Source of the DNA: Bacillota bacterium
GTDB lineage: Bacteria; Bacillota; Desulfitobacteriia; Desulfitobacteriales; JAJXUE01
Length of the DNA stretch: 64,000 nucleotides
Assembly (NCBI GenBank): GCA_021783135.1
Contig: JAJXUE010000003.1
Location: 62,001-126,000, forward strand
Direction of reading: 5' to 3'
The notes under the pieces were generated by a model that saw nothing but the letters and a program-made list of their open reading frames with translations, was not told the origin of the DNA and ran no database searches. Shown here piece by piece: positions 1-64,000 of the stretch (positions are counted from its first letter, which is position 1; each line of letters starts with the position of its first letter). A program made the translations under genes and the position numbers.

Positions 1-1032
1 ATTAAGGATAAAACAGCTTTAATCACGCCGGATGTGGTGGATGCATTTTTTGCGATATTACCTGAAATTTATCCATTCCAAAAGCCTTTTATCACCCTTT
101 TTGGTGGTGAACCATTGGTCTATTCGCCCAAACAAAGTGAGATAATTGCCTATATAGTGGACAAAGCAGCCGAACTTGATTATGAAATTGCCGCTGTAAC
201 CAACGGCTACGACTTAGTGCAATACTTAGATGTATTAACTAAAGCCAAAGTCAGGGAAATTCAGGTCACAATTGACGGTCCGCAAAATCTACATGATGCC
301 AGGCGTCACACCAAAAATGGTAAAGGAACCTTTGACCAGATCATGCAAGGCTTGACCGAGGCCATTAGCTTGGGTATCCCCATAAACTTACGCGCCGTTG
401 TCGATAAAACCAATTTTGCAGGGCTGGTCGACCTGGCAAATGAATTAGAGCAACGCGGGTGGTTGGATTTACCGCCGGAAAAATTCAAGACCCAAATTGG
501 TCGTAATTACGAGCTTTTTGAATGCTACGCTACACCAAAGCACCTGCTCGACCAAGTGGAACACTGGGCCAAGGTGGTTGAACTTAGCGAGCAGTATCCA
601 GTACTGAAGAAGTTTCATCAACCGGAATTTAAAGGTATTAAGCATCTGGTACAAACAGGGGAGCTTTATCTGCCAACGTTTGACACCTGTCCGGCGTGCA
701 AAACAGAGTGGGTTTTTGACCTTTATGGCCAAATTTATGGTTGTACAGCAAATACAGGCCGAGAAGAGTATAGCCTTGGCACTTTTTATCCGCAACTCCA
801 GTTAAACAGCTCGGAAATAGGGGAATGGCAGAAACGCAACGTCCTAAATATTCCTGAATGCCGCGACTGTGACGTTAGTCTAATTTGCGGTGGAGGCTGT
901 GGTGTTGTCGCTAAGGAGAAAAATGGCAGTGTATTATCACCTGATTGCCGCCCCATTAAAGGAATTCTGGAGCAGGGCTTAAAATATTTCCAATCCGATA
1001 TCTTGGCCATGCAGGAAACATCATCGTCATAG
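1..1032 (+). CDS. Radical SAM/SPASM domain protein, 5'-truncated by window edge
   Basis: Frame is open from base 1. Translation has radical-SAM-like TLFGGEPLVY, VTNGYD and QVTIDGP segments and a C-terminal SPASM-like Cys cluster (CPAC, C, CRDC, CGGGC, C). Confidence 0.8.
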   Translation: MKDKTALITPDVVDAFFAILPEIYPFQKPFITLFGGEPLVYSPKQSEIIAYIVDKAAELDYEIAAVTNGYDLVQYLDVLTKAKVREIQVTIDGPQNLHDARRHTKNGKGTFDQIMQGLTEAISLGIPINLRAVVDKTNFAGLVDLANELEQRGWLDLPPEKFKTQIGRNYELFECYATPKHLLDQVEHWAKVVELSEQYPVLKKFHQPEFKGIKHLVQTGELYLPTFDTCPACKTEWVFDLYGQIYGCTANTGREEYSLGTFYPQLQLNSSEIGEWQKRNVLNIPECRDCDVSLICGGGCGVVAKEKNGSVLSPDCRPIKGILEQGLKYFQSDILAMQETSSS

Positions 1033-1045
1033 GGGAGGGAGCAAC

Positions 1046-1255
1046 ATGTCGGCATTCGTTCTCGACAAATTGTGTAAAGGTTGTCAAAGATGTGTTCGAG
1101 CCTGCCCTGAGGGTGCTATCAGCATGGCCTTAAGTTTGGCGGTGGTCGAGGCAAGCAAGTGTACGGAGTGTGAAACCTGTATGGAAGCCTGTATGCATGG
1201 GGCGATAACTCTGGTGCAAGATGTCAAGGAAGACCTTAAGGCAATCCAAGGATAA
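1046..1255 (+). CDS. 2[4Fe-4S] ferredoxin-like protein
   Basis: Two Cx2Cx2Cx3CP-like motifs (CKGCQRCVRACPEG, CTECETCMEACMHG); RBS ggggaggga upstream. Confidence 0.85.
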   Translation: MSAFVLDKLCKGCQRCVRACPEGAISMALSLAVVEASKCTECETCMEACMHGAITLVQDVKEDLKAIQG

Positions 1256-1282
1256 ACTGTTAATTATAAGGAGGTAGTTAAA

Positions 1283-1477
1283 TTGAGTGCACAAGCTAGT
1301 GAAGAACTCCATAGTCTACAAGAAGAGTTGGAAGACCTAATTGCGGAGCGCCAGTTTCAATTGGGACAGACAGGGGTGCATATTTCTGCGAAAAAAGTAA
1401 TTGCCTTACGTGAATATTATGACAAGGAAATCGGCGCTCTGGAACAGAAAATTAAAGCTCTGGAAGGAAACGCTTAG
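1283..1477 (+). CDS. Small coiled-coil hypothetical protein (64 aa)
   Basis: RBS aaggaggt then TTG; heptad-like charged sequence; followed by a hairpin terminator. Confidence 0.6.
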   Translation: MSAQASEELHSLQEELEDLIAERQFQLGQTGVHISAKKVIALREYYDKEIGALEQKIKALEGNA

Positions 1478-1523
1478 CTCTTGGTCTTATAAGGCGCGCT
1501 ACGGGTCAAGGCCCATAATATAA

Positions 1524-1559
1524 GCCGGCATGGATTTATCATCCTGTCGGCCTTTTTTA
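1524..1559 (+). terminator. Rho-independent terminator
   Basis: gccggca-tggat / atcc-tgtcggc stem followed by ttttttat. Confidence 0.7.
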
Positions 1560-1673
1560 TACTTTCTAATAGTACGTGGAAATGCGCGAGCAGAGGAAAC
1601 CGATTCGCGCTTTTCTTGTAGCCTGAGCGTAGAATTTACTCCAAATGGGTAAGACTATACGCGAAGGAGGGTT

Positions 1674-3107
1674 ATGCCATTGAAGCAACGATTAAGAGTT
1701 GAGAAAAGTTTTACAGAAAAAGAGGTTGGACAGGTTATTACCCAACGTAAGCAAGCAGTTAAGTCTGAAATGTCCGCCGGAAGTTTGATCTGGGTAGGTT
1801 TAGGGGGCATCATCGGGGCAGGGTTTTTTCTGGCATCGGGATTGGCAATTAAGCAAGCAGGACCCGGCGTAATCTTTGCCTATCTATTAGGCGGACTCTT
1901 GCTAGCCCAAGTTGCGGGTGCGCTGACAACGCTATCCGTGGATCACCCGGTGCGTGGCTCATTCCGGGTCTATGCTGAAGAGTTTATTGGGCCATACATG
2001 GGATTTGTCGTTGGTTGGGCCTTTTGGATATCTTCTATTCTTGGGATTGGCTCCGAAACTGTAGCTATGGCAATTTTCACGGAATTTTGGTTTCCCGGCT
2101 TACCGCTTTGGTTGATTTCACTTATTTACTTGGCATTAGTAATTGGTCTCAATGCCTTTGGTGTTAAAAATTTTGGCCGTATTGAATCCCTCATGTCAAT
2201 GGTCAAGGTAGGAGCGTTATTTGCCTTTATCTGCATTAGCGTATTAGCTGTTTTTCACTTACTACCCTCCACTGGCAACGTTGGCTTTAAAACGTTGCTG
2301 GGGAATGGCGGGCTGCTGCCTATGGGTATTAGCGGCATGCTGCGATCCATGTTAATCGTAATTTTTGCTTATGCCGGTATTTCTATTGTGGCTATGGCTG
2401 CTTCAGAAGTTACCCAGCCCCGCATAACGATTCCAGGCGTCACTTTGAAGGTAGTGATTATTCTGCTTGTTATATATACACTTTCTATGTTCCTAATCAC
2501 CTCACTCACCCCTTGGCAAGGTATTTCCGCCAAAGAGTCTCCCTTTGTTGCAGCACTGGCGGTTGTAGGGGTTCCCTGGGCCTCAAGCTTAATGAATGCG
2601 ATTATTTTAGTGGCCGCCTTTTCTGTAATGACCGGCGCCTTTTTTGCTGCTATGACCATGCTCATTTCTATGGGAGATGACGGCCAAGCACCACGTATTT
2701 TGGGTAAGCCAAGCAAAAACGGGGTATTTTATCCCAGCCTCATAGCCAGTGCACTAGGAGTGCTGTTGACTGTAGTTGTTGCCTATTTGTTGCCGTCTAA
2801 AGTCTATAACTATTTAACCTCGGCCTCTGCCTATTTTTCGTTTCTTAACTGGCTTGTCATTCTTACCTGTTACCTATTACTGCGTAAGGCCAAACGCGGA
2901 CACGAATTTACTTCTCCTTTGAGCTTTGGCAGACCCTGGACAACCTGGCTAACTTTAGCTGTGATATTGGTACTGTTTGATTTTTCCCTAACTGTTTTGG
3001 ATCAACGGATGGGCTTTTACTCCTTTGTAGGGTTCGTACTCTTGATCAATCTAGGCTATGCTTACTATCGCACCAAAAACAAAGGCAGGTCGGGCGACAC
3101 CAATTAA
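1674..3107 (+). CDS. APC-family amino acid permease
   Basis: 477 aa, multiple TM helices; GLGGIIGAGFFLASG motif typical of APC transporters. Confidence 0.85.
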   Translation: MPLKQRLRVEKSFTEKEVGQVITQRKQAVKSEMSAGSLIWVGLGGIIGAGFFLASGLAIKQAGPGVIFAYLLGGLLLAQVAGALTTLSVDHPVRGSFRVYAEEFIGPYMGFVVGWAFWISSILGIGSETVAMAIFTEFWFPGLPLWLISLIYLALVIGLNAFGVKNFGRIESLMSMVKVGALFAFICISVLAVFHLLPSTGNVGFKTLLGNGGLLPMGISGMLRSMLIVIFAYAGISIVAMAASEVTQPRITIPGVTLKVVIILLVIYTLSMFLITSLTPWQGISAKESPFVAALAVVGVPWASSLMNAIILVAAFSVMTGAFFAAMTMLISMGDDGQAPRILGKPSKNGVFYPSLIASALGVLLTVVVAYLLPSKVYNYLTSASAYFSFLNWLVILTCYLLLRKAKRGHEFTSPLSFGRPWTTWLTLAVILVLFDFSLTVLDQRMGFYSFVGFVLLINLGYAYYRTKNKGRSGDTN

Positions 3108-3213
3108 GTCGGCAAAATGAGGTCGCACGTGGCCGGTTAAGTCTGCTCTTTTTTTAGCACTTTTCGCAAGCTGCTGCGTATAATTACTATATAGCTTGGG
3201 GGGAGGTGCTAGA

Positions 3214-4185
3214 TTGGAAATAAAAGTCCGCTTTAATCGCCCCAAGACAACAGACCCAGCGCCTGCCTTTAACATGGTCGCAGACAGCAAAAATCCGCCC
3301 CACAGGGGTTTTTCTGTGTTTAAAGCAACCGAAAATAATTTACAGCTGGCCACCTTGGATCAGACAGATAAAGTTAGGGAAGTACTGCTGGAACTTGATG
3401 CTTTGATTGGGTTACGCATGGTAAAAAAACTAATCAAGGAAATCCAGGCCTATGTGGAAATCCAAAAACGGCGTTGTAAGGAAAAATTAGTGGCAGAGCC
3501 ACTCGTGTTACACATGGTATTCCGGGGGAATCCCGGTACCGGCAAGACTACGGTCGCTAGAATAGTGGGTAAATTATTAAAGGAGATGGGTTTCTTACAG
3601 AAGGGCCACATAACTGAAGTGGAGAGAGCCGATTTGGTGGGAGAATATATAGGACATACTGCACAAAAAACGCGCGAGCAAGCCAAGCGTGCTTTAGGTG
3701 GCGTACTGTTTATAGATGAAGCCTACTCACTGGCCAGGGGTGGTGAAAAGGATTTTGGCAAAGAGGCTATCGATGTCCTGGTCAAGTGTATGGAGGATCA
3801 TAAGGATAATCTGATTTTAGTATTGGCCGGTTACAAAGACGAAATGGATTGGTTTTTACAGACTAACCCCGGTCTAAGGTCACGTTTTCCAATCCATATT
3901 GACTTTCCCGATTACTCAATTGAAGAGTTAATGCAAATAGCAGATTTGATGCTGACAAAACGTCAGTATAAGTTAACATTGGATGCAAGACTGGAACTTA
4001 GAAGACTGCTGACAGATCAAATTATGCACGGTCACCAACATAGCGGCAATGCTAGGTTAGTGCGTAACATGATTGAACGTGCCATTCGGCGACAGGCTGT
4101 TCGTTTATTTAGGCAAGTCGAATTTTCTCGGGAAGAGCTGCTGACCATTTTGCCAATTGATTTCATCGATTCAGACAACGTATAA
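3214..4185 (+). CDS. AAA+ ATPase, SpoVK/CbbX-like
   Basis: Walker A GNPGTGKTT, Walker B VLFIDEAYSL. The TTG at 3214 is placed correctly behind RBS gggggaggtg (track start 3196 overlaps the RBS). Confidence 0.85.
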   Translation: MEIKVRFNRPKTTDPAPAFNMVADSKNPPHRGFSVFKATENNLQLATLDQTDKVREVLLELDALIGLRMVKKLIKEIQAYVEIQKRRCKEKLVAEPLVLHMVFRGNPGTGKTTVARIVGKLLKEMGFLQKGHITEVERADLVGEYIGHTAQKTREQAKRALGGVLFIDEAYSLARGGEKDFGKEAIDVLVKCMEDHKDNLILVLAGYKDEMDWFLQTNPGLRSRFPIHIDFPDYSIEELMQIADLMLTKRQYKLTLDARLELRRLLTDQIMHGHQHSGNARLVRNMIERAIRRQAVRLFRQVEFSREELLTILPIDFIDSDNV

Positions 4186-4247
4186 AGAAGCAGGCAAAAA
4201 GGCAAAAATACTAATGGAAATATAGATAAACATGGCAAGAGGTAATT

Positions 4248-4577
4248 ATGTATTATTCCATACGTCCCGCCGGATTAAGAAGCAGATCTCAGCAAATCCA
4301 ATATTACATGATGTTAGTTGCCGCAAGTTTAAAATTAATTTCTACTTTAGCTTTGCTCTTTATGAGCGTAATTGCAGTTCTTACAGCCAATTATGGCGCT
4401 TTAGCGTTTTTGTTTATCTTGTTTTTGTTGAGCGGCATAATTTTCAACCTCTTTCGTCTGCGGGCATGGCTCCCGGGTTGGAGGCAGCGCAAGTGGTTTG
4501 CTCGGGCTGTTTATCTTTCTATCTATGTGTTTATTGCCTTAGCGGTTTTATTGGTAGTAAACCCTTTGCCCCAGTAG
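4248..4577 (+). CDS. Small membrane protein (109 aa), unknown
   Basis: Three hydrophobic segments; RBS agaggtaatt just upstream. Confidence 0.55.
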   Translation: MYYSIRPAGLRSRSQQIQYYMMLVAASLKLISTLALLFMSVIAVLTANYGALAFLFILFLLSGIIFNLFRLRAWLPGWRQRKWFARAVYLSIYVFIALAVLLVVNPLPQ

Positions 4578-4656
4578 CAAAGTGAATTCATTACTGCTAT
4601 AATTAAAATATACTCCAACCCTCCGGTTGGAGTGTTTAAATTTTAGGAGGACTTGC

Positions 4657-6471
4657 TTGAAACGTGAAGTACAAGGAAATTTAACCGGTATTAAACAGCA
4701 TACCTTGCAGGAACTACAAAATTTATATACCTACTCAATCGAAAGAAATGTCTTGCTTTCCAGTGAATTATTGCAAGAGCTTGTGCATTTATCGTCGCAA
4801 ATTGCACGTGAAATTGCCATTTATATTAATCGGCGGGGTCAGGTGGTACAAGTCGCTGTGGGTGATAGTTCTACAGTGTCAATGCCGGAAGTGAAAGGAC
4901 GCTTAGCTGAAGACAGTTTAAGCGGTATTCGTTGTGTCCACACTCACCCGACAGGAGATGCCCAACTGAGTCTGCTCGATTTAACTTCCTTAGTGAATTT
5001 GAGACTTGACTGTATGGTAGCCATTGGTATGCATGACACTCAAGTAAATGGCTTGCAAGTTGCTTATTTGCAGCCTGTAAAGGGTAAATTAGCCCAAAAC
5101 ACGGTAATTTTCGATCTCACCCCGGACGAACTTGAGCACCACCCTGTTAATACGTTAGTTGAAACTCTGGACAAACAGATTGTGCAAGACGGATTTTTAG
5201 TTGCCGCTACTGCGGAAAGAGCAATATTAGTTGGCGTTGACTCCGGTAACAGCGGCTGGAGCGCCCAGGATTCCCTGTTGGAGTTGGCAGAGCTCGGGGC
5301 GAGCGCAGGGGCGACTGTGGTGGCACAAGTTGTGCAAAAAAGGCAAAAACCTGACACCGCAACTTATGTGGGCTTTGGTAAGGCCAATGATTTGGCATCG
5401 CTCGTTCAGGAATTAGATGCTAATTGTATAATTTTTGATGATGAGCTTACACCGGCGCAAAACCGTAATTTAGAACAATTAATCAACTGCAAAATTTTAG
5501 ACCGAACTAGTTTAATCCTTGATATTTTTGCCTTACGGGCCAATACGCGTGAGGGCAAGATTCAGGTTGAACTAGCGCAATTGAAATATGCTTTACCGCG
5601 TTTAACGGGCATTGGTACAGCTCTTTCCCGCCTCGGGGGTGGTATAGGTACACGAGGACCTGGAGAGACAAAATTGGAAACGGATAGACGACGGATTAGA
5701 CGACGCATCAGTGAGCTGGAAGATGAGTTGCAAAAAGTAAAGCAGCAGCGCGCGTTGCAACGGGTTACACGGCAAACGGGACACGCACCTGTCCTTGCAT
5801 TGGTAGGGTATACGAATGCAGGCAAGAGCAGTCTACTAAACGCACTTACCGCCGCTTCCGTGCCGGCAGAGAACAAGTTATTTGCAACCCTCGATCCTGT
5901 TACCAGGAAGTTCCTCTTGCCCGGTAAAGGCGAGGTGCTTCTCACCGACACAGTGGGATTCATCCGCAAGCTACCCCATCACTTAATCGCTGCTTTCCGC
6001 GCTACACTGGAAGAGGTAGTGCAGGCGGACTTATTAGTACATGTGGTTGATGCATCTAATCCCGGCTTTAATGAGCAAATTAAAGCGGTTGATGCCGTTT
6101 TGAATGAATTGGGGGCGCTAGGTAAGCTTACGGTCATGGCCTTTAATAAAATAGATAAGCTCGAAGCAGAAGGCTGCGCCCAAGCTTTGTGGCCTACATA
6201 TCCTAATGCCGTTGGTATATCTGTGCTTACCGGACAGGGGCTTGGCGACCTTACGACGATGTTAGGTGAGTTGTTACCCAAACCGGCTTGTGTGTCAGCA
6301 ATTATCCCCTTTGAACGTGGGGATTTAATATCGCTTATACATCAAGAGGGTGAACTCAAGCATATTCAGTATTGGCCTGACGGAGTTGAGATAAAAGCAC
6401 ACTTAAGTCCTAGGTTGGCGGCTTTAGTTGAACCCTACGCGATAAATAAGAAATTAGGAGAACAAACGTGA
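4657..6471 (+). CDS. hflX: GTPase HflX, with long N-terminal extension
   Basis: [47 protein letters not shown] at 4657 behind RBS taggagg. Confidence 0.92.
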
Positions 6472-7739
6472 ACACATATCCACTTCAGCTAGATCATGCA
6501 TTACTCGCGATGGCAGAACGGACCGAAGCCAAGCTTAACCCTATGCGTGACCAACTTGCAGCAACAACTATGGCTAACCATCTTAAAATCCTGCAAGCCT
6601 TTCAAGCGGAGCGTATCCATGATTTTCATTTCACTGCAACTACTGGTTATGGACTCGGAGATGAGGGAAGAGACGCTTTGGATCGGGTATTTGCGCGAGT
6701 GTTCAAATGTGAGGCTGCACTTGTTCGCAGCCAAATCGTTTCTGGCACCCATGCTATTGCCTTATGTATGTTTGGTATCCTACGTCCGGGCGATGAATTG
6801 CTTGCCGTGACCGGAACCCCTTATGATACTTTAGAAGAATTAATAGGTCTACGCGGCAATGCCTCAGGTTCGCTGCGTGAATTAGGTGTAACCTACCGAC
6901 AAGTTGATTTGGGCGAGGACGGAAGACCTAACCTCGCGGCGATAGCCCAAGCTATAACTTCAGCGACAAAAATGGTGACTATCCAACGTTCTAGGGGTTA
7001 CGCTTGGCGCCAATCATTAGACATTGCCTCTATCCAAGCTATTGTCGCAGCGGTCAAACAGGTTAATCCAGAAGTTATCTGTTTTGTGGATAATTGTTAT
7101 GGTGAGCTGGTTGAACAGCAAGAGCCCACCGAGGTTGGCGCAGATTTGGTAGCAGGTTCTCTAATTAAGAATTTAGGCGGTGGGCTTGCTCCTACTGGCG
7201 GTTATGTAGCCGGTCGCCGCGAATTAGTTAGTATGGCAGCCAATCGACTTACGGCCCCTGGCATCGGTGCTGCGGTGGGTGCTTCGTTAGGACTTAACCG
7301 GATTATACTTCAGGGTTTATATCTTGCCCCGGCAGTTGTCAGAGAAGCGTTAAACGGTGCAGTGTTCACTGCAGGTTTATTTGCGGAACTGGGCTTTGCG
7401 GTAAGCCCCAACTATGATGAATATAGGACTGACTTGATTCAGGCTATCAAACTTTCTTCTCCCGCAGCCTTAATAGCATTTTGCCAAGGGTTGCAAAAAG
7501 CTTCGCCGATTGACTCGCATGTCCTGCCTGAACCCTCAGGTATGCCAGGCTATGGTGATCAGGTAATTATGGCAGGCGGCACCTTTATCCAAGGTGCTAC
7601 CAGCGAACTTTCCGCCGATGGACCACTACGTGAGCCTTATGCTGTGTATATGCAGGGCGGGCTGTCCTACCAATATATAAAAATAGGTGCATTGTTTGCT
7701 GCCCAAAACTTAATTAATTCCAACTTACTGACAGTTTAA
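6468..7739 (+). CDS. Methionine gamma-lyase / aluminium-resistance family protein (YnbB-like, PLP-dependent)
   Basis: [57 protein letters not shown] (PLP lysine region); hflX-ynbB adjacency is common in Firmicutes. Confidence 0.88.
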
Positions 7740-7856
7740 ATCCTCTCAGTATAAAAAAATTGTCAGGTTTGCCGTAAATACTTTACCTGAACTGGATTAT
7801 AGTTTATGCTTATAATTGTTGACTTAGTCAACCCTATTAAGGAGGCAGATATCGTT

Positions 7857-8390
7857 TTGGAACAAGAACACAGCATGGGACGATCGATACTTGAAGTAGT
7901 GGAAATAGTAGTTATTGCGCTCGTGCTTTCCTGGGTATTGCGCACGTTTGTTATTGAGGCCAGAGTGATCCCTACCGGATCGATGCTTCCCACTATTCAA
8001 CTGCAAGACAGAGTGGTCGTGGATAAACTATTTTTCAAATGGACCGGGATTCATCGCGACGACATTATCGTATTTCGTCCGCCCCCGCAAGCTAATTCGA
8101 CTGAAGACTTTATTAAGCGGGTTATTGGCTTGCCGGGTGAAAAGTTGCAAATCAGGGATGGCAAAGTATTTATCAATGATAAGCCACTTTATGAACCTTT
8201 CGTGCTCGAGCCACCTAATTATCAATACGGTCCAGTGCTAATTCCTGCCAACGATTATTTCGTAATGGGAGACAATAGGAATAACAGCGCTGATAGTCAT
8301 GAATGGGGATTTCTGCCGTATGCAAATATAACTGGACGAGCCTTGTTTAGGTACTGGCCTTTAAATAGGTTTGGCCCGCTCGCCCGGTAA
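7857..8390 (+). CDS. lepB: Signal peptidase I
   Basis: IPTGSMLPTI catalytic Ser, DFIKRVIGLPGE, YFVMGDNRNNSADSHEWG. TTG at 7857 behind RBS aaggaggc. Confidence 0.92.
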   Translation: MEQEHSMGRSILEVVEIVVIALVLSWVLRTFVIEARVIPTGSMLPTIQLQDRVVVDKLFFKWTGIHRDDIIVFRPPPQANSTEDFIKRVIGLPGEKLQIRDGKVFINDKPLYEPFVLEPPNYQYGPVLIPANDYFVMGDNRNNSADSHEWGFLPYANITGRALFRYWPLNRFGPLAR

Positions 8391-8437
8391 GAACGGAAAA
8401 AGGGAGATTCCATGTGGAATCTCCCTTTTTCTGTTCT
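8391..8437. terminator. Bidirectional terminator between convergent genes
   Basis: gaacggaaaaagggagattcc-atgt-ggaatctccctttttctgttc, 21-bp arms with one mismatch. Confidence 0.85.
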
Positions 8438-8451
8438 GGAGTTAGTTTTAA

Positions 8452-8736
8452 CTATAATTGAGCTTTAATTTGATTAAAGTGCGTCTTGACCGCTTGAACT
8501 TGTTGATCTTGTGCTTTAGCAGTGTTGTACCACCCGCGTTGATTCATGGCATTAAAAATGTCTTCATGAATTCGCTGCTCGTCTTGTTGGATACTCATAA
8601 GAGTCTGCCGTAAGTTTTGGCAATCAGTTTCAGTCACGAAAGTATTATACGCTGATGTCGTGTGCTTTTCTGTAGATAGGAGATCGTTAATTAATTCCTG
8701 TTCGGTCATTTTTGTTTGGTGTTGATGTTGTTGCAT
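8452..8736 (-). CDS. CotF-like spore coat protein
   Basis: Short helical protein (MTEQELINDLLSTEKHTTSAYNTFVTET...) typical of CotF family. Confidence 0.7.
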   Translation of the reverse strand: MQQHQHQTKMTEQELINDLLSTEKHTTSAYNTFVTETDCQNLRQTLMSIQQDEQRIHEDIFNAMNQRGWYNTAKAQDQQVQAVKTHFNQIKAQL

Positions 8737-8756
8737 GTTTAAGCCTCCTCGTGTAA

Positions 8757-8978
8757 TTACTGATGTGAATTCAGGTAGTCTAGCAGGGTTGTAAAGTGAC
8801 TATGATGCTTCTCGGCAATAGAACTGCACAATTGTCCTAATTGCGGGTCGGTGCATAACTGGGAAGCTTGCTCATACTTGTGCACTAAGAGCGCCTCATG
8901 GGTCAGCTCATCTTCCAAGATGGTAAGATTTTTACTACTGATTTTTTTGGCATCTGTTTGGTTCGTCATCGTGCTCAT
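8757..8978 (-). CDS. Small ferritin-like/coat-associated protein
   Basis: MSTMTNQTDAKKISSKNLTILEDELTHEALLVHKYEQAS...; ATG at 8978 behind gaggaggtaac. Confidence 0.5.
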   Translation of the reverse strand: MSTMTNQTDAKKISSKNLTILEDELTHEALLVHKYEQASQLCTDPQLGQLCSSIAEKHHSHFTTLLDYLNSHQ

Positions 8979-9086
8979 TAATGTTACCTCCTCAAGCCTG
9001 TTTTTGGGCCTTCTCAAAGCTTAGTTTTGGCAAAATTCAACTTAATTATGGCAAGAAATATTTTCTTTTTTGCGAGGAGAAGACAT

Positions 9087-9572
9087 ATGCGAGACTTGCA
9101 ATTTATCAGTCATATCGAAGAACATAACGGAATCAATGAAGCAATTTGGTTGCTTGAACAAAGGGTTGCTGAGGGAGCCGGGGATAAAGCAACTTATCTA
9201 AGATTACTTTTTCTCTATTGGTACATGCAAAGTGAGCCGGACTACTTAACCAATAATCTCCATGAACGTAATTGGTCGGAATACTTTCTGGCTTTTATAG
9301 CAGAGTGTTCGAGTCTGCACGATGATGTTGATTACAATTGGTTAGTTGGCTATCTATTATGCATGGGGAATTTTGCGGCCAATCAGCAAGTCAGAGGCGA
9401 AGCGATGTTGAGCAAAGCGTGGAAGCTGGCACCAGATGATTTTTTGGTGCACAAAGCATTAGCACTCACCGGGTTCACCGCGGCGAACGTAGTGCCGAAT
9501 GCAGGGGATTGGGATTTGCGCCTAGCTGATTGGGGCATGTTGGGGGATTATGTGCGGCAAGTTTTTACTTGA
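9087..9572 (+). CDS. Hypothetical TPR-like protein (162 aa)
   Basis: ATG behind gcgaggagaag; helical, repeat-like sequence. Confidence 0.6.
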   Translation: MRDLQFISHIEEHNGINEAIWLLEQRVAEGAGDKATYLRLLFLYWYMQSEPDYLTNNLHERNWSEYFLAFIAECSSLHDDVDYNWLVGYLLCMGNFAANQQVRGEAMLSKAWKLAPDDFLVHKALALTGFTAANVVPNAGDWDLRLADWGMLGDYVRQVFT

Positions 9573-9581
9573 TGCAGCAAA

Positions 9582-9621
9582 AAACTCCAGCTAAGCAAAA
9601 TAATCACTCAACTGGAGTTTC
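9582..9621. terminator. Hairpin terminator between convergent genes
   Basis: aaactccag ... ctggagttt. Confidence 0.6.
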
Positions 9622-9625
9622 TAAT

Positions 9626-10072
9626 TTAAGCCTCAGGCAAACTTAAATCTTTTTCTTGGATATAGTCCATTAGAAGCTTAGCTGTGCCTCCGGTCAATTT
9701 TAGACATCGCCTCAAGTGTTCAGGTGAATCGAACTCATGTTGATTCAAAACGCGGCAACACGTAGCACCATTTTCTTGTTTGAATCGGTCATGGAATTCT
9801 TTGGCCAAAGCATAAATCGGTTCCCGATCTTGTTCAGAACCTGTCCTGCCTTCAAACATACCCAATACCATGACCGAACCGGTCAAAGCGCCACACATGC
9901 ATCCGGCATGCCCTAAGCCCCCGCCAAAGCCGGAAGCCATCTTGACCACTGTCGGACTAAACGGCTTATCCAGCAGTGAGTTAAATGCCTCGAGCACAGA
10001 TTCGGCACAGTTAAAGCCTGACTTGAAATTATTGCCTGCTCTATTCCGCGCCTCGAGCGATAAATCCTCCAT
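9626..10072 (-). CDS. C-GCAxxG-C-C family protein
   Basis: FNCAESVL, GGGLGHAGCMCGALTGSVMVLG, CCRVL; ATG at 10072 behind ggaggggta. Confidence 0.85.
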   Translation of the reverse strand: MEDLSLEARNRAGNNFKSGFNCAESVLEAFNSLLDKPFSPTVVKMASGFGGGLGHAGCMCGALTGSVMVLGMFEGRTGSEQDREPIYALAKEFHDRFKQENGATCCRVLNQHEFDSPEHLRRCLKLTGGTAKLLMDYIQEKDLSLPEA

Positions 10073-10262
10073 GGTTACCCCTCCTCTAGCATATTCTGGG
10101 ATTGCATACAACTATTATACATTGGTGTAAGTTTTCTGACTATGGCTAAATAGCAAGGTGGAATGAGAAAAGTCGATAAAATGAATATCCATAAGGACAT
10201 AGAAATAAAAAATAGAGTATAGTATTCATGTGGTCTATATTTAGTGGTAGAGGAGAAGAATT

Positions 10263-11360
10263 ATGGCAAAGTTAATTGTTGGTGTTATTTTTGGTGGTCA
10301 ATCCGGTGAACACGAGGTATCGCTAAATTCAGCTGTTTCAGTGATTAACGCCCTTGATAGACTAAAATATGAAGTAGTTCCAATTGGCATATCTAAGGAA
10401 GGTAAATGGGTACTAGGCACAAATCCTGACCAGGTATTGGCCGATGGCGATTTTGCGGCACAGCTGGTTCCTGTTGCCCTATCGACAGACCCGAGTCATG
10501 CTGGTTTAATTTCTTTAGCCGGTGATCACGAGTTTACCCAAATTGACGTTGTCTTTCCGGTCTTGCACGGCACGTATGGCGAGGATGGCTCAATTCAGGG
10601 GCTACTCGAATTGGCCGATATTCCTTATGTTGGGGCAGGAGTACTTGGTTCAGCTGTTGGTATGGACAAGATAATTATGAAGAACCTTTTTGCTCAGGCA
10701 GGCTTGGATCAAGCTGAATACTTATCCTTTACTAGAAAGGAGTGGGAGACTAAGTCAGCTGAGGTCCTTGACCAAATTGAAGTTGGGTTAGGCTACCCTT
10801 GCTTTGTTAAGCCGGCAAATTTAGGCTCCAGTGTGGGGATTAGCAAAGCCCATGACAGGGAGTCCTTGCAGCACGCCCTTGCACTTGCCGCACAATTTGA
10901 CCGCCGCATTGTGGTAGAGGAATTTATTGCAGGGCGCGAAATTGAAGTGAGTATCCTGGGAAATGATGTTCCGGTCGCTTCCTTGCCAGGTGAAATCCTG
11001 CCATGTAATGAATTTTATGACTACAAGGCCAAATATATTGACGGCAACTCTGGTCTGGTCATTCCGGCTAAACTGCCTCAAAGTATAACTGAATCGGTAC
11101 GTGAGTCGGCTATTAAAGCGTTTAACTCGCTTGATTGCGCCGGTTTAGCTAGGGCAGATTTCTTTGTAACTACCAAGGAAAATAGAGTTTTAATTAATGA
11201 GATTAACACCATGCCCGGCTTTACGCAAATTAGCATGTATCCCAAGTTGTGGGAGGCTTCGGGCCTTACATATCCAAATTTGCTGGATAAACTAATTGAG
11301 CTAGCCTTGGAAAGGCATGCTGAAAAAAATAAGCGCAAAACTTCCTTTGAGTTGGAATAG
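10263..11360 (+). CDS. ddl: D-alanine--D-alanine ligase
   Basis: [52 protein letters not shown]. Confidence 0.95.
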
Positions 11361-11535
11361 CCCAGGCAACACCTGGGGAGTACTAGCGAAGCTGTCACCA
11401 CCTGCAAAGTAGATGGTGCTATGAGGGTGCTATGATGATGGTGCTAGATGGGAAATTTATTTTTCTACATCCTTAATGCACTTTTTGTTCCATTACTATG
11501 CTAAGCTCCGTTTAACTTTACAGGGAGGTGGTGTT

Positions 11536-12264
11536 ATGTCAATTAAAATTGCCATTTGCGACGACATGGCGGAGGATACCGAGCGGTTGTCAGGTGCACT
11601 TTATACCTACGACCCTTCCTTTGAGATTGTCACCTATACCAATGGAGAGACACTTATCGATGATTTCCGTGATTCCGGCCTCTCCGCCGACATTCTTTTT
11701 CTGGACATCTATATGCCCGAAATCGACGGTATAAAGACGGCGCAGAGTTTACGCGGCGAGCGAAAGGATCTCAAAATTATTTTCATTTCGTCGAGTAAGG
11801 AGCACTATCCGCAGGCGTATGAAGTGTTTGCCTTCAATTATATCCTGAAACCATTGGACAGAGAACGATTGTACAACGTGCTGGATCGCGCCATTGACGA
11901 AATCAGCAGAGAACGCAGCCACAAAATTCACTTCAGTTACAAATCTGTCGCCTACAGTGTGGACTGCCGCGATATCCTGTATCTAGAAAGCAGGGACAAA
12001 CTCATGCTGTTCCACCTGGCAGACGGAAGCACCTCGCAGTGCTATGGGAAACTGGACGGGATTGCCGAAGAGCTGCCGTTGCAGTCCTTTATCCGCTGCC
12101 ACCAGAGCTTTATCGTCAATACTTCTTACATCAGCGAAATGGGGGAAAATCACTTCCGTGTCGGACAGGTTGTGATCGGCATTTCCAAAAAGTATTTGAA
12201 GTCTGCCAAAGATCAATATTATGCCTACTTATTTTCGCATATGGGCAGAGGATCGTTGGGATGA
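11536..12264 (+). CDS. LytTR-type response regulator
   Basis: REC domain (AICDDM, ILFLDIYMPEIDGI) plus LytTR DNA-binding domain (FIRCHQSFIVNTSYI); ATG at 11536 behind gggaggtg. Confidence 0.88.
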   Translation: MSIKIAICDDMAEDTERLSGALYTYDPSFEIVTYTNGETLIDDFRDSGLSADILFLDIYMPEIDGIKTAQSLRGERKDLKIIFISSSKEHYPQAYEVFAFNYILKPLDRERLYNVLDRAIDEISRERSHKIHFSYKSVAYSVDCRDILYLESRDKLMLFHLADGSTSQCYGKLDGIAEELPLQSFIRCHQSFIVNTSYISEMGENHFRVGQVVIGISKKYLKSAKDQYYAYLFSHMGRGSLG

Positions 12265-14243
12265 TTGAAGCAAAACATACGAAAGCCCACCTGATTGCGG
12301 GATTGATCTTCGTGATCATATTCAGCCACCTACCGGTTATGTACACCCTGTTTTATCATCAGTTGACCGGCGCTTCGACCGCGGCAGGTGGAAGCATTAA
12401 TCTAACGGGGCTTTCCCCAGCCCGGAAAATCGTTCTGGACGGGAAGTGGGAATTTTATTGGAACCGCCTGATTGACGGCGAATCAAAGCAGGCTGACAAG
12501 CCGGATTTCCTCATCAGAGTGCCGGGTTATTGGTCGAAGTACAAAATCAACGGCAAGTGGCTGCCCGCGAGCGGGTTCGCAAGCTATCGCCTCACGCTGC
12601 AAGGGCTTGACTATCCCCGTCCCGTTACTGTCTACCTACCTGATTTTGGCAGCGCCTACCGGGTATTCATCGATGGCGTGCCGGCCGCGGAAAGTGGTAT
12701 CCTGGCGAAGGACACCCAAAAAATATTTACGGTTCCCGAGGCGAAACTCTACCCGGTGACGCTGACTGCGGGAGAAACGCACGAGGTGGTCATCGAGGCG
12801 GCGAGCACGCGCTTTTCCGGACTGTACATGGCCCCTGTTCTAGAGGATTACGGTCGTGCCATCCAGGAAGAAAGCGCCCGGGACAATATCCGGTTTATAC
12901 TGTTCGGAACCGTGCTGTTTTCCTTTTTCGTTCTAAGCGTCATCTACAAGCTGTCCTTCCGCAAAGGGATACGCTCCGCCTGGCTGCCGGTGATGATCTT
13001 CTTCGTGCTTTTGCGCCTGATGCTGACCACGGAGTTCTACAGTTTCTGGCAGAAAACCGTATTTTTCAATCTCTCCTACGAAGCCAGCAACGGGCTGATG
13101 TTTTTTGCCACCTTCGCGCTTAAATTCCTACTGATTTTTCTGGTCCAGGAGCAATTCGGGATCGCTTTTTCCCGCAAGGAAAAGGGGTTCTTTTTCCTTT
13201 ACTATACAATTATCTACCTCATGTACCTGTTCATCCCGCACGGGGTGTACAACCGGCATCTGACGATTGCACTGCCCGTCGCCACCTTTGCCTTAGAGTT
13301 CTACTCCTTTTTTAAGGTCTACTTCGGCCGGCAGCAACTGAAAAAATACGGCTTGCTGATTTACTGGGGCGTTGTCCTGGCCATTTCCGGACTGATCATG
13401 GACTGCTATTTTATCAACGGCAACATTTATCCTAATGTGTCGCTGGCCTTGCTCGTTTCGCTCTCGGCTTACCTGATGATCCTTAGCCTGGCGTACGCCT
13501 TGCGTACTGCGGACGTGTACAACGATTTGGCCTTATCTTCTTCCCGGCTGGCGCTGGCCAAGAGCCAGATTACCATGCAGAAGGAATACTATGACACCTT
13601 AAGCGGGCAGATGAACGAGATCCGCGCGATCAGGCATGACCTGCGCCACTTTGTCGGTGTGATCAGGGGGCTGGCCGAGGAAGGGCGCTATGCCGAACTG
13701 GAACGGTTTGTGAGCGAATATGCGGAAAAGAGCGAAACCGATCCGCTGTCGTTCTTTTGCGAAAATGTCGTGGCAAATTCCATTTTGGGGTATTACTCCT
13801 TGCAGGCCAAGGAAAACGGCATTTCATTTCACTGCGCCTGTAGTATCCCAAACCAGCTTGCCATGAGCGACAGCGATCTTTGTGTCGTTTTGGGCAATGC
13901 CTTGGAAAACGCGATTGAGGCGTGCGGAAATCTGAAAAATCCCGAGGCGCGGTTCCTAACGGCGGAAGCGCGAACCGTCAACAGCCAGTTACTTTTAAAA
14001 ATCGAAAATGCCTATAACGGACGCCTGAACATCCAAGACGGAGGCTATCGCTCAACCAAGAGCGGAGAATTTCACGGGATGGGCCTGCAGAATATCACAA
14101 AGGTCGTGGAAGCCTGCGGGGGATTCGTCAAAACTCAACACTGCGGCAAGGTTTTCACCCTGATGGCCGCGTTCCCCAATCCTTGCGCTGCGGAGGAGAG
14201 CCAGAGCGTGAGTCAGCCGGATGCTGCCATGCGCATATCATAA
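12261..14243 (+). CDS. Sensor histidine kinase: extracytoplasmic/7TM N-terminus and GHKL ATPase
   Basis: ATGA overlap with the response regulator; 7TM segment; RHDLRHFVGVI phospho-acceptor-like motif; LGNALENAIEAC N-box; GMGLQNI G-box. Confidence 0.88.
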   Translation: MIEAKHTKAHLIAGLIFVIIFSHLPVMYTLFYHQLTGASTAAGGSINLTGLSPARKIVLDGKWEFYWNRLIDGESKQADKPDFLIRVPGYWSKYKINGKWLPASGFASYRLTLQGLDYPRPVTVYLPDFGSAYRVFIDGVPAAESGILAKDTQKIFTVPEAKLYPVTLTAGETHEVVIEAASTRFSGLYMAPVLEDYGRAIQEESARDNIRFILFGTVLFSFFVLSVIYKLSFRKGIRSAWLPVMIFFVLLRLMLTTEFYSFWQKTVFFNLSYEASNGLMFFATFALKFLLIFLVQEQFGIAFSRKEKGFFFLYYTIIYLMYLFIPHGVYNRHLTIALPVATFALEFYSFFKVYFGRQQLKKYGLLIYWGVVLAISGLIMDCYFINGNIYPNVSLALLVSLSAYLMILSLAYALRTADVYNDLALSSSRLALAKSQITMQKEYYDTLSGQMNEIRAIRHDLRHFVGVIRGLAEEGRYAELERFVSEYAEKSETDPLSFFCENVVANSILGYYSLQAKENGISFHCACSIPNQLAMSDSDLCVVLGNALENAIEACGNLKNPEARFLTAEARTVNSQLLLKIENAYNGRLNIQDGGYRSTKSGEFHGMGLQNITKVVEACGGFVKTQHCGKVFTLMAAFPNPCAAEESQSVSQPDAAMRIS

Positions 14244-14258
14244 AGCACGGATTCTTTA

Positions 14259-14285
14259 CCCTGCAAGATGCTTTGCAGGGTCTTT
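14259..14285 (+). terminator. Rho-independent terminator
   Basis: ccctgcaa-gatgct-ttgcagggtcttt. Confidence 0.6.
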
Positions 14286-14374
14286 ATATACCAATTTCGG
14301 CTAAAAAAGGGTCAATTTCGCTATTTTCCACGCCGCCGACAGTTTTTTATGTATAATAAATAAGGGTGATCGGA

Positions 14375-14707
14375 ATGCATTATTGGCTTTATCCGCAAAT
14401 AAATCAGACCCGGATTTTCACGGAGAAAAACAGCCAAAGCAAAATTCCGTACTGTACCATCAAAAGAATGCAGGAGCTGTATCCCGGCGGAGACTTTGTC
14501 ATTATCGGAGAAATCGGGAACTTTGCGGCAGTACTTGGCGATCAGGATGTGCTTCTGACAGGCGCAGGCAAAGCGATCCCCATATTTCCCAGGGGGAGCC
14601 TGATGAAACCTTTGGAGTGGATCGCGGGGTATGTTGCGGTGGGGGAGAATACCTATGTCGCTGCGGTCAGGAGTATAACTCCCACTTTCCTCCGTCGCCG
14701 GAAGTGA
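14375..14707 (+). CDS. Hypothetical protein
   Basis: MHYWLYPQINQTRIFTEKNSQSKIPYCTIKRMQELYPGGDFVIIGEIGNFAAV...; globular-looking composition, weak RBS. Confidence 0.45.
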   Translation: MHYWLYPQINQTRIFTEKNSQSKIPYCTIKRMQELYPGGDFVIIGEIGNFAAVLGDQDVLLTGAGKAIPIFPRGSLMKPLEWIAGYVAVGENTYVAAVRSITPTFLRRRK

Positions 14708-15042
14708 AGATTGTCACACACCTGTTATAAAAATCAATCGCATATTATGACAAATGCCCGTAAGCTCCCTGTTGCAGGCTTTTAGGCCTAATGATTCTTT
14801 CTATGTAAAGTCACGAGAAAATGAGCCATTGAAATAATAACAATGAAGCCAAGGGGTGAGGTTTAAGTGCGTTCGCTGCCAAACAAGAAAATAGTGAAAC
14901 AGACGTACAAGAAATAAGTTGAATGCAATATCGCAGCTGGATATCAATCCTATGATCATGGGCGCAAGTCAGGGTAGTTTTTCTTAAGTACAGATAACAA
15001 GCTAGGAATGCTCCAATGAAAATTAAAAACGGAGGCGTGAAG

Positions 15043-18000
15043 ATGAGGAACAAATATGTAGCCCTAGCCATGGTGGTGGCATTGTGTTTTTTAACGTTTT
15101 TGCCGGGTTATACCCCCAACGCTATGGCGAATACGAATCCCTATACCTATGATATATCACAGGGGAATATCACTATATCGGCGGGTACGACTTCCGGCAC
15201 TATCCAAGTTCAGTATGGCAGCGGACAGACTGTCAATATCACAACTAGCCAGTCAATCACCATAATAGACAGCAGTCCAAGCACCCCAACGGCAAATTGT
15301 GTGACGGTAGATGTAAACCTTGGCACCTTAAATATTACCCTAGAAGACGTCAACATCTCCGGAACCTCGCCGTTTTCGATAGGGTCTGGAACGAATGTAG
15401 ATTTGACGCTTGTTGGCCAAAATACCCTGAACGCTGACAGTATTGGGTATCCGGGCCTTAACATAGGGCCGGGCTCCACCCTTGAGGTAACTGCTGCCAG
15501 CACAGGTTCCCTTACGGCCTTAGGCGGCAGCGCTTCCAGCAGTGGCGCCGGCATCGGCGGAGGCGGAAACTCATCAAACGGCGGCGGCAACTGCGGTACA
15601 GTGACCATCAACGGGGGTACAGTCACGGCCATAGGCGGCAGCGGTACCCAAGGTGGCGCCGGCATCGGCGGAGGCGGAGGCCTGGACAACGGTGGCAGCG
15701 GCGGCACAGTGACCATCAACGGGGGCACGGTCACGGCCACAGGCGGCAGCGGAGGTGGTGCCGGCATCGGGGGAGGCGGAGGCGGCTACGTCCTTAGCGT
15801 AGGCACGTTGACCATTAACGGCGGTTCGGTAAAGGCAAGCTCCATTCAGCCCACCGTGTATGACAGCAGCAACAACCAAGAATATCCTGTCACAATATCG
15901 GGTCTGCCGGCTTCTGCCGGCATGTCGTATTCAGTCAACGGGGGAAGCTCTGTTTCCTGCTCGACGGATGCAAGCAACAACCTCTATCTCTGGCTGCCCC
16001 AGACGACGGGCCCCGCGGACACCGTTTTAATTACATCCAGCGGTACCCAATATTTAGCCTCCGTCGCGGTCTCAGATACAAGTGCCAATAATTTTACAGC
16101 TAAGGTACTTCCGGCTGTAACGACAAATACGGCAACAAATATAACAAGCAGCGGTGCCACATTAAATGGGACAATCAACGCCAATGGAGACAGTACAACC
16201 GTAACCTTTGACTACGGCACTTCAACAAGTTATGGAAGCACAACACCAGCCAGCCTAAGCCCGGTGACAGGTTCAACCGATACAACTGTGAGTGCTGTTA
16301 TTACAGGTCTGCTACCGAATACGACCTATCATTACAGAGTAGAAGGAGTAAATTCAGGTGGGACGACAGACGGCTTAGACGAAACATTTACCACCCTTGC
16401 AGTGCCAATTTCAGACTTTGCAATTACGGCAAAGACCAGCAGCACAGCGACATTCACCTGGACGGCAGCCAGCGGGGCGACAGGTATTATCATCCAGCAG
16501 TCGCCGAGCGGAGCCAACACTTGGACGACGGCAAGCACAATTGCAGGGTCGATAGCAGTTGATTCTGCAACAGCCACGGTACCAGGTCTTAGCCCAGCGA
16601 CTGGTTATGACTTTAAGTTGGCGGTGACTGGCGGTGCAAACGCGGGGAATTCCGATTCAGTCACTGTAACCACTGATGCCGCACCACCTACCCCAATTCT
16701 CACTGACCTTACCTTAAGCGGAACAATCCCTAATCTCTCTGTCGGGCAAGCAGTCTATAATCTCAATAATCTCAGCCTGAGCGGAACGGATCAGTTCGGT
16801 GCTCCTTTCGGCCTCAGCGGTCAGACCGTACAGTGGAATCTGGCTTCAGGAAATTCGTATGCCAGTCTGACAGGCAGTACCTTGACTCCGTTGAACACCG
16901 GTTCCGGCACGGTGACCGCTACTATCTATGGTGTCACGAGCAACGGTCTAGGATTTATTGTCATCGCTCCGAGTCATTCGGGCGGCGGTGGTGGCTCACA
17001 TGGTTCATCACTCATATCACCAACATCAAGCACTGTCACCGGATCAGTCAGTAACGGTACGACAGGAGCTAATATTGCCAATATTACCGCTACTATAACC
17101 ACAGACGCCAGCGGCAATGACACCGTTTCCATGAATGCCGGACAACTTGCTGTGCTTAGGGAGCCGGACGGAACAACCAGTCCCTTAAGCGATCTTACTC
17201 AGGTAGGCTTCACCAGCTCTACAGGAAAATCGGTGCCGATTGCCGCGGACGGGACAGTCCAGATGGCGGGTCTGGCCAGGGGAACCGACAATAACTACAA
17301 CATCACCTATGATTTGGGCAACGGGCAAACGATAACGATCGGCACCCTGGAAATCAAGATAGACAGCGGCGGCAATGTCACCCTATCTGAAAACTTAATT
17401 GATCCCTATGGCCTGATCACGGATGCGGCAACCGGCAAAACTCTGGCGGGAGTTAATGTCACCTTGTACTATGCCGACACCGCCCGGAACAAGGCGGCGG
17501 GCAAAAGTCCGAATACCGCTGTCGCCCTGCCCGGCATCGCCGGATTCAAGCCCAACAATAACCATGATCCCCAGACAAGTGATGTGAACGGAGCTTATGG
17601 GTTTATGGTCTTCCCTGATACGGATTACTACATCGTTGCCACCAAATACGGGTATGTTCAATACACCAGCCCGACCATTTCCGTGGGCCATGAAATCGTG
17701 CATTGGGACTTCAAGATGAGTCCTGCCTCCGGAGTGACCAGACAGGCGGGGCAGAGTCGGGTGGATACAGCCCTGGCCATCGCGAAAGCGGAATACCCGG
17801 GTAAGATTGAGAATGCCGTCCTGACCATAGCGGACACCTATCCGGATGCCTTGGCCGGAAGTGTTCTAGCCTACCAAATGAACGCGCCCATTCTCCTTGT
17901 GGAAAATTCGACCGCGGAGCAGGCTAAAGTATTAACTTATCTAAAAGATAACCTAGACACTGCGGGAACCGTATACATTCTCGGCGGGACAGGTGTGGTC

Positions 18001-18654
18001 GGCATGGACATAGAAACTCAAATTCAAGCCGACGGCTTTAAGAACATCACCCGGTTGGGTGGAGCCGACCGCTATGCTACCTCGGTGCAGATTGCGCAAG
18101 CGGAAGGCGTTGCGACCGGGACACCGATAGTATTAGTCTCAGGCGAAAACTACCCGGACGCACTGTCCGTCAGCAGTGTGGCGGGGCAGAGGCATTTTCC
18201 CATCTTGTTGGTTCAAAATGACGGGATTAGTGAGAGCGTCAGCCAGGAAATTGCCGCCATCAAGCCTAGTAAGGTGTTTATCATCGGGGGCGAAGGGGTG
18301 ATCATCCCGGCCTTGGAAAACCAGGTCGCGCATCTCACCGGCTTAGCGCAAGCCAACATCGTAAGGATTGGGGGAGCCGACCGCTATGCAACCTCACTGG
18401 CAGTAGCTCAATACTTCAACTTGACCGGACAAATTGTCTGTGTGTCTACCGGCAGCAACTACCCGGACGCCCTAGCCGGTAGTGTCTATGCGGCTAAACA
18501 CAATGCTCCGATTATCCTAGCGCACGGCAGCTTGCCGGATCAGACTGTGAATTATCTAAAGAGCAAAAACCTAACCGAAGCGATTATATTCGGCGGAGAT
18601 GCTGCCGTCAGTCAAAGTATTGAAGAACAATTAGATCAGCTGATTGGACATTAA
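15043..18654 (+). CDS. Secreted cell-surface protein: signal peptide, Gly-rich repeats, Fn3-like domains, three C-terminal CWB2 repeats
   Basis: Signal peptide MRNKYVALAMVVALCFLTFLPGYTPNAMA; GAGIGGGGG..TVTINGGTVTA repeats; NTTYHYRVEGVNSGGTT; CWB2 motifs RVDTALAIAK, GGADRYATS (x2), NYPDALA. ATG at 15043 behind ggaggcg. Confidence 0.85.
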   Translation: MRNKYVALAMVVALCFLTFLPGYTPNAMANTNPYTYDISQGNITISAGTTSGTIQVQYGSGQTVNITTSQSITIIDSSPSTPTANCVTVDVNLGTLNITLEDVNISGTSPFSIGSGTNVDLTLVGQNTLNADSIGYPGLNIGPGSTLEVTAASTGSLTALGGSASSSGAGIGGGGNSSNGGGNCGTVTINGGTVTAIGGSGTQGGAGIGGGGGLDNGGSGGTVTINGGTVTATGGSGGGAGIGGGGGGYVLSVGTLTINGGSVKASSIQPTVYDSSNNQEYPVTISGLPASAGMSYSVNGGSSVSCSTDASNNLYLWLPQTTGPADTVLITSSGTQYLASVAVSDTSANNFTAKVLPAVTTNTATNITSSGATLNGTINANGDSTTVTFDYGTSTSYGSTTPASLSPVTGSTDTTVSAVITGLLPNTTYHYRVEGVNSGGTTDGLDETFTTLAVPISDFAITAKTSSTATFTWTAASGATGIIIQQSPSGANTWTTASTIAGSIAVDSATATVPGLSPATGYDFKLAVTGGANAGNSDSVTVTTDAAPPTPILTDLTLSGTIPNLSVGQAVYNLNNLSLSGTDQFGAPFGLSGQTVQWNLASGNSYASLTGSTLTPLNTGSGTVTATIYGVTSNGLGFIVIAPSHSGGGGGSHGSSLISPTSSTVTGSVSNGTTGANIANITATITTDASGNDTVSMNAGQLAVLREPDGTTSPLSDLTQVGFTSSTGKSVPIAADGTVQMAGLARGTDNNYNITYDLGNGQTITIGTLEIKIDSGGNVTLSENLIDPYGLITDAATGKTLAGVNVTLYYADTARNKAAGKSPNTAVALPGIAGFKPNNNHDPQTSDVNGAYGFMVFPDTDYYIVATKYGYVQYTSPTISVGHEIVHWDFKMSPASGVTRQAGQSRVDTALAIAKAEYPGKIENAVLTIADTYPDALAGSVLAYQMNAPILLVENSTAEQAKVLTYLKDNLDTAGTVYILGGTGVVGMDIETQIQADGFKNITRLGGADRYATSVQIAQAEGVATGTPIVLVSGENYPDALSVSSVAGQRHFPILLVQNDGISESVSQEIAAIKPSKVFIIGGEGVIIPALENQVAHLTGLAQANIVRIGGADRYATSLAVAQYFNLTGQIVCVSTGSNYPDALAGSVYAAKHNAPIILAHGSLPDQTVNYLKSKNLTEAIIFGGDAAVSQSIEEQLDQLIGH
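15544..15840 (+). repeat. Three in-frame Gly-rich repeats (about 100-111 nt each) within the surface protein gene
   Basis: ggcgccggcatcggcggaggcgga...acagtgaccatcaacgggggtac recurs; protein unit GAGIGGGGGxxNGGxxGTVTINGGTVTATGGSG. Confidence 0.75.
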
Positions 18655-18668
18655 ACACTACAACACAT

Positions 18669-18702
18669 AACCCCCCGTTTCGAGCTCGAAGCGGGGGGTT
18701 AA
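18669..18702. terminator. Terminator between convergent surface-protein gene and lexA
   Basis: aaccccccg...tcgagctcga...cggggggtt. Confidence 0.8.
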
Positions 18703-18705
18703 TAT

Positions 18706-19323
18706 TTAATGAATTCGGCGAAACACGCCAATAACTTTACCTAAAATTGCGACGTCTTTAACTAATATTGGCTCCATAAACTGGTTTTCCGGTTGTAACC
18801 TGAAATGGTCACGTTCCTTGAAAAAACGTTTAACGGTGGCCTCATCTTCAAGCAAAGCAACAACAATTTCACCATTGCGAGCCGTGTTTTGCTGTCTGAC
18901 CAACACGAAATCTTCATCTAAAATACCGGCTTCAACCATACTTTCACCACTAACCCTTAACATGAATACGTCTTCACTGCGGACGAAATCCTTAGGAAGT
19001 GGAAAACTGTCTTCGATATTTTGCACTGCCAAGATAGGCTGCCCAGCAGTGACTCTACCAACGATAGGAACGTCGATCAATTGTTTCCTTGAATTAGAAC
19101 CGTCATTGCCGACTAACACTTCAATTGCACGTGGTTTAGTAGGATCACGCCGAATATAACCCTTCTTTTCCAAAACGTTTAAGTGTCCGTGTACTGTACT
19201 ACTTGAGTTCAGCCCCACGGCTTCGCCAATTTCCCTTACAGCTGGCGGGTAACCCTTCGATTTAATGTTCTTACGGATAAAATCCAAGATTTGCACTTGT
19301 CGCGAATTTAGATCTTCATACAT
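18706..19323 (-). CDS. lexA: LexA repressor
   Basis: N-terminal wHTH ([45 protein letters not shown]), cleavage site [20 protein letters not shown]. Confidence 0.95.
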
Positions 19324-19356
19324 AGGATAACCTCCCCACCCTTATATCCATGGATA

Positions 19357-19384
19357 ATTATACCATGGATATAACAATTTTCAA
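19357..19384 (-). promoter_or_regulatory. Putative lexA promoter
   Basis: Minus strand TTGAAA (19379-19384), 16 bp, TATAAT (19357-19362). Confidence 0.65.
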
Positions 19385-19395
19385 ACATCTGTTCG
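19382..19395. promoter_or_regulatory. LexA box (SOS box) candidate
   Basis: CAAACATCTGTTCG versus Gram-positive consensus CGAACATATGTTCG (12/14); overlaps lexA -35. Confidence 0.75.
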
Positions 19396-19413
19396 AATTT
19401 ATTTTTAATTTTG

Positions 19414-19442
19414 TTGACAACAAACAAGTGTTCCATTACAAT
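19414..19442 (+). promoter_or_regulatory. Promoter of the LysM/YneA-like gene with a LexA box in the spacer
   Basis: TTGACA-N17-TACAAT; CAAACAAGTGTTCC at 19421-19434 lies in the spacer. Confidence 0.7.
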
Positions 19443-19477
19443 AAAAATATAGAACGTACGTTTAGGAGGGTGCTGTG

Positions 19478-19768
19478 ATGAAACACTATAAGCGATGGAA
19501 TCCTAGGAACTTGCTTGTTTTGTTGTCGGTGCTGATGCTTACGGCAGTTGTCATTAATATTTTTAGTGTAGTAACACCGACTGAGGCTGCAGGGAATAAA
19601 GTGTGCAGGAGTATAATTGTGCAAAATGGAGATAATTTATGGCGCCTCGCCCAAAAATATAAACCGGACCAAGACCCTAGACTGGTCATAGCCAGCATTG
19701 AAAAAATCAATCGCCTTTCGGACGAGACGATTCTGCCAGGCGAGGTACTGCAAATTCCGCTGAATTAA
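19478..19768 (+). CDS. LysM-domain membrane-anchored small protein, YneA-like (candidate SOS division inhibitor)
   Basis: N-terminal TM helix plus LysM (IIVQNGDNLWRLAQKYKPDQDPRLVIASIEKINRLSDETILPGEVLQIP); divergent from lexA as in Bacillus. Confidence 0.8.
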   Translation: MKHYKRWNPRNLLVLLSVLMLTAVVINIFSVVTPTEAAGNKVCRSIIVQNGDNLWRLAQKYKPDQDPRLVIASIEKINRLSDETILPGEVLQIPLN

Positions 19769-19851
19769 TTATGTGAGTAATTTATGGACTAATTTATTGT
19801 ACTAATAAAATCAATTAACTTCGCGTGATCTTTGAATCGCTTGCGGTTAGG

Positions 19852-19898
19852 GGCCAATTCTTTTTTTGAGGATTGGCTCTATTTTTATATTTAAGCAT
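19852..19898 (+). terminator. Terminator downstream of YneA-like gene
   Basis: gccaattc...gaggattggc followed by tctatttttat. Confidence 0.5.
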
Positions 19899-19993
19899 AG
19901 CTTATAGCTCAAATAATAAGCTCTAGCCAATTGTGAGTTTGCATTAACCCTTGTATTGAGGAATAAGGTAAACACAGGGGTGAAGTACAATAG

Positions 19994-20857
19994 ATGGCTG
20001 TTATCATCCGAAAACCAATCAAGAAGTATATAGCCTTTTTTTTGCTTGCATTGATGGGTGGATCAGTTTTAGCGGGGCTTTGGCTTGTAAAACAACGCAA
20101 TTTAAAACAGAGCCAAAGCTACGAACTTCTTGCCGCAATGCCAAGTTCCTTCGTGAATTCCTGTCAAAAAGCATCTTTGCAATACAATGTCCCTTGGGAG
20201 TTGTTGGCTTCTGTATATCAAGTAAGTGCGGAACATGGTTTAGGTAAACAACTTAATGAAGATGAAGATATTGAAAATATAGCAAAGGCCATATCGCAAA
20301 GCAAAGCTAGAAATTCTCTCAACCTTGACACAACTATCATCATGCATAGCATGAACGTGCCCTTCAGTATTGCCCTGGAAATCAGGGCACGTGGCCGTTT
20401 AATAGCTAACAAGTCGTACCTGTATTCCGGCGCATACAGCTTCCCGTATGCAGTGGCACCTTACTATACAGATACCTGGGGAGCTGATAGGGCAGGGGGC
20501 CGCAAACACGAAGGTACAGATTTGTTCCTGCCAGAAGGAACCCCGATATATTCAGTTTGTAGTGGCAAAGTGGAAAAACTGGGATGGAACAAGTTGGGTG
20601 GGGAAAGGGTAGGCATAAGGGGGAATGATCAAATTTACTATTACTACGCACATCTCGCCGAAATCAATCCTGACTTATATACCGGGATGAAAGTAAACCG
20701 GGGAGCCTTACTGGGGTATACTGGTCACACCGGCGATGCGATAGCTACTCCCGACCATTTGCACTTTGGTATGGAGCTTCCAGGCGGAAAGTGGATAAAT
20801 CCATACAACTTCTTGCGTTATTGGCAGGTGGCGAACGTACTGCCTATATCAAAGTAA
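19994..20857 (+). CDS. M23 family metallopeptidase, membrane-anchored
   Basis: GRKHEGTDLFLPEGTPIYSVCSGKV, YYYAHL, LGYTGHTGDA, DHLHFGM: LytM HxxxD/HxH motifs. Confidence 0.88.
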   Translation: MAVIIRKPIKKYIAFFLLALMGGSVLAGLWLVKQRNLKQSQSYELLAAMPSSFVNSCQKASLQYNVPWELLASVYQVSAEHGLGKQLNEDEDIENIAKAISQSKARNSLNLDTTIIMHSMNVPFSIALEIRARGRLIANKSYLYSGAYSFPYAVAPYYTDTWGADRAGGRKHEGTDLFLPEGTPIYSVCSGKVEKLGWNKLGGERVGIRGNDQIYYYYAHLAEINPDLYTGMKVNRGALLGYTGHTGDAIATPDHLHFGMELPGGKWINPYNFLRYWQVANVLPISK

Positions 20858-20942
20858 ACTTACCCATAAGACCCAGTCCTAGGACTAGACCCAATCCTAA
20901 CGCAATCCCAAATACACAGCAAATAAAGTAAAATTATTCCAC

Positions 20943-20998
20943 AAAACACTTGTTCATACACCGGGTTATATGGTATATTTAGTGCAAACAAATGTTCT
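20943..20998 (+). promoter_or_regulatory. SOS-like promoter: two LexA boxes around a TTGTTC / TGnTATATT promoter
   Basis: AAAACACTTGTTCA (20943-20956) over the -35; extended -10 TGGTATATT (20971-20979); CAAACAAATGTTCT (20985-20998) at the expected start site. Confidence 0.55.
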
Positions 20999-21016
20999 AT
21001 ATAGGAGGGGATGCAC

Positions 21017-21217
21017 ATGACTCTCAGTTTAGAGCAGCAGGATAAATTACGCCAGGTAATCAAAAAGAAGGAAATTCAACTTAACAAAAAGAATATCCGG
21101 GTGAAGAGCGGAGAGCTATGGTATAGGGCAATACTAATTATGTTAAGTGGTGGAACTTTTCAGGCGATACTACAAAGCCTCGAATCTTATCCACAAGAAA
21201 GAATATTTGTTGCATGA
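21017..21217 (+). CDS. Hypothetical 66-68 aa protein, putatively SOS-regulated
   Basis: RBS ataggagggg; MTLSLEQQDKLRQVIKKKEIQLNKKNIRVKSGELWYRAILIMLSGGTFQAILQSLESYPQERIFVA. Confidence 0.65.
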   Translation: MTLSLEQQDKLRQVIKKKEIQLNKKNIRVKSGELWYRAILIMLSGGTFQAILQSLESYPQERIFVA

Positions 21218-21283
21218 GCACACTGTGCCACTATACACATCTTACGCATACTCATAAGATTGCCGTACGGGGGAGATACGAGC

Positions 21284-22162
21284 TTGTTAAAGTCTTTTGT
21301 GGCCATAATCATTTTATCGTTATTTATGATACTTAGTTTAAGTGTTAAGTTGAACGCGGCTCAATCAATTAGCGGTTGGCAGTCGGATGGAGAAGGAGTT
21401 ATAATTATTAATGGCATCAGTACCGCTATAATATATGCGCATAATGCTGAGGTCAAAATGGCTCCAGCCAGCCTCACCAAGTTAATGACTGCATTGTTAG
21501 TTGTCAACAAAGATAAGCTTACCGATATAGTGACGCTCGGGACGGAAGTTCAAGGAGTAGAAGGTTCTGTAATTGGCTTAAAGCCAGGGGATAGGATTAC
21601 GGTAGAGAACCTATTGTATGCTTTATTAGTGCATTCAGGTAACGACACAGCAAATGCACTTGCTGTGCATACAGACGGAAGCTTGCCAAAATTTGTTGCA
21701 GAAATGAACAATAAGTGCAAGCAAATGGGCCTTGCATCAACAAATTTCGTTAATCCGCACGGACTGCCGGCACCAAATCACTATTCAACAGCACACGACA
21801 TAAGTCAGATAGCACAAATCGCTATGTCAAACCCGATCATTCGTAAAATAGTCGCTACCAGGGAGCACACGATTACTTGGCAGAAGGCAAATGGAAAAAC
21901 ATATAGTATGTTATTGCGTAATACGAATTCCTTTTTAGGTGTTTATCCCGGCGTGATTGGTGTAAAAACTGGTACGACTACCGAAGCCGGGCAATGTTTG
22001 GTTACAGACGCTCAGTGGGGAAGTGCCAATGTCATTATAGTCGTACTGAAAAGTCAAAACAGATTTAAAGATACCCTACATTATCTTGATTTAACGTATG
22101 AAGACCTGGTGTTGAAAGAAGCTCAGTTTAACATACTAAGACAACGAGGTCTTAACAATTAG
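21284..22162 (+). CDS. D-alanyl-D-alanine carboxypeptidase (serine-type, S11)
   Basis: SxxK PASLTKLMTALLV, SGN (VHSGNDTANALA), KTG (GVKTGTT). TTG at 21284 behind gggggaga. Confidence 0.9.
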   Translation: MLKSFVAIIILSLFMILSLSVKLNAAQSISGWQSDGEGVIIINGISTAIIYAHNAEVKMAPASLTKLMTALLVVNKDKLTDIVTLGTEVQGVEGSVIGLKPGDRITVENLLYALLVHSGNDTANALAVHTDGSLPKFVAEMNNKCKQMGLASTNFVNPHGLPAPNHYSTAHDISQIAQIAMSNPIIRKIVATREHTITWQKANGKTYSMLLRNTNSFLGVYPGVIGVKTGTTTEAGQCLVTDAQWGSANVIIVVLKSQNRFKDTLHYLDLTYEDLVLKEAQFNILRQRGLNN

Positions 22163-22213
22163 GTTTAATTATTAAAGGAAAATTCAGCTTGTTGTAACAA
22201 CGGGAGGGTTAAC

Positions 22214-22381
22214 TTGGTTAAGATGTGTGTTTTGGAAAATAAGGTTTGCATCGACTGCGGACAATGTAACTATTGTGATCTCGACGCGAACAAGATCTGT
22301 GACAATTGCTGTAAATGTATGGGTGATGCGGAATACCGCGCCTTAGAAATTGACGCCATTTTACTCGATGTGGATAAATAG
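22214..22381 (+). CDS. Cys-rich 55-aa protein (not in supplied ORF track)
   Basis: RBS cgggagggtt then TTG; LVKMCVLENKVCIDCGQCNYCDLDANKICDNCCKCMGDAEYRALEIDAILLDVDK*. Confidence 0.7.
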   Translation: MVKMCVLENKVCIDCGQCNYCDLDANKICDNCCKCMGDAEYRALEIDAILLDVDK

Positions 22382-22606
22382 GGAGATTTGATTAATTTCA
22401 CTATTTGCTTGCGTGATTGTCCGAAGGCTATTAGACCTAAACTGCCAGACAGGAATGATAACGATAAATATATTATGTAACCTAAAGCCTAAGGCTATTG
22501 TGTGGCTGATCAATAATGACCAGTGTCAATATTTTTAAATGCTTAAAATTAATTCTTAGCTCAAGCTACACATAGCACATGCATAACCATATATTTAAAA
22601 AATAAG

Positions 22607-22659
22607 GGATAATCAAACAAAGTTGTTTGCAGTCAACAAACGACTTTGTTTGATTATCC
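22607..22659. terminator. Large inverted repeat, probable terminator (minus-strand T-run)
   Basis: ggataatcaaacaaagttgtttg-cagtcaa-caaacgactttgtttgattatcc, 23-bp arms with one mismatch. Confidence 0.6.
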
Positions 22660-22942
22660 TTAAGTATTTTAGGCACATTAATTTATGCGTACGATAACCA
22701 GATTGATTTAGGCATAAACAGGCATAAACAGACTTGAACTGATTTGCTTAAATTAGCGCAGCCGAGAATCAGGGTCATATGATAATTCACAGCAAGTAAC
22801 TTTGGTTATAAGTGAATTGATCTAGGCACTGGCTTAATCAATAACGTCCCATAATAAGTATTATGTAAACTAGAATAAAAATTAGGTTGTATTGAGCGGT
22901 CTGTCTTCTACTAGCGGGTTTTTGTCATCGGAGCGTTATGCT

Positions 22943-23683
22943 TTAGCCCAGTCTTTCAACTGTCAACAGCGCAGCAATGGCAACTTCAATTTGTTTATCA
23001 CTTGGTTCTTTGGTGACAATATATTTCTGAATCAAGCCCCCTGCTTTATAAAATGGTACGGTCCACTGCTTAAACTTTTTCAGCTTGAACAATTCATACC
23101 CAATACCGAGACCCAAGAAGAATTGGAGTAATGCTGAATCAGGAATTTGTGCTAACAAAAACATTACTGGCCATACAAACATCAACATGTTAGTTCCGCA
23201 ATTATCGCACACACGACTATATTTTCGGACGTTCTCTATACTTAGAATTTGACCATCTTTGTAGGCATTGAAAGTTTTATGTTCTGCGCCATGATACCGC
23301 CACACGTCACTTAAGCCAAAGTAACCAGCTACTATTGCAAGAACTAACAGAAAATAGGCAACAGTATTCGTCCAGTATGGGATGGGTACAGCAGGAACTT
23401 GGGTCATCGTTTCGTTGGGTATGAAAGCTAATGTAACACTGCCGAGCAAACTGATAAGCAGCAAAATTACCATTAGTTTAAGGTTCATTTGAAACAGAAT
23501 AGTAGCTCCGCGTAAAACAGGTATTCTCCTGATTACATTAAAGACTCGCCTATAGGGTACTGTTGTTTTTTTTATAGTAATCGTATCTGTTGCTTTATCT
23601 CTGGTAGCTTTTGCTATATGCGAAGCTGATATGAATTTAACCCCGTTGGGAAAGGCCTGACCGCCCAATACCTGCATTTTCAA
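22943..23683 (-). CDS. DUF1385 (YqhQ-like) membrane protein
   Basis: VWRYHGAEHKTFNAYKDG, CDNCGTNMLMFVWP, multiple TM segments. Confidence 0.85.
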   Translation of the reverse strand: MKMQVLGGQAFPNGVKFISASHIAKATRDKATDTITIKKTTVPYRRVFNVIRRIPVLRGATILFQMNLKLMVILLLISLLGSVTLAFIPNETMTQVPAVPIPYWTNTVAYFLLVLAIVAGYFGLSDVWRYHGAEHKTFNAYKDGQILSIENVRKYSRVCDNCGTNMLMFVWPVMFLLAQIPDSALLQFFLGLGIGYELFKLKKFKQWTVPFYKAGGLIQKYIVTKEPSDKQIEVAIAALLTVERLG

Positions 23684-24007
23684 TCTTCTCCTGTCTCTTT
23701 CACTGCATCAAATACATATATATGCCGCAACGAGTGCCCCTCTTGACGTTAGTTGAAACAATGATAATAAAAACATACTGAACTTCATGTGGTTAATGAT
23801 AACATAGCTCCTAATTTACGCAATACCGCAATAGTAAAATCCACCTACCAATAATGGTGAGTGGATTACAATGCCTGTTTGATTGAACTTAAGCAGAGTA
23901 TAGCAACAATATATAGCCATATTTTACCTGCTGAAATATGGCAAGTTTAAGCTCAACCCTCACATATCCTATCCTAAAGATATGTGATTTAGAGGAGGTA
24001 TCTTTGC

Positions 24008-24985
24008 TTGGCTATTGTGAATTGGAGAGCAAACGTCAAAAATCTGGTAGTCAAACCGTACTGGGTACTCGGCTACACAACCCAAGACTTTCCTGGAGAC
24101 AACAGTTCCTTAAATACTATCCAGCAACACGGTTCTCTTATTGACGCATATGCCGATTTCGCCTACCGTATATTTCCTAACGCAACATTTACGGGACAAA
24201 TTAATACACAAATCTTACAAGAGGCTACATATCTAAATATTGCCCCACTCATTCTCTTTCATAATTTTTACGCTTCGAGATTCGATCCCCACCCTTTAAT
24301 TGTCATGTTATCTTCACCATTTCTGCAGCAATTGTGTATTAATAATATATTAAAAGTCTTACCAGCTAATGCGGCAGGCATATATCTAGATTTTGAAGCG
24401 ATACCTGCCCACTTGAGTATTCCTTATATTAACTTTCTTGAGTCCCTAAGTGTCAGACTACATGCCGAAGGCCTTTTACTAGCTATAGCTGTGCCTGCCA
24501 AGATTGATCATTGGCAGGGTCCAGGCTATGATTTTCAAAGGATCGGTAATTTATGTGATTCAGTCACCGTCATGACCTATGATGAACATTTTGCGGGCGG
24601 ACCGCCTGGACCCATAGCTAGTATACCTTGGATGACTCAATGCTTGAATTACGCAACAAGATTGATTCCCAGAGAAAAGATTCTAATCGGAATCCCTGTC
24701 TATGGGTACGACTGGTCATACGGGCAAGCGAAAATGATTCCTATGAAAGAAATCTCTGCACTAGTTGCAAAAACCAAGGCCAATGTCCTTTGGTCTGACT
24801 CTGCAGCCGAACCTTATTTTTTCTACTGGCAGCAAGGGGTAAAGCACACCGTTTGGTTCGAAAACGATACATCCATAAAAATACGTTTAGGTCTTGTGAA
24901 AAAATATAATGTTAGGGGAATCGCTATCTGGAGATTGGGTTATGAATCAAAAGGTTTCTGGCAAAGCGTTGGTGCCGAATTATAG
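24008..24985 (+). CDS. Glycoside hydrolase family 18 protein (spore-lysin-like)
   Basis: AGIYLDFEAI catalytic region, VTVMTYDEHFAGGPPGP, ILIGIPVYGYDW; TTG start behind gaggaggt. Confidence 0.85.
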   Translation: MAIVNWRANVKNLVVKPYWVLGYTTQDFPGDNSSLNTIQQHGSLIDAYADFAYRIFPNATFTGQINTQILQEATYLNIAPLILFHNFYASRFDPHPLIVMLSSPFLQQLCINNILKVLPANAAGIYLDFEAIPAHLSIPYINFLESLSVRLHAEGLLLAIAVPAKIDHWQGPGYDFQRIGNLCDSVTVMTYDEHFAGGPPGPIASIPWMTQCLNYATRLIPREKILIGIPVYGYDWSYGQAKMIPMKEISALVAKTKANVLWSDSAAEPYFFYWQQGVKHTVWFENDTSIKIRLGLVKKYNVRGIAIWRLGYESKGFWQSVGAEL

Positions 24986-24987
24986 AA

Positions 24988-25098
24988 CTAGTTTTCCAAC
25001 TCATACATAGCGAGGCTTGCTACTGTATCCCCCTTGGTTAGGCCCCTAGCTGATAGATGCATAGCCAGACTTAAAGATTGGGAACATAGCGTTTCCAT
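24988..25098 (-). pseudogene. AMP-dependent acyl-CoA synthetase N-terminal fragment
   Basis: METLCSQSLSLAMHLSARGLTKGDTVASLAMYELEN*, with gggggggtg RBS; resembles the ANxLAxALxxRGVKKGDRVAxxLxNxxE segment of ANL enzymes. Confidence 0.45.
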
Positions 25099-25131
25099 AA
25101 GCTTCACCCCCCCATATTTACTGAAATAGAA

Positions 25132-25806
25132 CTACTCATAGATCTTTTCGTCTGTCAAATGAGCATTAACCGCATCTGCTGCGTAATCCCTTTTGTTGCC
25201 GACTTGGCCAGCCAACTCCTTATAATACTCATGTTGAATAATTATGTCCATCACTTCGTTGGTCCCTGTCCAAATCATTATCAGGCGAGTATCTCTAAGC
25301 AAACGTTCTATAAGATAAACGTAGGTGTAGCCAATACCTCCCATGATTTGCATCGCCGCATTGACTACGGACCAGCAGGTTTCCGTGGCAAATTTCTTAG
25401 CTTCAGAGACCAGTCTCCTTGCTCTAGGTCCTTCTATTCCGGCATCAATGGCCCTTGCGGTGGATTTTAAAAAATGTGCTTTTAGTTCAGGACTGCCAAA
25501 TTTATTAATTGCTTCACCTACAATTGCAGGCAAGGAGTAAAGGCACGCCAAACTGGTACCTAGGGTGCCAATCTCCTCCAAAGCCACAACCTCATCCGAC
25601 CAGGCCAGACCTCTACCGTTTAACTCTGGAGGAAAACGCAAGCCTAATAAATTAGCATCGCCAAGTTATTTCATGTATTCCTTGGGGTAAGTAATTTTTT
25701 CCGCATCCATATCGAGAATTAACTCTTTGGAGACTTTGTGTTTGACAAAATCGGTTACCTCTTGCGCTAACTTAAGTTGACCGGCGTTAAGCATAAAATC
25801 AAACAT
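25132..25806 (-). pseudogene. Acyl-CoA dehydrogenase pseudogene (in-frame stop and internal deletion)
   Basis: MFDFMLNAGQ..YPKEYMK*LGDANLLGLRFPPELNGRGLAW... continues in one frame through TAA at 25666-25668; about 220 codons instead of about 380; C-terminal AMQIMGGIGYTYVYLIERLLRDTRLIMIWTGTNEV. Confidence 0.85.
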
Positions 25807-25886
25807 AACACAATCCGGATTATCGGATTTTTCACCTCCCCGTTGTATTCAAATACTAATTAAGAATACCTGTTATCATTGTGACC

Positions 25887-26399
25887 TTACAGTTCCCTCT
25901 TCGAACGCCTTTTTATAGGAAAGCTTTTATCCAAAAGCGTAGCAAAGTCTTCCTCCTTAGGTGCCTTTTCCTTTGACACCGGCTGCTGAGTTTCGGGAGG
26001 CTTCGTATCAAAGCCAGTACTATTGACCCAGCGGTCAAGATGATTCTGCAGTCCATTAAATATTTCTGCATCCTTATCCTTCTTAGTTTTGCTGGGGGCA
26101 TTGTTTTCGCGCAGTACGCGGTTAACTAAATTTCGCACCTCATCTGCCGTATTTGCTTGTTGGGCCGTAATGATATAAACCGTAATCCCCTCAGCTTCGA
26201 TGTATTCCTGCCGCGCTTTATCAATAAGCTGCCTCTTTGTCTCAATATGGTGCGGTCCATAAACTTCGATACAAACTTTCAATTTAGGCAAGAAAATATC
26301 TAATGTATAGGGACCAACAGAATACTGGTAATATACGGATAAGCCCGATTTCTTAAATGCCTTGCCAACCTTTTCTTCACTTTTGTTCGGACTACCCAT
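25887..26399 (-). CDS. DUF559/Vsr-like (PD-(D/E)XK fold) endonuclease-like protein
   Basis: YQYSVGPYTLDIFLPKLKVCIEVYGPHHIETKRQLIDKARQEYIEAEGITVYII: D...ExYGxxH pattern. Confidence 0.65.
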   Translation of the reverse strand: MGSPNKSEEKVGKAFKKSGLSVYYQYSVGPYTLDIFLPKLKVCIEVYGPHHIETKRQLIDKARQEYIEAEGITVYIITAQQANTADEVRNLVNRVLRENNAPSKTKKDKDAEIFNGLQNHLDRWVNSTGFDTKPPETQQPVSKEKAPKEEDFATLLDKSFPIKRRSKREL

Positions 26400-26413
26400 C
26401 CTATCACTCCTTA

Positions 26414-26438
26414 ACTTAAACTATTTTAAGTCATTATA
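26414..26438 (-). promoter_or_regulatory. Putative -10 plus palindromic operator of the DUF559-like gene
   Basis: TATAAT (minus, 26433-26438) adjacent to ACTTAAA-CTAT-TTTAAGT (26414-26431). Confidence 0.45.
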
Positions 26439-26475
26439 CCGTCACCCTGGAATCGAGAAATCATAAATTTCCAAC

Positions 26476-26814
26476 CTAATCCCCAAGCAACATAGTTCTG
26501 TCATATATTGCACGCTTCGCTAAATCTTCCGGTAAGTTAGTCAAATTTTCGGGCTGGTCGGTTGCACTATTTTTGCCCATTTTCGGTATCTCTTTATTTC
26601 GTATTTGTTTCGTTTTTATTTGGTTCCTAGTTTTGGCGTTTTCTGCTTTAAAATACCGTTTAAGTTGATACATCAGTTCGCGACGTCCCCGTTTGGGCCT
26701 GGCAAGGGCTAGCTTGCGCACAGGGCAAATTGGAGCAATTGGTTTAATTTTTCCTACGTGTTCATCCACACTTTCTACCTCATTGACCGTAGTGACCAAA
26801 TTCGGTCTGCACAA
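26476..26814 (-). CDS. Hypothetical basic protein
   Basis: ORF only; lysine/arginine-rich; no recognised motif; start uncertain. Confidence 0.25.
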   Translation of the reverse strand: MCRPNLVTTVNEVESVDEHVGKIKPIAPICPVRKLALARPKRGRRELMYQLKRYFKAENAKTRNQIKTKQIRNKEIPKMGKNSATDQPENLTNLPEDLAKRAIYDRTMLLGD

Positions 26815-26819
26815 AATAT

Positions 26820-27229
26820 TCCCTATTACAGCGATAATTCAACATGTTAGCGTGAGATTCCTTGTAGAAATCATGGTACAAAAACAAAAAACCAGAGCGT
26901 TCCACTGTGCACCCCTTCCCAGTTAACAGATTATAATTACCTATATCTGTTAACCTAAAGAAGAGCACACCAGTCCACGTTCTGGCAGTCGCCAATATTC
27001 ACCGTTATAAACCAATCTCCCAAATTTAATATCTATTCTTAAATTACATGTTTGAAGGCTCGATACCTTGTAACCGCAACAGCATGTTGACTTGGCGCAG
27101 CAAAAAACCAATCGAGTTTTTGTAACCTTCAAGCTTGAAATTAAGCGCAGCTTCCGATAGACCTGCATAGCAAAGCAGGAACCTATCCCTTAAATCATTA
27201 ACAAATGCAAATTGTTCGCTAACGCTCAC
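26820..27229 (-). pseudogene. DinB-like protein remnant, frameshifted
   Basis: EQFAFVNDLRDRFLLCYAGLSEAALNFKLEGYKNSIGFLLRQV then frame changes; YHDFYKESHANMLNYR in another frame. Confidence 0.4.
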
Positions 27230-27273
27230 TAGCTACCACTCCATTGTACCCATTACCTAGTACAACTTAGCTT

Positions 27274-27708
27274 TTATAACAATACCTTTTGATTGGGACA
27301 GTTGGCAGGGCATGTAGTCTGGCGGCAACTTTGACAAGTATTTAAGGTTTCCATGGCCTCGACGATGCTTGCTCTCAACTTTTGCAATTGCACCAGCTTA
27401 CTTTCAATTTGTTCTAGTTGTTTGTTAAACAAAGCTCGGCTCGTTTCGATCCGAGCTACTCTGGTTTCACCGAAATCCATACTAGTAAGTAAGCTTTGAA
27501 TGTCTTCCAGCGAGAAGCCCAAATCTTTAAATTGTATGATCAAGTGCAATCTACCCAGATCTCCGTCCGTATAAAATCGAATTCCGCCCGCGCTTATTTC
27601 TGACGCTGATACTAAACCCAACTCTTCATAGTACCTTAAAGTTCGGACAGTTACCCCTGCCTTGCTGGCAAACTCACCAATTTTATACAAATGCCTGTCT
27701 TTTCCCAT
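27274..27708 (-). CDS. MerR-family transcriptional regulator
   Basis: YKIGEFASKAGVTVRTLRYYEELGLV; coiled coil; C-terminal CQSCRQTTCPANC. Confidence 0.92.
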   Translation of the reverse strand: MGKDRHLYKIGEFASKAGVTVRTLRYYEELGLVSASEISAGGIRFYTDGDLGRLHLIIQFKDLGFSLEDIQSLLTSMDFGETRVARIETSRALFNKQLEQIESKLVQLQKLRASIVEAMETLNTCQSCRQTTCPANCPNQKVLL

Positions 27709-27830
27709 GCACTATCGTTCCAATACTGATTTAATCTCAAAAATAGCATACCACATGCCAATAGCTTTGGCTAATTTCTCTACAATAATTTTTCGGCGTA
27801 ACATGAAATAGGCTAAAGGCAATAGCAGAC

Positions 27831-28268
27831 TTAATTTTTTGCCAATTTCGCACCGAATTCTTCGGCAAGTTTGATTGATTCTTCAACATCATTTGCCAAG
27901 CAGGCTAACCCATCCGCTACCTTCTCCAACTTAAAGAAAGGCATAATACTGTCGAGATAATTAACTACTGCCAGAGGATCTTTAGAACCATTTATAATCG
28001 TTGTGTAGCCTTTACCGGCGAAGTTAGCTTTACCTTCATAGTTCCAACACCTTTCCACAAATGCCTTGACCGGACCTGATAGGGTGTTAAAAGGTTGACC
28101 ACTGGCTAGAACTATAATGTCGGCGTCTAAAAGATTTTCCGGACTAGCATCAGTAGCTTGTAAGAGTTCACATTTCCCCCCATTAGTTTCAACGCCTTTT
28201 TGAAATGCTTCTACCAATTGGCCGGTAAGCCCCCGGTAACTGTGATATACAACAACAATTCTCTTCAT
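27831..28268 (-). CDS. Flavodoxin-family protein
   Basis: VVYHSYRGLTGQLVEAF phosphate-binding loop; DADIIVLASGQPFNTLSGPVKAFVER. Confidence 0.8.
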   Translation of the reverse strand: MKRIVVVYHSYRGLTGQLVEAFQKGVETNGGKCELLQATDASPENLLDADIIVLASGQPFNTLSGPVKAFVERCWNYEGKANFAGKGYTTIINGSKDPLAVVNYLDSIMPFFKLEKVADGLACLANDVEESIKLAEEFGAKLAKN

Positions 28269-28301
28269 TTGACAAATCCTCCCTTAAATTAACTTTTCAC
28301 T

Positions 28302-28679
28302 TCACACACTGACCACGTGCCACCCGTCTTTTAAAAATGTAGTGAGCGGTTCCCCTGCGTAGACGACTTCGACACCTAATGCTGCGATTGAATCCGATAC
28401 CCCGTAGCTATCAGAACATGCTTTACACGCCATTAACTGGACGCCGGCTTCTTTCATGCGTTGAACATAGTCCTGCAATTCCGTATCTTGCGCCAAAAGT
28501 ATGGCTGACGGTCCCCAAACTAAGAGTTGCACGGTTCCCCACCAACCTCTAGTTTTCGCGTTTAGGGTATACATGAAAGCCATTTTAAGTGCTACTTCGC
28601 GGTCTCCACTGGTCCATAGAACTAGTAGGCGATCACTTGATTGCGAACCGCCAATACCTTGCGGTTGAGCATTTGACAT
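28302..28679 (-). CDS. DsrE-family protein
   Basis: LVLWTSGDREVALKMAFMYTLNA..., VQLMACKACSDSYGV, GWHVVSV. Confidence 0.75.
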   Translation of the reverse strand: MSNAQPQGIGGSQSSDRLLVLWTSGDREVALKMAFMYTLNAKTRGWWGTVQLLVWGPSAILLAQDTELQDYVQRMKEAGVQLMACKACSDSYGVSDSIAALGVEVVYAGEPLTTFLKDGWHVVSV

Positions 28680-28710
28680 TATTCATTCCCCCATCTTTAA
28701 CTCTTATCTT

Positions 28711-28740
28711 AATATAACATTACCTTAACGTTAACGTCAA
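28711..28740 (-). promoter_or_regulatory. Putative promoter with palindromes in the spacer (MerR-type candidate)
   Basis: Minus strand TTGACG-ttaacgttaaggtaatgt-TATATT; overlapping palindromes ACGTTAACGT and TTAACGTTAA. Confidence 0.45.
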
Positions 28741-28842
28741 CTACTGCATCCGTTTTGTGCCCAGTTTGAAGTAAGCGCAAAAAAGTGAAAAAAAAGCACC
28801 CCGCTTCTTTGAAGCAAGAGTGATTTGATTAACTTTATGCGA

Positions 28843-30501
28843 CTACTGTTCGTTGGGTACTGGACTCTGACAAACTTGTGCTGTCACCTCCGATCCTTTC
28901 AGCTCTAACACTCCGTCTTTATGAAAGTATTCTTCACCTTTAAGTCGAATTTCGGGCAAAAAGAAAGTCCCGACAAAACAAAGCAAGGCAAAGACCAAAC
29001 CTAGTTCAAATAAACGGTGAATGCCAAAAGTCAATGAAGTTTTTACGGCTGCCATTAGTTGCAAGTACAACTGATGCCCGGCGGCCCCTAATTTATCGAA
29101 CTCAGCCGCTATAGAACTCTGGGCTTGCTGCGTTAGCAAAGCTTGTGGATTAACTCCTGCCAGCTTGCTTTGATATTGTTGGAGTGTTGCTGGAAGAGTT
29201 GAACTCAGTTTATTGGCAAAGGCCTTATCGATAATTGAGCCAAAAATTGGTGCCGCTATTACACCACCTAACGAAGTAACGAATTGCTGAGTCGAATTTA
29301 CTGTACCCATCATCTTGTACGGGAAGGCGTTTTGAACCGCAACATTCATCATTGGCATCAACGCGCCAATCCCCAGTCCTAGGACAACCATATTCACAAC
29401 AACGTTGGACCAGGTGGAGTAAATATTCATCCTGGTTAACAAAAACGCTCCCATCGCAATAATCGCTCCGCTTATCCTAGCTAGATTACGATATCGTCCC
29501 GTTCGGGACATAAACTGTCCGGATATAATACTTCCAATAATAAAGCTAATCATCATCGGAGCCATAACCCAGCCGCTCCCCTGGGCATTTAGTCCAACCA
29601 CACCCTGCACGTATACCGGCAGGAACATGATACTCCCAAACATCGTCATACTGACTAATATACCTAAAATCAGAGAGGTGCTAAACAAACGATTTTTAAA
29701 TAAAACCGGAGTCAACAGCGGATCGGCAGCTCGACGCTCCCACCAGATAAAGACTGCCAATAAACTCAAACCACCCAGAAAGAGTGTCAACTCAATCGGT
29801 GAACTCCAGGCATATTTGCTTCCCGCCCAGGTCAAACCGAGCAAAAGCGGAATTAGACCGATCACTAAAATCGCAGAACCGAGCCAGTCAACTTTAACTT
29901 GATGTTCAGCTCTAACCCGTGGCAGCGTGAAAAACACACCGACAATTGCCAGTAAGGCAAAGGGCAAGTTAATATAAAACACCCAGCGCCAAGACAGTGA
30001 GTCGGTAATCCAACCGCCAACCGTAGGGCCGATAATGCTCGACAGTCCAAAGACCGCGCCCATAATCCCCATCCATTTGCCTCGTTCCTTTGGATCGAAA
30101 ATATCCCCGATTGTCGCTCTTGGCATACTCATCATGGCACCGGCACCAATACCTTGAAAGGCACGTGCCCAGATTAGTTCCTGTATGGTATGCGCTTGAC
30201 CCGAAATCGCGGAACCTACTCCGAACAGAATAAGTCCAAACAGATAGAATGGTCTGCGACCAAATACATCCGACAGCTTACCGTATATGGGGACAGTGAC
30301 CGAAGAAGCCATCATATAAGCTGTGAAAACCCACGCATATAAGTTAAATCCGTTAAGGTCACTAATAATCGTGGGTAGGGCAGTTGAGACCACTGTTTGG
30401 TCCATTGAAGAAAAAAACATTGTTAAGAGTACTGTCGCGAGTGCCCACCATTTGCGTGATCCGGTAATTCTATTCGAGTTTTGTATAGCCGGTTGATCCA
30501 C
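28843..30501 (-). CDS. MFS transporter, DHA2/EmrB-QacA type (14 TMS)
   Basis: FFSSMDQTVVSTALPTI, GKLSDVFGRRPFYLFG, RAFQGIGAGAMMSMPRATIGDIF; GTG at 30501 behind ggaggg. Confidence 0.9.
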   Translation of the reverse strand: MDQPAIQNSNRITGSRKWWALATVLLTMFFSSMDQTVVSTALPTIISDLNGFNLYAWVFTAYMMASSVTVPIYGKLSDVFGRRPFYLFGLILFGVGSAISGQAHTIQELIWARAFQGIGAGAMMSMPRATIGDIFDPKERGKWMGIMGAVFGLSSIIGPTVGGWITDSLSWRWVFYINLPFALLAIVGVFFTLPRVRAEHQVKVDWLGSAILVIGLIPLLLGLTWAGSKYAWSSPIELTLFLGGLSLLAVFIWWERRAADPLLTPVLFKNRLFSTSLILGILVSMTMFGSIMFLPVYVQGVVGLNAQGSGWVMAPMMISFIIGSIISGQFMSRTGRYRNLARISGAIIAMGAFLLTRMNIYSTWSNVVVNMVVLGLGIGALMPMMNVAVQNAFPYKMMGTVNSTQQFVTSLGGVIAAPIFGSIIDKAFANKLSSTLPATLQQYQSKLAGVNPQALLTQQAQSSIAAEFDKLGAAGHQLYLQLMAAVKTSLTFGIHRLFELGLVFALLCFVGTFFLPEIRLKGEEYFHKDGVLELKGSEVTAQVCQSPVPNEQ

Positions 30502-30644
30502 GTCTATCCCTCCAACCATTCACAAGGCTCTGATTTTATGATTGTATGATTGGAGTTGGAATTTGTTTCATGCCAATGTTCACCAATTACTTTACCAAAT
30601 ATATTGAACAAACCCGCTAGGGTCAAAACCACAATAGCAAAAAA

Positions 30645-30678
30645 GGAGTTAAACCTCGGCCGGCCCGGGTTCAACTCC
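30645..30678 (-). terminator. Hairpin with minus-strand T-run in the leader of the MFS gene
   Basis: ggagtt-aa-acc-tc-ggccggcc-c-gggtt-c-aactcc; minus strand continues ttttttgc. Confidence 0.5.
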
Positions 30679-30684
30679 TAATTC

Positions 30685-30714
30685 CTTGAAACTACTTGAA
30701 ACTACTTGAAACAC
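30685..30714. repeat. Three 10-bp tandem repeats (cttgaaacta)
   Basis: cttgaaacta cttgaaacta cttgaaacac. Confidence 0.85.
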
Positions 30715-30807
30715 GAAATTTAGCAGAAAACCAGGCAACAATGAGGTGTTGTAATATAATTAAATCAAGAAGCAAAATCGACATTAAAGTGGAAACGGGG
30801 TTACTAC

Positions 30808-31365
30808 ATGCAAGCTTTTATTAATCCACCTAAACGAATACCCTTCTATTTAAAAATTGGCATTTGGCTTACTAAACGAGTTACCGGCAAAGACCTTCTG
30901 CCGCCAAAGCTCCTCGCCTGGTATCCCAAGGCGGCGCTAAGTTCTGGCATAATGGAAGTGTTGGTCGCGCACGGTAAAAAGGATCTCAATGAACGGATCC
31001 TTAAGTTAGTACGAATCCAAACTTCATTTACTGTGGCCTGCCCTTTTTGCATTGACATGAACTCGCACGAATTTGACCGTGTCGGCATCAGCGATATGGA
31101 AATTTCCGCCCTGCAAGGCACTATTGCAATCGATTCAGCTGGTACCTTTTCCGAACGTGAAAAGCTTGCCCTCGCCTATGCCAAACATATCTCGCAAAGT
31201 CCCCTCTCGTTCCCTTCCGAGCTGATTGCGGCAATTAAGCAACATTTTACCGAACGGGAAATTGTCATTTTGGCCACGACCGCAGCTCAGGTTAATTACT
31301 GGGCCAGAGTCCTCCAAGCTTTAGGCGTTCCTCCAGCCGGTTTTACTGATAATTGTCGACTGTAA
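30808..31365 (+). CDS. Carboxymuconolactone decarboxylase / AhpD-like family protein
   Basis: VACPFCIDMNSHEF (CxxC...H), REKLALAYAKHISQSP. Confidence 0.8.
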   Translation: MQAFINPPKRIPFYLKIGIWLTKRVTGKDLLPPKLLAWYPKAALSSGIMEVLVAHGKKDLNERILKLVRIQTSFTVACPFCIDMNSHEFDRVGISDMEISALQGTIAIDSAGTFSEREKLALAYAKHISQSPLSFPSELIAAIKQHFTEREIVILATTAAQVNYWARVLQALGVPPAGFTDNCRL

Positions 31366-31389
31366 ACGGGCGTGGGATGGGAATCCCTT

Positions 31390-32322
31390 TTACTCAGCGA
31401 GACCAGCCGCACCGTTTTCATACGGTTTGATAAGCCCGTATAAAGTGCGTATAGTCGGCAATTCTAAATCTGATTGGGCTGCAAGCCGTAAAGCTGCGCC
31501 TTGAAGACTCTCTACTTCCAAGGTTAGCCCCTTGCGTAGATCCTGGTGCATGGAAGATGTTGCCCCCTGAAGATTTTTCGACACGGTTTCTACATTTGTA
31601 TTTACATAGTCGTCCGGTAGTACTGCGCTGCTTACACGTGCCAACTGCCACATTTCCTGCAAACTACGATAGTAAATATCCTTGGTAGCGGTAACCGCCA
31701 ATATTTTGTCAATTGAGAGCCGACTCGCAGTGGTAACACCGGAAAATGCCGTAATAAACGCGTATTTAGCCCATATATCGACCCAAATATCGTCACTTAA
31801 TTTGCACGCGAACTTAACATTGGACCAAGCTTGTTTCAGTTCAGCGCAAAAATCAACCTGACTGGGCAAGGTTGGGCCAAACGTCATACTATGCACCGCA
31901 CTCGTATGTTGGATATTGCCCTCTGCATCCAAGGTGGACACGATTTGGCATAGACCGCCCAAAACATTTTCCGCACCAACTGCTGAGCGCAACAATTCAT
32001 AGTGTTCTACACCGTTGAGTAAGGGCAATATTTTAGCGCCGGAGTTAGCCAAAGTTATGATCTGCGGCATAGCTGCGTTTAATTGGTAACTTTTGACCGC
32101 CACCAACACCAGCTCGCAGCCCTCTATTGCCTGTGCTTCAACTGCTAGGCGCACCTGAGTTAAGTTTAAGTCTCCAGAGGGGCTTTTAATCACTAGGCCG
32201 TCCTTACGCAGCTTGGCTGCTTTTGGCGCGCGCACTAAAAAGGTTACATCTAATCCTGCCTCCGCTAGTCTACCGCCAAAGTATCCGCCTACAGCGCCGG
32301 CACCAATAACGACTATTCTCAC
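31390..32322 (-). CDS. 2-dehydropantoate 2-reductase family (PanE-like)
   Basis: MRIVVIGAGAVGGYFGGRLAEAG, PLLNGVEHYELL, KYAFITAFSGVTT. Confidence 0.85.
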   Translation of the reverse strand: MRIVVIGAGAVGGYFGGRLAEAGLDVTFLVRAPKAAKLRKDGLVIKSPSGDLNLTQVRLAVEAQAIEGCELVLVAVKSYQLNAAMPQIITLANSGAKILPLLNGVEHYELLRSAVGAENVLGGLCQIVSTLDAEGNIQHTSAVHSMTFGPTLPSQVDFCAELKQAWSNVKFACKLSDDIWVDIWAKYAFITAFSGVTTASRLSIDKILAVTATKDIYYRSLQEMWQLARVSSAVLPDDYVNTNVETVSKNLQGATSSMHQDLRKGLTLEVESLQGAALRLAAQSDLELPTIRTLYGLIKPYENGAAGLAE

Positions 32323-32350
32323 CCTACCATCCCCTTAGCTTATTCTAGCA

Positions 32351-33343
32351 TCATTGCAGACTTTGCACTGCGCGCGCTGTCCACCCGGAATCCTGCAGCA
32401 GGGCTCGGCCTACACCAATCAAATCAGCTTTCCCTTCTGCCAGTAACTGTTCTGCGGCCTGTGGCTCTGTAATACCGCCGGTGAGGATGACCGGGATAGA
32501 AACGACCTGCTTGATTGCGTGGGTCAACGGCGCAAAATAGCCTTGTCCTTTCAACTCCGGCACCATGTAGCCACAAAAACCACCCGAGATATCAAGAATA
32601 CTCACGCCAACCTTTGCGAACTCTTGCGCGGCAATTATACTGTCTTCGATTGTCGTCCCGCCGGGCATAAAGTCTGACGCACCTAAACGAATAAGTACGG
32701 GGAAATCTTCTCCTACAGCAGCGCGTACCGCTGCAATCACCTCAAGATGGAGGCGGATGCGCTGCTGAATACTGCCGCCGTACTCATCACTACGCTGATT
32801 AGCCAAAGGAGACAAGAATTGATTTAGTAAGTAGCCATGCGCAGAATGAATTTCCACCGCATCGAAACCCGCCTGTTTGGTACGCAGAGCTGCTTTTTGA
32901 AACGCGTCAATAATATCTGCTATTTCCGGGACACTAAGTTCGCGCGGTAAATTACCTTTGCGTGGATTTATTACTGCCGAGGGAGCTACTGGGGTGGTAC
33001 CGATTATGGCTGCATCAGCTGCGCTACCGGCATGATTAATTTGCATCGCAGCCTTAACTCCATTGCGGTGTAATGTGTCAGCCAACCGCCGTAAACCATC
33101 CACTTGACTGTCCGTGGCGACTGATAGCTGTTGGTTGCTTGCTTTTCCTTCCGGCGCAATAAAGCTATGCTCAATAATCACCAAGCCAAGATCACCACCT
33201 GCAGATTTTTCAGCGTAATAATCCAGTAACGCTTGGCTCACGCTGCCATCCGGCTCAGCCTTAGCACTAGCCATAGGCGGCATTACCAAACGGTTGGTGA
33301 GCTCTAAAGCTCCTGCCTGTAGTGGTTTAAGCAAATTTGCCAT
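32351..33343 (-). CDS. NADH:flavin oxidoreductase (Old Yellow Enzyme family)
   Basis: LTNRLVMPPMASAKA, QINHAG, EIHSAHGYLLNQFLSPLANQRSDEYGGS. Confidence 0.92.
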   Translation of the reverse strand: MANLLKPLQAGALELTNRLVMPPMASAKAEPDGSVSQALLDYYAEKSAGGDLGLVIIEHSFIAPEGKASNQQLSVATDSQVDGLRRLADTLHRNGVKAAMQINHAGSAADAAIIGTTPVAPSAVINPRKGNLPRELSVPEIADIIDAFQKAALRTKQAGFDAVEIHSAHGYLLNQFLSPLANQRSDEYGGSIQQRIRLHLEVIAAVRAAVGEDFPVLIRLGASDFMPGGTTIEDSIIAAQEFAKVGVSILDISGGFCGYMVPELKGQGYFAPLTHAIKQVVSIPVILTGGITEPQAAEQLLAEGKADLIGVGRALLQDSGWTARAVQSLQ

Positions 33344-33389
33344 AGTCTCTCCTCCTGTTCATGTGACGTGATAGCAGAACTGGATAGGG

Positions 33390-34097
33390 TTATCTATTTA
33401 AGTGCGTAACTTTATGCATTGCACACTTTTGGTGTTGAGGACAAAAATCGCAGTGAGTTTTACCCCTTAGCTCCGGTAAATTACGTCCCAACCCTATCAC
33501 CATACTGACAGATTTACGCGGCATAATCAAGTTAGACTCACTTAGTTGCATGCCAATTGCCTCCGGTTGCAATAACTTGAAAATAACCCGCTGCTCGCGG
33601 AGATCTGGCCAGTAGGAATGACCCGGACCCATTGGAAAAGTTGTCATTAGACCGTCTGAATTGTACGTTTTTTTGAGGCTGTCGCAAAACCTGGGACTGC
33701 TAAGTGCGATATACGCTGAACCGGCGGAATCAAGGGCGAATGCATCTGACATCCGCCCGGCAGCTTGATATGCTGCTACCTGTGTTTCCAACTCGGGTCC
33801 TAAAGTGATAGCTGCCACGATTAGTTTGTCCGCAGTGCCCGCAGCCTGGGTCAACAGCTTGCTGGTAAACTTCTCTCCCCCGCTCACATATATAGCTTGT
33901 CCATCAACCTTAAGGACATCCACTGCCAGCCAGACAACCTTGGGTTGTATCAAAGCAGCTGCTTCTGCGATAATTCGCTGATTTAGTTCCAGTATCCGTG
34001 GGTGGGGAGGTCTTGCGGTAAAGTTTGATCCTTGGGCTAAAAATATCTCTTCGAGGGTAAGTTTGGGCAAAGTTAATTCGAGAACTTTAGCTTTCAC
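33390..34097 (-). CDS. Vitamin B12-dependent methionine synthase activation-domain-like protein
   Basis: MGPGHSYWPDLREQ, IMPRKSVSMVIGLG, C-terminal CDFCPQHQKC. Confidence 0.75.
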   Translation of the reverse strand: MKAKVLELTLPKLTLEEIFLAQGSNFTARPPHPRILELNQRIIAEAAALIQPKVVWLAVDVLKVDGQAIYVSGGEKFTSKLLTQAAGTADKLIVAAITLGPELETQVAAYQAAGRMSDAFALDSAGSAYIALSSPRFCDSLKKTYNSDGLMTTFPMGPGHSYWPDLREQRVIFKLLQPEAIGMQLSESNLIMPRKSVSMVIGLGRNLPELRGKTHCDFCPQHQKCAMHKVTHLNR

Positions 34098-34143
34098 GCT
34101 TTACGTCAGCACCTTATTCTTCCATTTGGTAACAAGCACGCAT

Positions 34144-34782
34144 TTAGGCGTAGATTTCTTTACACAGTCTAACACCGGCAGCCGCATCCTTGGCATAATA
34201 ATCGGCCCCGACAAAGTCACGGACATCCTCATTACAGGGCGCCCCGCCAATAATGACTTTAACTTGCTCCCTTAAACCCGACTTCTCTAACGCCTGAATA
34301 ATAAGTTTTATCTGCGGAAAAGTAAAGTTCAGCAAGGTACTAAGCCCAAGCGCTTTAGCCCCTGTTTCCTGCAGTGATTGCACAAAGGTTTCTGCCGCAA
34401 CATCTACCCCTAAATCAACTACATTAAATCCGGTTCCTTTGAGCATTGTTATCACAATATTTTTACCGATATCATGAAGGTCGTCCTTAACCGTGCCGAT
34501 AACAACAGTGCCTTGCGAAGGTGCACTTGTGTCATCATTTTTTACCAGCAGCGGTTCGAGCAGTGCCATTACATCTTTCATGATCTCGCCCGACATGATC
34601 AATTCACTCAAAAAATACTCGTTATCTTCAAATAATTTCCCTATTCTTGCCATTCCGGCGTTGCACTCCAGCACGATCGAGAGCGGGTCGGTGCCTTTAG
34701 CCAATTCTTGTTGCACCAGTTCTTTCACCTTATCTTCTTCTAGCTCAACTAAAGCGTCAGATATCGCGGATAATTCACTCAT
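34144..34782 (-). CDS. Corrinoid (B12-binding) protein, MtaC/MttC-like
   Basis: GTVKDDLHDIGKNIV (DxHxxG), helical cap domain, GLSTLLNFT. Confidence 0.92.
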   Translation of the reverse strand: MSELSAISDALVELEEDKVKELVQQELAKGTDPLSIVLECNAGMARIGKLFEDNEYFLSELIMSGEIMKDVMALLEPLLVKNDDTSAPSQGTVVIGTVKDDLHDIGKNIVITMLKGTGFNVVDLGVDVAAETFVQSLQETGAKALGLSTLLNFTFPQIKLIIQALEKSGLREQVKVIIGGAPCNEDVRDFVGADYYAKDAAAGVRLCKEIYA

Positions 34783-34815
34783 GCTAATTCAGCCTCCTCG
34801 TGTAATTTCTTAAGC

Positions 34816-36180
34816 TTACATAATCCATTGCCAAATCCAAGTATGTCCTAAGTTCTCCAGCAGTTCCCACGGGCGCCTAATTAAGCTCTCATCCCCCAAA
34901 ACCCCGCCTAGCTCTGCCAATTTACTTTCCCAGGGAGTCACGACTTTTTTGAGATCTTGTGGGTTTAGCAGTTGGGGTGGTGCCGGTCTCGGCACCGGCT
35001 TGATACTTAGGTCATAGACGCCAAATTCAACAATCGCGTCCAGCATAGCCCGGTAGTTCTCAGGTTTCGTATTATAGGGTATATTACATCCGCCGTTAAT
35101 GATAAATCCTCCGCCTTGGCCCACTGTGTTACAGAGCAGTTTTACCCGTTCTCGCACTTCCTGGGCATTGCCCAAGATAAGCAGCGAGTCAGGCATGCCG
35201 CCGGCTAGGCATTGATGATGCCCAATTGCTTCCTTGGCTTTGAAGATATCGCCTTGCACATCAATGTCACACAGAATTGTCCCTTTGGGCAACTCCAGGA
35301 GATGATGCCAATGGGCACCCCAATCACCCTCAAGATAAGCACGCACCTTGTAACCGGCGTCAATAATGATTTGCAGTGTCTTTTTGAAGGAAGGCCAGTA
35401 AAATTTGTCAAATTGTTTCGGCGACAAAAAAGTCGGCTTATGGGTAGGTACGAAAATTGGATACCGCCGCAGTGGGTCTGCCGTCGACAAGGCAAAACTC
35501 ACCATTTCGTCAACTAAAACATCACACGCTGCCAGCACGTTGTCCGGTTGCCGGTAAATATCCAGCAATACTCCTTTCAGCCCGCGCATGGCGTCTGACA
35601 AGGCATCGAACGGAGCCAAGAATGCTCCTGTCATAGGTTGCGGCATCCCACAGGCCTGCTCCAAAGTTTGCGAACGGTTGCGCATAATTTGCGACATCAT
35701 GACGTGGGCCATCCCACCCTTAAGAAAAGCCATGTTGGCAGCCGGGGAACCATTATGAGCTGCCGCGCCCAGCACCCGGGGGATGAAGCGTTCCAGTATA
35801 AATTGTTCCGGGTTGGCAATCAGCAGGTCATACTCGTTCGCCAGCATGTATTCAGCTTCAACAAATTGAACTTGATTCGTCGGTAGTAGTTCCCGGCCCG
35901 GTAGGCGGTATGTTTTCAAAGCCACTGCATCATACAAGGGAGCCCATACCCGGTTATCGCGCAGAACATCTACCTCCGGGAAGTCTCGGATAAAAGTTTT
36001 TTCCGCCTGCAGCCATTTTTCCGGATCATAGATAGTCTCTTGGTTAGTGTTGCCGGAATATATTTCGGCAAAATAGTTACTACCTGAGGCAACCGGCATC
36101 CGATCGGTCGATTCTAAGGCTATCGTGGCCTGATAACGGCCTAGCCTCTCAGCGTAAAGTTTTTCCATCTCATTAGCCAT
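34816..36180 (-). CDS. Uroporphyrinogen decarboxylase-fold methyltransferase family protein (454 aa)
   Basis: URO-D-like C-terminal half (IIDAGYKVRAYLEGDWGAHWHHLLELPKGTILCDIDVQGDIFKAKEAIGHHQCLAGGMP); next to corrinoid protein. Confidence 0.82.
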   Translation of the reverse strand: MANEMEKLYAERLGRYQATIALESTDRMPVASGSNYFAEIYSGNTNQETIYDPEKWLQAEKTFIRDFPEVDVLRDNRVWAPLYDAVALKTYRLPGRELLPTNQVQFVEAEYMLANEYDLLIANPEQFILERFIPRVLGAAAHNGSPAANMAFLKGGMAHVMMSQIMRNRSQTLEQACGMPQPMTGAFLAPFDALSDAMRGLKGVLLDIYRQPDNVLAACDVLVDEMVSFALSTADPLRRYPIFVPTHKPTFLSPKQFDKFYWPSFKKTLQIIIDAGYKVRAYLEGDWGAHWHHLLELPKGTILCDIDVQGDIFKAKEAIGHHQCLAGGMPDSLLILGNAQEVRERVKLLCNTVGQGGGFIINGGCNIPYNTKPENYRAMLDAIVEFGVYDLSIKPVPRPAPPQLLNPQDLKKVVTPWESKLAELGGVLGDESLIRRPWELLENLGHTWIWQWIM

Positions 36181-36362
36181 GCAAACATCATCTCCTCAAC
36201 CAGAATTAATTTTAACGTTAGGGACGTACTGTAGCTTGTCCAATTGTTGGGCAAAAAAGCAAATGGGCCACGCGCAGAATGTTTTCACCTCCTTAACTGA
36301 AGCCGATTGTCAGGAGCCATTTTACGGATTTCATCCACCCTAAAATTCAACCCTCATAGTGC

Positions 36363-37286
36363 CTAAGTGAGCGAATTGTATAAATTCCGCAATCCGGCCA
36401 AATTTAAGCCGGCAAAGATGCCACTATTGGTACCGAGAATAAATTTTTGGGCTTGTGCCAACTCGCGGATTGATGCCAGCTCGTGGTTTAACGCAATGCT
36501 GTTTACCCCCGCATTAGTATTTTGCATATCCAAGTGTCCCCATAAACATAACCGGTTGCCGACTGTGTTGCGCACATCGGCGACAGTCACACCTGCATTG
36601 CGATCCAGACAATGCAAACCTCCAAAACCAGATGCTACAATGTCCGGCAGTACACTTCGATAATCCCCGTCGCTATGAAAAAAGGCAGGAAGTTTGGCTT
36701 GAGAAATTTGCCGGACTTGACGGGACAGACTAGGGAAAAAAAACTTACGCAGAAAGCGCGGACTAAGCATCAAACCTTGATTATAGGCAATATCATCGGC
36801 TATGATAATCCCACTTACGCCCCGTTCAGCCAAAATCTCACTCAAACGTATATTTAGTTTTTCAATTGAATCTATGAATTCTTGTGCTGCTAAAGGTGAG
36901 TTATATAGTAAGGTGAAAAATTGTTCCAAGCCATACATGCGTAATCCCCATTCAAATGCGCCATCTAGGAGTGCAAAGATGTACAATGAGGTATGTTTGG
37001 TCCAATTGTCGATATCTTGCCATTGGCATTCTTCCACTAAAGGTATCTTTTTATCTAGCGTTGGATAAACCGGTGACAACACATAAATATCGAGATTGAA
37101 CTCTTTGCAAAACGCAAGTCTTTCTTGAAATCCGATTGTATGGCAGTTAAGAGCGGTGCGCACCACTGCATCATCAATACATAATTCTCCCTTTGGTATA
37201 TAGTCGCTCAGCCCAAGCTCAATCGCGCGTGCAACTCTTTCCCTTGGCGAGTCAGTTGTCTGCTGCAATTTTGACCCCCATTTCAA
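36363..37286 (-). CDS. Second URO-D-fold methyltransferase family protein (307 aa)
   Basis: PRERVARAIE..., GVSGIIIADDIAYNQGLMLSPRFLRKFFFPSL, AFFHSDGD..., CLWGHLDMQ. Confidence 0.82.
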   Translation of the reverse strand: MKWGSKLQQTTDSPRERVARAIELGLSDYIPKGELCIDDAVVRTALNCHTIGFQERLAFCKEFNLDIYVLSPVYPTLDKKIPLVEECQWQDIDNWTKHTSLYIFALLDGAFEWGLRMYGLEQFFTLLYNSPLAAQEFIDSIEKLNIRLSEILAERGVSGIIIADDIAYNQGLMLSPRFLRKFFFPSLSRQVRQISQAKLPAFFHSDGDYRSVLPDIVASGFGGLHCLDRNAGVTVADVRNTVGNRLCLWGHLDMQNTNAGVNSIALNHELASIRELAQAQKFILGTNSGIFAGLNLAGLRNLYNSLT

Positions 37287-37349
37287 TAACCTATAAGTGA
37301 CGCATTACTACAAAATTGTAGCGTTTTGTGGCGTTAAATGCAGAAGTGG

Positions 37350-37991
37350 TTAATTATGCGGCCTTTGGTCATTTAAGATAAGTCGACAGATAGCTAGGGC
37401 TTGGGCAACATCTCTGGTGTAATAGTCCACACCTGTATACTCCTTAACCTGCTCATCCACAGGGTATCCCCCCACAATTATCTTGACTTTATCGCGCAAC
37501 CCAACTTCTTGGAACAAATCCACTACTTTTTTAACCGTACCCACACAAAATGAAAGCAAGACACTTATCCCTAAGATTGGTGCGCCGCAGGCATTGACGG
37601 ACTCCACGAATTGTGCCGGCGAAACATCTACGCCTAAATCCAAAACTCGAAAGCCATGCGAACGCAATAGATAAATCGCGATATTTTTTCCGAGGTCATG
37701 AATGTCTCCTTCAATTGTTCCCATCACGATGGGTACTCCACTTTGCTGCACATCTAACGGAATCAATGGCTCTAATATTTGCATTACGCCTTTAAAGATC
37801 TCTTCTGACATCACTAGATCAGCCAAAAAGTAATCGCCCTCACTATAGCTTTTGCCAACAAGTTCTACACCCTGGCGACAAATTTCCACTATATCAAGTG
37901 GAGTATACCCATTTTGTAATAATTCTTTCACTAGCGCCAATGTGGTTTGTTCATCCAAATCAGCCATAGCTGCTAATAACTTCTCCTTCAT
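37350..37991 (-). CDS. Second corrinoid (B12-binding) protein
   Basis: GTIEGDIHDLGKNIA (DxHxxG), ISVLLSFCVGTVKKVVD, IIVGGYPVDEQVKEYTGVDYYTRD. Confidence 0.92.
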   Translation of the reverse strand: MKEKLLAAMADLDEQTTLALVKELLQNGYTPLDIVEICRQGVELVGKSYSEGDYFLADLVMSEEIFKGVMQILEPLIPLDVQQSGVPIVMGTIEGDIHDLGKNIAIYLLRSHGFRVLDLGVDVSPAQFVESVNACGAPILGISVLLSFCVGTVKKVVDLFQEVGLRDKVKIIVGGYPVDEQVKEYTGVDYYTRDVAQALAICRLILNDQRPHN

Positions 37992-38009
37992 AATCTCCCT
38001 CCAGTCATT

Positions 38010-38765
38010 TCAATCTTTCTTGTACCACCCGTCATAACCGGTCAGTTTATATCTATCCCCACGATAGATTGATTTACTCCAACCCACCGTTCTATGCTCA
38101 GGATCATAGATGGTTTGCTCAATTAAAAAAACTGGAGAATTGGGCACAATCCCTAAAATTGACGCTTCTAGTTCAGTAGCCGCCGCAACTTGAAGTACCT
38201 TTTTGGCGCTAACCGGGAGAAAATTACTGTGAGCAGCAACTAAGCCAGGCAAGGTAGGGTCTTGGAGATCAGACTCTAGAATGGGTTTACTTTTGCTGTA
38301 GAGCGTATACTTGGTTTCGTAAGCCAGACGTTCCTCTGCCGCAGATACAACCATACGGGAAAACAGGAATTTTACATTGGCATTACTAACCGCGAACTTT
38401 TCCTGAAGCAATTCATTTAACCTGACTATTTTTGCCTCCAAAAGTGTTGTTTTGGCAAGAATGCCGCTTTGCTGGATATTATGATTAAAATCATTCAGCT
38501 CAAAAACTATGTTATCCAATTTTGGCATCGTTACAAAAGTACCTTTACCCTGCTGCGCATTTACCATGCCGCTTGTCACCAGTTCAGCAATAGCTCGACG
38601 AACTGTCATCCTGCTAATGGCAAAACGCGCGGAAATTTCGGTTTCCGTGGGTATTGCCTCACCCGGCTTAAGCTCCCCTCGCCTGATTTGGCCTTCCAAT
38701 AGCTTCGCTAGTTGGTAATACATTGGTATAACTGAAGTTTTATCGATTAATCTATTATTCATCAC
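38010..38765 (-). CDS. GntR-family regulator, HutC/UTRA type
   Basis: IPTETEISARFAISRMTVRRAIAELVTSGMVNAQQGKGTFV plus UTRA domain. Confidence 0.92.
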   Translation of the reverse strand: MMNNRLIDKTSVIPMYYQLAKLLEGQIRRGELKPGEAIPTETEISARFAISRMTVRRAIAELVTSGMVNAQQGKGTFVTMPKLDNIVFELNDFNHNIQQSGILAKTTLLEAKIVRLNELLQEKFAVSNANVKFLFSRMVVSAAEERLAYETKYTLYSKSKPILESDLQDPTLPGLVAAHSNFLPVSAKKVLQVAAATELEASILGIVPNSPVFLIEQTIYDPEHRTVGWSKSIYRGDRYKLTGYDGWYKKD

Positions 38766-38796
38766 CGTAACAACACCTACAAATAGTAATAAATTG

Positions 38797-40641
38797 TTAT
38801 TTGTTATTAGGAAACACTAACGCATTAACAAATTCTTCCTGGAAATTCTGTGAATTCGACAATTCAATATGCGTGGCTTGCTGAGCGATATTTAGCGCCT
38901 GTTCACGTTCCTGCACCGATAGTAGCGCAAGTATGGCACCGTCGCCCGCCGCATTGCCGATTGCCTGGATCCGTTCCGGTGAAACTTGGGGTAACAAACC
39001 GATGTCTAGCGCGCTCGCTTTATTTATATAGTTGCCAAACGCACCAGCTAAAAGAACTTGGTCAATCTCGTCCGAGCTTATGTTCATCTCATGTAAAAGA
39101 ATTTTGACACCAGCTAAAATAGCACCTTTGGCCAGTTGCAGCTCCCGAATGTCTTTTTGAGTCAAAACGATGTCTTCACCGGACACCGTGGATCTACCCC
39201 AAGCTAACACAAATTCGCGACCGTGCTCCTTTTGCCGCAAACGTGAACGTATTTGTTCCGGCAAGTTGGCTAATTGCTCGGGTTTGTAGACAAGCCGACC
39301 GGAACTATCAATAACATGCGCTTTGAGCAGTGCTGCGACAGCATCAATTAAGCCGGAACCACAGATACCGCGCGGAAGGACATTGCCAATAACCGTTAGC
39401 TGCACATCAGTTTCCAAGCTAACTCCTTCGATTGCCCCTTCAGCTGCGCGCATACCGCACTTAATTTCGGCGCCCTCAAAAGCTGGTCCGGCAGCAGTAG
39501 AGCAAGTTAGCAACTTGTTTTGGCCTGCTAAAATCATTTCACCATTAGTCCCAATATCGATCGCCAGCAAGATGCCCGGTCTACTGAGCATATCTGCTGC
39601 CAATGCGACGCCAACAGTGTCCGAACCAACATACCCGGCAATATTCGGTAGCACTGTCACCTTTCCGGTACTCAACATATTTAGGCCTAAAGTACTCGCG
39701 TCAAGGGTGACTGAGGCACGCACCACCGGGATGAATGGGGCGGGAGCTAGATAAGTCGGGTCGAGCCCTAAAAACAAGTGGCTCATTGTCGTGTTGCCAA
39801 CTACAGTTGCTTGATAAATTTCGTGTGAATGAACATTTGCGCTAACGCATAGTTTGTCGATAATGCCGTTTAAGCCTGCAATTACTTTCTCCTGTAATTG
39901 ACGTCGGCCGTCCGGTTCAATGGCCGCAAAGTTTATCCGCGATATAACATCCGCTCCAAACAGGTTTTGCGGGTTGGTCACAGCAGCATGGCCAATTTGT
40001 AGACCACTGCCCAAGTCAATCAGGTAGGCAACAACGGTGGTTGTCCCAATATCAATCGCAAGACCAAAGCAGCGCAACCGCGTGTCTCCTGCCTCCACTG
40101 CCAATACATCTTCTCCGTCGAGCGTGACTGTAATCCTATACTCAGCCTGACGCAGAATTTTAGGCAAGTTGACCGCAACTGCATGATTGAACCGAACGTT
40201 GGGCAGATCTAAGGCGGCAACCAGACGTTCCCAATCGGGAAGTTGGTCCGTAATACTGGGTGGTTGGAGGATAACAAAAACTTTGTGCACACTGGGTGCG
40301 AGCAAAAAATTCTTTTTCAAGGTGTGAAATTCAGTTTTGCGTTGATGCACATCAACCTGTTCGTGCAAAGTTACAATAGTATCTTTAAACAGTGGTCTTT
40401 GACAGGCTAACACCCAACCGGCAGACAATTCGCTGGGTGTCAAAAACTTTGTTTCAATCTTGGTTGCTGTCATGTCACTTGGTTCGAATAGGAGAGCTTT
40501 GCACTTACCGCAAGTGCCCTTGCCCCCACAAGCACTTTCAACTTTAACTCCGGCAACAATGGCTGCCTGCAGAATAGTTTTGCCTGCCTCTACCAGGACC
40601 TTTTTGTTGGCTGGTAAAAATGTTACGCTAATCAACCGCAA
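38797..40641 (-). CDS. RamA/RACE-like corrinoid activation protein (2Fe-2S + ASKHA, DUF4445)
   Basis: ESACGGKGTCGKCKALL 2Fe-2S motif; FGLAIDIGTTTVVAYLIDL; LLAIDIGTNGEMIL; LAGAFGNYI. Confidence 0.9.
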   Translation of the reverse strand: MRLISVTFLPANKKVLVEAGKTILQAAIVAGVKVESACGGKGTCGKCKALLFEPSDMTATKIETKFLTPSELSAGWVLACQRPLFKDTIVTLHEQVDVHQRKTEFHTLKKNFLLAPSVHKVFVILQPPSITDQLPDWERLVAALDLPNVRFNHAVAVNLPKILRQAEYRITVTLDGEDVLAVEAGDTRLRCFGLAIDIGTTTVVAYLIDLGSGLQIGHAAVTNPQNLFGADVISRINFAAIEPDGRRQLQEKVIAGLNGIIDKLCVSANVHSHEIYQATVVGNTTMSHLFLGLDPTYLAPAPFIPVVRASVTLDASTLGLNMLSTGKVTVLPNIAGYVGSDTVGVALAADMLSRPGILLAIDIGTNGEMILAGQNKLLTCSTAAGPAFEGAEIKCGMRAAEGAIEGVSLETDVQLTVIGNVLPRGICGSGLIDAVAALLKAHVIDSSGRLVYKPEQLANLPEQIRSRLRQKEHGREFVLAWGRSTVSGEDIVLTQKDIRELQLAKGAILAGVKILLHEMNISSDEIDQVLLAGAFGNYINKASALDIGLLPQVSPERIQAIGNAAGDGAILALLSVQEREQALNIAQQATHIELSNSQNFQEEFVNALVFPNNK

Positions 40642-40681
40642 AACTCCTTATCCTCGCAAATTTGGCAGAAGACAAACCTAT

Positions 40682-41479
40682 TTAGTCAACCAAACTATCG
40701 TTACGAAATGCTTTTAAAAAATTCCTGCTGAAGCGATCATTGCCCAGCAATAAATTATTAGTGGTAACAGAGGTCATTATTTTGGCGTCAAGGGGGTCAA
40801 GTATCGCGGCATCCATGCCTTGCGCCATGCAGATTGTCAGAAAGTGACGGTTAATCACCTTACGTTTAGGCATGTCATAAGAGATATTACTTAAGCCGGA
40901 TACAGTTTTAACCTTGAACAATCGTTTAATTTCACTCAGACACTGAAAAAACATAACTGCATTGGTATGGCTTACAGCTAAAGGTAACACCAACGGGTCA
41001 ATGTACAGCTTATTTAAGTCATAATTTTTCTGGACTAAAATATTTACTAATTGTTCTGCCAATTGTATTCTTTGCTCTGCAGTTTTAGGAATACCGTTAT
41101 CATCCAGAGTCAGAGCAATTAGCGGACATTGGTATTCCAGCGCTAAGGGCAGTACTGCTTCCAGTCTCTTTTTTTCTAATGATACAGAATTTAGCATGAC
41201 CTTACTCTTGTCGCCGACATAACTGTCCAGTCCTTGTTTGAGCACAGCCGCGTCCGTGCTATCAAGACACAATGGGGTGTCCACGGCTGCTTGTACGGTA
41301 CGTACAAGCCATGTCATGTCCGCTAATTCTTCGCCTTGAGCTGTGTTTAAATCCAGGTAATCCGCGCCAGCTTGTGTCTGATTTACGGCAAGTCCCTTTA
41401 CAGCTTCAACATCCTTGGCATTGAATACCTGCCTGACACTTGGAATTGCACTATTGAGTTTTTCACCGATGATTAACAA
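40682..41479 (-). CDS. Methyltetrahydrofolate:corrinoid methyltransferase-like (pterin-binding, AcsE/MtvA/MtrH-type)
   Basis: MLIIGEKLNSAIPSV, GADYLDLNTAQG, VSGLSNISYDMPKRKVINRHFL. Confidence 0.85.
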   Translation of the reverse strand: MLIIGEKLNSAIPSVRQVFNAKDVEAVKGLAVNQTQAGADYLDLNTAQGEELADMTWLVRTVQAAVDTPLCLDSTDAAVLKQGLDSYVGDKSKVMLNSVSLEKKRLEAVLPLALEYQCPLIALTLDDNGIPKTAEQRIQLAEQLVNILVQKNYDLNKLYIDPLVLPLAVSHTNAVMFFQCLSEIKRLFKVKTVSGLSNISYDMPKRKVINRHFLTICMAQGMDAAILDPLDAKIMTSVTTNNLLLGNDRFSRNFLKAFRNDSLVD

Positions 41480-41527
41480 TTTCCAGGCCTCCTTTTATTA
41501 ACTTATCACTACAGTTATAATTTTAAA

Positions 41528-41546
41528 GGTATAGTTGTATAGACAA
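41528..41546. promoter_or_regulatory. Putative GntR/HutC operator, copy 1
   Basis: ggtatagttgtatagacaa; contains GTATAGAC (HutC-type GTnTAnAC). Confidence 0.65.
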
Positions 41547-41577
41547 GTAAGACTAAAAAATAACACCAACCTCGCAT

Positions 41578-41596
41578 GGTATAGTTGTATAGACAA
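41578..41596. promoter_or_regulatory. Putative GntR/HutC operator, copy 2 (identical 19-mer, 50 bp away)
   Basis: ggtatagttgtatagacaa exact repeat. Confidence 0.65.
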
Positions 41597-41608
41597 ATTA
41601 TTGTTTTT

Positions 41609-41637
41609 ATATTAACAATTTTCTGATTAATAGTCAA
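41609..41637 (-). promoter_or_regulatory. Putative promoter of the corrinoid methyltransferase operon
   Basis: Minus strand TTGACT-N17-TAATAT. Confidence 0.6.
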
Positions 41638-41752
41638 CACCCTGCAACATATTTCTCCCCCATGCACCTAACCGCCATTTCACTCCATTTTAGCGTTAGT
41701 TTGAACGAGTTCACTGTACCTATGATTTAAATTGGAAAGTGTTCTCACTGCG

Positions 41753-42634
41753 CTAGCTTTTAAGCTCCTCTAAGAACACTTCCATGGCATGTGACCCAAA
41801 TGGTTCCTTGTGCCGTAAAATTATAAACTTACGGTGTAAATAAACCTTCTTGCTATTAATAGGGCGAGACAACATATCCCCGGCATTAAGTTCACGTTGC
41901 ACGATTAAACGCGACACAACAGCAATTCCCAGGCCGTTGCTTACAGCTTCCTTGACCCCTTCATTGCTGCTAAAAACATAGGCACGTTTCACCCTCAGCC
42001 CCAGTTGCTTAATCAGGGTATTACTGAATGCCCGTGTGCCTGATCCTGGCTCGCGCATAATCCAAACACAATCCTGTAAATCTTGCACGGTTATTTTAGG
42101 GATTTTGGCCAAAGCATGTCCTTGAGGCATAATCAAAATCATTTCATCGTCCATAAATTCTTCGCACGTTAAACCACTGGTATCCACTTGTCCTTCGACA
42201 ACACCTACATCCAAATGATGGGCGCGTAAATTCTGGAAAATTTCTTCAGTATTGGCTATAGTGACTACGATATCTAAGTTAGGATATTTAGCAGTAGTTT
42301 GAGCCAAAACTTTGGGGAGTATGTACTCGCCAATCGTAAAGCTTGCGCCAATTTTTAAGGTACCGCTTACTACATTGCGTATGCGATTAATATCTTCCAC
42401 GGCTAAGTTATACAAGCGCAGAAGATCTTGAGCATAACGGTACATAATTTCGCCGGATGGGGTTAATTCTACGTGTTTAGAGGAACGGCTGATCAACCTG
42501 GTGCCAAGTTCGTTTTCTAAGTTGCGAATTTGGGAACTCACGCCAGGTTGCGAAAGGTATAATTCATCTGCGGCCCGCGAAAAACTTTTTTCTTCGGCTA
42601 CGGTGAGGAATATTTTTAAGGGGTCAAGCAACAT
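41753..42634 (-). CDS. LysR-family transcriptional regulator (selenium-metabolism/YeiE-like)
   Basis: FLTVAEEKSFSRAADELYLSQPGVSSQIRNLENELGTRL. Confidence 0.9.
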   Translation of the reverse strand: MLLDPLKIFLTVAEEKSFSRAADELYLSQPGVSSQIRNLENELGTRLISRSSKHVELTPSGEIMYRYAQDLLRLYNLAVEDINRIRNVVSGTLKIGASFTIGEYILPKVLAQTTAKYPNLDIVVTIANTEEIFQNLRAHHLDVGVVEGQVDTSGLTCEEFMDDEMILIMPQGHALAKIPKITVQDLQDCVWIMREPGSGTRAFSNTLIKQLGLRVKRAYVFSSNEGVKEAVSNGLGIAVVSRLIVQRELNAGDMLSRPINSKKVYLHRKFIILRHKEPFGSHAMEVFLEELKS

Positions 42635-42786
42635 TTCGTAGGAACCTCCTGTAGAAGCATTATGATTTTAAATCTTTGCTATAAGATATCACGATTGTGC
42701 TAAGCCAGAAGTATAGATATATTAATTGTAAAGCTCTGGTGCAAATTGTGCTATAAATACTAATTAAAAGTTGAAAGGAAGTAATT

Positions 42787-43830
42787 ATGGTAGAAACTAA
42801 TATTAAAAAACCACTATTCATGTCTAATTTATGGCAGTTAGTTCCAGGTATATTCTTTGTGTTTGTACTAGCGCTCGTTGCTAACTGGTTAGGTAATAAA
42901 TATGCGTTAATCGGGGGGGCTGTTTTCGGCATAATAATCGGTATTTTAATCAACAACACGGTGGGTAAACCCAGCCTGACCGTAAAAGGAGTAGCATTTA
43001 CGGGTAAAAAAATCTTGCAGCTAGCGATAATTGTGTTAGGGGCTGGTCTTAGTCTCACTCAGGTGTGGCATACTGGGCTAAGTTCACTTTACGTAATGGT
43101 TTTCACCTTATCCACAGCATTTCTTGCCGCATTCGGCTTTGGCAAGTTAATGCGTATTCCACTGAAGCTTACCACCCTAATCGGCGTCGGTACAGCTATT
43201 TGCGGCGGGTCAGCCATCGCCGCGGTATCCCCCATTGTCGAAGCGGAAGATATGGAAATTGCATATGCTATTTCGACGATATTTCTCTTCAATGTAATTG
43301 CGGTACTGATATTTCCGCCGTTAGGACATCTAATGGGATTTTCGAGCAAAGCCTTCGGGCTGTGGGCGGGAACAGCTATCAATGATACCTCTTCCGTGGT
43401 CGCGGCTGGCTACGCGTATAGCAATACTGCCGGTGCCTATGCTACGATCGTAAAGTTAACCCGCACTACAATGATCATTCCTGTTTCTTTGGTGCTCACA
43501 GCTATTATGGCTCGACATAACAAAATAAAGTTCCAAGCAGAAGAAGCTGCCGTGAACTTTAGTATAGTAAAGATCTTTCCTTGGTTTATTTTATGGTTTC
43601 TAGTTGCTTCTCTTATGAACACTTTAGGATTATTTAGCAAGGCAATGCTGCCGGACATCAACACTGTGGGTAAATTCCTCATTATAATGGCCCTAACCGC
43701 AATCGGCTTGGGTTCGAACTTTAAACAACTGGCCAAAACCGGGATAAAACCGTTATTGTTGGGTTTAATTGTTTGGTTTGTGGTAGCAGCGGTTAGTATT
43801 GCTGTCCAGTTTAGCATGGGGCAAATATAG
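42787..43830 (+). CDS. YeiH/UPF0324 family membrane protein (putative sulfate exporter family)
   Basis: LAIIVLGAGLSL, GVGTAICGGSAIAAVSPIVEAEDMEIAYAISTIFLFN; divergent LysR. Confidence 0.88.
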   Translation: MVETNIKKPLFMSNLWQLVPGIFFVFVLALVANWLGNKYALIGGAVFGIIIGILINNTVGKPSLTVKGVAFTGKKILQLAIIVLGAGLSLTQVWHTGLSSLYVMVFTLSTAFLAAFGFGKLMRIPLKLTTLIGVGTAICGGSAIAAVSPIVEAEDMEIAYAISTIFLFNVIAVLIFPPLGHLMGFSSKAFGLWAGTAINDTSSVVAAGYAYSNTAGAYATIVKLTRTTMIIPVSLVLTAIMARHNKIKFQAEEAAVNFSIVKIFPWFILWFLVASLMNTLGLFSKAMLPDINTVGKFLIIMALTAIGLGSNFKQLAKTGIKPLLLGLIVWFVVAAVSIAVQFSMGQI

Positions 43831-43843
43831 CATTATGCCTATA

Positions 43844-44356
43844 TCACTCGAACGTCACAATTGTTTCAAGTGGTTTGCGCAATTTAGCGTGCCGCTCAGG
43901 TGATGCACTCTCACCCTCAGAATAGCCAATAGCTAAAATATTGATTGGTTCAACACACTCAGGCAAGTTAAATTCCTGCCGGATAACGTCAGGCTTAAAA
44001 TAACATATCCAAACTGACCCCAAACCTAATTCTGTCGCCTGCAGCATCATATGATCTGTGACAATGCTTGCGTCAATGTCTACGGTCTGTTTGGCGTCAA
44101 ACGGACGTTTCCAAGCTTTAGTGTGATCGGCGCATACTATCAGAGCTAGAGGAGCACCATAAAGATTCGTTGCTGTGGCTAGCTTGGCAAGTGCTGCATC
44201 AGATTGAACCACAATTAATTTTTGTGGTTGCATATTAGCGGCCGTAGGGGCAACCCTACCAGCTTCAAGGATGTGCATGAGCTTACTCTCTTCAACCTTT
44301 TGGGTTTGAAATTTCCGCACCGAGTAGCGTTGTTTAGCCAATTGTAAAAAATCCAT
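43844..44356 (-). CDS. Nitroreductase-family protein
   Basis: RYSVRKFQTQKVEESKLMHILEAGRVAPTAANMQPQKLIVV; GLGSVWIC. Confidence 0.9.
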   Translation of the reverse strand: MDFLQLAKQRYSVRKFQTQKVEESKLMHILEAGRVAPTAANMQPQKLIVVQSDAALAKLATATNLYGAPLALIVCADHTKAWKRPFDAKQTVDIDASIVTDHMMLQATELGLGSVWICYFKPDVIRQEFNLPECVEPINILAIGYSEGESASPERHAKLRKPLETIVTFE

Positions 44357-44531
44357 TTGAATCCCTCCATTGTTGCCTGATTTACTTCAAAGTTGTTTCA
44401 GATTCCCTCGTGGGAGATTGCGCCTAGACTTGCTAAAGCCAAGCCTACTATGTATGATGATAACAGTTGGCAAAGCATTGCGCAATGTTTTGCCAAAGTT
44501 GCTAAATCGATATTATTTAGGAGTGATTATT

Positions 44532-45140
44532 TTGGAATTAATGCAGGCAATGCAAGCTCGTAGAAGTATCCGCAAGTTTAAATCCGATCCCGTACCGCAG
44601 GAATATGTGAGCCAATTAATCGAAGCTGCACGTCTTGCCCCATCCGGAACCAATCTGCAGCCTACTCGTTTCGTGGTGGTACAAAGCGAGAAAGCTCGGG
44701 CCGCATTGAACGAGGCCACTCCACTACCGTTTGTGACCAAAGCTCCACTGGTGCTCGCATGCTGTGTTGATACAGATTCTCTCGCGGGTCTGGGCACTCG
44801 CATAGGCGAATTAAAAGAAGCCGGGGCTTTTGTTGATACCCCGCTCGACAAGGCTGATTCCGAAGGTTACAGCAAACGCACCCAAATGGATAAGGCCACA
44901 GCTCAAGCATACTTACGCTTGAATGCCGCTATCGCTATCGACCATATTACATTACGCGCTATCGACTTGGGTCTCGGTACCTGTTGGATAATGATGTTCG
45001 ACCAAGCTAAAGCTAAACAAGCGCTGCAGTTAGGCGATAATTATCATGTCGTGGCGCTTTTACCCGTTGGTTATCCCGACCAAGCTCCGGCGGCGCGGCC
45101 CCGGTTGAGCATCGATGAACTGATCATAAAAGAGCTATAA
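44532..45140 (+). CDS. Nitroreductase-family protein
   Basis: MQARRSIRKFKSDPVPQEYVSQLIEAARLAPSGTNLQPTRFVVV; TTG at 44532 behind taggagtg. Confidence 0.9.
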   Translation: MELMQAMQARRSIRKFKSDPVPQEYVSQLIEAARLAPSGTNLQPTRFVVVQSEKARAALNEATPLPFVTKAPLVLACCVDTDSLAGLGTRIGELKEAGAFVDTPLDKADSEGYSKRTQMDKATAQAYLRLNAAIAIDHITLRAIDLGLGTCWIMMFDQAKAKQALQLGDNYHVVALLPVGYPDQAPAARPRLSIDELIIKEL

Positions 45141-45148
45141 GAAGCATT

Positions 45149-45195
45149 GAAAGCTAAAATCAGACTTACGGGTCTAATTTTAGCTTTCTTTCTAT
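45149..45195 (+). terminator. Rho-independent terminator
   Basis: gaaagctaaaat-cagacttacgggtcta-attttagctttctttct. Confidence 0.8.
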
Positions 45196-45269
45196 TGCAA
45201 TATATTCGGCACAATATTCGACATAAATGTTTGAATTATTTGAAAACAATTTCCGTTGTATTTACTCCT

Positions 45270-45291
45270 AAATGTTAATATGTTAACATTT
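45270..45291. promoter_or_regulatory. Inverted repeat upstream of MFS gene (operator candidate)
   Basis: AAATGTTAA-TATG-TTAACATTT, perfect 9-bp arms. Confidence 0.5.
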
Positions 45292-45452
45292 AGCGTAACC
45301 ATCCTTTCCTCCCACAGTGAGGGTTTAACCCAGACCGAGCTTAGCAAGTTGTTGATCGTTTCTCGGGCAAAAACCTAGTAGAAAGGCATCACGCTCTTAA
45401 TGACTGCCGGGTGAGTCTGGTGGTCCTAAACATTTATAAGGGAGGTACTGCG

Positions 45453-46643
45453 ATGTCAGAAAAAGAACGACTTTGGACCCGTGATTTTCTGTTGATTGAT
45501 TTAACAAGTTTCTTGGTCTTTGCTAGTTTTTACTACCTTTTGTCCACGCTCCAACTCTACGTTGTAAATTTAGGGGGGTCAGTCGCTACAGTAGGTCTGG
45601 TCATGGGGCTTTTTACCTTGGTAGCAGTATCGCTGCGACCGGTGGTTGGCCAGATGCTTGATGCTCGTGGTCGACGGGTCATGCTTTTAGCAGGATTAGT
45701 TATTATCTTGGTATCGTTTATGATTTATCCTCTCATTCATGCCTTGTGGTGGGTATTGCTTATTCGCGTTATCCACGGGATTGGTTGGGCGGTGGTCCCG
45801 GTCGCAGCCAGCACCCTGATCGCGGACGTTGTGCCGGCCAAGCGACGGGGCGAGGCCATGGGCTATTATTCCAACTTCATGGATGTAGCCATGGCCATCG
45901 GTCCATTCATCGGAGTTCTGCTTTTGCAGGCTGGTAGTTTTTCTACCGTATTTTTTGGCGCTGCGATTACCCTTGTTCCGGCATTATTTACAATCGGTGC
46001 CGTGCATGAGAAATACCAGCCGATGCCCGAGCGCCCCAAGAGTCCGCTTTTGAGCCGTCCGGCAATCTTACCCGGACTGGTGATGATGAGCGCTAGCATC
46101 GGGTATGGGGCTGTAGTAAGCTTTCTGCCGACATTAGCTTTACATCGGGGTATCACGGGGCACATTTTCGGCATTTCAGACTATGCCTTTTATTACATTG
46201 TTTACGCCATAACCCTGCTGTTGACGCGAGGTCTTTGGGGCCGACTTTCGGACCGACATGGACGCAAGGCCGCAATTATACCCGGAATGCTGTTGCTGGC
46301 GGCCGGCACGTTAATACTCGCTTTTACCAATTCCCTCCTCCTGTTATTGTTAGTTGGCATCGTGTACGCAGCTGGCTTTGGGTCGGCACAGCCCGCCATA
46401 ATGGCGTGGACCGTGGACCGTGCCGGTCACAGCGGTTGGGGCGCAGCTGTATCCACCTTCTTTATAGCCTTCGATGGCGGGCTTGGTCTGGGAGCTATAA
46501 TCATGGGCGCAGTAATCCAGCACTTTTCCTATCGAGCCAGCTTTTTGGCAGTTACGTTCATTACCCTGCTCGGATTCCTTCTGTATGTATACCAACTCCG
46601 CAAAGAAGAGTTACCTCCGGGAAGCACGTCCCATCAAGCCTGA
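45453..46643 (+). CDS. MFS transporter
   Basis: 12-TM pattern; RPVVGQMLDARGRRVMLLAG, GRLSDRHGRKAAIIPG; ATG at 45453 behind gggaggt. Confidence 0.88.
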   Translation: MSEKERLWTRDFLLIDLTSFLVFASFYYLLSTLQLYVVNLGGSVATVGLVMGLFTLVAVSLRPVVGQMLDARGRRVMLLAGLVIILVSFMIYPLIHALWWVLLIRVIHGIGWAVVPVAASTLIADVVPAKRRGEAMGYYSNFMDVAMAIGPFIGVLLLQAGSFSTVFFGAAITLVPALFTIGAVHEKYQPMPERPKSPLLSRPAILPGLVMMSASIGYGAVVSFLPTLALHRGITGHIFGISDYAFYYIVYAITLLLTRGLWGRLSDRHGRKAAIIPGMLLLAAGTLILAFTNSLLLLLLVGIVYAAGFGSAQPAIMAWTVDRAGHSGWGAAVSTFFIAFDGGLGLGAIIMGAVIQHFSYRASFLAVTFITLLGFLLYVYQLRKEELPPGSTSHQA

Positions 46644-46666
46644 TTATTAAAGCAGCTGGTAATAGT

Positions 46667-46703
46667 TTTAAGGCGCAGAGTTATTTTGACTCTGCGCCTT
46701 AAA
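46667..46703. terminator. Bidirectional terminator
   Basis: tttaaggcgcagagt-tattttg-actctgcgccttaaa, 15-bp perfect arms. Confidence 0.85.
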
Positions 46704-46730
46704 TAGTATTAACTGACTTTCGCCATATAT

Positions 46731-47363
46731 TTAGTAGTATTGGCTGAACAGAGCACCTTGTCTGCCGGTAATTTGATAGCTGCTTCCTTGGTTTAGTAAC
46801 GTCCATTGCACCAGCGTATGCTGTATACCGTTATACACTTCGGAATCTACGGTAATGGTCTTCCCTTTTTGGCTGACAATATATACTTTATCTACATATA
46901 CATCAACATTTGCTGATCCATTAAGCGGAATATAGGTTTGCCCCCAAATAGTAGTCGGATGCAGTGCCTTAAGCATATTTGCGGTAATCGGCGCCGCCCA
47001 AAAAGTTTGAAAATACGCTTTAATGTTGGCCACAGAATCAAACGGCGCAGGTGACAAACCATAGTTTTGCCCGCTTTGCGTTACACTGCTATTTGTGCCT
47101 GCTGTATCCACAACAGTCCAGTATGCCCTTTCGGCTTGGGACACAAAGTCAGCTATGCTGCGCGGGGCCGGCTGTAAAGTATTGGGGACCACGCTAACTG
47201 TTCCGGTGCTAATAATGCTGGCCGGATTAAGCGAAATTGGCGCCAAGTTGCTTGGTACTGTAAGTCCTACGCCGGGAATCGGAATATAGCCCATATAAGT
47301 GCAAACCAAAATCAGAAAAATTATTAGTACCACAGTGATAAAACCGTTTAATGCAGTATTCAA
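46731..47363 (-). CDS. Membrane-anchored extracytoplasmic protein, unknown
   Basis: N-terminal TM helix; TTG at 47363 behind agggggaa; C-terminal segment vaguely IseA/NTF2-like. Confidence 0.6.
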   Translation of the reverse strand: MNTALNGFITVVLIIFLILVCTYMGYIPIPGVGLTVPSNLAPISLNPASIISTGTVSVVPNTLQPAPRSIADFVSQAERAYWTVVDTAGTNSSVTQSGQNYGLSPAPFDSVANIKAYFQTFWAAPITANMLKALHPTTIWGQTYIPLNGSANVDVYVDKVYIVSQKGKTITVDSEVYNGIQHTLVQWTLLNQGSSYQITGRQGALFSQYY

Positions 47364-47483
47364 CCGGTATTCCCCCTCTGGCAATTTTTATTATCTTTCC
47401 ACTGGGCTACCGTATTGTCATTTTTTACTCGCGCCATAATTAACCATCACATGCCAATGTTATGAAGTCAGTAAACCGTATTT

Positions 47484-48710
47484 TTATGCAGTTGACTTGT
47501 TGAGGCGCCTGTCACGCAGTCTATGTGCAGTCCAAGTTATTAAGCCCACCCCGGCGAAAGCTAGACCCAAACTACCAACCCCATTCCACTTTTCGAAACT
47601 CCATGCATAGGCCCCTAAAGCTGATCCTAAAGCCCCACCGATAAAGTATGACACCATATAAACAGTATTAAGACGATTGCTCGCTTCAGGTTGCAGGCTG
47701 TAGATTGTGGCCTGGTTCGAAATATGTGCGCCCTGTACCCCGGCATCCAGCAAAATCACGCCAATAACTAACCCCCACAAATTGTGCCCTAAGTATAGAA
47801 AGGCCAGGTATGCCACCAGGGTAATAACGGTACCAATTCCTGCTACCAAGCGTGGACCATGCTTGTCAGCTATCCGTCCGGCTAACGGTGCTACCGAGGC
47901 ACCAACTACGCCTACAAGACCAAACAGGCCCACAATATGACTACCGTAGTGATAAGGCGGATATTCCAAAAAGAACGCTAGGGTAGTCCAAAATATACTG
48001 AAGGTACCAAACAATGCAGCCCCCATCAGGGATGATTCCCATAACAGCGGATGGTTCTTAGTTAAACTCCACATAGACTGCATTATTTTACGGTAAGAAA
48101 GCGCGGTCGCTGGTTTACTTTCAGGCAACAACAAGCGTAACACCAAAGCCAAAACCAACATTAAAACCGCTGCCAGCCAATACATGGTACGCCACCCAAA
48201 CCAGTTACCGACATATCCGCTAACTGTTCGAGCTAAAAGAATACCCACCAGAAGGCCGCTCATCACGGTTCCTACGACTTTGCCGCGTTCTTGTGCATCC
48301 GCCATATCAGCCGCTAGGGGAACAATTAATTGGGGAATAACTGTAGTTAACCCTAAAATAAAACTGGCGATGGCGAGCCAAATCAGGTTTTTAGCATTGG
48401 CCACACCCACTAACGCGATGCTGACAGCTATACACATTAGCAAGATCAGCCGCCGTCTCTCGCGCATATCGCCTAAGGGAACAAAAAATAGTAAGCCCAT
48501 GGCGAAGCCTACTTGCGTAAGCATCGATATAAGTCCCATCTGCCCTGAACTTGCATGAAAGGTTTTCCCGATTTCGACCAATAAAGGCTGACTATAATAA
48601 AGGTTAGCCACTGACACTCCGCACCCGACTGCCATAATCAACAACAGCGCCGGAGCTACCTTTGCTTTGCGGGGAGTTTGAGCTAAGCTATACTGCACCG
48701 ATTCCGGCAT
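47484..48710 (-). CDS. MFS transporter
   Basis: LYYSQPLLVEIGKTFHASSGQMGLISMLTQVGFAMGLLFFVPLGDMRERRRLI. Confidence 0.9.
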   Translation of the reverse strand: MPESVQYSLAQTPRKAKVAPALLLIMAVGCGVSVANLYYSQPLLVEIGKTFHASSGQMGLISMLTQVGFAMGLLFFVPLGDMRERRRLILLMCIAVSIALVGVANAKNLIWLAIASFILGLTTVIPQLIVPLAADMADAQERGKVVGTVMSGLLVGILLARTVSGYVGNWFGWRTMYWLAAVLMLVLALVLRLLLPESKPATALSYRKIMQSMWSLTKNHPLLWESSLMGAALFGTFSIFWTTLAFFLEYPPYHYGSHIVGLFGLVGVVGASVAPLAGRIADKHGPRLVAGIGTVITLVAYLAFLYLGHNLWGLVIGVILLDAGVQGAHISNQATIYSLQPEASNRLNTVYMVSYFIGGALGSALGAYAWSFEKWNGVGSLGLAFAGVGLITWTAHRLRDRRLNKSTA

Positions 48711-48761
48711 AAATATCCTCCTCGCACTTATCTCTAAACTTTCAAACCGTCAACCGTATTA

Positions 48762-49361
48762 TTATACACTGCATATATAGAGCGCAGTCTGAGGAGCTAC
48801 ATCAATCACTTCGACAGCCTTAAATACCTGGTGCATTTCCTGGGCGGCATGCTCGATGAAATTGAAATAATCACCTCGCTCCGCCCACTCGACTATATCA
48901 GTCACTAATCTTCTCTTGTGATTATAGTCATAAAAAACAACCTGTCCGCGTGTTAGTCGACGTGCCTCCTGATAAATTTGGCTACGTAGATCGTATTTGA
49001 AACCATGCATAACATATGACGCAATCACGAGATCAAAACTGTGGCTAGCAAAGGGAAGCCCTTTGGTTGCATCAGCGACATAATACTCAATCGGCAAGCT
49101 TTGCGTAGATATTTTGGCCTGGTCAATCATGGCAGCGGCAGCATCTACACCTGTAACGTGGTAGCCTAACCGAGCGAACGAATATAGTAATGCTCCCGTG
49201 CCACACCCAATGTCGAGTACGTTTGCGGCAACGGGTAGTTTGAATAAGCTATGGTATTGGCCGAGCATAGCAGTGTACTTTTTTACTTGGTACTGGAAAA
49301 ACCAGTTATACACGCGCGCAATGCGATTAAATAAACTTACATGCTTGTCCAACTCTCTCAT
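48762..49361 (-). CDS. Class I SAM-dependent methyltransferase
   Basis: NVLDIGCGTGALLYSFARLGYHVTGVDAAAAMI; start assigned to ATG at 49361. Confidence 0.85.
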   Translation of the reverse strand: MRELDKHVSLFNRIARVYNWFFQYQVKKYTAMLGQYHSLFKLPVAANVLDIGCGTGALLYSFARLGYHVTGVDAAAAMIDQAKISTQSLPIEYYVADATKGLPFASHSFDLVIASYVMHGFKYDLRSQIYQEARRLTRGQVVFYDYNHKRRLVTDIVEWAERGDYFNFIEHAAQEMHQVFKAVEVIDVAPQTALYICSV

Positions 49362-49381
49362 TGCTTGCCCAACTCTCTCAT
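49342..49381. repeat. 20-bp tandem duplication over the methyltransferase start codon
   Basis: tgcttgtccaactctctcat tgcttgcccaactctctcat, 19/20 identical. Confidence 0.9.
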
Positions 49382-49499
49382 CTCTTACTCCTGAATCCAC
49401 AATAATACTGCCGACCTTAGAACTTTAAACTTTAATAAATTTTTTACCCTATTGCTCACTGAATTCACGTTCGACGGAGTCTTTATTTAAACCAACAAT

Positions 49500-50276
49500 T
49501 TAGCCAATACGCAGGCAGCGCATCGACATTGAGCCGTATTGAAACCCTTCGTACACAAACTTAATCTGGTCAGTGGGTTGTTGCAAGCCAGCCACATATA
49601 ATAACGGCAAAAAATGTTCATTAGTTGGCACGGCTAATTGGGCCGCTGGACCCGCATTATGATATGTAATTAGCTTTGCGTGCTCACGCCGGATTAGGGC
49701 TTGCGCGACATAGCGATCAAAATCCTCCGCCCAAGCAAAGGCTGGTGCGTTCAAGTCATAATCCATCAAACCGAGATTATGCACAATATTGCCGCTACCT
49801 ATTATCAATACCCCATTTTCACGCAAAAAAGTCAACTTTTGCCCCATGGCATAGTGATATTGTGCATCTCCCAGTCGGTTAAGGCTCATCTCGAAGACCG
49901 GTATATCCGCCAAAGGATACATGTGTTTTAATATAGCCCAAGCTGCATGATCTAATCCCCACTTGCTGTCACACTTTACCTCAGAGTTGTTGAAGCCATT
50001 AGTTACCATTGCGGCGTAAGGTTGCGCACCTATGGGTCGGTACATAATCGCATTAAGCTCAGGCGGGAAGCCGTAAAAATCATAAATCTGCTCAGGTTCA
50101 TTGCTGCACGTCACGCGCGTACCGGTAGTCTGCCAATGTGCAGAAATCACCATAATAGCCTTTGGACGAGGTAACTGTGCACCCAGTTGTTGGATGGTTT
50201 GAGTAAACGAATTATCGAGTAGCACATTCATGGGACTACCGTGGCCGAGAAACAGTGCCGGCAATTTTTCTTGCAT
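49500..50276 (-). CDS. 4,5-DOPA-extradiol-dioxygenase family (LigB/YgiD-like)
   Basis: PALFLGHGSPMN, ISAHWQT, GLDHAAWAIL, GSGNIVHNLG. Confidence 0.9.
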   Translation of the reverse strand: MQEKLPALFLGHGSPMNVLLDNSFTQTIQQLGAQLPRPKAIMVISAHWQTTGTRVTCSNEPEQIYDFYGFPPELNAIMYRPIGAQPYAAMVTNGFNNSEVKCDSKWGLDHAAWAILKHMYPLADIPVFEMSLNRLGDAQYHYAMGQKLTFLRENGVLIIGSGNIVHNLGLMDYDLNAPAFAWAEDFDRYVAQALIRREHAKLITYHNAGPAAQLAVPTNEHFLPLLYVAGLQQPTDQIKFVYEGFQYGSMSMRCLRIG

Positions 50277-50341
50277 CTTTCGACCCCCTTGTAGTATTAC
50301 GTCGCCCTTGTAGCATTGTCTCCCTAATGTTTTTCTAGGTC

Positions 50342-51127
50342 TTACTCTACCCGATTACGCTCCAATACATTTTGCCAAACTTCTTGCTCCAAAAAGCTAC
50401 CTACTACATTTGATTCGAGCTCCGTAAACATTTTGTAGGGAACACTAAAAGATAAAATGTCCTTGTCAACTTGTTTGCGTGCAGAAATATCAACTAGTCC
50501 TACCACAGCGCGGGGAAGCGCAGCATCATCTTCATGGTAAGGAATCAAACATACCGTATGACAACCGGCACCAAAAGGTATAATTGCGCTCTCATTACCT
50601 TCCCGACCATAGTTGGCCATTACCACTAGCGCGGAAAGTTGATCTGGATTGACGAGAAAAATGATTACTTTGGGTATTTCTTGCTCTGCAACCTTGTCAA
50701 GTGGTTTGAACACGATAAATTCCGCAGGCACATCTCGCATGGGTAGAGAATCGAAGAATTGTTTTGCCAGCAGCGGGGATTTCACGTATCTTTCACCATG
50801 TTCGATAGCCGGCATATTGCGAACCACATTCTTGCCAAAGTCAGATTGAGCAAATTCTTGATTGCCTGTAGATACAAAATTTTCAATTCCACCCGGGAAA
50901 TTAGCATATTGGTTGCCAAATCCCAGTCCTGTACCGCCGCCCAAGCAACCAAAGGTTTTACGATCGAATACCGTAGTTTTACCCTTGGCAGCCGCGTTAA
51001 GCATAGAAACAACACAACCCCACTTACCTTCTTTAAACTGTAAGGCTTGTTCCGGCTTATCATCGGTAAAAATAACAGCCACCGGCGCGTATTTCATTCC
51101 AATAGCCTGCGCGATTTTACTTTCCAT
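50342..51127 (-). CDS. DUF169 family protein
   Basis: KYAPVAVIFTDDKPEQALQFKEGKWGCVVSMLNAAAKGKTTVFDRKTFGCLGGGTGLGF. Confidence 0.85.
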   Translation of the reverse strand: MESKIAQAIGMKYAPVAVIFTDDKPEQALQFKEGKWGCVVSMLNAAAKGKTTVFDRKTFGCLGGGTGLGFGNQYANFPGGIENFVSTGNQEFAQSDFGKNVVRNMPAIEHGERYVKSPLLAKQFFDSLPMRDVPAEFIVFKPLDKVAEQEIPKVIIFLVNPDQLSALVVMANYGREGNESAIIPFGAGCHTVCLIPYHEDDAALPRAVVGLVDISARKQVDKDILSFSVPYKMFTELESNVVGSFLEQEVWQNVLERNRVE

Positions 51128-51173
51128 AGCTAACACCCCTTTGTTCTAAGTTGTTTCCGAGTTTTACTTTGCC

Positions 51174-52976
51174 TTAAATATTGTCCTGTAATTTGAACTG
51201 GGTATCATACAAAGTGCGGTAAATACCGTTTAAATTCAGCAGTTCCTGATGCCTACCCATTTCCCGTATCTGTCCTTTAGCTACGACGATAATCCTGTCG
51301 GCCGCAAGCACTGTAGACAGTCTGTGGGCAATCACAAAACTGGTTCTTCCCTGCAATAAAGGTTGCATGGCCTTTTGAATCAACTCTTCCGATACCGAAT
51401 CTAGCGCTGAGGTCGCTTCATCTAAAATGATGATGTTGGGATCTTTCAGGATTACCCTGGCAATAGATATGCGCTGTTTTTCACCTCCGGATAATTTAAT
51501 GCCGCGATTGCCCACTATTGTTTGATATTTATTGGGTAAAGTCATAATAAACTCATGGATATGAGCCGCCTGGCACGCCTCAATCATTTCCGGCTCCGTA
51601 ACATCCGGTTTGCCATACCTTAAATTATCGGCAATGGTCGCATTAAACAAATAGGGTTCTTGCATTACAATACCTATTTTCCGTCTTAATGATTCTAATG
51701 TAAAGTCCTTAATATCCACACCGTCAATTTTTACCTTACCATCCGAGACTTCATACAGGCGTGGAATTAAATTAGTAATCGTCGTTTTACCGGCACCACT
51801 AGACCCAACAAGCGCGACCATCATTCCCGGTTCAACCGCAAAATCAATGTCGTTTAAGACTTGTATTTGGTTGTCATAGGAAAAATATACATGTTCAAAC
51901 TCGACTTTGCCACGCAAAGAATTAATCTGCTTGGCATTGGGCATATCAACAATTTCTTGCGGCTGGTCAAAGTAATCAAATATGCGATCGAACAGAGCAA
52001 AAGAGCGCGTTACATCAATATGAATGTTTGAAAGCTGGGTTGCGGGTGCATATAAACGCCCTAACAGAGCTACAAAGGCCACTATATCTCCCACGGATAT
52101 CTCCCCGTGGATAAAAAGGTACCCTCCGAATAAATAAATTATCATTGGACCAATCGCCGTTAAGGTGCTGATAGTCATTATAAACCAGCGCCCAGCTAAT
52201 GATTCACGTATCTGGAGCTTGGTAACAGCTTGATTACTATCCTTAAACTTTTCATACTCATTACGTTCCTGTGTGAATATCTGCATCAGGATTGAACCGC
52301 TAATACTGAGAGTTTCTTGAATGATCTGATTGAGTTCGCTGATCTTTGCCTGGCTTTTGGATGCAATATTCCATCTTACCTTACCGACTTTACGCGTAGG
52401 CAAGACAAAAAGTGGCAGAATGACCATACTTACGATTGCTAATTGCCAATTTAATGTAATCAGGACAATAATCGTTGACAGCAAAATAAAACTACTACTG
52501 AGCGCATTGACGAAGGTGCTGTTAAATATATCTGAAATGCCATCAATGTCGCTGGTAAGACGTGTAATAATCTCCCCAGGCTTAGCTGAAGTAAAGAATT
52601 TTAAGGACATATGTTGTAGATGACTATACATATGATTTTTCATGTCAAAGATGATTGTTTTGGCTATCCAATTATTAAGATAGGTTTGCCCCACTTGAAG
52701 TAACCCGCCTATTATAGTGCTGCTGACGGATATTAGAATGAGCACACCTAAAAGACCTAAATTTTTCTGAGGCAAGGCCTGGTTTAAAATATATTTGATT
52801 ACAATCGGAGGCACGAGCCCCAATAAAGATGAAACGAAAATTAAAAGAATCGCGATTAGCATATATTTCCAATGTGGGGAGAAATATTTAATAATGCGTA
52901 AAAACATGCTTTTCGTAATTTTGGGCGCAACCATCTCTTCATCAATAAAGCGCATTCTACCCACTCCGGCCGGCAT
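51174..52976 (-). CDS. ABC transporter, fused permease and ATP-binding protein (MsbA/MdlB type)
   Basis: Walker A GSSGAGKTT, LSGGEKQRISIARVILKDPNIIILDEATSALD; N-terminal TM domain. Confidence 0.92.
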   Translation of the reverse strand: MPAGVGRMRFIDEEMVAPKITKSMFLRIIKYFSPHWKYMLIAILLIFVSSLLGLVPPIVIKYILNQALPQKNLGLLGVLILISVSSTIIGGLLQVGQTYLNNWIAKTIIFDMKNHMYSHLQHMSLKFFTSAKPGEIITRLTSDIDGISDIFNSTFVNALSSSFILLSTIIVLITLNWQLAIVSMVILPLFVLPTRKVGKVRWNIASKSQAKISELNQIIQETLSISGSILMQIFTQERNEYEKFKDSNQAVTKLQIRESLAGRWFIMTISTLTAIGPMIIYLFGGYLFIHGEISVGDIVAFVALLGRLYAPATQLSNIHIDVTRSFALFDRIFDYFDQPQEIVDMPNAKQINSLRGKVEFEHVYFSYDNQIQVLNDIDFAVEPGMMVALVGSSGAGKTTITNLIPRLYEVSDGKVKIDGVDIKDFTLESLRRKIGIVMQEPYLFNATIADNLRYGKPDVTEPEMIEACQAAHIHEFIMTLPNKYQTIVGNRGIKLSGGEKQRISIARVILKDPNIIILDEATSALDSVSEELIQKAMQPLLQGRTSFVIAHRLSTVLAADRIIVVAKGQIREMGRHQELLNLNGIYRTLYDTQFKLQDNI

Positions 52977-53169
52977 AACATCACTCCACTGTCATCAATA
53001 AAATAGTAAAGAAATTAGTAAATCTAGCTATGTAATCCTTGAGCTACTTTAGTAATATGCCTGATTCAGGACCGGAACATAAGTGACACTGGTTTACTTA
53101 TGTCCTTTCGACGAACATTGGCAAATTCCTACGCAATATTCAGCAGCAACAGCATTATAGTTGTAAAGA

Positions 53170-53199
53170 AACGCAAGGACAAACAGCAGTCCTTGCGTT
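53170..53199 (-). terminator. Terminator of htrA-like gene
   Basis: aacgcaaggac-aaacagca-gtccttgcgtt, minus-strand T-rich tail. Confidence 0.7.
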
Positions 53200-53233
53200 G
53201 CATACAGCGTTATTATAATTTGTCTAAACTTCG

Positions 53234-54409
53234 TTAGGAATTTGTTGGAGGTAATTCCGCTAAGGTTACCTGGAGTGTAAGCTGTTTACCGTTACGGTAA
53301 ACTCCAACCTTAATCGTGTCACCTGCTTTATATTTAAATAATTCATGCGACAAATCGTAGAAATTGGCAATTGGTTTACCGTTTACCGACGTAATGATAT
53401 CCCCTTGCTGCATGCCGGCTTTAGCTGCCGGGCCATTGCTCTGAACACTGGCGACTAGTGCCCCTGCAGGCATATTTTGAGCTTGGGCGTACTGTCCATC
53501 GTAAGTTCCATCAATACTGACAAACATTCCGGCATGACTGGCGTGTCCGGTTTGCATCAGTTCATCGATTACCGGCATCGCGTCTGTAATAGGAATTGCA
53601 AAGCCCATTCCTTCAAAGCCGGGTTGTTGGTTTTTGGCAGAGTTGATACCGACTACTTGGCCTTGCCAGTTAACCAGCGCGCCGCCACTATTGCCGGGGT
53701 TTATTGCTGCATCCGTTTGAATCAAATTAAAGCTGGACTCCCCGGTAAGCTGCAACACCCTGTTTAACGCACTTACTACACCTTCAGTTACCGAACGCGC
53801 GAATTCCTCGCCGCCAGGATTTCCAATCGCGATTACAGGATCACCTACTTGGAGTGCATTGGAATCACCTATAGGCGCCGCGACCAGCCCTGAGGTACCT
53901 TTAATTTGTACCACCGCCAAGTCTGTGCGTGAATCTGCGCCTACAAGCTTAGCAGTAATATTTCTGCCATCAGCCAGAGACACCACAATTTTATCTGCGC
54001 CGGCGATAACATGATTATTTGTAACAATGTACCCATTCTTGGCATCGATGATGATACCAGATCCGCTTCCTACTTCTTGCATGTTCGAACCGCCAAACGG
54101 GCCGCCCGCTTGAAAATTGGCTATGCCAACAATTGCCGGCCCTACTGTCTTGGCAATATTGACTGCTTGAAATGGGCTAGAAGCAGAATTGGCAGTAAGC
54201 TGTTGCGTCGAGGTGGCTACTGCCCCTGAAGCGGCTGAAGGCAAAGCAGACCCTGTTTGAGTGACAGGCTGTTGTTGAGTTAACGCGGGGAAAATCTTAC
54301 TGGCGAGGGCTAAGGATAGAGCACTACTAAGTATGGCACTAATTAAGACCAGGGTAACATACGTAAAAACCGGCGACTTTTTCGGTCTTTGTTCATAATA
54401 ATTATCCAT
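53234..54409 (-). CDS. HtrA/DegP-like serine protease (S1C + PDZ)
   Basis: GYIVTNNHVI, RTDLAVVQIK, DAAINPGNSGGALVN catalytic triad; C-terminal PDZ. Confidence 0.93.
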   Translation of the reverse strand: MDNYYEQRPKKSPVFTYVTLVLISAILSSALSLALASKIFPALTQQQPVTQTGSALPSAASGAVATSTQQLTANSASSPFQAVNIAKTVGPAIVGIANFQAGGPFGGSNMQEVGSGSGIIIDAKNGYIVTNNHVIAGADKIVVSLADGRNITAKLVGADSRTDLAVVQIKGTSGLVAAPIGDSNALQVGDPVIAIGNPGGEEFARSVTEGVVSALNRVLQLTGESSFNLIQTDAAINPGNSGGALVNWQGQVVGINSAKNQQPGFEGMGFAIPITDAMPVIDELMQTGHASHAGMFVSIDGTYDGQYAQAQNMPAGALVASVQSNGPAAKAGMQQGDIITSVNGKPIANFYDLSHELFKYKAGDTIKVGVYRNGKQLTLQVTLAELPPTNS

Positions 54410-54518
54410 TCAACATACCTCTCTTTCACATTACCTAACATAATTACTATCTCTAATTCTAGTGGGTATGTGTAAAAAAGGCGTGATAAAAATGTGAAAT
54501 TATTATGATTTTATGCTA

Positions 54519-55700
54519 TCACCATGCCTTAGCAAATAAATCAGGCGTTGCCGCATAAGTCTTACCCTCCAGGTTGACTTCCAGCAATTTGCTCGATTGA
54601 GCCTTGCCGCCGCGATGGATCTTAACCAACTCGCCTAAAATACTTACCGCGATCTCTTCCGGGGTTTCCGCAGCAATATCCAAGCCTATTGGCGAGTATA
54701 CCTGTTCTAATATTGCAGTATCTATGCCTTCGGCGTGCAGTTCCGCTAACAAGGCTTTGACTCTGCGTCGGCTACCAATCATGCCGATATATGCTGCAGG
54801 ACGGGTAATAACTTGGCTTAAGCATTCCTTATCGTGTTTATGTCCGCGCGTCACAATTACTATATATGTGTGTGGGCCGATTGGAAGTGATTTAAGAGCA
54901 GTGGAGAAGTCTTGACAAATAACTTGGTCAACGCCTGTGAAGCGTCCAACATTAGCGAACAAGGGCCGATCATCGACTACAGTTACCCTATACCCTAACA
55001 TCTTAGCCATGTTACACAAAGGCAAGGCAATATGCCCGCCGCCTAATACTACTAAATCTACCGGCGGCGGAGTCGGCTCAATCAGCAACTTACACCCGCC
55101 TTGCATCTCCCTCGCTGGAATTTGATTGCCGGCCATATCCAATTGCACCACAAACGGCTTAACCCCAACTTGACGGCTTAATTCTTGCGCTAGTAAATTC
55201 AGCTTATCCGAACCCAAATCACCCATGCTCAAATTAGGGGCAAGTAAAAGTTTTAATCCTACGGGAACTTCGTTTTGAGTTACTGCCTTGATTACAGTAA
55301 CCAGTACGGGTGTCTCCCCTTGTTCAACAGAGTTGAGATATGCCAAGAGCAGGCTTTTGGCAGAATTAACTCCAGCAGCCGGTTCCGCTGGAAGATAATC
55401 AATGAATACTTCCATGATACCGCCGCAAACCATGCCTTCTTCTTCTGCCAGCTCATTCGTCATATTAACGACATACGTTGCGGAACATTCTTCCGTTAAA
55501 ACGTTTAAGGCTTCGCGTCTAACTTCAGCCTCACCGCACCCGCCCCCGATAGTACCAAAAGTTTGACCGTCCCCAGTGATTAACATTTTAGCACCGGCTT
55601 TACGCGGGGTAGAGCCTTTAGCTTGAGTAATAGTTACCAGTGCAGCCGGGATAGCTGTAGTGCATATTTCTTTGAGTGCTGTTTTGAAGTTATCGTCCAC
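54519..55700 (-). CDS. XdhC/CoxI-family molybdenum hydroxylase maturation factor
   Basis: ITQAKGSTPRKAGAKMLI, GTIGGGCGEAEV, Rossmann VVLGGGHIALPLC, YIGMIGSRRRV; GTG at 55700 behind ggggggag. Confidence 0.88.
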   Translation of the reverse strand: MDDNFKTALKEICTTAIPAALVTITQAKGSTPRKAGAKMLITGDGQTFGTIGGGCGEAEVRREALNVLTEECSATYVVNMTNELAEEEGMVCGGIMEVFIDYLPAEPAAGVNSAKSLLLAYLNSVEQGETPVLVTVIKAVTQNEVPVGLKLLLAPNLSMGDLGSDKLNLLAQELSRQVGVKPFVVQLDMAGNQIPAREMQGGCKLLIEPTPPPVDLVVLGGGHIALPLCNMAKMLGYRVTVVDDRPLFANVGRFTGVDQVICQDFSTALKSLPIGPHTYIVIVTRGHKHDKECLSQVITRPAAYIGMIGSRRRVKALLAELHAEGIDTAILEQVYSPIGLDIAAETPEEIAVSILGELVKIHRGGKAQSSKLLEVNLEGKTYAATPDLFAKAW

Positions 55701-55774
55701 CGGTCTTCTCCCCCCTTCTGTTGGGCATATCCAATAATGCCCGTAAGCCGCCTTGTGAACCAAGTGATTTGATA

Positions 55775-57130
55775 CTATCCACCCCTTTCGGCGCGTAGAT
55801 CAGAGATGGTTCTTTTGACAGTTCCGTTATTGACGGCACTCTCTTGCTGGGCAATACAGACATCTACGCCAAACAGGTCTTGTTCGATGGCTTGGCGTAA
55901 AGTCGCTATGGTACGGACGGCTTTAGCCACCTTGGCTTTGGTACACTTTGGCGCGGTCGGCAGAGCCCATATTTCCAGCGCAAGCCTGGTGTTATCCAGG
56001 TTTCCTTTGACTGTCGCTGTAAAGTTTACGATCCCCGGGAGTGCAAACAGAACCTCATCTAATTCGGACATATTCAGGTTAATACCCGGCAGCAATTGTA
56101 CATTGCTGTTCACACGGCGTTGAACTCGCGACATTTTGTAAAGAACGCTGCCACAAGGACACGTCTCGGTCAAAAAACGGGCAAGATCTCCGGTGCGGTA
56201 GCGGATTAATGGCATCCCCTGTCGGGTTAAGGTGGTAAACACAATCTCACCGGTTTGACCCGGTATTACGGGTATACCGGTATCAGGCGCAATAATTTCA
56301 AAATACATATCAGCTTCCCGCAGGTGATAGCCGCTTAAATCCTCGCATTCAACACCGCCGCCTAACCCCATCTCGGTCATGCCATAATGATTGAATACCT
56401 TACAGCCCCAAATTGTTTCCAGCTCCCGCACTATGGCATCCGGTACATGGTCTGTGCTCAGCAGCACATTCTTTAGCGCACATAATCCTTGAGTACCGTC
56501 ATACTTCATCCTGCGCGCGAGATCTAAAACCTGCGTCGGTATGCCGACAAGCGCATCGACTTGCTCCCGCAGCAATACTTCAACAGTTTCAGTCGGATGC
56601 TTCACAATACCGTACGGCACCGCAGAAGCTCCCAGTCTAAGCAGTCCGGTTCGCAGTAAGTCGCCAACACTGCCAGGTCTGTCGCAAGGTAGTAAAATTA
56701 AAACCTTTTCGCCGGGCTTAACCAAAGTTGACATACCGTGCCGGAAAAAATCAATTGTCAGTTCCTGATCTGCCTTAGTAAAAAAAATTCTTTTCGGTTG
56801 ACCGGTGGTGCCGGAACTTTGCAGGGTTACTACCCTATTAATTGCACTTTGGGAAACACATAAAAAGTCAAGGGGGTTTTGCTTAATATCTTCAGCTGTA
56901 GTAAAAGGAAGTCGAGCTAGATCAGCCAAATCAGAGATCTGCGTATTTACACCGCGTAAATGCGTACGATAAAAACGACTTTTGGCTAGCGTCAAATTAA
57001 TGGTGGTTTGCAACTGTTTAAGCTGATAATTGGTAATAATTTGCCGAGTTAGCTTGCCTGAACCGTATTCCCCACCGCTAATTTTATGGTAAATCCAGGC
57101 GTCGAGCGGAGTTTGTTGCATACGGCTCAC
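55775..57130 (-). CDS. PaaK-like AMP-dependent CoA ligase (DVU_1553-like family)
   Basis: VVTLQSSGTTGQPKRIFFT, VFNHYGMTEMGLGGGVEC, YRTGDLARFL; start overlaps stop of upstream gene by 4 bp. Confidence 0.8.
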   Translation of the reverse strand: MSRMQQTPLDAWIYHKISGGEYGSGKLTRQIITNYQLKQLQTTINLTLAKSRFYRTHLRGVNTQISDLADLARLPFTTAEDIKQNPLDFLCVSQSAINRVVTLQSSGTTGQPKRIFFTKADQELTIDFFRHGMSTLVKPGEKVLILLPCDRPGSVGDLLRTGLLRLGASAVPYGIVKHPTETVEVLLREQVDALVGIPTQVLDLARRMKYDGTQGLCALKNVLLSTDHVPDAIVRELETIWGCKVFNHYGMTEMGLGGGVECEDLSGYHLREADMYFEIIAPDTGIPVIPGQTGEIVFTTLTRQGMPLIRYRTGDLARFLTETCPCGSVLYKMSRVQRRVNSNVQLLPGINLNMSELDEVLFALPGIVNFTATVKGNLDNTRLALEIWALPTAPKCTKAKVAKAVRTIATLRQAIEQDLFGVDVCIAQQESAVNNGTVKRTISDLRAERGG

Positions 57131-58464
57131 CCTCCTTGACGATAGAGCCCTTGGCCCTGACTATTAGTTAAGTTATAGGCACAAAAAGGGATTAATTTAC
57201 CGGCTGGGCTAACCACATGGATGCAACAATCTTGCAAACGTGCCAAATCCAAATTCCAGGCATCCTGAAACGCCATGGCTGAAACTGAAAAGGAATGCGT
57301 TTTGAGGTTCTGCAGTAAAATATCCCATTGATCTGCTTGGGCAGCATTTTCTGAGCCAGGAGATTTAGTTGGGCCGGACCACTGTCTTGCCACGAAACTA
57401 CGGGTCTTGCGCGCGCCTTCTTCAGCTTTTTCACCGGAACAACAGGTATTACTCAATGCTTGCAGCGATCCGTTGGGCAAAACCTTAAAGTTACCGTGAA
57501 AAGAGCACAGCGCATTTTCGCAGCCGGGGGGTTTCAGGTTTGCAGCCTTAATTAGACCATTTGTCTGACTTTCTATTTCACGCATTACTCTAGGCAGGGT
57601 AATCCGGTCCGCATCTGCGGGAGGCTTGGGATAGCGACCAAAATAACTTACCGGTTGAAAATGCACCCCTCGTACCGTTGGCAATTGTTCTAAGGCAAAC
57701 TTCACTATTGCACCAATATTGTGGGTATTGACACCCGGAACCAAAGTTGGAACCAATACCACACCAATATTGGCTCGAGCGCAATTCCTAATTGCGGCAA
57801 GTTTATGCTCCAAGATAGCTGATCCGCGTAATATTGGGTAAATTTCTGCTTCAGTACCATCAAATTGAAGAAAGACAGAATCTAAACCAGCTTCTTTTAG
57901 GCGCTGCACGTAAGCTGTGTCGCGCGCCAGACGCAGTCCATTAGTGTTTAACTGCACAAAATTAAACCCTTTAGCCTTGCCAAGAGCGATAATTGCCGGT
58001 AAATCATCCCGCAAAGTGGGCTCACCGCCCGACAACTGAATGTTACAAGTGCCGCTGGCCAGCAGAACTTGTTCATACCAGCGGTCGATTGTAGCTAAAT
58101 CCGGGTCAATACTATGCCCACCGGCAGCAGCAAAACAAAAACTACATTTTAGATTGCAGCGCTGCGTAACCTCTAACAAGGCAGTACAAGTATGCTGGTG
58201 ATGATCCGCACACAGTCCGCAGTCAAAAGGGCAGCCCTTGCTAACCTCGGTATAACAAACTTGCGGTTGTGTCGGAATTTTAGGTCGCACCCATTCCTGC
58301 CAGGCTGGCTCACCCTGCCAAAGAAGGGCCGAAAAATCGCCATGTTGGGGACAACTTTTTTCAAGGTAGACTTTATCGTCATAGCTTACCCTTTCTGCCG
58401 GTACTTTGGCTAAGCACTCCGGGCAAACACTTGAAGTAGAAGAAAGTATTTTCCGCTCAATCAT
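57127..58464 (-). CDS. Radical SAM protein, TrsS-like
   Basis: CNLKCSFCFAAAG radical SAM CxxxCxxC; QLSGGEPTLRDDLP; N-terminal CPEC and CPFDCGLC clusters. Confidence 0.85.
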   Translation of the reverse strand: MIERKILSSTSSVCPECLAKVPAERVSYDDKVYLEKSCPQHGDFSALLWQGEPAWQEWVRPKIPTQPQVCYTEVSKGCPFDCGLCADHHQHTCTALLEVTQRCNLKCSFCFAAAGGHSIDPDLATIDRWYEQVLLASGTCNIQLSGGEPTLRDDLPAIIALGKAKGFNFVQLNTNGLRLARDTAYVQRLKEAGLDSVFLQFDGTEAEIYPILRGSAILEHKLAAIRNCARANIGVVLVPTLVPGVNTHNIGAIVKFALEQLPTVRGVHFQPVSYFGRYPKPPADADRITLPRVMREIESQTNGLIKAANLKPPGCENALCSFHGNFKVLPNGSLQALSNTCCSGEKAEEGARKTRSFVARQWSGPTKSPGSENAAQADQWDILLQNLKTHSFSVSAMAFQDAWNLDLARLQDCCIHVVSPAGKLIPFCAYNLTNSQGQGLYRQGG

Positions 58465-58491
58465 TAACCGCCCATACCCCCACTCAATGTG

Positions 58492-59223
58492 CTAATTCTT
58501 GCGAGCTATTAATTGGTAATAACCCATTTTGGCCTGTTTCATGGCAGTTTGAGCCAAAACGGGATCCATTGTACACGCAGATGACTTCAGCCAGAACTCT
58601 GTCATCGAACCGTGCTGCATTATTGTTTGCACCATCAGTTGCTTTAACAAATCAGTATGATCTTCCCAACTGACTAGCACAAAACCACTTTGTTGCAGTA
58701 GCTGCAAGATATCATCTTTGCCTATAGCTCCCCTCAGACAGGATGAAACACTCAAGCATTGCAGGGCCGCTGCACCTGCCGGGTTGCGCGCATAAACGTC
58801 ATTAGCTACGAACCAACCGTCTGAGCGCAAGACGCGATGAATCTCGCGCAGGGTTTGCTTGAGATCCTGCATTAAAGACAAAGTACACTCGGCAAATACC
58901 CCGTCCATCACTGCGGCGGCAAACGGGAGTGCTTCCCCCACTCCACGCGCTAGTTCAAGCTCGGGATGTTGGGCACGGCCAAGCTGTAAAAGAAAATCCG
59001 AAGGATCGACCCCGACGGCCTTTGCGTTGTGGGTGCGGTTAAGGTGGCTAACAGTTGCACCACTACCACATCCGACGTCCAAAATTTTGGCGCCTGCGCG
59101 AAATTCGCAGGCAACGAAGGCGCGGTCGGTGAGCGTAAAACCTCCCGGTCGAATCGTCGGACCGGTGGCATCGCGCATAGTCGAACTTTCATACAGTTTG
59201 CAAGTCTGATCCATAGCGTCCAT
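58492..59223 (-). CDS. Class I SAM methyltransferase (TrsM/DVU_1556-like)
   Basis: KILDVGCGSGATVSHLNRTHNAKAVGVDPS; operon position. Confidence 0.8.
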   Translation of the reverse strand: MDAMDQTCKLYESSTMRDATGPTIRPGGFTLTDRAFVACEFRAGAKILDVGCGSGATVSHLNRTHNAKAVGVDPSDFLLQLGRAQHPELELARGVGEALPFAAAVMDGVFAECTLSLMQDLKQTLREIHRVLRSDGWFVANDVYARNPAGAAALQCLSVSSCLRGAIGKDDILQLLQQSGFVLVSWEDHTDLLKQLMVQTIMQHGSMTEFWLKSSACTMDPVLAQTAMKQAKMGYYQLIARKN

Positions 59224-59240
59224 ATCAGTCCAGCCCCATC

Positions 59241-59681
59241 CTAGTCCTCTTCTTCGTCTTCGTCTGCATCATGATTATCGGCCAAGATTTGCATGACCTT
59301 AAGGTAAGTATCGGACACTATTGAACCACATTTTACCGGATACTCATTGCCGGAGTCCAAGCTAACATCGATAATGCCGGCACAATCAAGCGTTTTATAC
59401 TCCTGTTCGAACCACTCCAACAGCTCGTTAATCATGGTGTTTAACTTAGGATGAGCCATCTCGGTGGGAGTGCCTTTGCCAGCCTTTAAGCCAATTAGAC
59501 AAACACCGCCGGTTAAAGCGCCACACGTCTTGCCCGACCGTCCCATGCCGCCACACAGACCGTTTGCCGCGCGTAACAAGGCCGGGTTACTATCCTCACC
59601 CAAACCGAGCTGCACCAAAATTTGGCTACAGCAAAAGCCTTGGGCGGCCAGTTGATAAATTGCAAATGCGTCAACAGACAT
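59241..59681 (-). CDS. C-GCAxxG-C-C family protein (DVU_1555-like)
   Basis: FCCSQILVQ, GGMGRSGKTCGALTGGVCLIG, CAGII. Confidence 0.85.
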   Translation of the reverse strand: MSVDAFAIYQLAAQGFCCSQILVQLGLGEDSNPALLRAANGLCGGMGRSGKTCGALTGGVCLIGLKAGKGTPTEMAHPKLNTMINELLEWFEQEYKTLDCAGIIDVSLDSGNEYPVKCGSIVSDTYLKVMQILADNHDADEDEEED

Positions 59682-59693
59682 CAGTTTTGCCCC

Positions 59694-59906
59694 CTATTTA
59701 TCCTCCAGGTTTTGTTCAACTTCGGCCATTTTCCCCAAAGCAAGCTCCTCCGTAATTAAGACCAGACCGCACTTAGGGCATTTAAGTTCCTGGACCGGAA
59801 AATCATTACCAAGATAAGACACAGTTACTTTACCCTGTTCCAAAGGCCCGCTGCACTGAGCGCACCGCCAGGCGGTAGAGTTTTGTCCTGCTTCTTTATT
59901 GTTCAT
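59694..59906 (-). CDS. Small Zn-ribbon-like redox protein (DVU_1557-like)
   Basis: CAQCSGPLE...LKCPKCGLVLITEELALGKMAEVE; start overlaps upstream stop by 4 bp. Confidence 0.75.
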   Translation of the reverse strand: MNNKEAGQNSTAWRCAQCSGPLEQGKVTVSYLGNDFPVQELKCPKCGLVLITEELALGKMAEVEQNLEDK

Positions 59907-62236
59907 GGCTTCACATCCTCAACGATTTCCATGCGATGACTGTAAGCATTATAAATCGTAAATCGATCTGCTTCAGACCTATATTCTACCCAGTAAGTAA
60001 CACTGGCCGGTTTGAAATAAGCCAGACTATGCCCGTTTTCCTGATTGATGAATTTTCGGCCTGTTGCTTCGGCATGTTCAATTACCTGTTGGATATCCTC
60101 TGTTAGTATCCGCCGCTCTTCCAGCGTTTGGCGCAACTTAACCGATATTTTTACGTTGATAGTTTGATACCCCCTTAGTGGAGCAGGTTGTTCGCCCCAT
60201 ACTTGCTGCAAGAACCGGTTTTTCAATCTGGCGCGTTGTTCATGGCGTTGGGAATACCCAGGTCCTTGCCTGAGAGCGGACTCAGCTATGTCTTGGCCAA
60301 AGACTAAATCCAGCAAATGCACAGTACGTTTACCTTGGTTCGCAAAGTTGTCCCTGCACATTGCACAGTAGGCTACATAGTCATTAGGTGCTTCGGCAAT
60401 GCGTTCGGACACGGCTTCGCGGGCGACCTCGGGGTTACTGAAAGACTGTAGTCCACCGTAACCGCAGCATTTAGTCAACTCACCGCTAAACAGAAGTTCT
60501 GTGGTGTGAATCCCTAATTTAGTTAGCAAGTTGCGCACACTAGCTTGAATCTGTGGTTCATGTCGCGTAGCGCAGGCATCGTGCACAGCTAAAACTGCGT
60601 TAGTTTCATTTTTGACGTTGAGTGGCAATTCCAGCTCATCCATGAGCTCCCAGAGGGAAACAATAGCGGGGAATTGTGGCTTAAAAGATCGATAACAACT
60701 CGAACAGGCCACAATTACCTGGGGTCGATCCATAGCTTCCCAGTTGGTCAAGATTTCAGCCATATTTGTTTGAAATAGTTCCTGTTGTCCGGCCCAATCG
60801 GCCGGTGCGCCGCAACAACGCAGCATCAGGCCAACTCCGCCGGCTAAGTTTTCCCTTAAATATGCATAAACTTTTTCCACCTGTTCCGGGGATGAGGCAC
60901 TTAATTGGCAACCCGGAAAGAACAGATACTTACTAGTAGCATGGCCGGGCTGATGCCGAGCCAACGCGAAATGTTCACTGTTACTAAATGCCATATCCCG
61001 CAGCGCAAAATCATGTGCCGAAGGCGGCATATTGCCGCGCTCCACCATACTTTGGCGCGTAGTTTGACAAGTAGGTCCCAGATTCAATTCCTGCGGACAT
61101 ATTTCTCCGCATAAACCGCACAAACTGCACGAGTTAATCATTTTATTGGCGTGCCGTGTTCCCATAACAATCGATTCATTATTATAAATTTGTCGCAAGT
61201 ATTTTTTCGGGTAGCCCTCGTAGTGTTTCATAAATTCGCATGCTTTAACACACTCTAAACATTGACAATCCAGACAACGCGCTGCTTCTTCAGATGCTGC
61301 TTCAGGTGTGTAACCTTGGTTAGAATCTCGTATTGCTACGCGTGGCAGCGGTTCAAGGCCTGTGACATTGACGAAAAGTTTAGTTGGTATTGTACCTTCA
61401 CTTTCACGCGCTGCTGTTAAAGAAGAGCCCTGCAGGTAGCGGTCAATGGAAATAGCTGCTCTGCGTCCATCTGAAGCGGAGTAAATCGGGGAAAATTCCC
61501 CAGTACGCATACTTCCACCCGCGAAAACAGCGGAATTACTGGTAATATAGGTAAGCGGGTTAATAGCAACCCTGCCTTGGGGCGTAACATCTAAGCCAAA
61601 GGTGGCAGAACTTTTAGCACCTGTCCCAAGATAGATTGCGTCAAATTGCGTCAAAAGCTCAGGCAAACTAAGTATATTTTCCACCTCGGCATTAAGGCGT
61701 ATTTCTACCCCCAAGCCAGTAAGGCTAGCAAACTCCGCCGCTAAAACTTCCGGTGGCAAGACATCTGCCGGAAAACCAAGCAACTGACCACCAAGCTTCG
61801 CGCCAGCTTCAAAGACTGTGACAACATAACCTTTTTTGGCCAGATCTAAAGCAGCTGTCAACCCGCTGAGACCGCCTCCGACTACTGCAACCTTTTGACT
61901 CTTTTTAGGAATCACCTTTGCCTTGGTCGGTCGAACTTGAAAGTTTTGCACACAAAAACGCTCTAAATCAGCGATGGCAAGTGCGGTACCTACCTCACAC
62001 CTTTTACACGTAGCCTCACAGGGATGATCGCAAATCCGACCGATAATGCCGGGAAAAGGCTCTTTTTTCTGCAAAACTGCCAAAGCCTCCTGAAAGTCCC
62101 CAGTTTTAGCTTTGGCCATAAAGGCGCGGACATCAACGTGCAGCGGACAGGCTGCGCTACAGGCCGGTGGATTTTCTTGGGTGCATTTTGCTTCGAGTTC
62201 CTGCAATTCGCTTTGATCCATAACGCTAACACCCAC
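59903..62236 (-). CDS. Pyridine nucleotide-disulfide oxidoreductase / dicluster-binding (GltD-like + HdrD-like) protein
   Basis: N-terminal CSAACPLHVDV and CDHPCEATCKRC, FAD site VAVVGGGLSGLTAALDLAKKGY, CxxCxxxC ferredoxin motifs, CCG domains (FFPGCQL, CCG, TKCCGYGG). Confidence 0.85.
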   Translation of the reverse strand: MGVSVMDQSELQELEAKCTQENPPACSAACPLHVDVRAFMAKAKTGDFQEALAVLQKKEPFPGIIGRICDHPCEATCKRCEVGTALAIADLERFCVQNFQVRPTKAKVIPKKSQKVAVVGGGLSGLTAALDLAKKGYVVTVFEAGAKLGGQLLGFPADVLPPEVLAAEFASLTGLGVEIRLNAEVENILSLPELLTQFDAIYLGTGAKSSATFGLDVTPQGRVAINPLTYITSNSAVFAGGSMRTGEFSPIYSASDGRRAAISIDRYLQGSSLTAARESEGTIPTKLFVNVTGLEPLPRVAIRDSNQGYTPEAASEEAARCLDCQCLECVKACEFMKHYEGYPKKYLRQIYNNESIVMGTRHANKMINSCSLCGLCGEICPQELNLGPTCQTTRQSMVERGNMPPSAHDFALRDMAFSNSEHFALARHQPGHATSKYLFFPGCQLSASSPEQVEKVYAYLRENLAGGVGLMLRCCGAPADWAGQQELFQTNMAEILTNWEAMDRPQVIVACSSCYRSFKPQFPAIVSLWELMDELELPLNVKNETNAVLAVHDACATRHEPQIQASVRNLLTKLGIHTTELLFSGELTKCCGYGGLQSFSNPEVAREAVSERIAEAPNDYVAYCAMCRDNFANQGKRTVHLLDLVFGQDIAESALRQGPGYSQRHEQRARLKNRFLQQVWGEQPAPLRGYQTINVKISVKLRQTLEERRILTEDIQQVIEHAEATGRKFINQENGHSLAYFKPASVTYWVEYRSEADRFTIYNAYSHRMEIVEDVKP

Positions 62237-62270
62237 TTCTTTGAGATTTGCTCAGATGTTAAAGAATAGG

Positions 62271-62302
62271 AACCTAAAATGGGCGTCAGCCCATTTTAGG
62301 TT
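62271..62302. terminator. 14-bp perfect hairpin between Mo-oxidoreductase gene and downstream operon
   Basis: aacctaaaatgggc-gtca-gcccattttaggtt; weak T-tract on minus strand. Confidence 0.6.
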
Positions 62303-62334
62303 CTGCGTTGTTGATTTTTAGGTCTTAATACTAT

Positions 62335-64000
62335 CTATTTGGCCTGCAGTCCGGCCAAAACCTTCTCCGGCAGTGCCGGCAACTCGGTAATGCGAACGCC
62401 GCACGCATTATAAATGGCGTTGATAACCGAAGCGTGAGGACTGGTCAAAGGCAATTCTCCCGAACCGGCTGCTCCGAACGGACCATTCGGACGTGGCGTT
62501 TCTACATAGTGCAATTCGATGTTATCCGGCACATCTTTGATATACGGGAGACCACAGCCAACTAAATCAGTATGTTTGGTGAGGTCGTCGAAGTCCTCGG
62601 ACAGGGCCAAACCCATAGCCTGAACCAATCCACCATAAATTTGACCGTCTACCACTAACTTGTTGGCGATGGAACCTACATCGGATACTGCAGTCATTTT
62701 TTCAATGACAGTTTTACCCGTCTTGGTATCCACGGCTACCTCAGACATGAACGCGCCATACATGTAGCAGGAAAACGGATTGCCTTGGCCTGTTTCCACG
62801 CTGCAGTCAGTACAAGGCGCAGTCCATTTACCTGTATAGCGCAGGGGCAGACCTTCTGCAACCATCTCAGCGTAGGTGCGATAACTTCCGTCTGCCTTCT
62901 TCATCGCCTCGAGCAACAACTCGCAGCCGGCTTTAATCGCATTGCCAACTAAAACCTGTGAACGGCTACCACCAGCAGGTCCGCTATTGGGGGTAATGGC
63001 CATATCGTTCATAACCAGTTTAATTTGTTCGGGGGCCAGGCCCAGCGGCATTAAGGTATTGTGTGAAGTTGCCAGCATGCCCATATCGGCACCCTGACCG
63101 TGGTCTTCCCAGGAAGCCCCAACTGTCACGCCTGTAGCAGTCAATTCAATCCAAGCCTCAGAACCATCCGGACCATCTAAACCGGAACCATAAACACCAA
63201 TCGAGATGCCCACCCCACGCTTGCGCTCGTCTGTAGTTTCGCGTTTGGCCTTAGCCACAGCTTCGGTATAAAGCGGGCGCAGCTTGTCAAGAATATCCGG
63301 CAGACAGTACACGTCAGGTGCACAACCTGTTGGCGTGGTATCACCCGGTCTGTACACATTTTTATAGCGCAGTTCAAGTGGATCCATACCTAGTTTTTCG
63401 GCCAATTCATCCATGAGTACTTCGGAAGCAAATTCGCTTTGCGGCGATCCATAACCGCGGAAAGCGGAACCCCAGGCGTGATTGGTAGCAACTGTGCGGC
63501 CTTCACCCCTAATATTAGGAATATTATAACCCGCGCCAATAAACTGAACCCCGCGCATACACAGCAAATCGCCAAATTCGGAATACGGTCCGTGGTCAAT
63601 GCTCCAGTCGGTTTCCATGGCAATTAACTTGCCTTCCTTAGTTGCCCCTAGTGTGACGTCCATAAAGAAAGGTGAACGCTTCCCTGTATATGTTATTTGC
63701 TGATACATACTAAACTCGAGGTAAACCGGTTTGCCTGTGGCCACAGCGGCAACACCGAGCAGAGCCTCAATCGTAGGACTGAACTTGTATCCGAACGTAC
63801 CACCAGCATTATTTTGCACGATTAACAGCTTATCAGAATCCACACCAATTCCAGGCGCAATCATGGCTTGATGCAGATGAATCCCGATACTTTTCGAGTG
63901 AATGATTAAACGGTCGCTTGCGTCAAAGTAAGCAAAACCCACATCCGGCTCCATCGGCAGGTGCGGCTGACGACCGACAAAGAAGTTATCCTGTACGACA
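62335..64000 (-). CDS. Molybdopterin-dependent aldehyde oxidoreductase, Mo-binding domain (5' end beyond window)
   Basis: Frame open through 64000 (...QDNFFVGRQPHLPMEPDVGFAYFD); WGSAFRGYGSPQSEFASEVLMDELAEKLGMDPLELR; GPFGAAGSGELPLTSPHASVINAIYNACG. Confidence 0.92.
   Translation of the reverse strand, partial: VVQDNFFVGRQPHLPMEPDVGFAYFDASDRLIIHSKSIGIHLHQAMIAPGIGVDSDKLLIVQNNAGGTFGYKFSPTIEALLGVAAVATGKPVYLEFSMYQQITYTGKRSPFFMDVTLGATKEGKLIAMETDWSIDHGPYSEFGDLLCMRGVQFIGAGYNIPNIRGEGRTVATNHAWGSAFRGYGSPQSEFASEVLMDELAEKLGMDPLELRYKNVYRPGDTTPTGCAPDVYCLPDILDKLRPLYTEAVAKAKRETTDERKRGVGISIGVYGSGLDGPDGSEAWIELTATGVTVGASWEDHGQGADMGMLATSHNTLMPLGLAPEQIKLVMNDMAITPNSGPAGGSRSQVLVGNAIKAGCELLLEAMKKADGSYRTYAEMVAEGLPLRYTGKWTAPCTDCSVETGQGNPFSCYMYGAFMSEVAVDTKTGKTVIEKMTAVSDVGSIANKLVVDGQIYGGLVQAMGLALSEDFDDLTKHTDLVGCGLPYIKDVPDNIELHYVETPRPNGPFGAAGSGELPLTSPHASVINAIYNACGVRITELPALPEKVLAGLQAK

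Follow-up and report, generated by a model that had tools for sequence, protein, structure and literature searches.

A putative MtvB-type operon for corrinoid-dependent demethylation, with a GntR regulator and a GntR-linked corrinoid protein

Introduction

Methyltransferase systems are numerous in acetogens and sulfate reducers. Acetobacterium dehalogenans has 26 putative ones, and the regulatory system of its cdm genes was stated as not identified (PMC13222342). The 64,000-nucleotide stretch of bacterial DNA analysed here (the window) holds a methyl-transfer operon with two URO-D-fold proteins (UROD1 and UROD2) and two corrinoid proteins (CP1 and CP2). The sequence-only reading had proposed two branches for an unknown methyl donor. 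The comparison of relatives brought out a previously unnamed small demethylase partner and a regulator-linked corrinoid protein. We consider it probable that the operon encodes a single-branch MtvB-type corrinoid-dependent demethylase with its own GntR regulator and CP2.

Gene content of the operon

The methyl-transfer genes listed in the sequence-only reading form a real minus-strand run at the coordinates given in Table 1, with support from Pfam and NCBIfam, and the domains agree with its assignment to corrinoid-dependent methyl transfer. There is one methyl-THF-type acceptor enzyme (MT2; top PDB match 4o0q, E 4e-58) and one activator, as had been proposed. The activator carries RACo domains (291 and 193 bits), but the name RamA-like did not hold, as the protein scores 471 bits as RACo/AcsV-like and 147 bits as RamA-like. 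Both corrinoid proteins contain DxHxxG. The absence of MtaB, MttB and MtmB homologues was borne out when the ten operon proteins were scanned against Pfam and NCBIfam.

The MetH activation-like protein is barely above the Met_synt_B12 cut-off (28 vs 25 bits) and matches PDB 1j6r (E 7e-4); its gene is also found in the relatives' loci L038-L040, L046-L048 and L086. The OYE and PanE-like genes are present on the same strand as reported, but they lie outside the system conserved in relatives. The same gene set was found again in other genera, a recurrence far beyond chance. A CODH/ACS gene is present in the host genome. No MFS transporter directly adjoins the operon, unlike in relatives, and a search of the host genome for the relatives' transporter, run without a positive control, gave no match at 1e-10. 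A plasmid origin was rejected, the sole match being distant (25% identity).

Table 1. Features of the operon and its promoter region (window positions).
Feature	Position	Strand	Basis or remark
Predicted operon sigma-A promoter, TTGACT-N17-TAATAT	41609..41637	-	Consensus match only
Putative GntR operator 1, TTGTCTATACAA	41585..41596	-	12 nt after the -10 box
Putative GntR operator 2, TTGTCTATACAA	41535..41546	-	50 bp from operator 1
MT2, methyl-corrinoid:tetrahydrofolate methyltransferase-like	40682..41479	-	Pterin_bind; PRK07535 312 bits, above cut-off
RACo/RACE ATP-dependent corrinoid reductive activase	38797..40641	-	RACo linker, middle and C-terminal domains; Fer2
GntR regulator carrying a UTRA ligand domain	38010..38765	-	Pfam; partner of CP2
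CP2, GntR-paired corrinoid protein with Tyr49 as cap; proposed sensor	37350..37991	-	B12-binding_2 and B12-binding
UROD2, MtaA-like URO-D-fold protein	36363..37286	-	URO-D 51 bits
UROD1, predicted substrate methyltransferase (MT1), MtvB/CdmB-type URO-D	34816..36180	-	URO-D 84 bits
Tail, fused C-terminal small subunit (UROD1 residues 406-454)	34819..34965	-	Separate ~57-aa gene in many relatives
CP1, putative catalytic corrinoid partner of UROD1, cap residue Phe51	34144..34782	-	B12-binding_2 and B12-binding
MetH activation-domain-like protein, possible auxiliary reactivation	33390..34097	-	Met_synt_B12 28 bits
OYE-family flavin reductase, co-directional, outside conserved system	32351..33343	-	Pfam; comparison of relatives' loci
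PanE/ApbA-like reductase, co-directional, outside conserved system	31390..32322	-	Pfam; comparison of relatives' loci

Family and likely substrate of UROD1

Structure prediction and phylogeny, both suggested earlier for this protein, were carried out. The UROD1 model has the URO-D fold (pLDDT 95). In the tree, built with Moorella homologues, UROD1 falls in the same URO-D clade as the vanillate O-demethylases of Moorella, which are assigned to the MtvB type by their locus tags and are only about 35% identical to UROD1. By sequence, the closest solved structure is CdmB (PDB 9rui, E 8e-38), which is the outgroup of the tree on a long branch. CdmB is a URO-D MT1 with proven activity; although related to O-demethylases, it takes chloromethane and not methoxyaromatics (PMC13222342).

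An origin of the two URO-D proteins in heme biosynthesis was ruled out by the HemE profile TIGR01464, which gave 22.4 bits for UROD1 (cut-off 303) and no match for UROD2. Another URO-D gene of the host genome scores 469 bits and is presumably the true HemE. Both proteins also stay below the cut-off of the MtaA/CmuA family TIGR01463 (36 and 45 vs 235 bits). At the zinc-site position UROD2 has HxD and UROD1 has ExD/N, and neither has His-x-Cys...Cys.

UROD1 has its place in the MtvB clade, and its cluster also encodes MT2, RACo and a matching DxHxxG corrinoid protein. It is most likely an MtvB-type URO-D methyltransferase acting on methoxylated aromatics. The earlier choice of a URO-D-fold enzyme as substrate methyltransferase is thus supported, and calling the system uncharacterised was too pessimistic; the donor itself is still only predicted, and because UROD1 has about 35% identity to MtvB-type proteins and is related to CdmB, its substrate could differ. 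Desulfotomaculum thermobenzoicum uses methoxylated benzoates according to a title cited in PMC4585845, and the D. thermobenzoicus genome has one strong UROD1-type gene, 73% identical to UROD1.

A small partner of UROD1

In many relatives, the last ~45 residues of UROD1 have their counterpart in a separate protein of ~57 aa, whose gene comes immediately after that of the methyltransferase. This holds for both Moorella mtv clusters, where the gene order is MT2-UROD1-tail-CP. Among 107 UROD1-like ORFs, the tail was fused in 41 and separate in 36. Tail-bearing proteins form one group in the tree (SH-aLRT 91), with a fused clade (99) and a split clade (98). When 399 genomes were scanned blindly with the tail only, all 30 readable matches lay directly after UROD1 or were fused to it. 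No family in Pfam or NCBIfam covers the tail.

We rejected a random extension or annotation artefact, as the tail is a conserved gene elsewhere. Recoding was also rejected for relatives in which an in-frame stop precedes the tail: TAA, TAG and TGA occur there in turn as ordinary ends of adjacent genes, and the small gene usually has its own start.

The best reading of these comparisons is that the tail is a small subunit, which would be fused to UROD1 here. The accounts of the Mtv system consulted here do not mention the tail, and our literature search found no report of a small protein in O-demethylase operons. The Mtv vanillate system was published as three-component, so the tail may be dispensable in vitro. 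A small companion, encoded between the mtvB-like and mtvC-like genes, might be a fourth component of what is classically a three-component demethylase.

Pairing of CP2 with the GntR regulator

A corrinoid protein is encoded directly downstream of the GntR gene in 49 of 52 cases, and most GntR homologues genome-wide adjoin one. Distance correlations, drawn from related and hence not independent genomes, were 0.94 for GntR-CP2 and 0.85 for CP1-UROD1, against 0.32 for CP2-UROD1 and 0.25 for GntR-UROD1. The position aligned with the cap Phe of MetH is Tyr in 64 of 65 CP2-type proteins and Phe in 56 of 57 catalytic corrinoid proteins. In Desulfosporosinus, GntR-CP2 lies upstream of the catalytic genes, separated by a gap of roughly at least 250 bp with motif copies inside. 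GntR and CP2 also stay together in many loci showing no UROD2 gene.

Judged by neighbourhood and cap residue, CP2 is tied to GntR and not to a second demethylase. It is probably a dedicated corrinoid partner of the regulator, possibly with a sensory role; all B12-binding residues are retained, so CP2 could still carry methyl groups. The literature search on such a pair returned one paper, which loosely places MttB-family genes of E. limosum near cobalamin-binding proteins and GntR regulators. We speculate, with less than even confidence, that CP2 is the first member of a family of sensory corrinoid proteins in which the Tyr-capped protein, methylated when methyl donor is available, would then free the GntR repressor from DNA, a methyl-corrinoid switch in many anaerobes with different methyltransferases, and that MtvB-type demethylases also possess a small subunit missed so far. 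Since the regulator nearly always has its own corrinoid protein, a diagnostic residue and a recognisable operator, methyl-donor sensing is directly testable. The proposed sensor pair and the small companion bear on the anaerobic use of lignin-derived methoxyaromatics, and perhaps of chloromethane.

Features of UROD2

The UROD2 fold is MtaA-like. Its site is of the carboxylate type (E34, D164, D165, H204 and D206) without a Cys ligand pair, and the third ligand position is not conserved. The first nine residues are disordered in the model, and translation may start at an internal TTG at 37268. UROD2 correlates with RACo, GntR and CP2 (r about 0.7; 0.68 with CP2) and not with UROD1 (0.28). It is probably an auxiliary MtaA-like methyltransferase of this part of the operon, perhaps acting on CP2.

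Promoter and putative operators

The predicted promoter precedes MT2; promoter-like matches in the region did not outnumber those in shuffled sequence. Perfect copies of TTGTCTATACAA occur exactly twice in the 2.71-Mb genome, both within the operon promoter, and this region has a 19-mer repeat beyond chance expectation. Among relatives, whose genomes are not independent, the motif is enriched upstream of GntR, MT2 and UROD1 genes, and the strict form was seen at only 23 of 50 GntR loci. The GntR HTH and UTRA domains, together with this recurring inverted-repeat putative operator at promoters, place the regulator in the GntR/HutC-UTRA group.

Proposed function and alternatives

Very probably, the operon enables an acetogen-like bacterium to take methyl groups from an outside compound. 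The donor is most likely a methoxylated aromatic; UROD1 would bind it and move its methyl group to Co(I) of CP1, aided by the ~45-residue helical subunit. MT2 would pass it from CH3-Co(III)-CP1 to tetrahydrofolate and so feed the Wood-Ljungdahl pathway. Oxidised corrinoid would be re-reduced by RACo, perhaps assisted by the MetH-activation-like protein. GntR would repress the operon at the two putative operators just past the promoter; CP2 probably signals methyl-group or corrinoid status, and repression would be lifted when the methyl donor is present. The reading is built on the gene content, the place of UROD1 in the tail-bearing clade, the tail-UROD1 and GntR-CP2 linkages and the motif placement, and from these we infer every activity, the substrate and the sensing role.

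The two-branch demethylase, with UROD1-CP1 and UROD2-CP2 sharing MT2 and RACo, is unlikely. It would account for two proteins of each kind in the window, CP2 adjoining UROD2, and for the MtaA-like fold of UROD2 and its correlation with CP2; but UROD2 correlates just as strongly with RACo and GntR, and the loci without UROD2, the separate Desulfosporosinus set and the Tyr cap all point away from it. CP2 might instead sense corrinoid or redox supply, GntR-CP2 opening the operon only with active B12. Its complete B12 site and the change of the upper-face cap residue to Tyr would suit such a role, which we consider improbable: no link was found between the pair and B12 synthesis genes, and sequence cannot separate it from methyl-donor sensing.

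A dehalogenase or demethylase for haloalkanes (Cdm-like) or another small methyl donor, in place of a methoxyaromatic O-demethylase, also has a rather low probability. The sequence match of UROD1 to CdmB, which takes chloromethane and not methoxyaromatics, and the lack of a His-Cys-Cys zinc site in UROD1 as well speak for it. However, CdmB stops at the core, whereas the tail is common to UROD1 and the Moorella MtvB-type proteins; the MFS transporters flanking relatives fit a solute better than a gas, and the methoxybenzoate use cited by title for D. thermobenzoicum points the same way. A thiol-methylating branch of UROD2 and the MetH-like protein, for methionine or a methyl-thiol or selenol as in Mlp gene clusters, is very improbable. 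UROD2 does resemble MtaA and a MetH-activation-like gene is present, but the thiol-binding His-Cys-Cys site is absent, and thiol or selenol methylation is disfavoured by the missing Cys ligands.

Comparison with known systems

The vanillate O-demethylase of Moorella thermoacetica (MtvA/MtvB/MtvC) likewise combines MT2, URO-D MT1, tail and corrinoid protein. The order A-B-tail-C in a 2,527,564-bp genome, presumably that of Moorella, matches the order of the Mothe_ tags. The tail is a separate gene there and fused in the window, whose operon also encodes GntR-CP2, RACo, UROD2 and the MetH-like protein. The chloromethane methyltransferase Cdm of A. dehalogenans shares a zinc-free URO-D MT1, a corrinoid protein and MT2 (PMC13222342); it differs in the tailless, distantly aligning CdmB and in its halomethane substrates. 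Type 1 mlp gene clusters (PMC10418091) also hold several URO-D proteins, a corrinoid protein and a RACE activator, but their Mlps have His-Cys-Cys sites and an H4folate methylase (MT2) is lacking, so that the window's operon, with MT2 and no Cys ligands, falls outside this type.

Uncharacterised clusters of Desulfofundulus, Desulfoscipio and Acididesulfobacillus (L046, L047 and L086) have all eight components, as in the window, in another gene order. L046 and L047 encode a fused UROD1 that is 71-73% identical to that of the window, with an adjoining MFS transporter, unlike in the window; in L086 the tail is a separate gene.

Operon content and host genome

The minus-strand run described in the sequence-only reading was confirmed: MT2, RACo, GntR, CP2, UROD2, UROD1, CP1, MetH-activation-like, OYE and PanE-like genes. 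The activator, called RamA-like there, is instead RACo/AcsV-like (471 vs 147 bits). The operon is real. Its most interesting parts, the probable small subunit and the GntR-corrinoid pair, were absent from that description. The host genome (2.71 Mb, 67 contigs, completeness 96.7%) contains a CODH/ACS gene, so methyl groups on tetrahydrofolate have a Wood-Ljungdahl outlet.

Coordinates of the operon features and related loci
Feature	Position	Description
MT2	window 40682-41479	methyl-corrinoid:tetrahydrofolate methyltransferase-like
RACo	window 38797-40641	corrinoid reductive activase
GntR	window 38010-38765	GntR/UTRA regulator
CP2	window 37350-37991	corrinoid protein
Inverted repeat	window 37308-37321	CP2-UROD2 gap; perfect, CTACAATTTTGTAG, dissimilar to GntR motif
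UROD2	window 36363-37286	second URO-D-fold protein
UROD1	window 34816-36180	probable substrate methyltransferase
UROD1 tail	residues 406-454	helices 417-424, 431-451 (structure model)
CP1	window 34144-34782	probable catalytic corrinoid protein
MetH-like	window 33390-34097	MetH-activation-like protein
LysR gene, divergent from gene for 347-aa membrane-like protein	window 42787-43830 and 41753-42634	just upstream of operon
L044, second cluster	G000:C15:1-16000	same genome; three MtaA-like URO-D genes, RACo (36%), corrinoid protein
Broken second UROD1 copy	L029:11909-13284	two ORFs, 198 + 253 aa
Decayed UROD1 (L043)	G031:C1:1734426-1734605	Acididesulfobacillus; window-type, 59 residues, 78% identical
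Moorella methyltransferase island (L163-L164)	G109:C1:458000-496000	UROD1 with fused tail (two) or split tail (one), two relatives lacking the tail, GntR-CP2 pair
DUF1638 genes	L162:5529-6254; L088:13324-14037	

Relatives gave no recurring association between the LysR/membrane-like pair and the operon. The L044 cluster is another methyl-transfer system, possibly of the mlp type. DUF1638 proteins recur next to the methyltransferase clusters of relatives.

UROD1 and its proposed small subunit

UROD1 matched CdmB, a crystallised URO-D methyltransferase I, with an E value of 8e-38; its family profile recovered CdmB at 3e-73, with MtaA and HemE next and weak. The structure model (pLDDT 95) has a predicted URO-D/MtaA fold. 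UROD1 lacks the thiol-zinc site, because E284-x-D/N replaces the His-x-Cys of MtaA. PMC13222342 likewise reports CdmB and the Moorella O-demethylase to be free of zinc.

Scanning named genomes yielded 80 loci. The tree of 102 proteins, drawn without OdmB, VdmB, MtoB or mec sequences, placed UROD1 in one clade with Desulfoscipio, Desulfofundulus, Sporomusa, Thermovorax and several Desulfobacterota; homologues from Desulfosporosinus, Syntrophaceticus and Moorella fall in the sister clade. The broken copy in L029 reflects a frameshift or an assembly error.

The UROD1 tail carries the motif PWxxKxxExGxxxGDExxIxxxWExLxxxAYxxIWxW. It is a gene of its own (~45-65 codons), immediately 3′ of the methyltransferase gene, in Desulfosporosinus, Moorella, Syntrophaceticus and others. 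Among 107 UROD1-like ORFs, the tail was fused in 41 and a separate adjoining gene in 36, a lower bound since the overlap rule alone missed at least two more cases (L109, L105). ORFs without it fall mostly outside the tail-bearing clade, and the Planctomycetes fusion appears to be a second, independent event. A blind tail-only search found it in 37 of 399 genomes of the phylum, with UROD1 fused or directly upstream in all 30 loci read. The tail matched no Pfam or NCBIfam model. Such constant adjacency and repeated fusion to a single enzyme make a UROD1 subunit the best explanation for this short protein.

A Moorella genome (G117; 2,527,564 bp) has two clusters ordered MT2, UROD1, small gene, corrinoid protein. 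This order agrees with the Mothe_ locus tags that PMC13391211 gives for the two mtv systems, provided that the printed tag 12020 stands for 13020 and that some gene names were interchanged. The skipped tag number falls exactly at the place of the small gene (c03180, c13010). From tag order, we infer that these clusters are the two mtv systems.

Two probable modules

A corrinoid protein lies directly downstream of 49 of the 52 GntR genes in the loci, typically a few tens of bases away; across 14 genomes, about 25 of 30 GntR homologues adjoin one, some in other systems. The GntR-linked proteins form clades separate from the clade with nearly all corrinoid proteins following UROD1-tail.

Two modules are more probable than two methyltransferase/corrinoid branches: over 31 loci, protein distances correlated at 0.94 for GntR-CP2, 0.85 for UROD1-CP1 and 0.25-0.45 across the pairs, although such mirror correlations do not prove physical contact. 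At the 13 loci with UROD2, GntR, CP2, RACo, MT2 and MetH-like correlated at 0.85-0.97, with UROD1-CP1 apart; the UROD1-tail-CP1 cassette therefore looks exchangeable. The decayed Acididesulfobacillus UROD1, beside an intact CP1-like gene (73% identical to CP1), suggests cassette replacement, in agreement with this. UROD2 correlated at 0.68-0.78 with RACo, GntR, CP2 and MetH-like, and at 0.28 with UROD1. The role of UROD2 is the least secure part of the reading; as a best guess, it may be an auxiliary methyltransferase belonging with RACo, GntR and CP2.

CP2 retains the B12-binding residues, but its Tyr49 replaces Phe51 of CP1 and aligns with a Phe of MetH (1bmt). This MetH residue, Phe708, packs above cobalamin's methyl group. 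Phe is likewise found at this position in the solved carriers 4jgi, 1y80, 7xcn and 3ezx. Tyr occupies this cap position in 64 of 65 GntR-adjacent corrinoid proteins, the lone Phe protein (L049) being CP1-type by tree placement; Phe occupies it in 56 of 57 UROD1-tail-linked ones.

Proposed mechanism and methyl donor

The methyl group would pass from the donor through UROD1 with its tail to CP1, MT2 and CH3-THF, with cobalt kept reduced by RACo and perhaps also by the MetH-like protein. GntR would repress the operon, and CP2 would mediate relief of repression.

Methoxylated aromatics are favoured as probable donors because UROD1 is kin to the Mtv proteins, MFS transporters adjoin UROD1 in relatives, and D. 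thermobenzoicum is reported to grow on methoxylated benzoates, going by a paper title cited in PMC4585845. The D. thermobenzoicus genome has one strong UROD1-type gene; the sequenced strain may differ from the phenotype strain. The donor may instead be a chloromethane-type compound.

Putative operator and promoter

The putative GntR operator TTGTCTATACAA has two perfect copies in the whole genome, both in this operon's promoter. They are spaced 50 bp and lie within a 19-bp repeat that chance would not be expected to yield. Of the two, the first is 12 nt past the -10 box of a predicted promoter (TTGACT-N17-TAATAT). In 50 GntR-bearing loci, upstream intergenic DNA (47 kb) held 37 occurrences of the motif vs 20 in the other 872 kb, counts inflated by kinship among genomes; the reversed motif gave 1 match and loci without GntR gave 3. 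Under a strict rule, only 23 of the 50 loci carried it. At Desulfosporosinus loci, GntR-CP2 precedes the MT2-UROD1-tail-CP1 genes; a single motif copy sits ~27 nt 5′ of GntR, and two more occupy the gap between the two gene groups.
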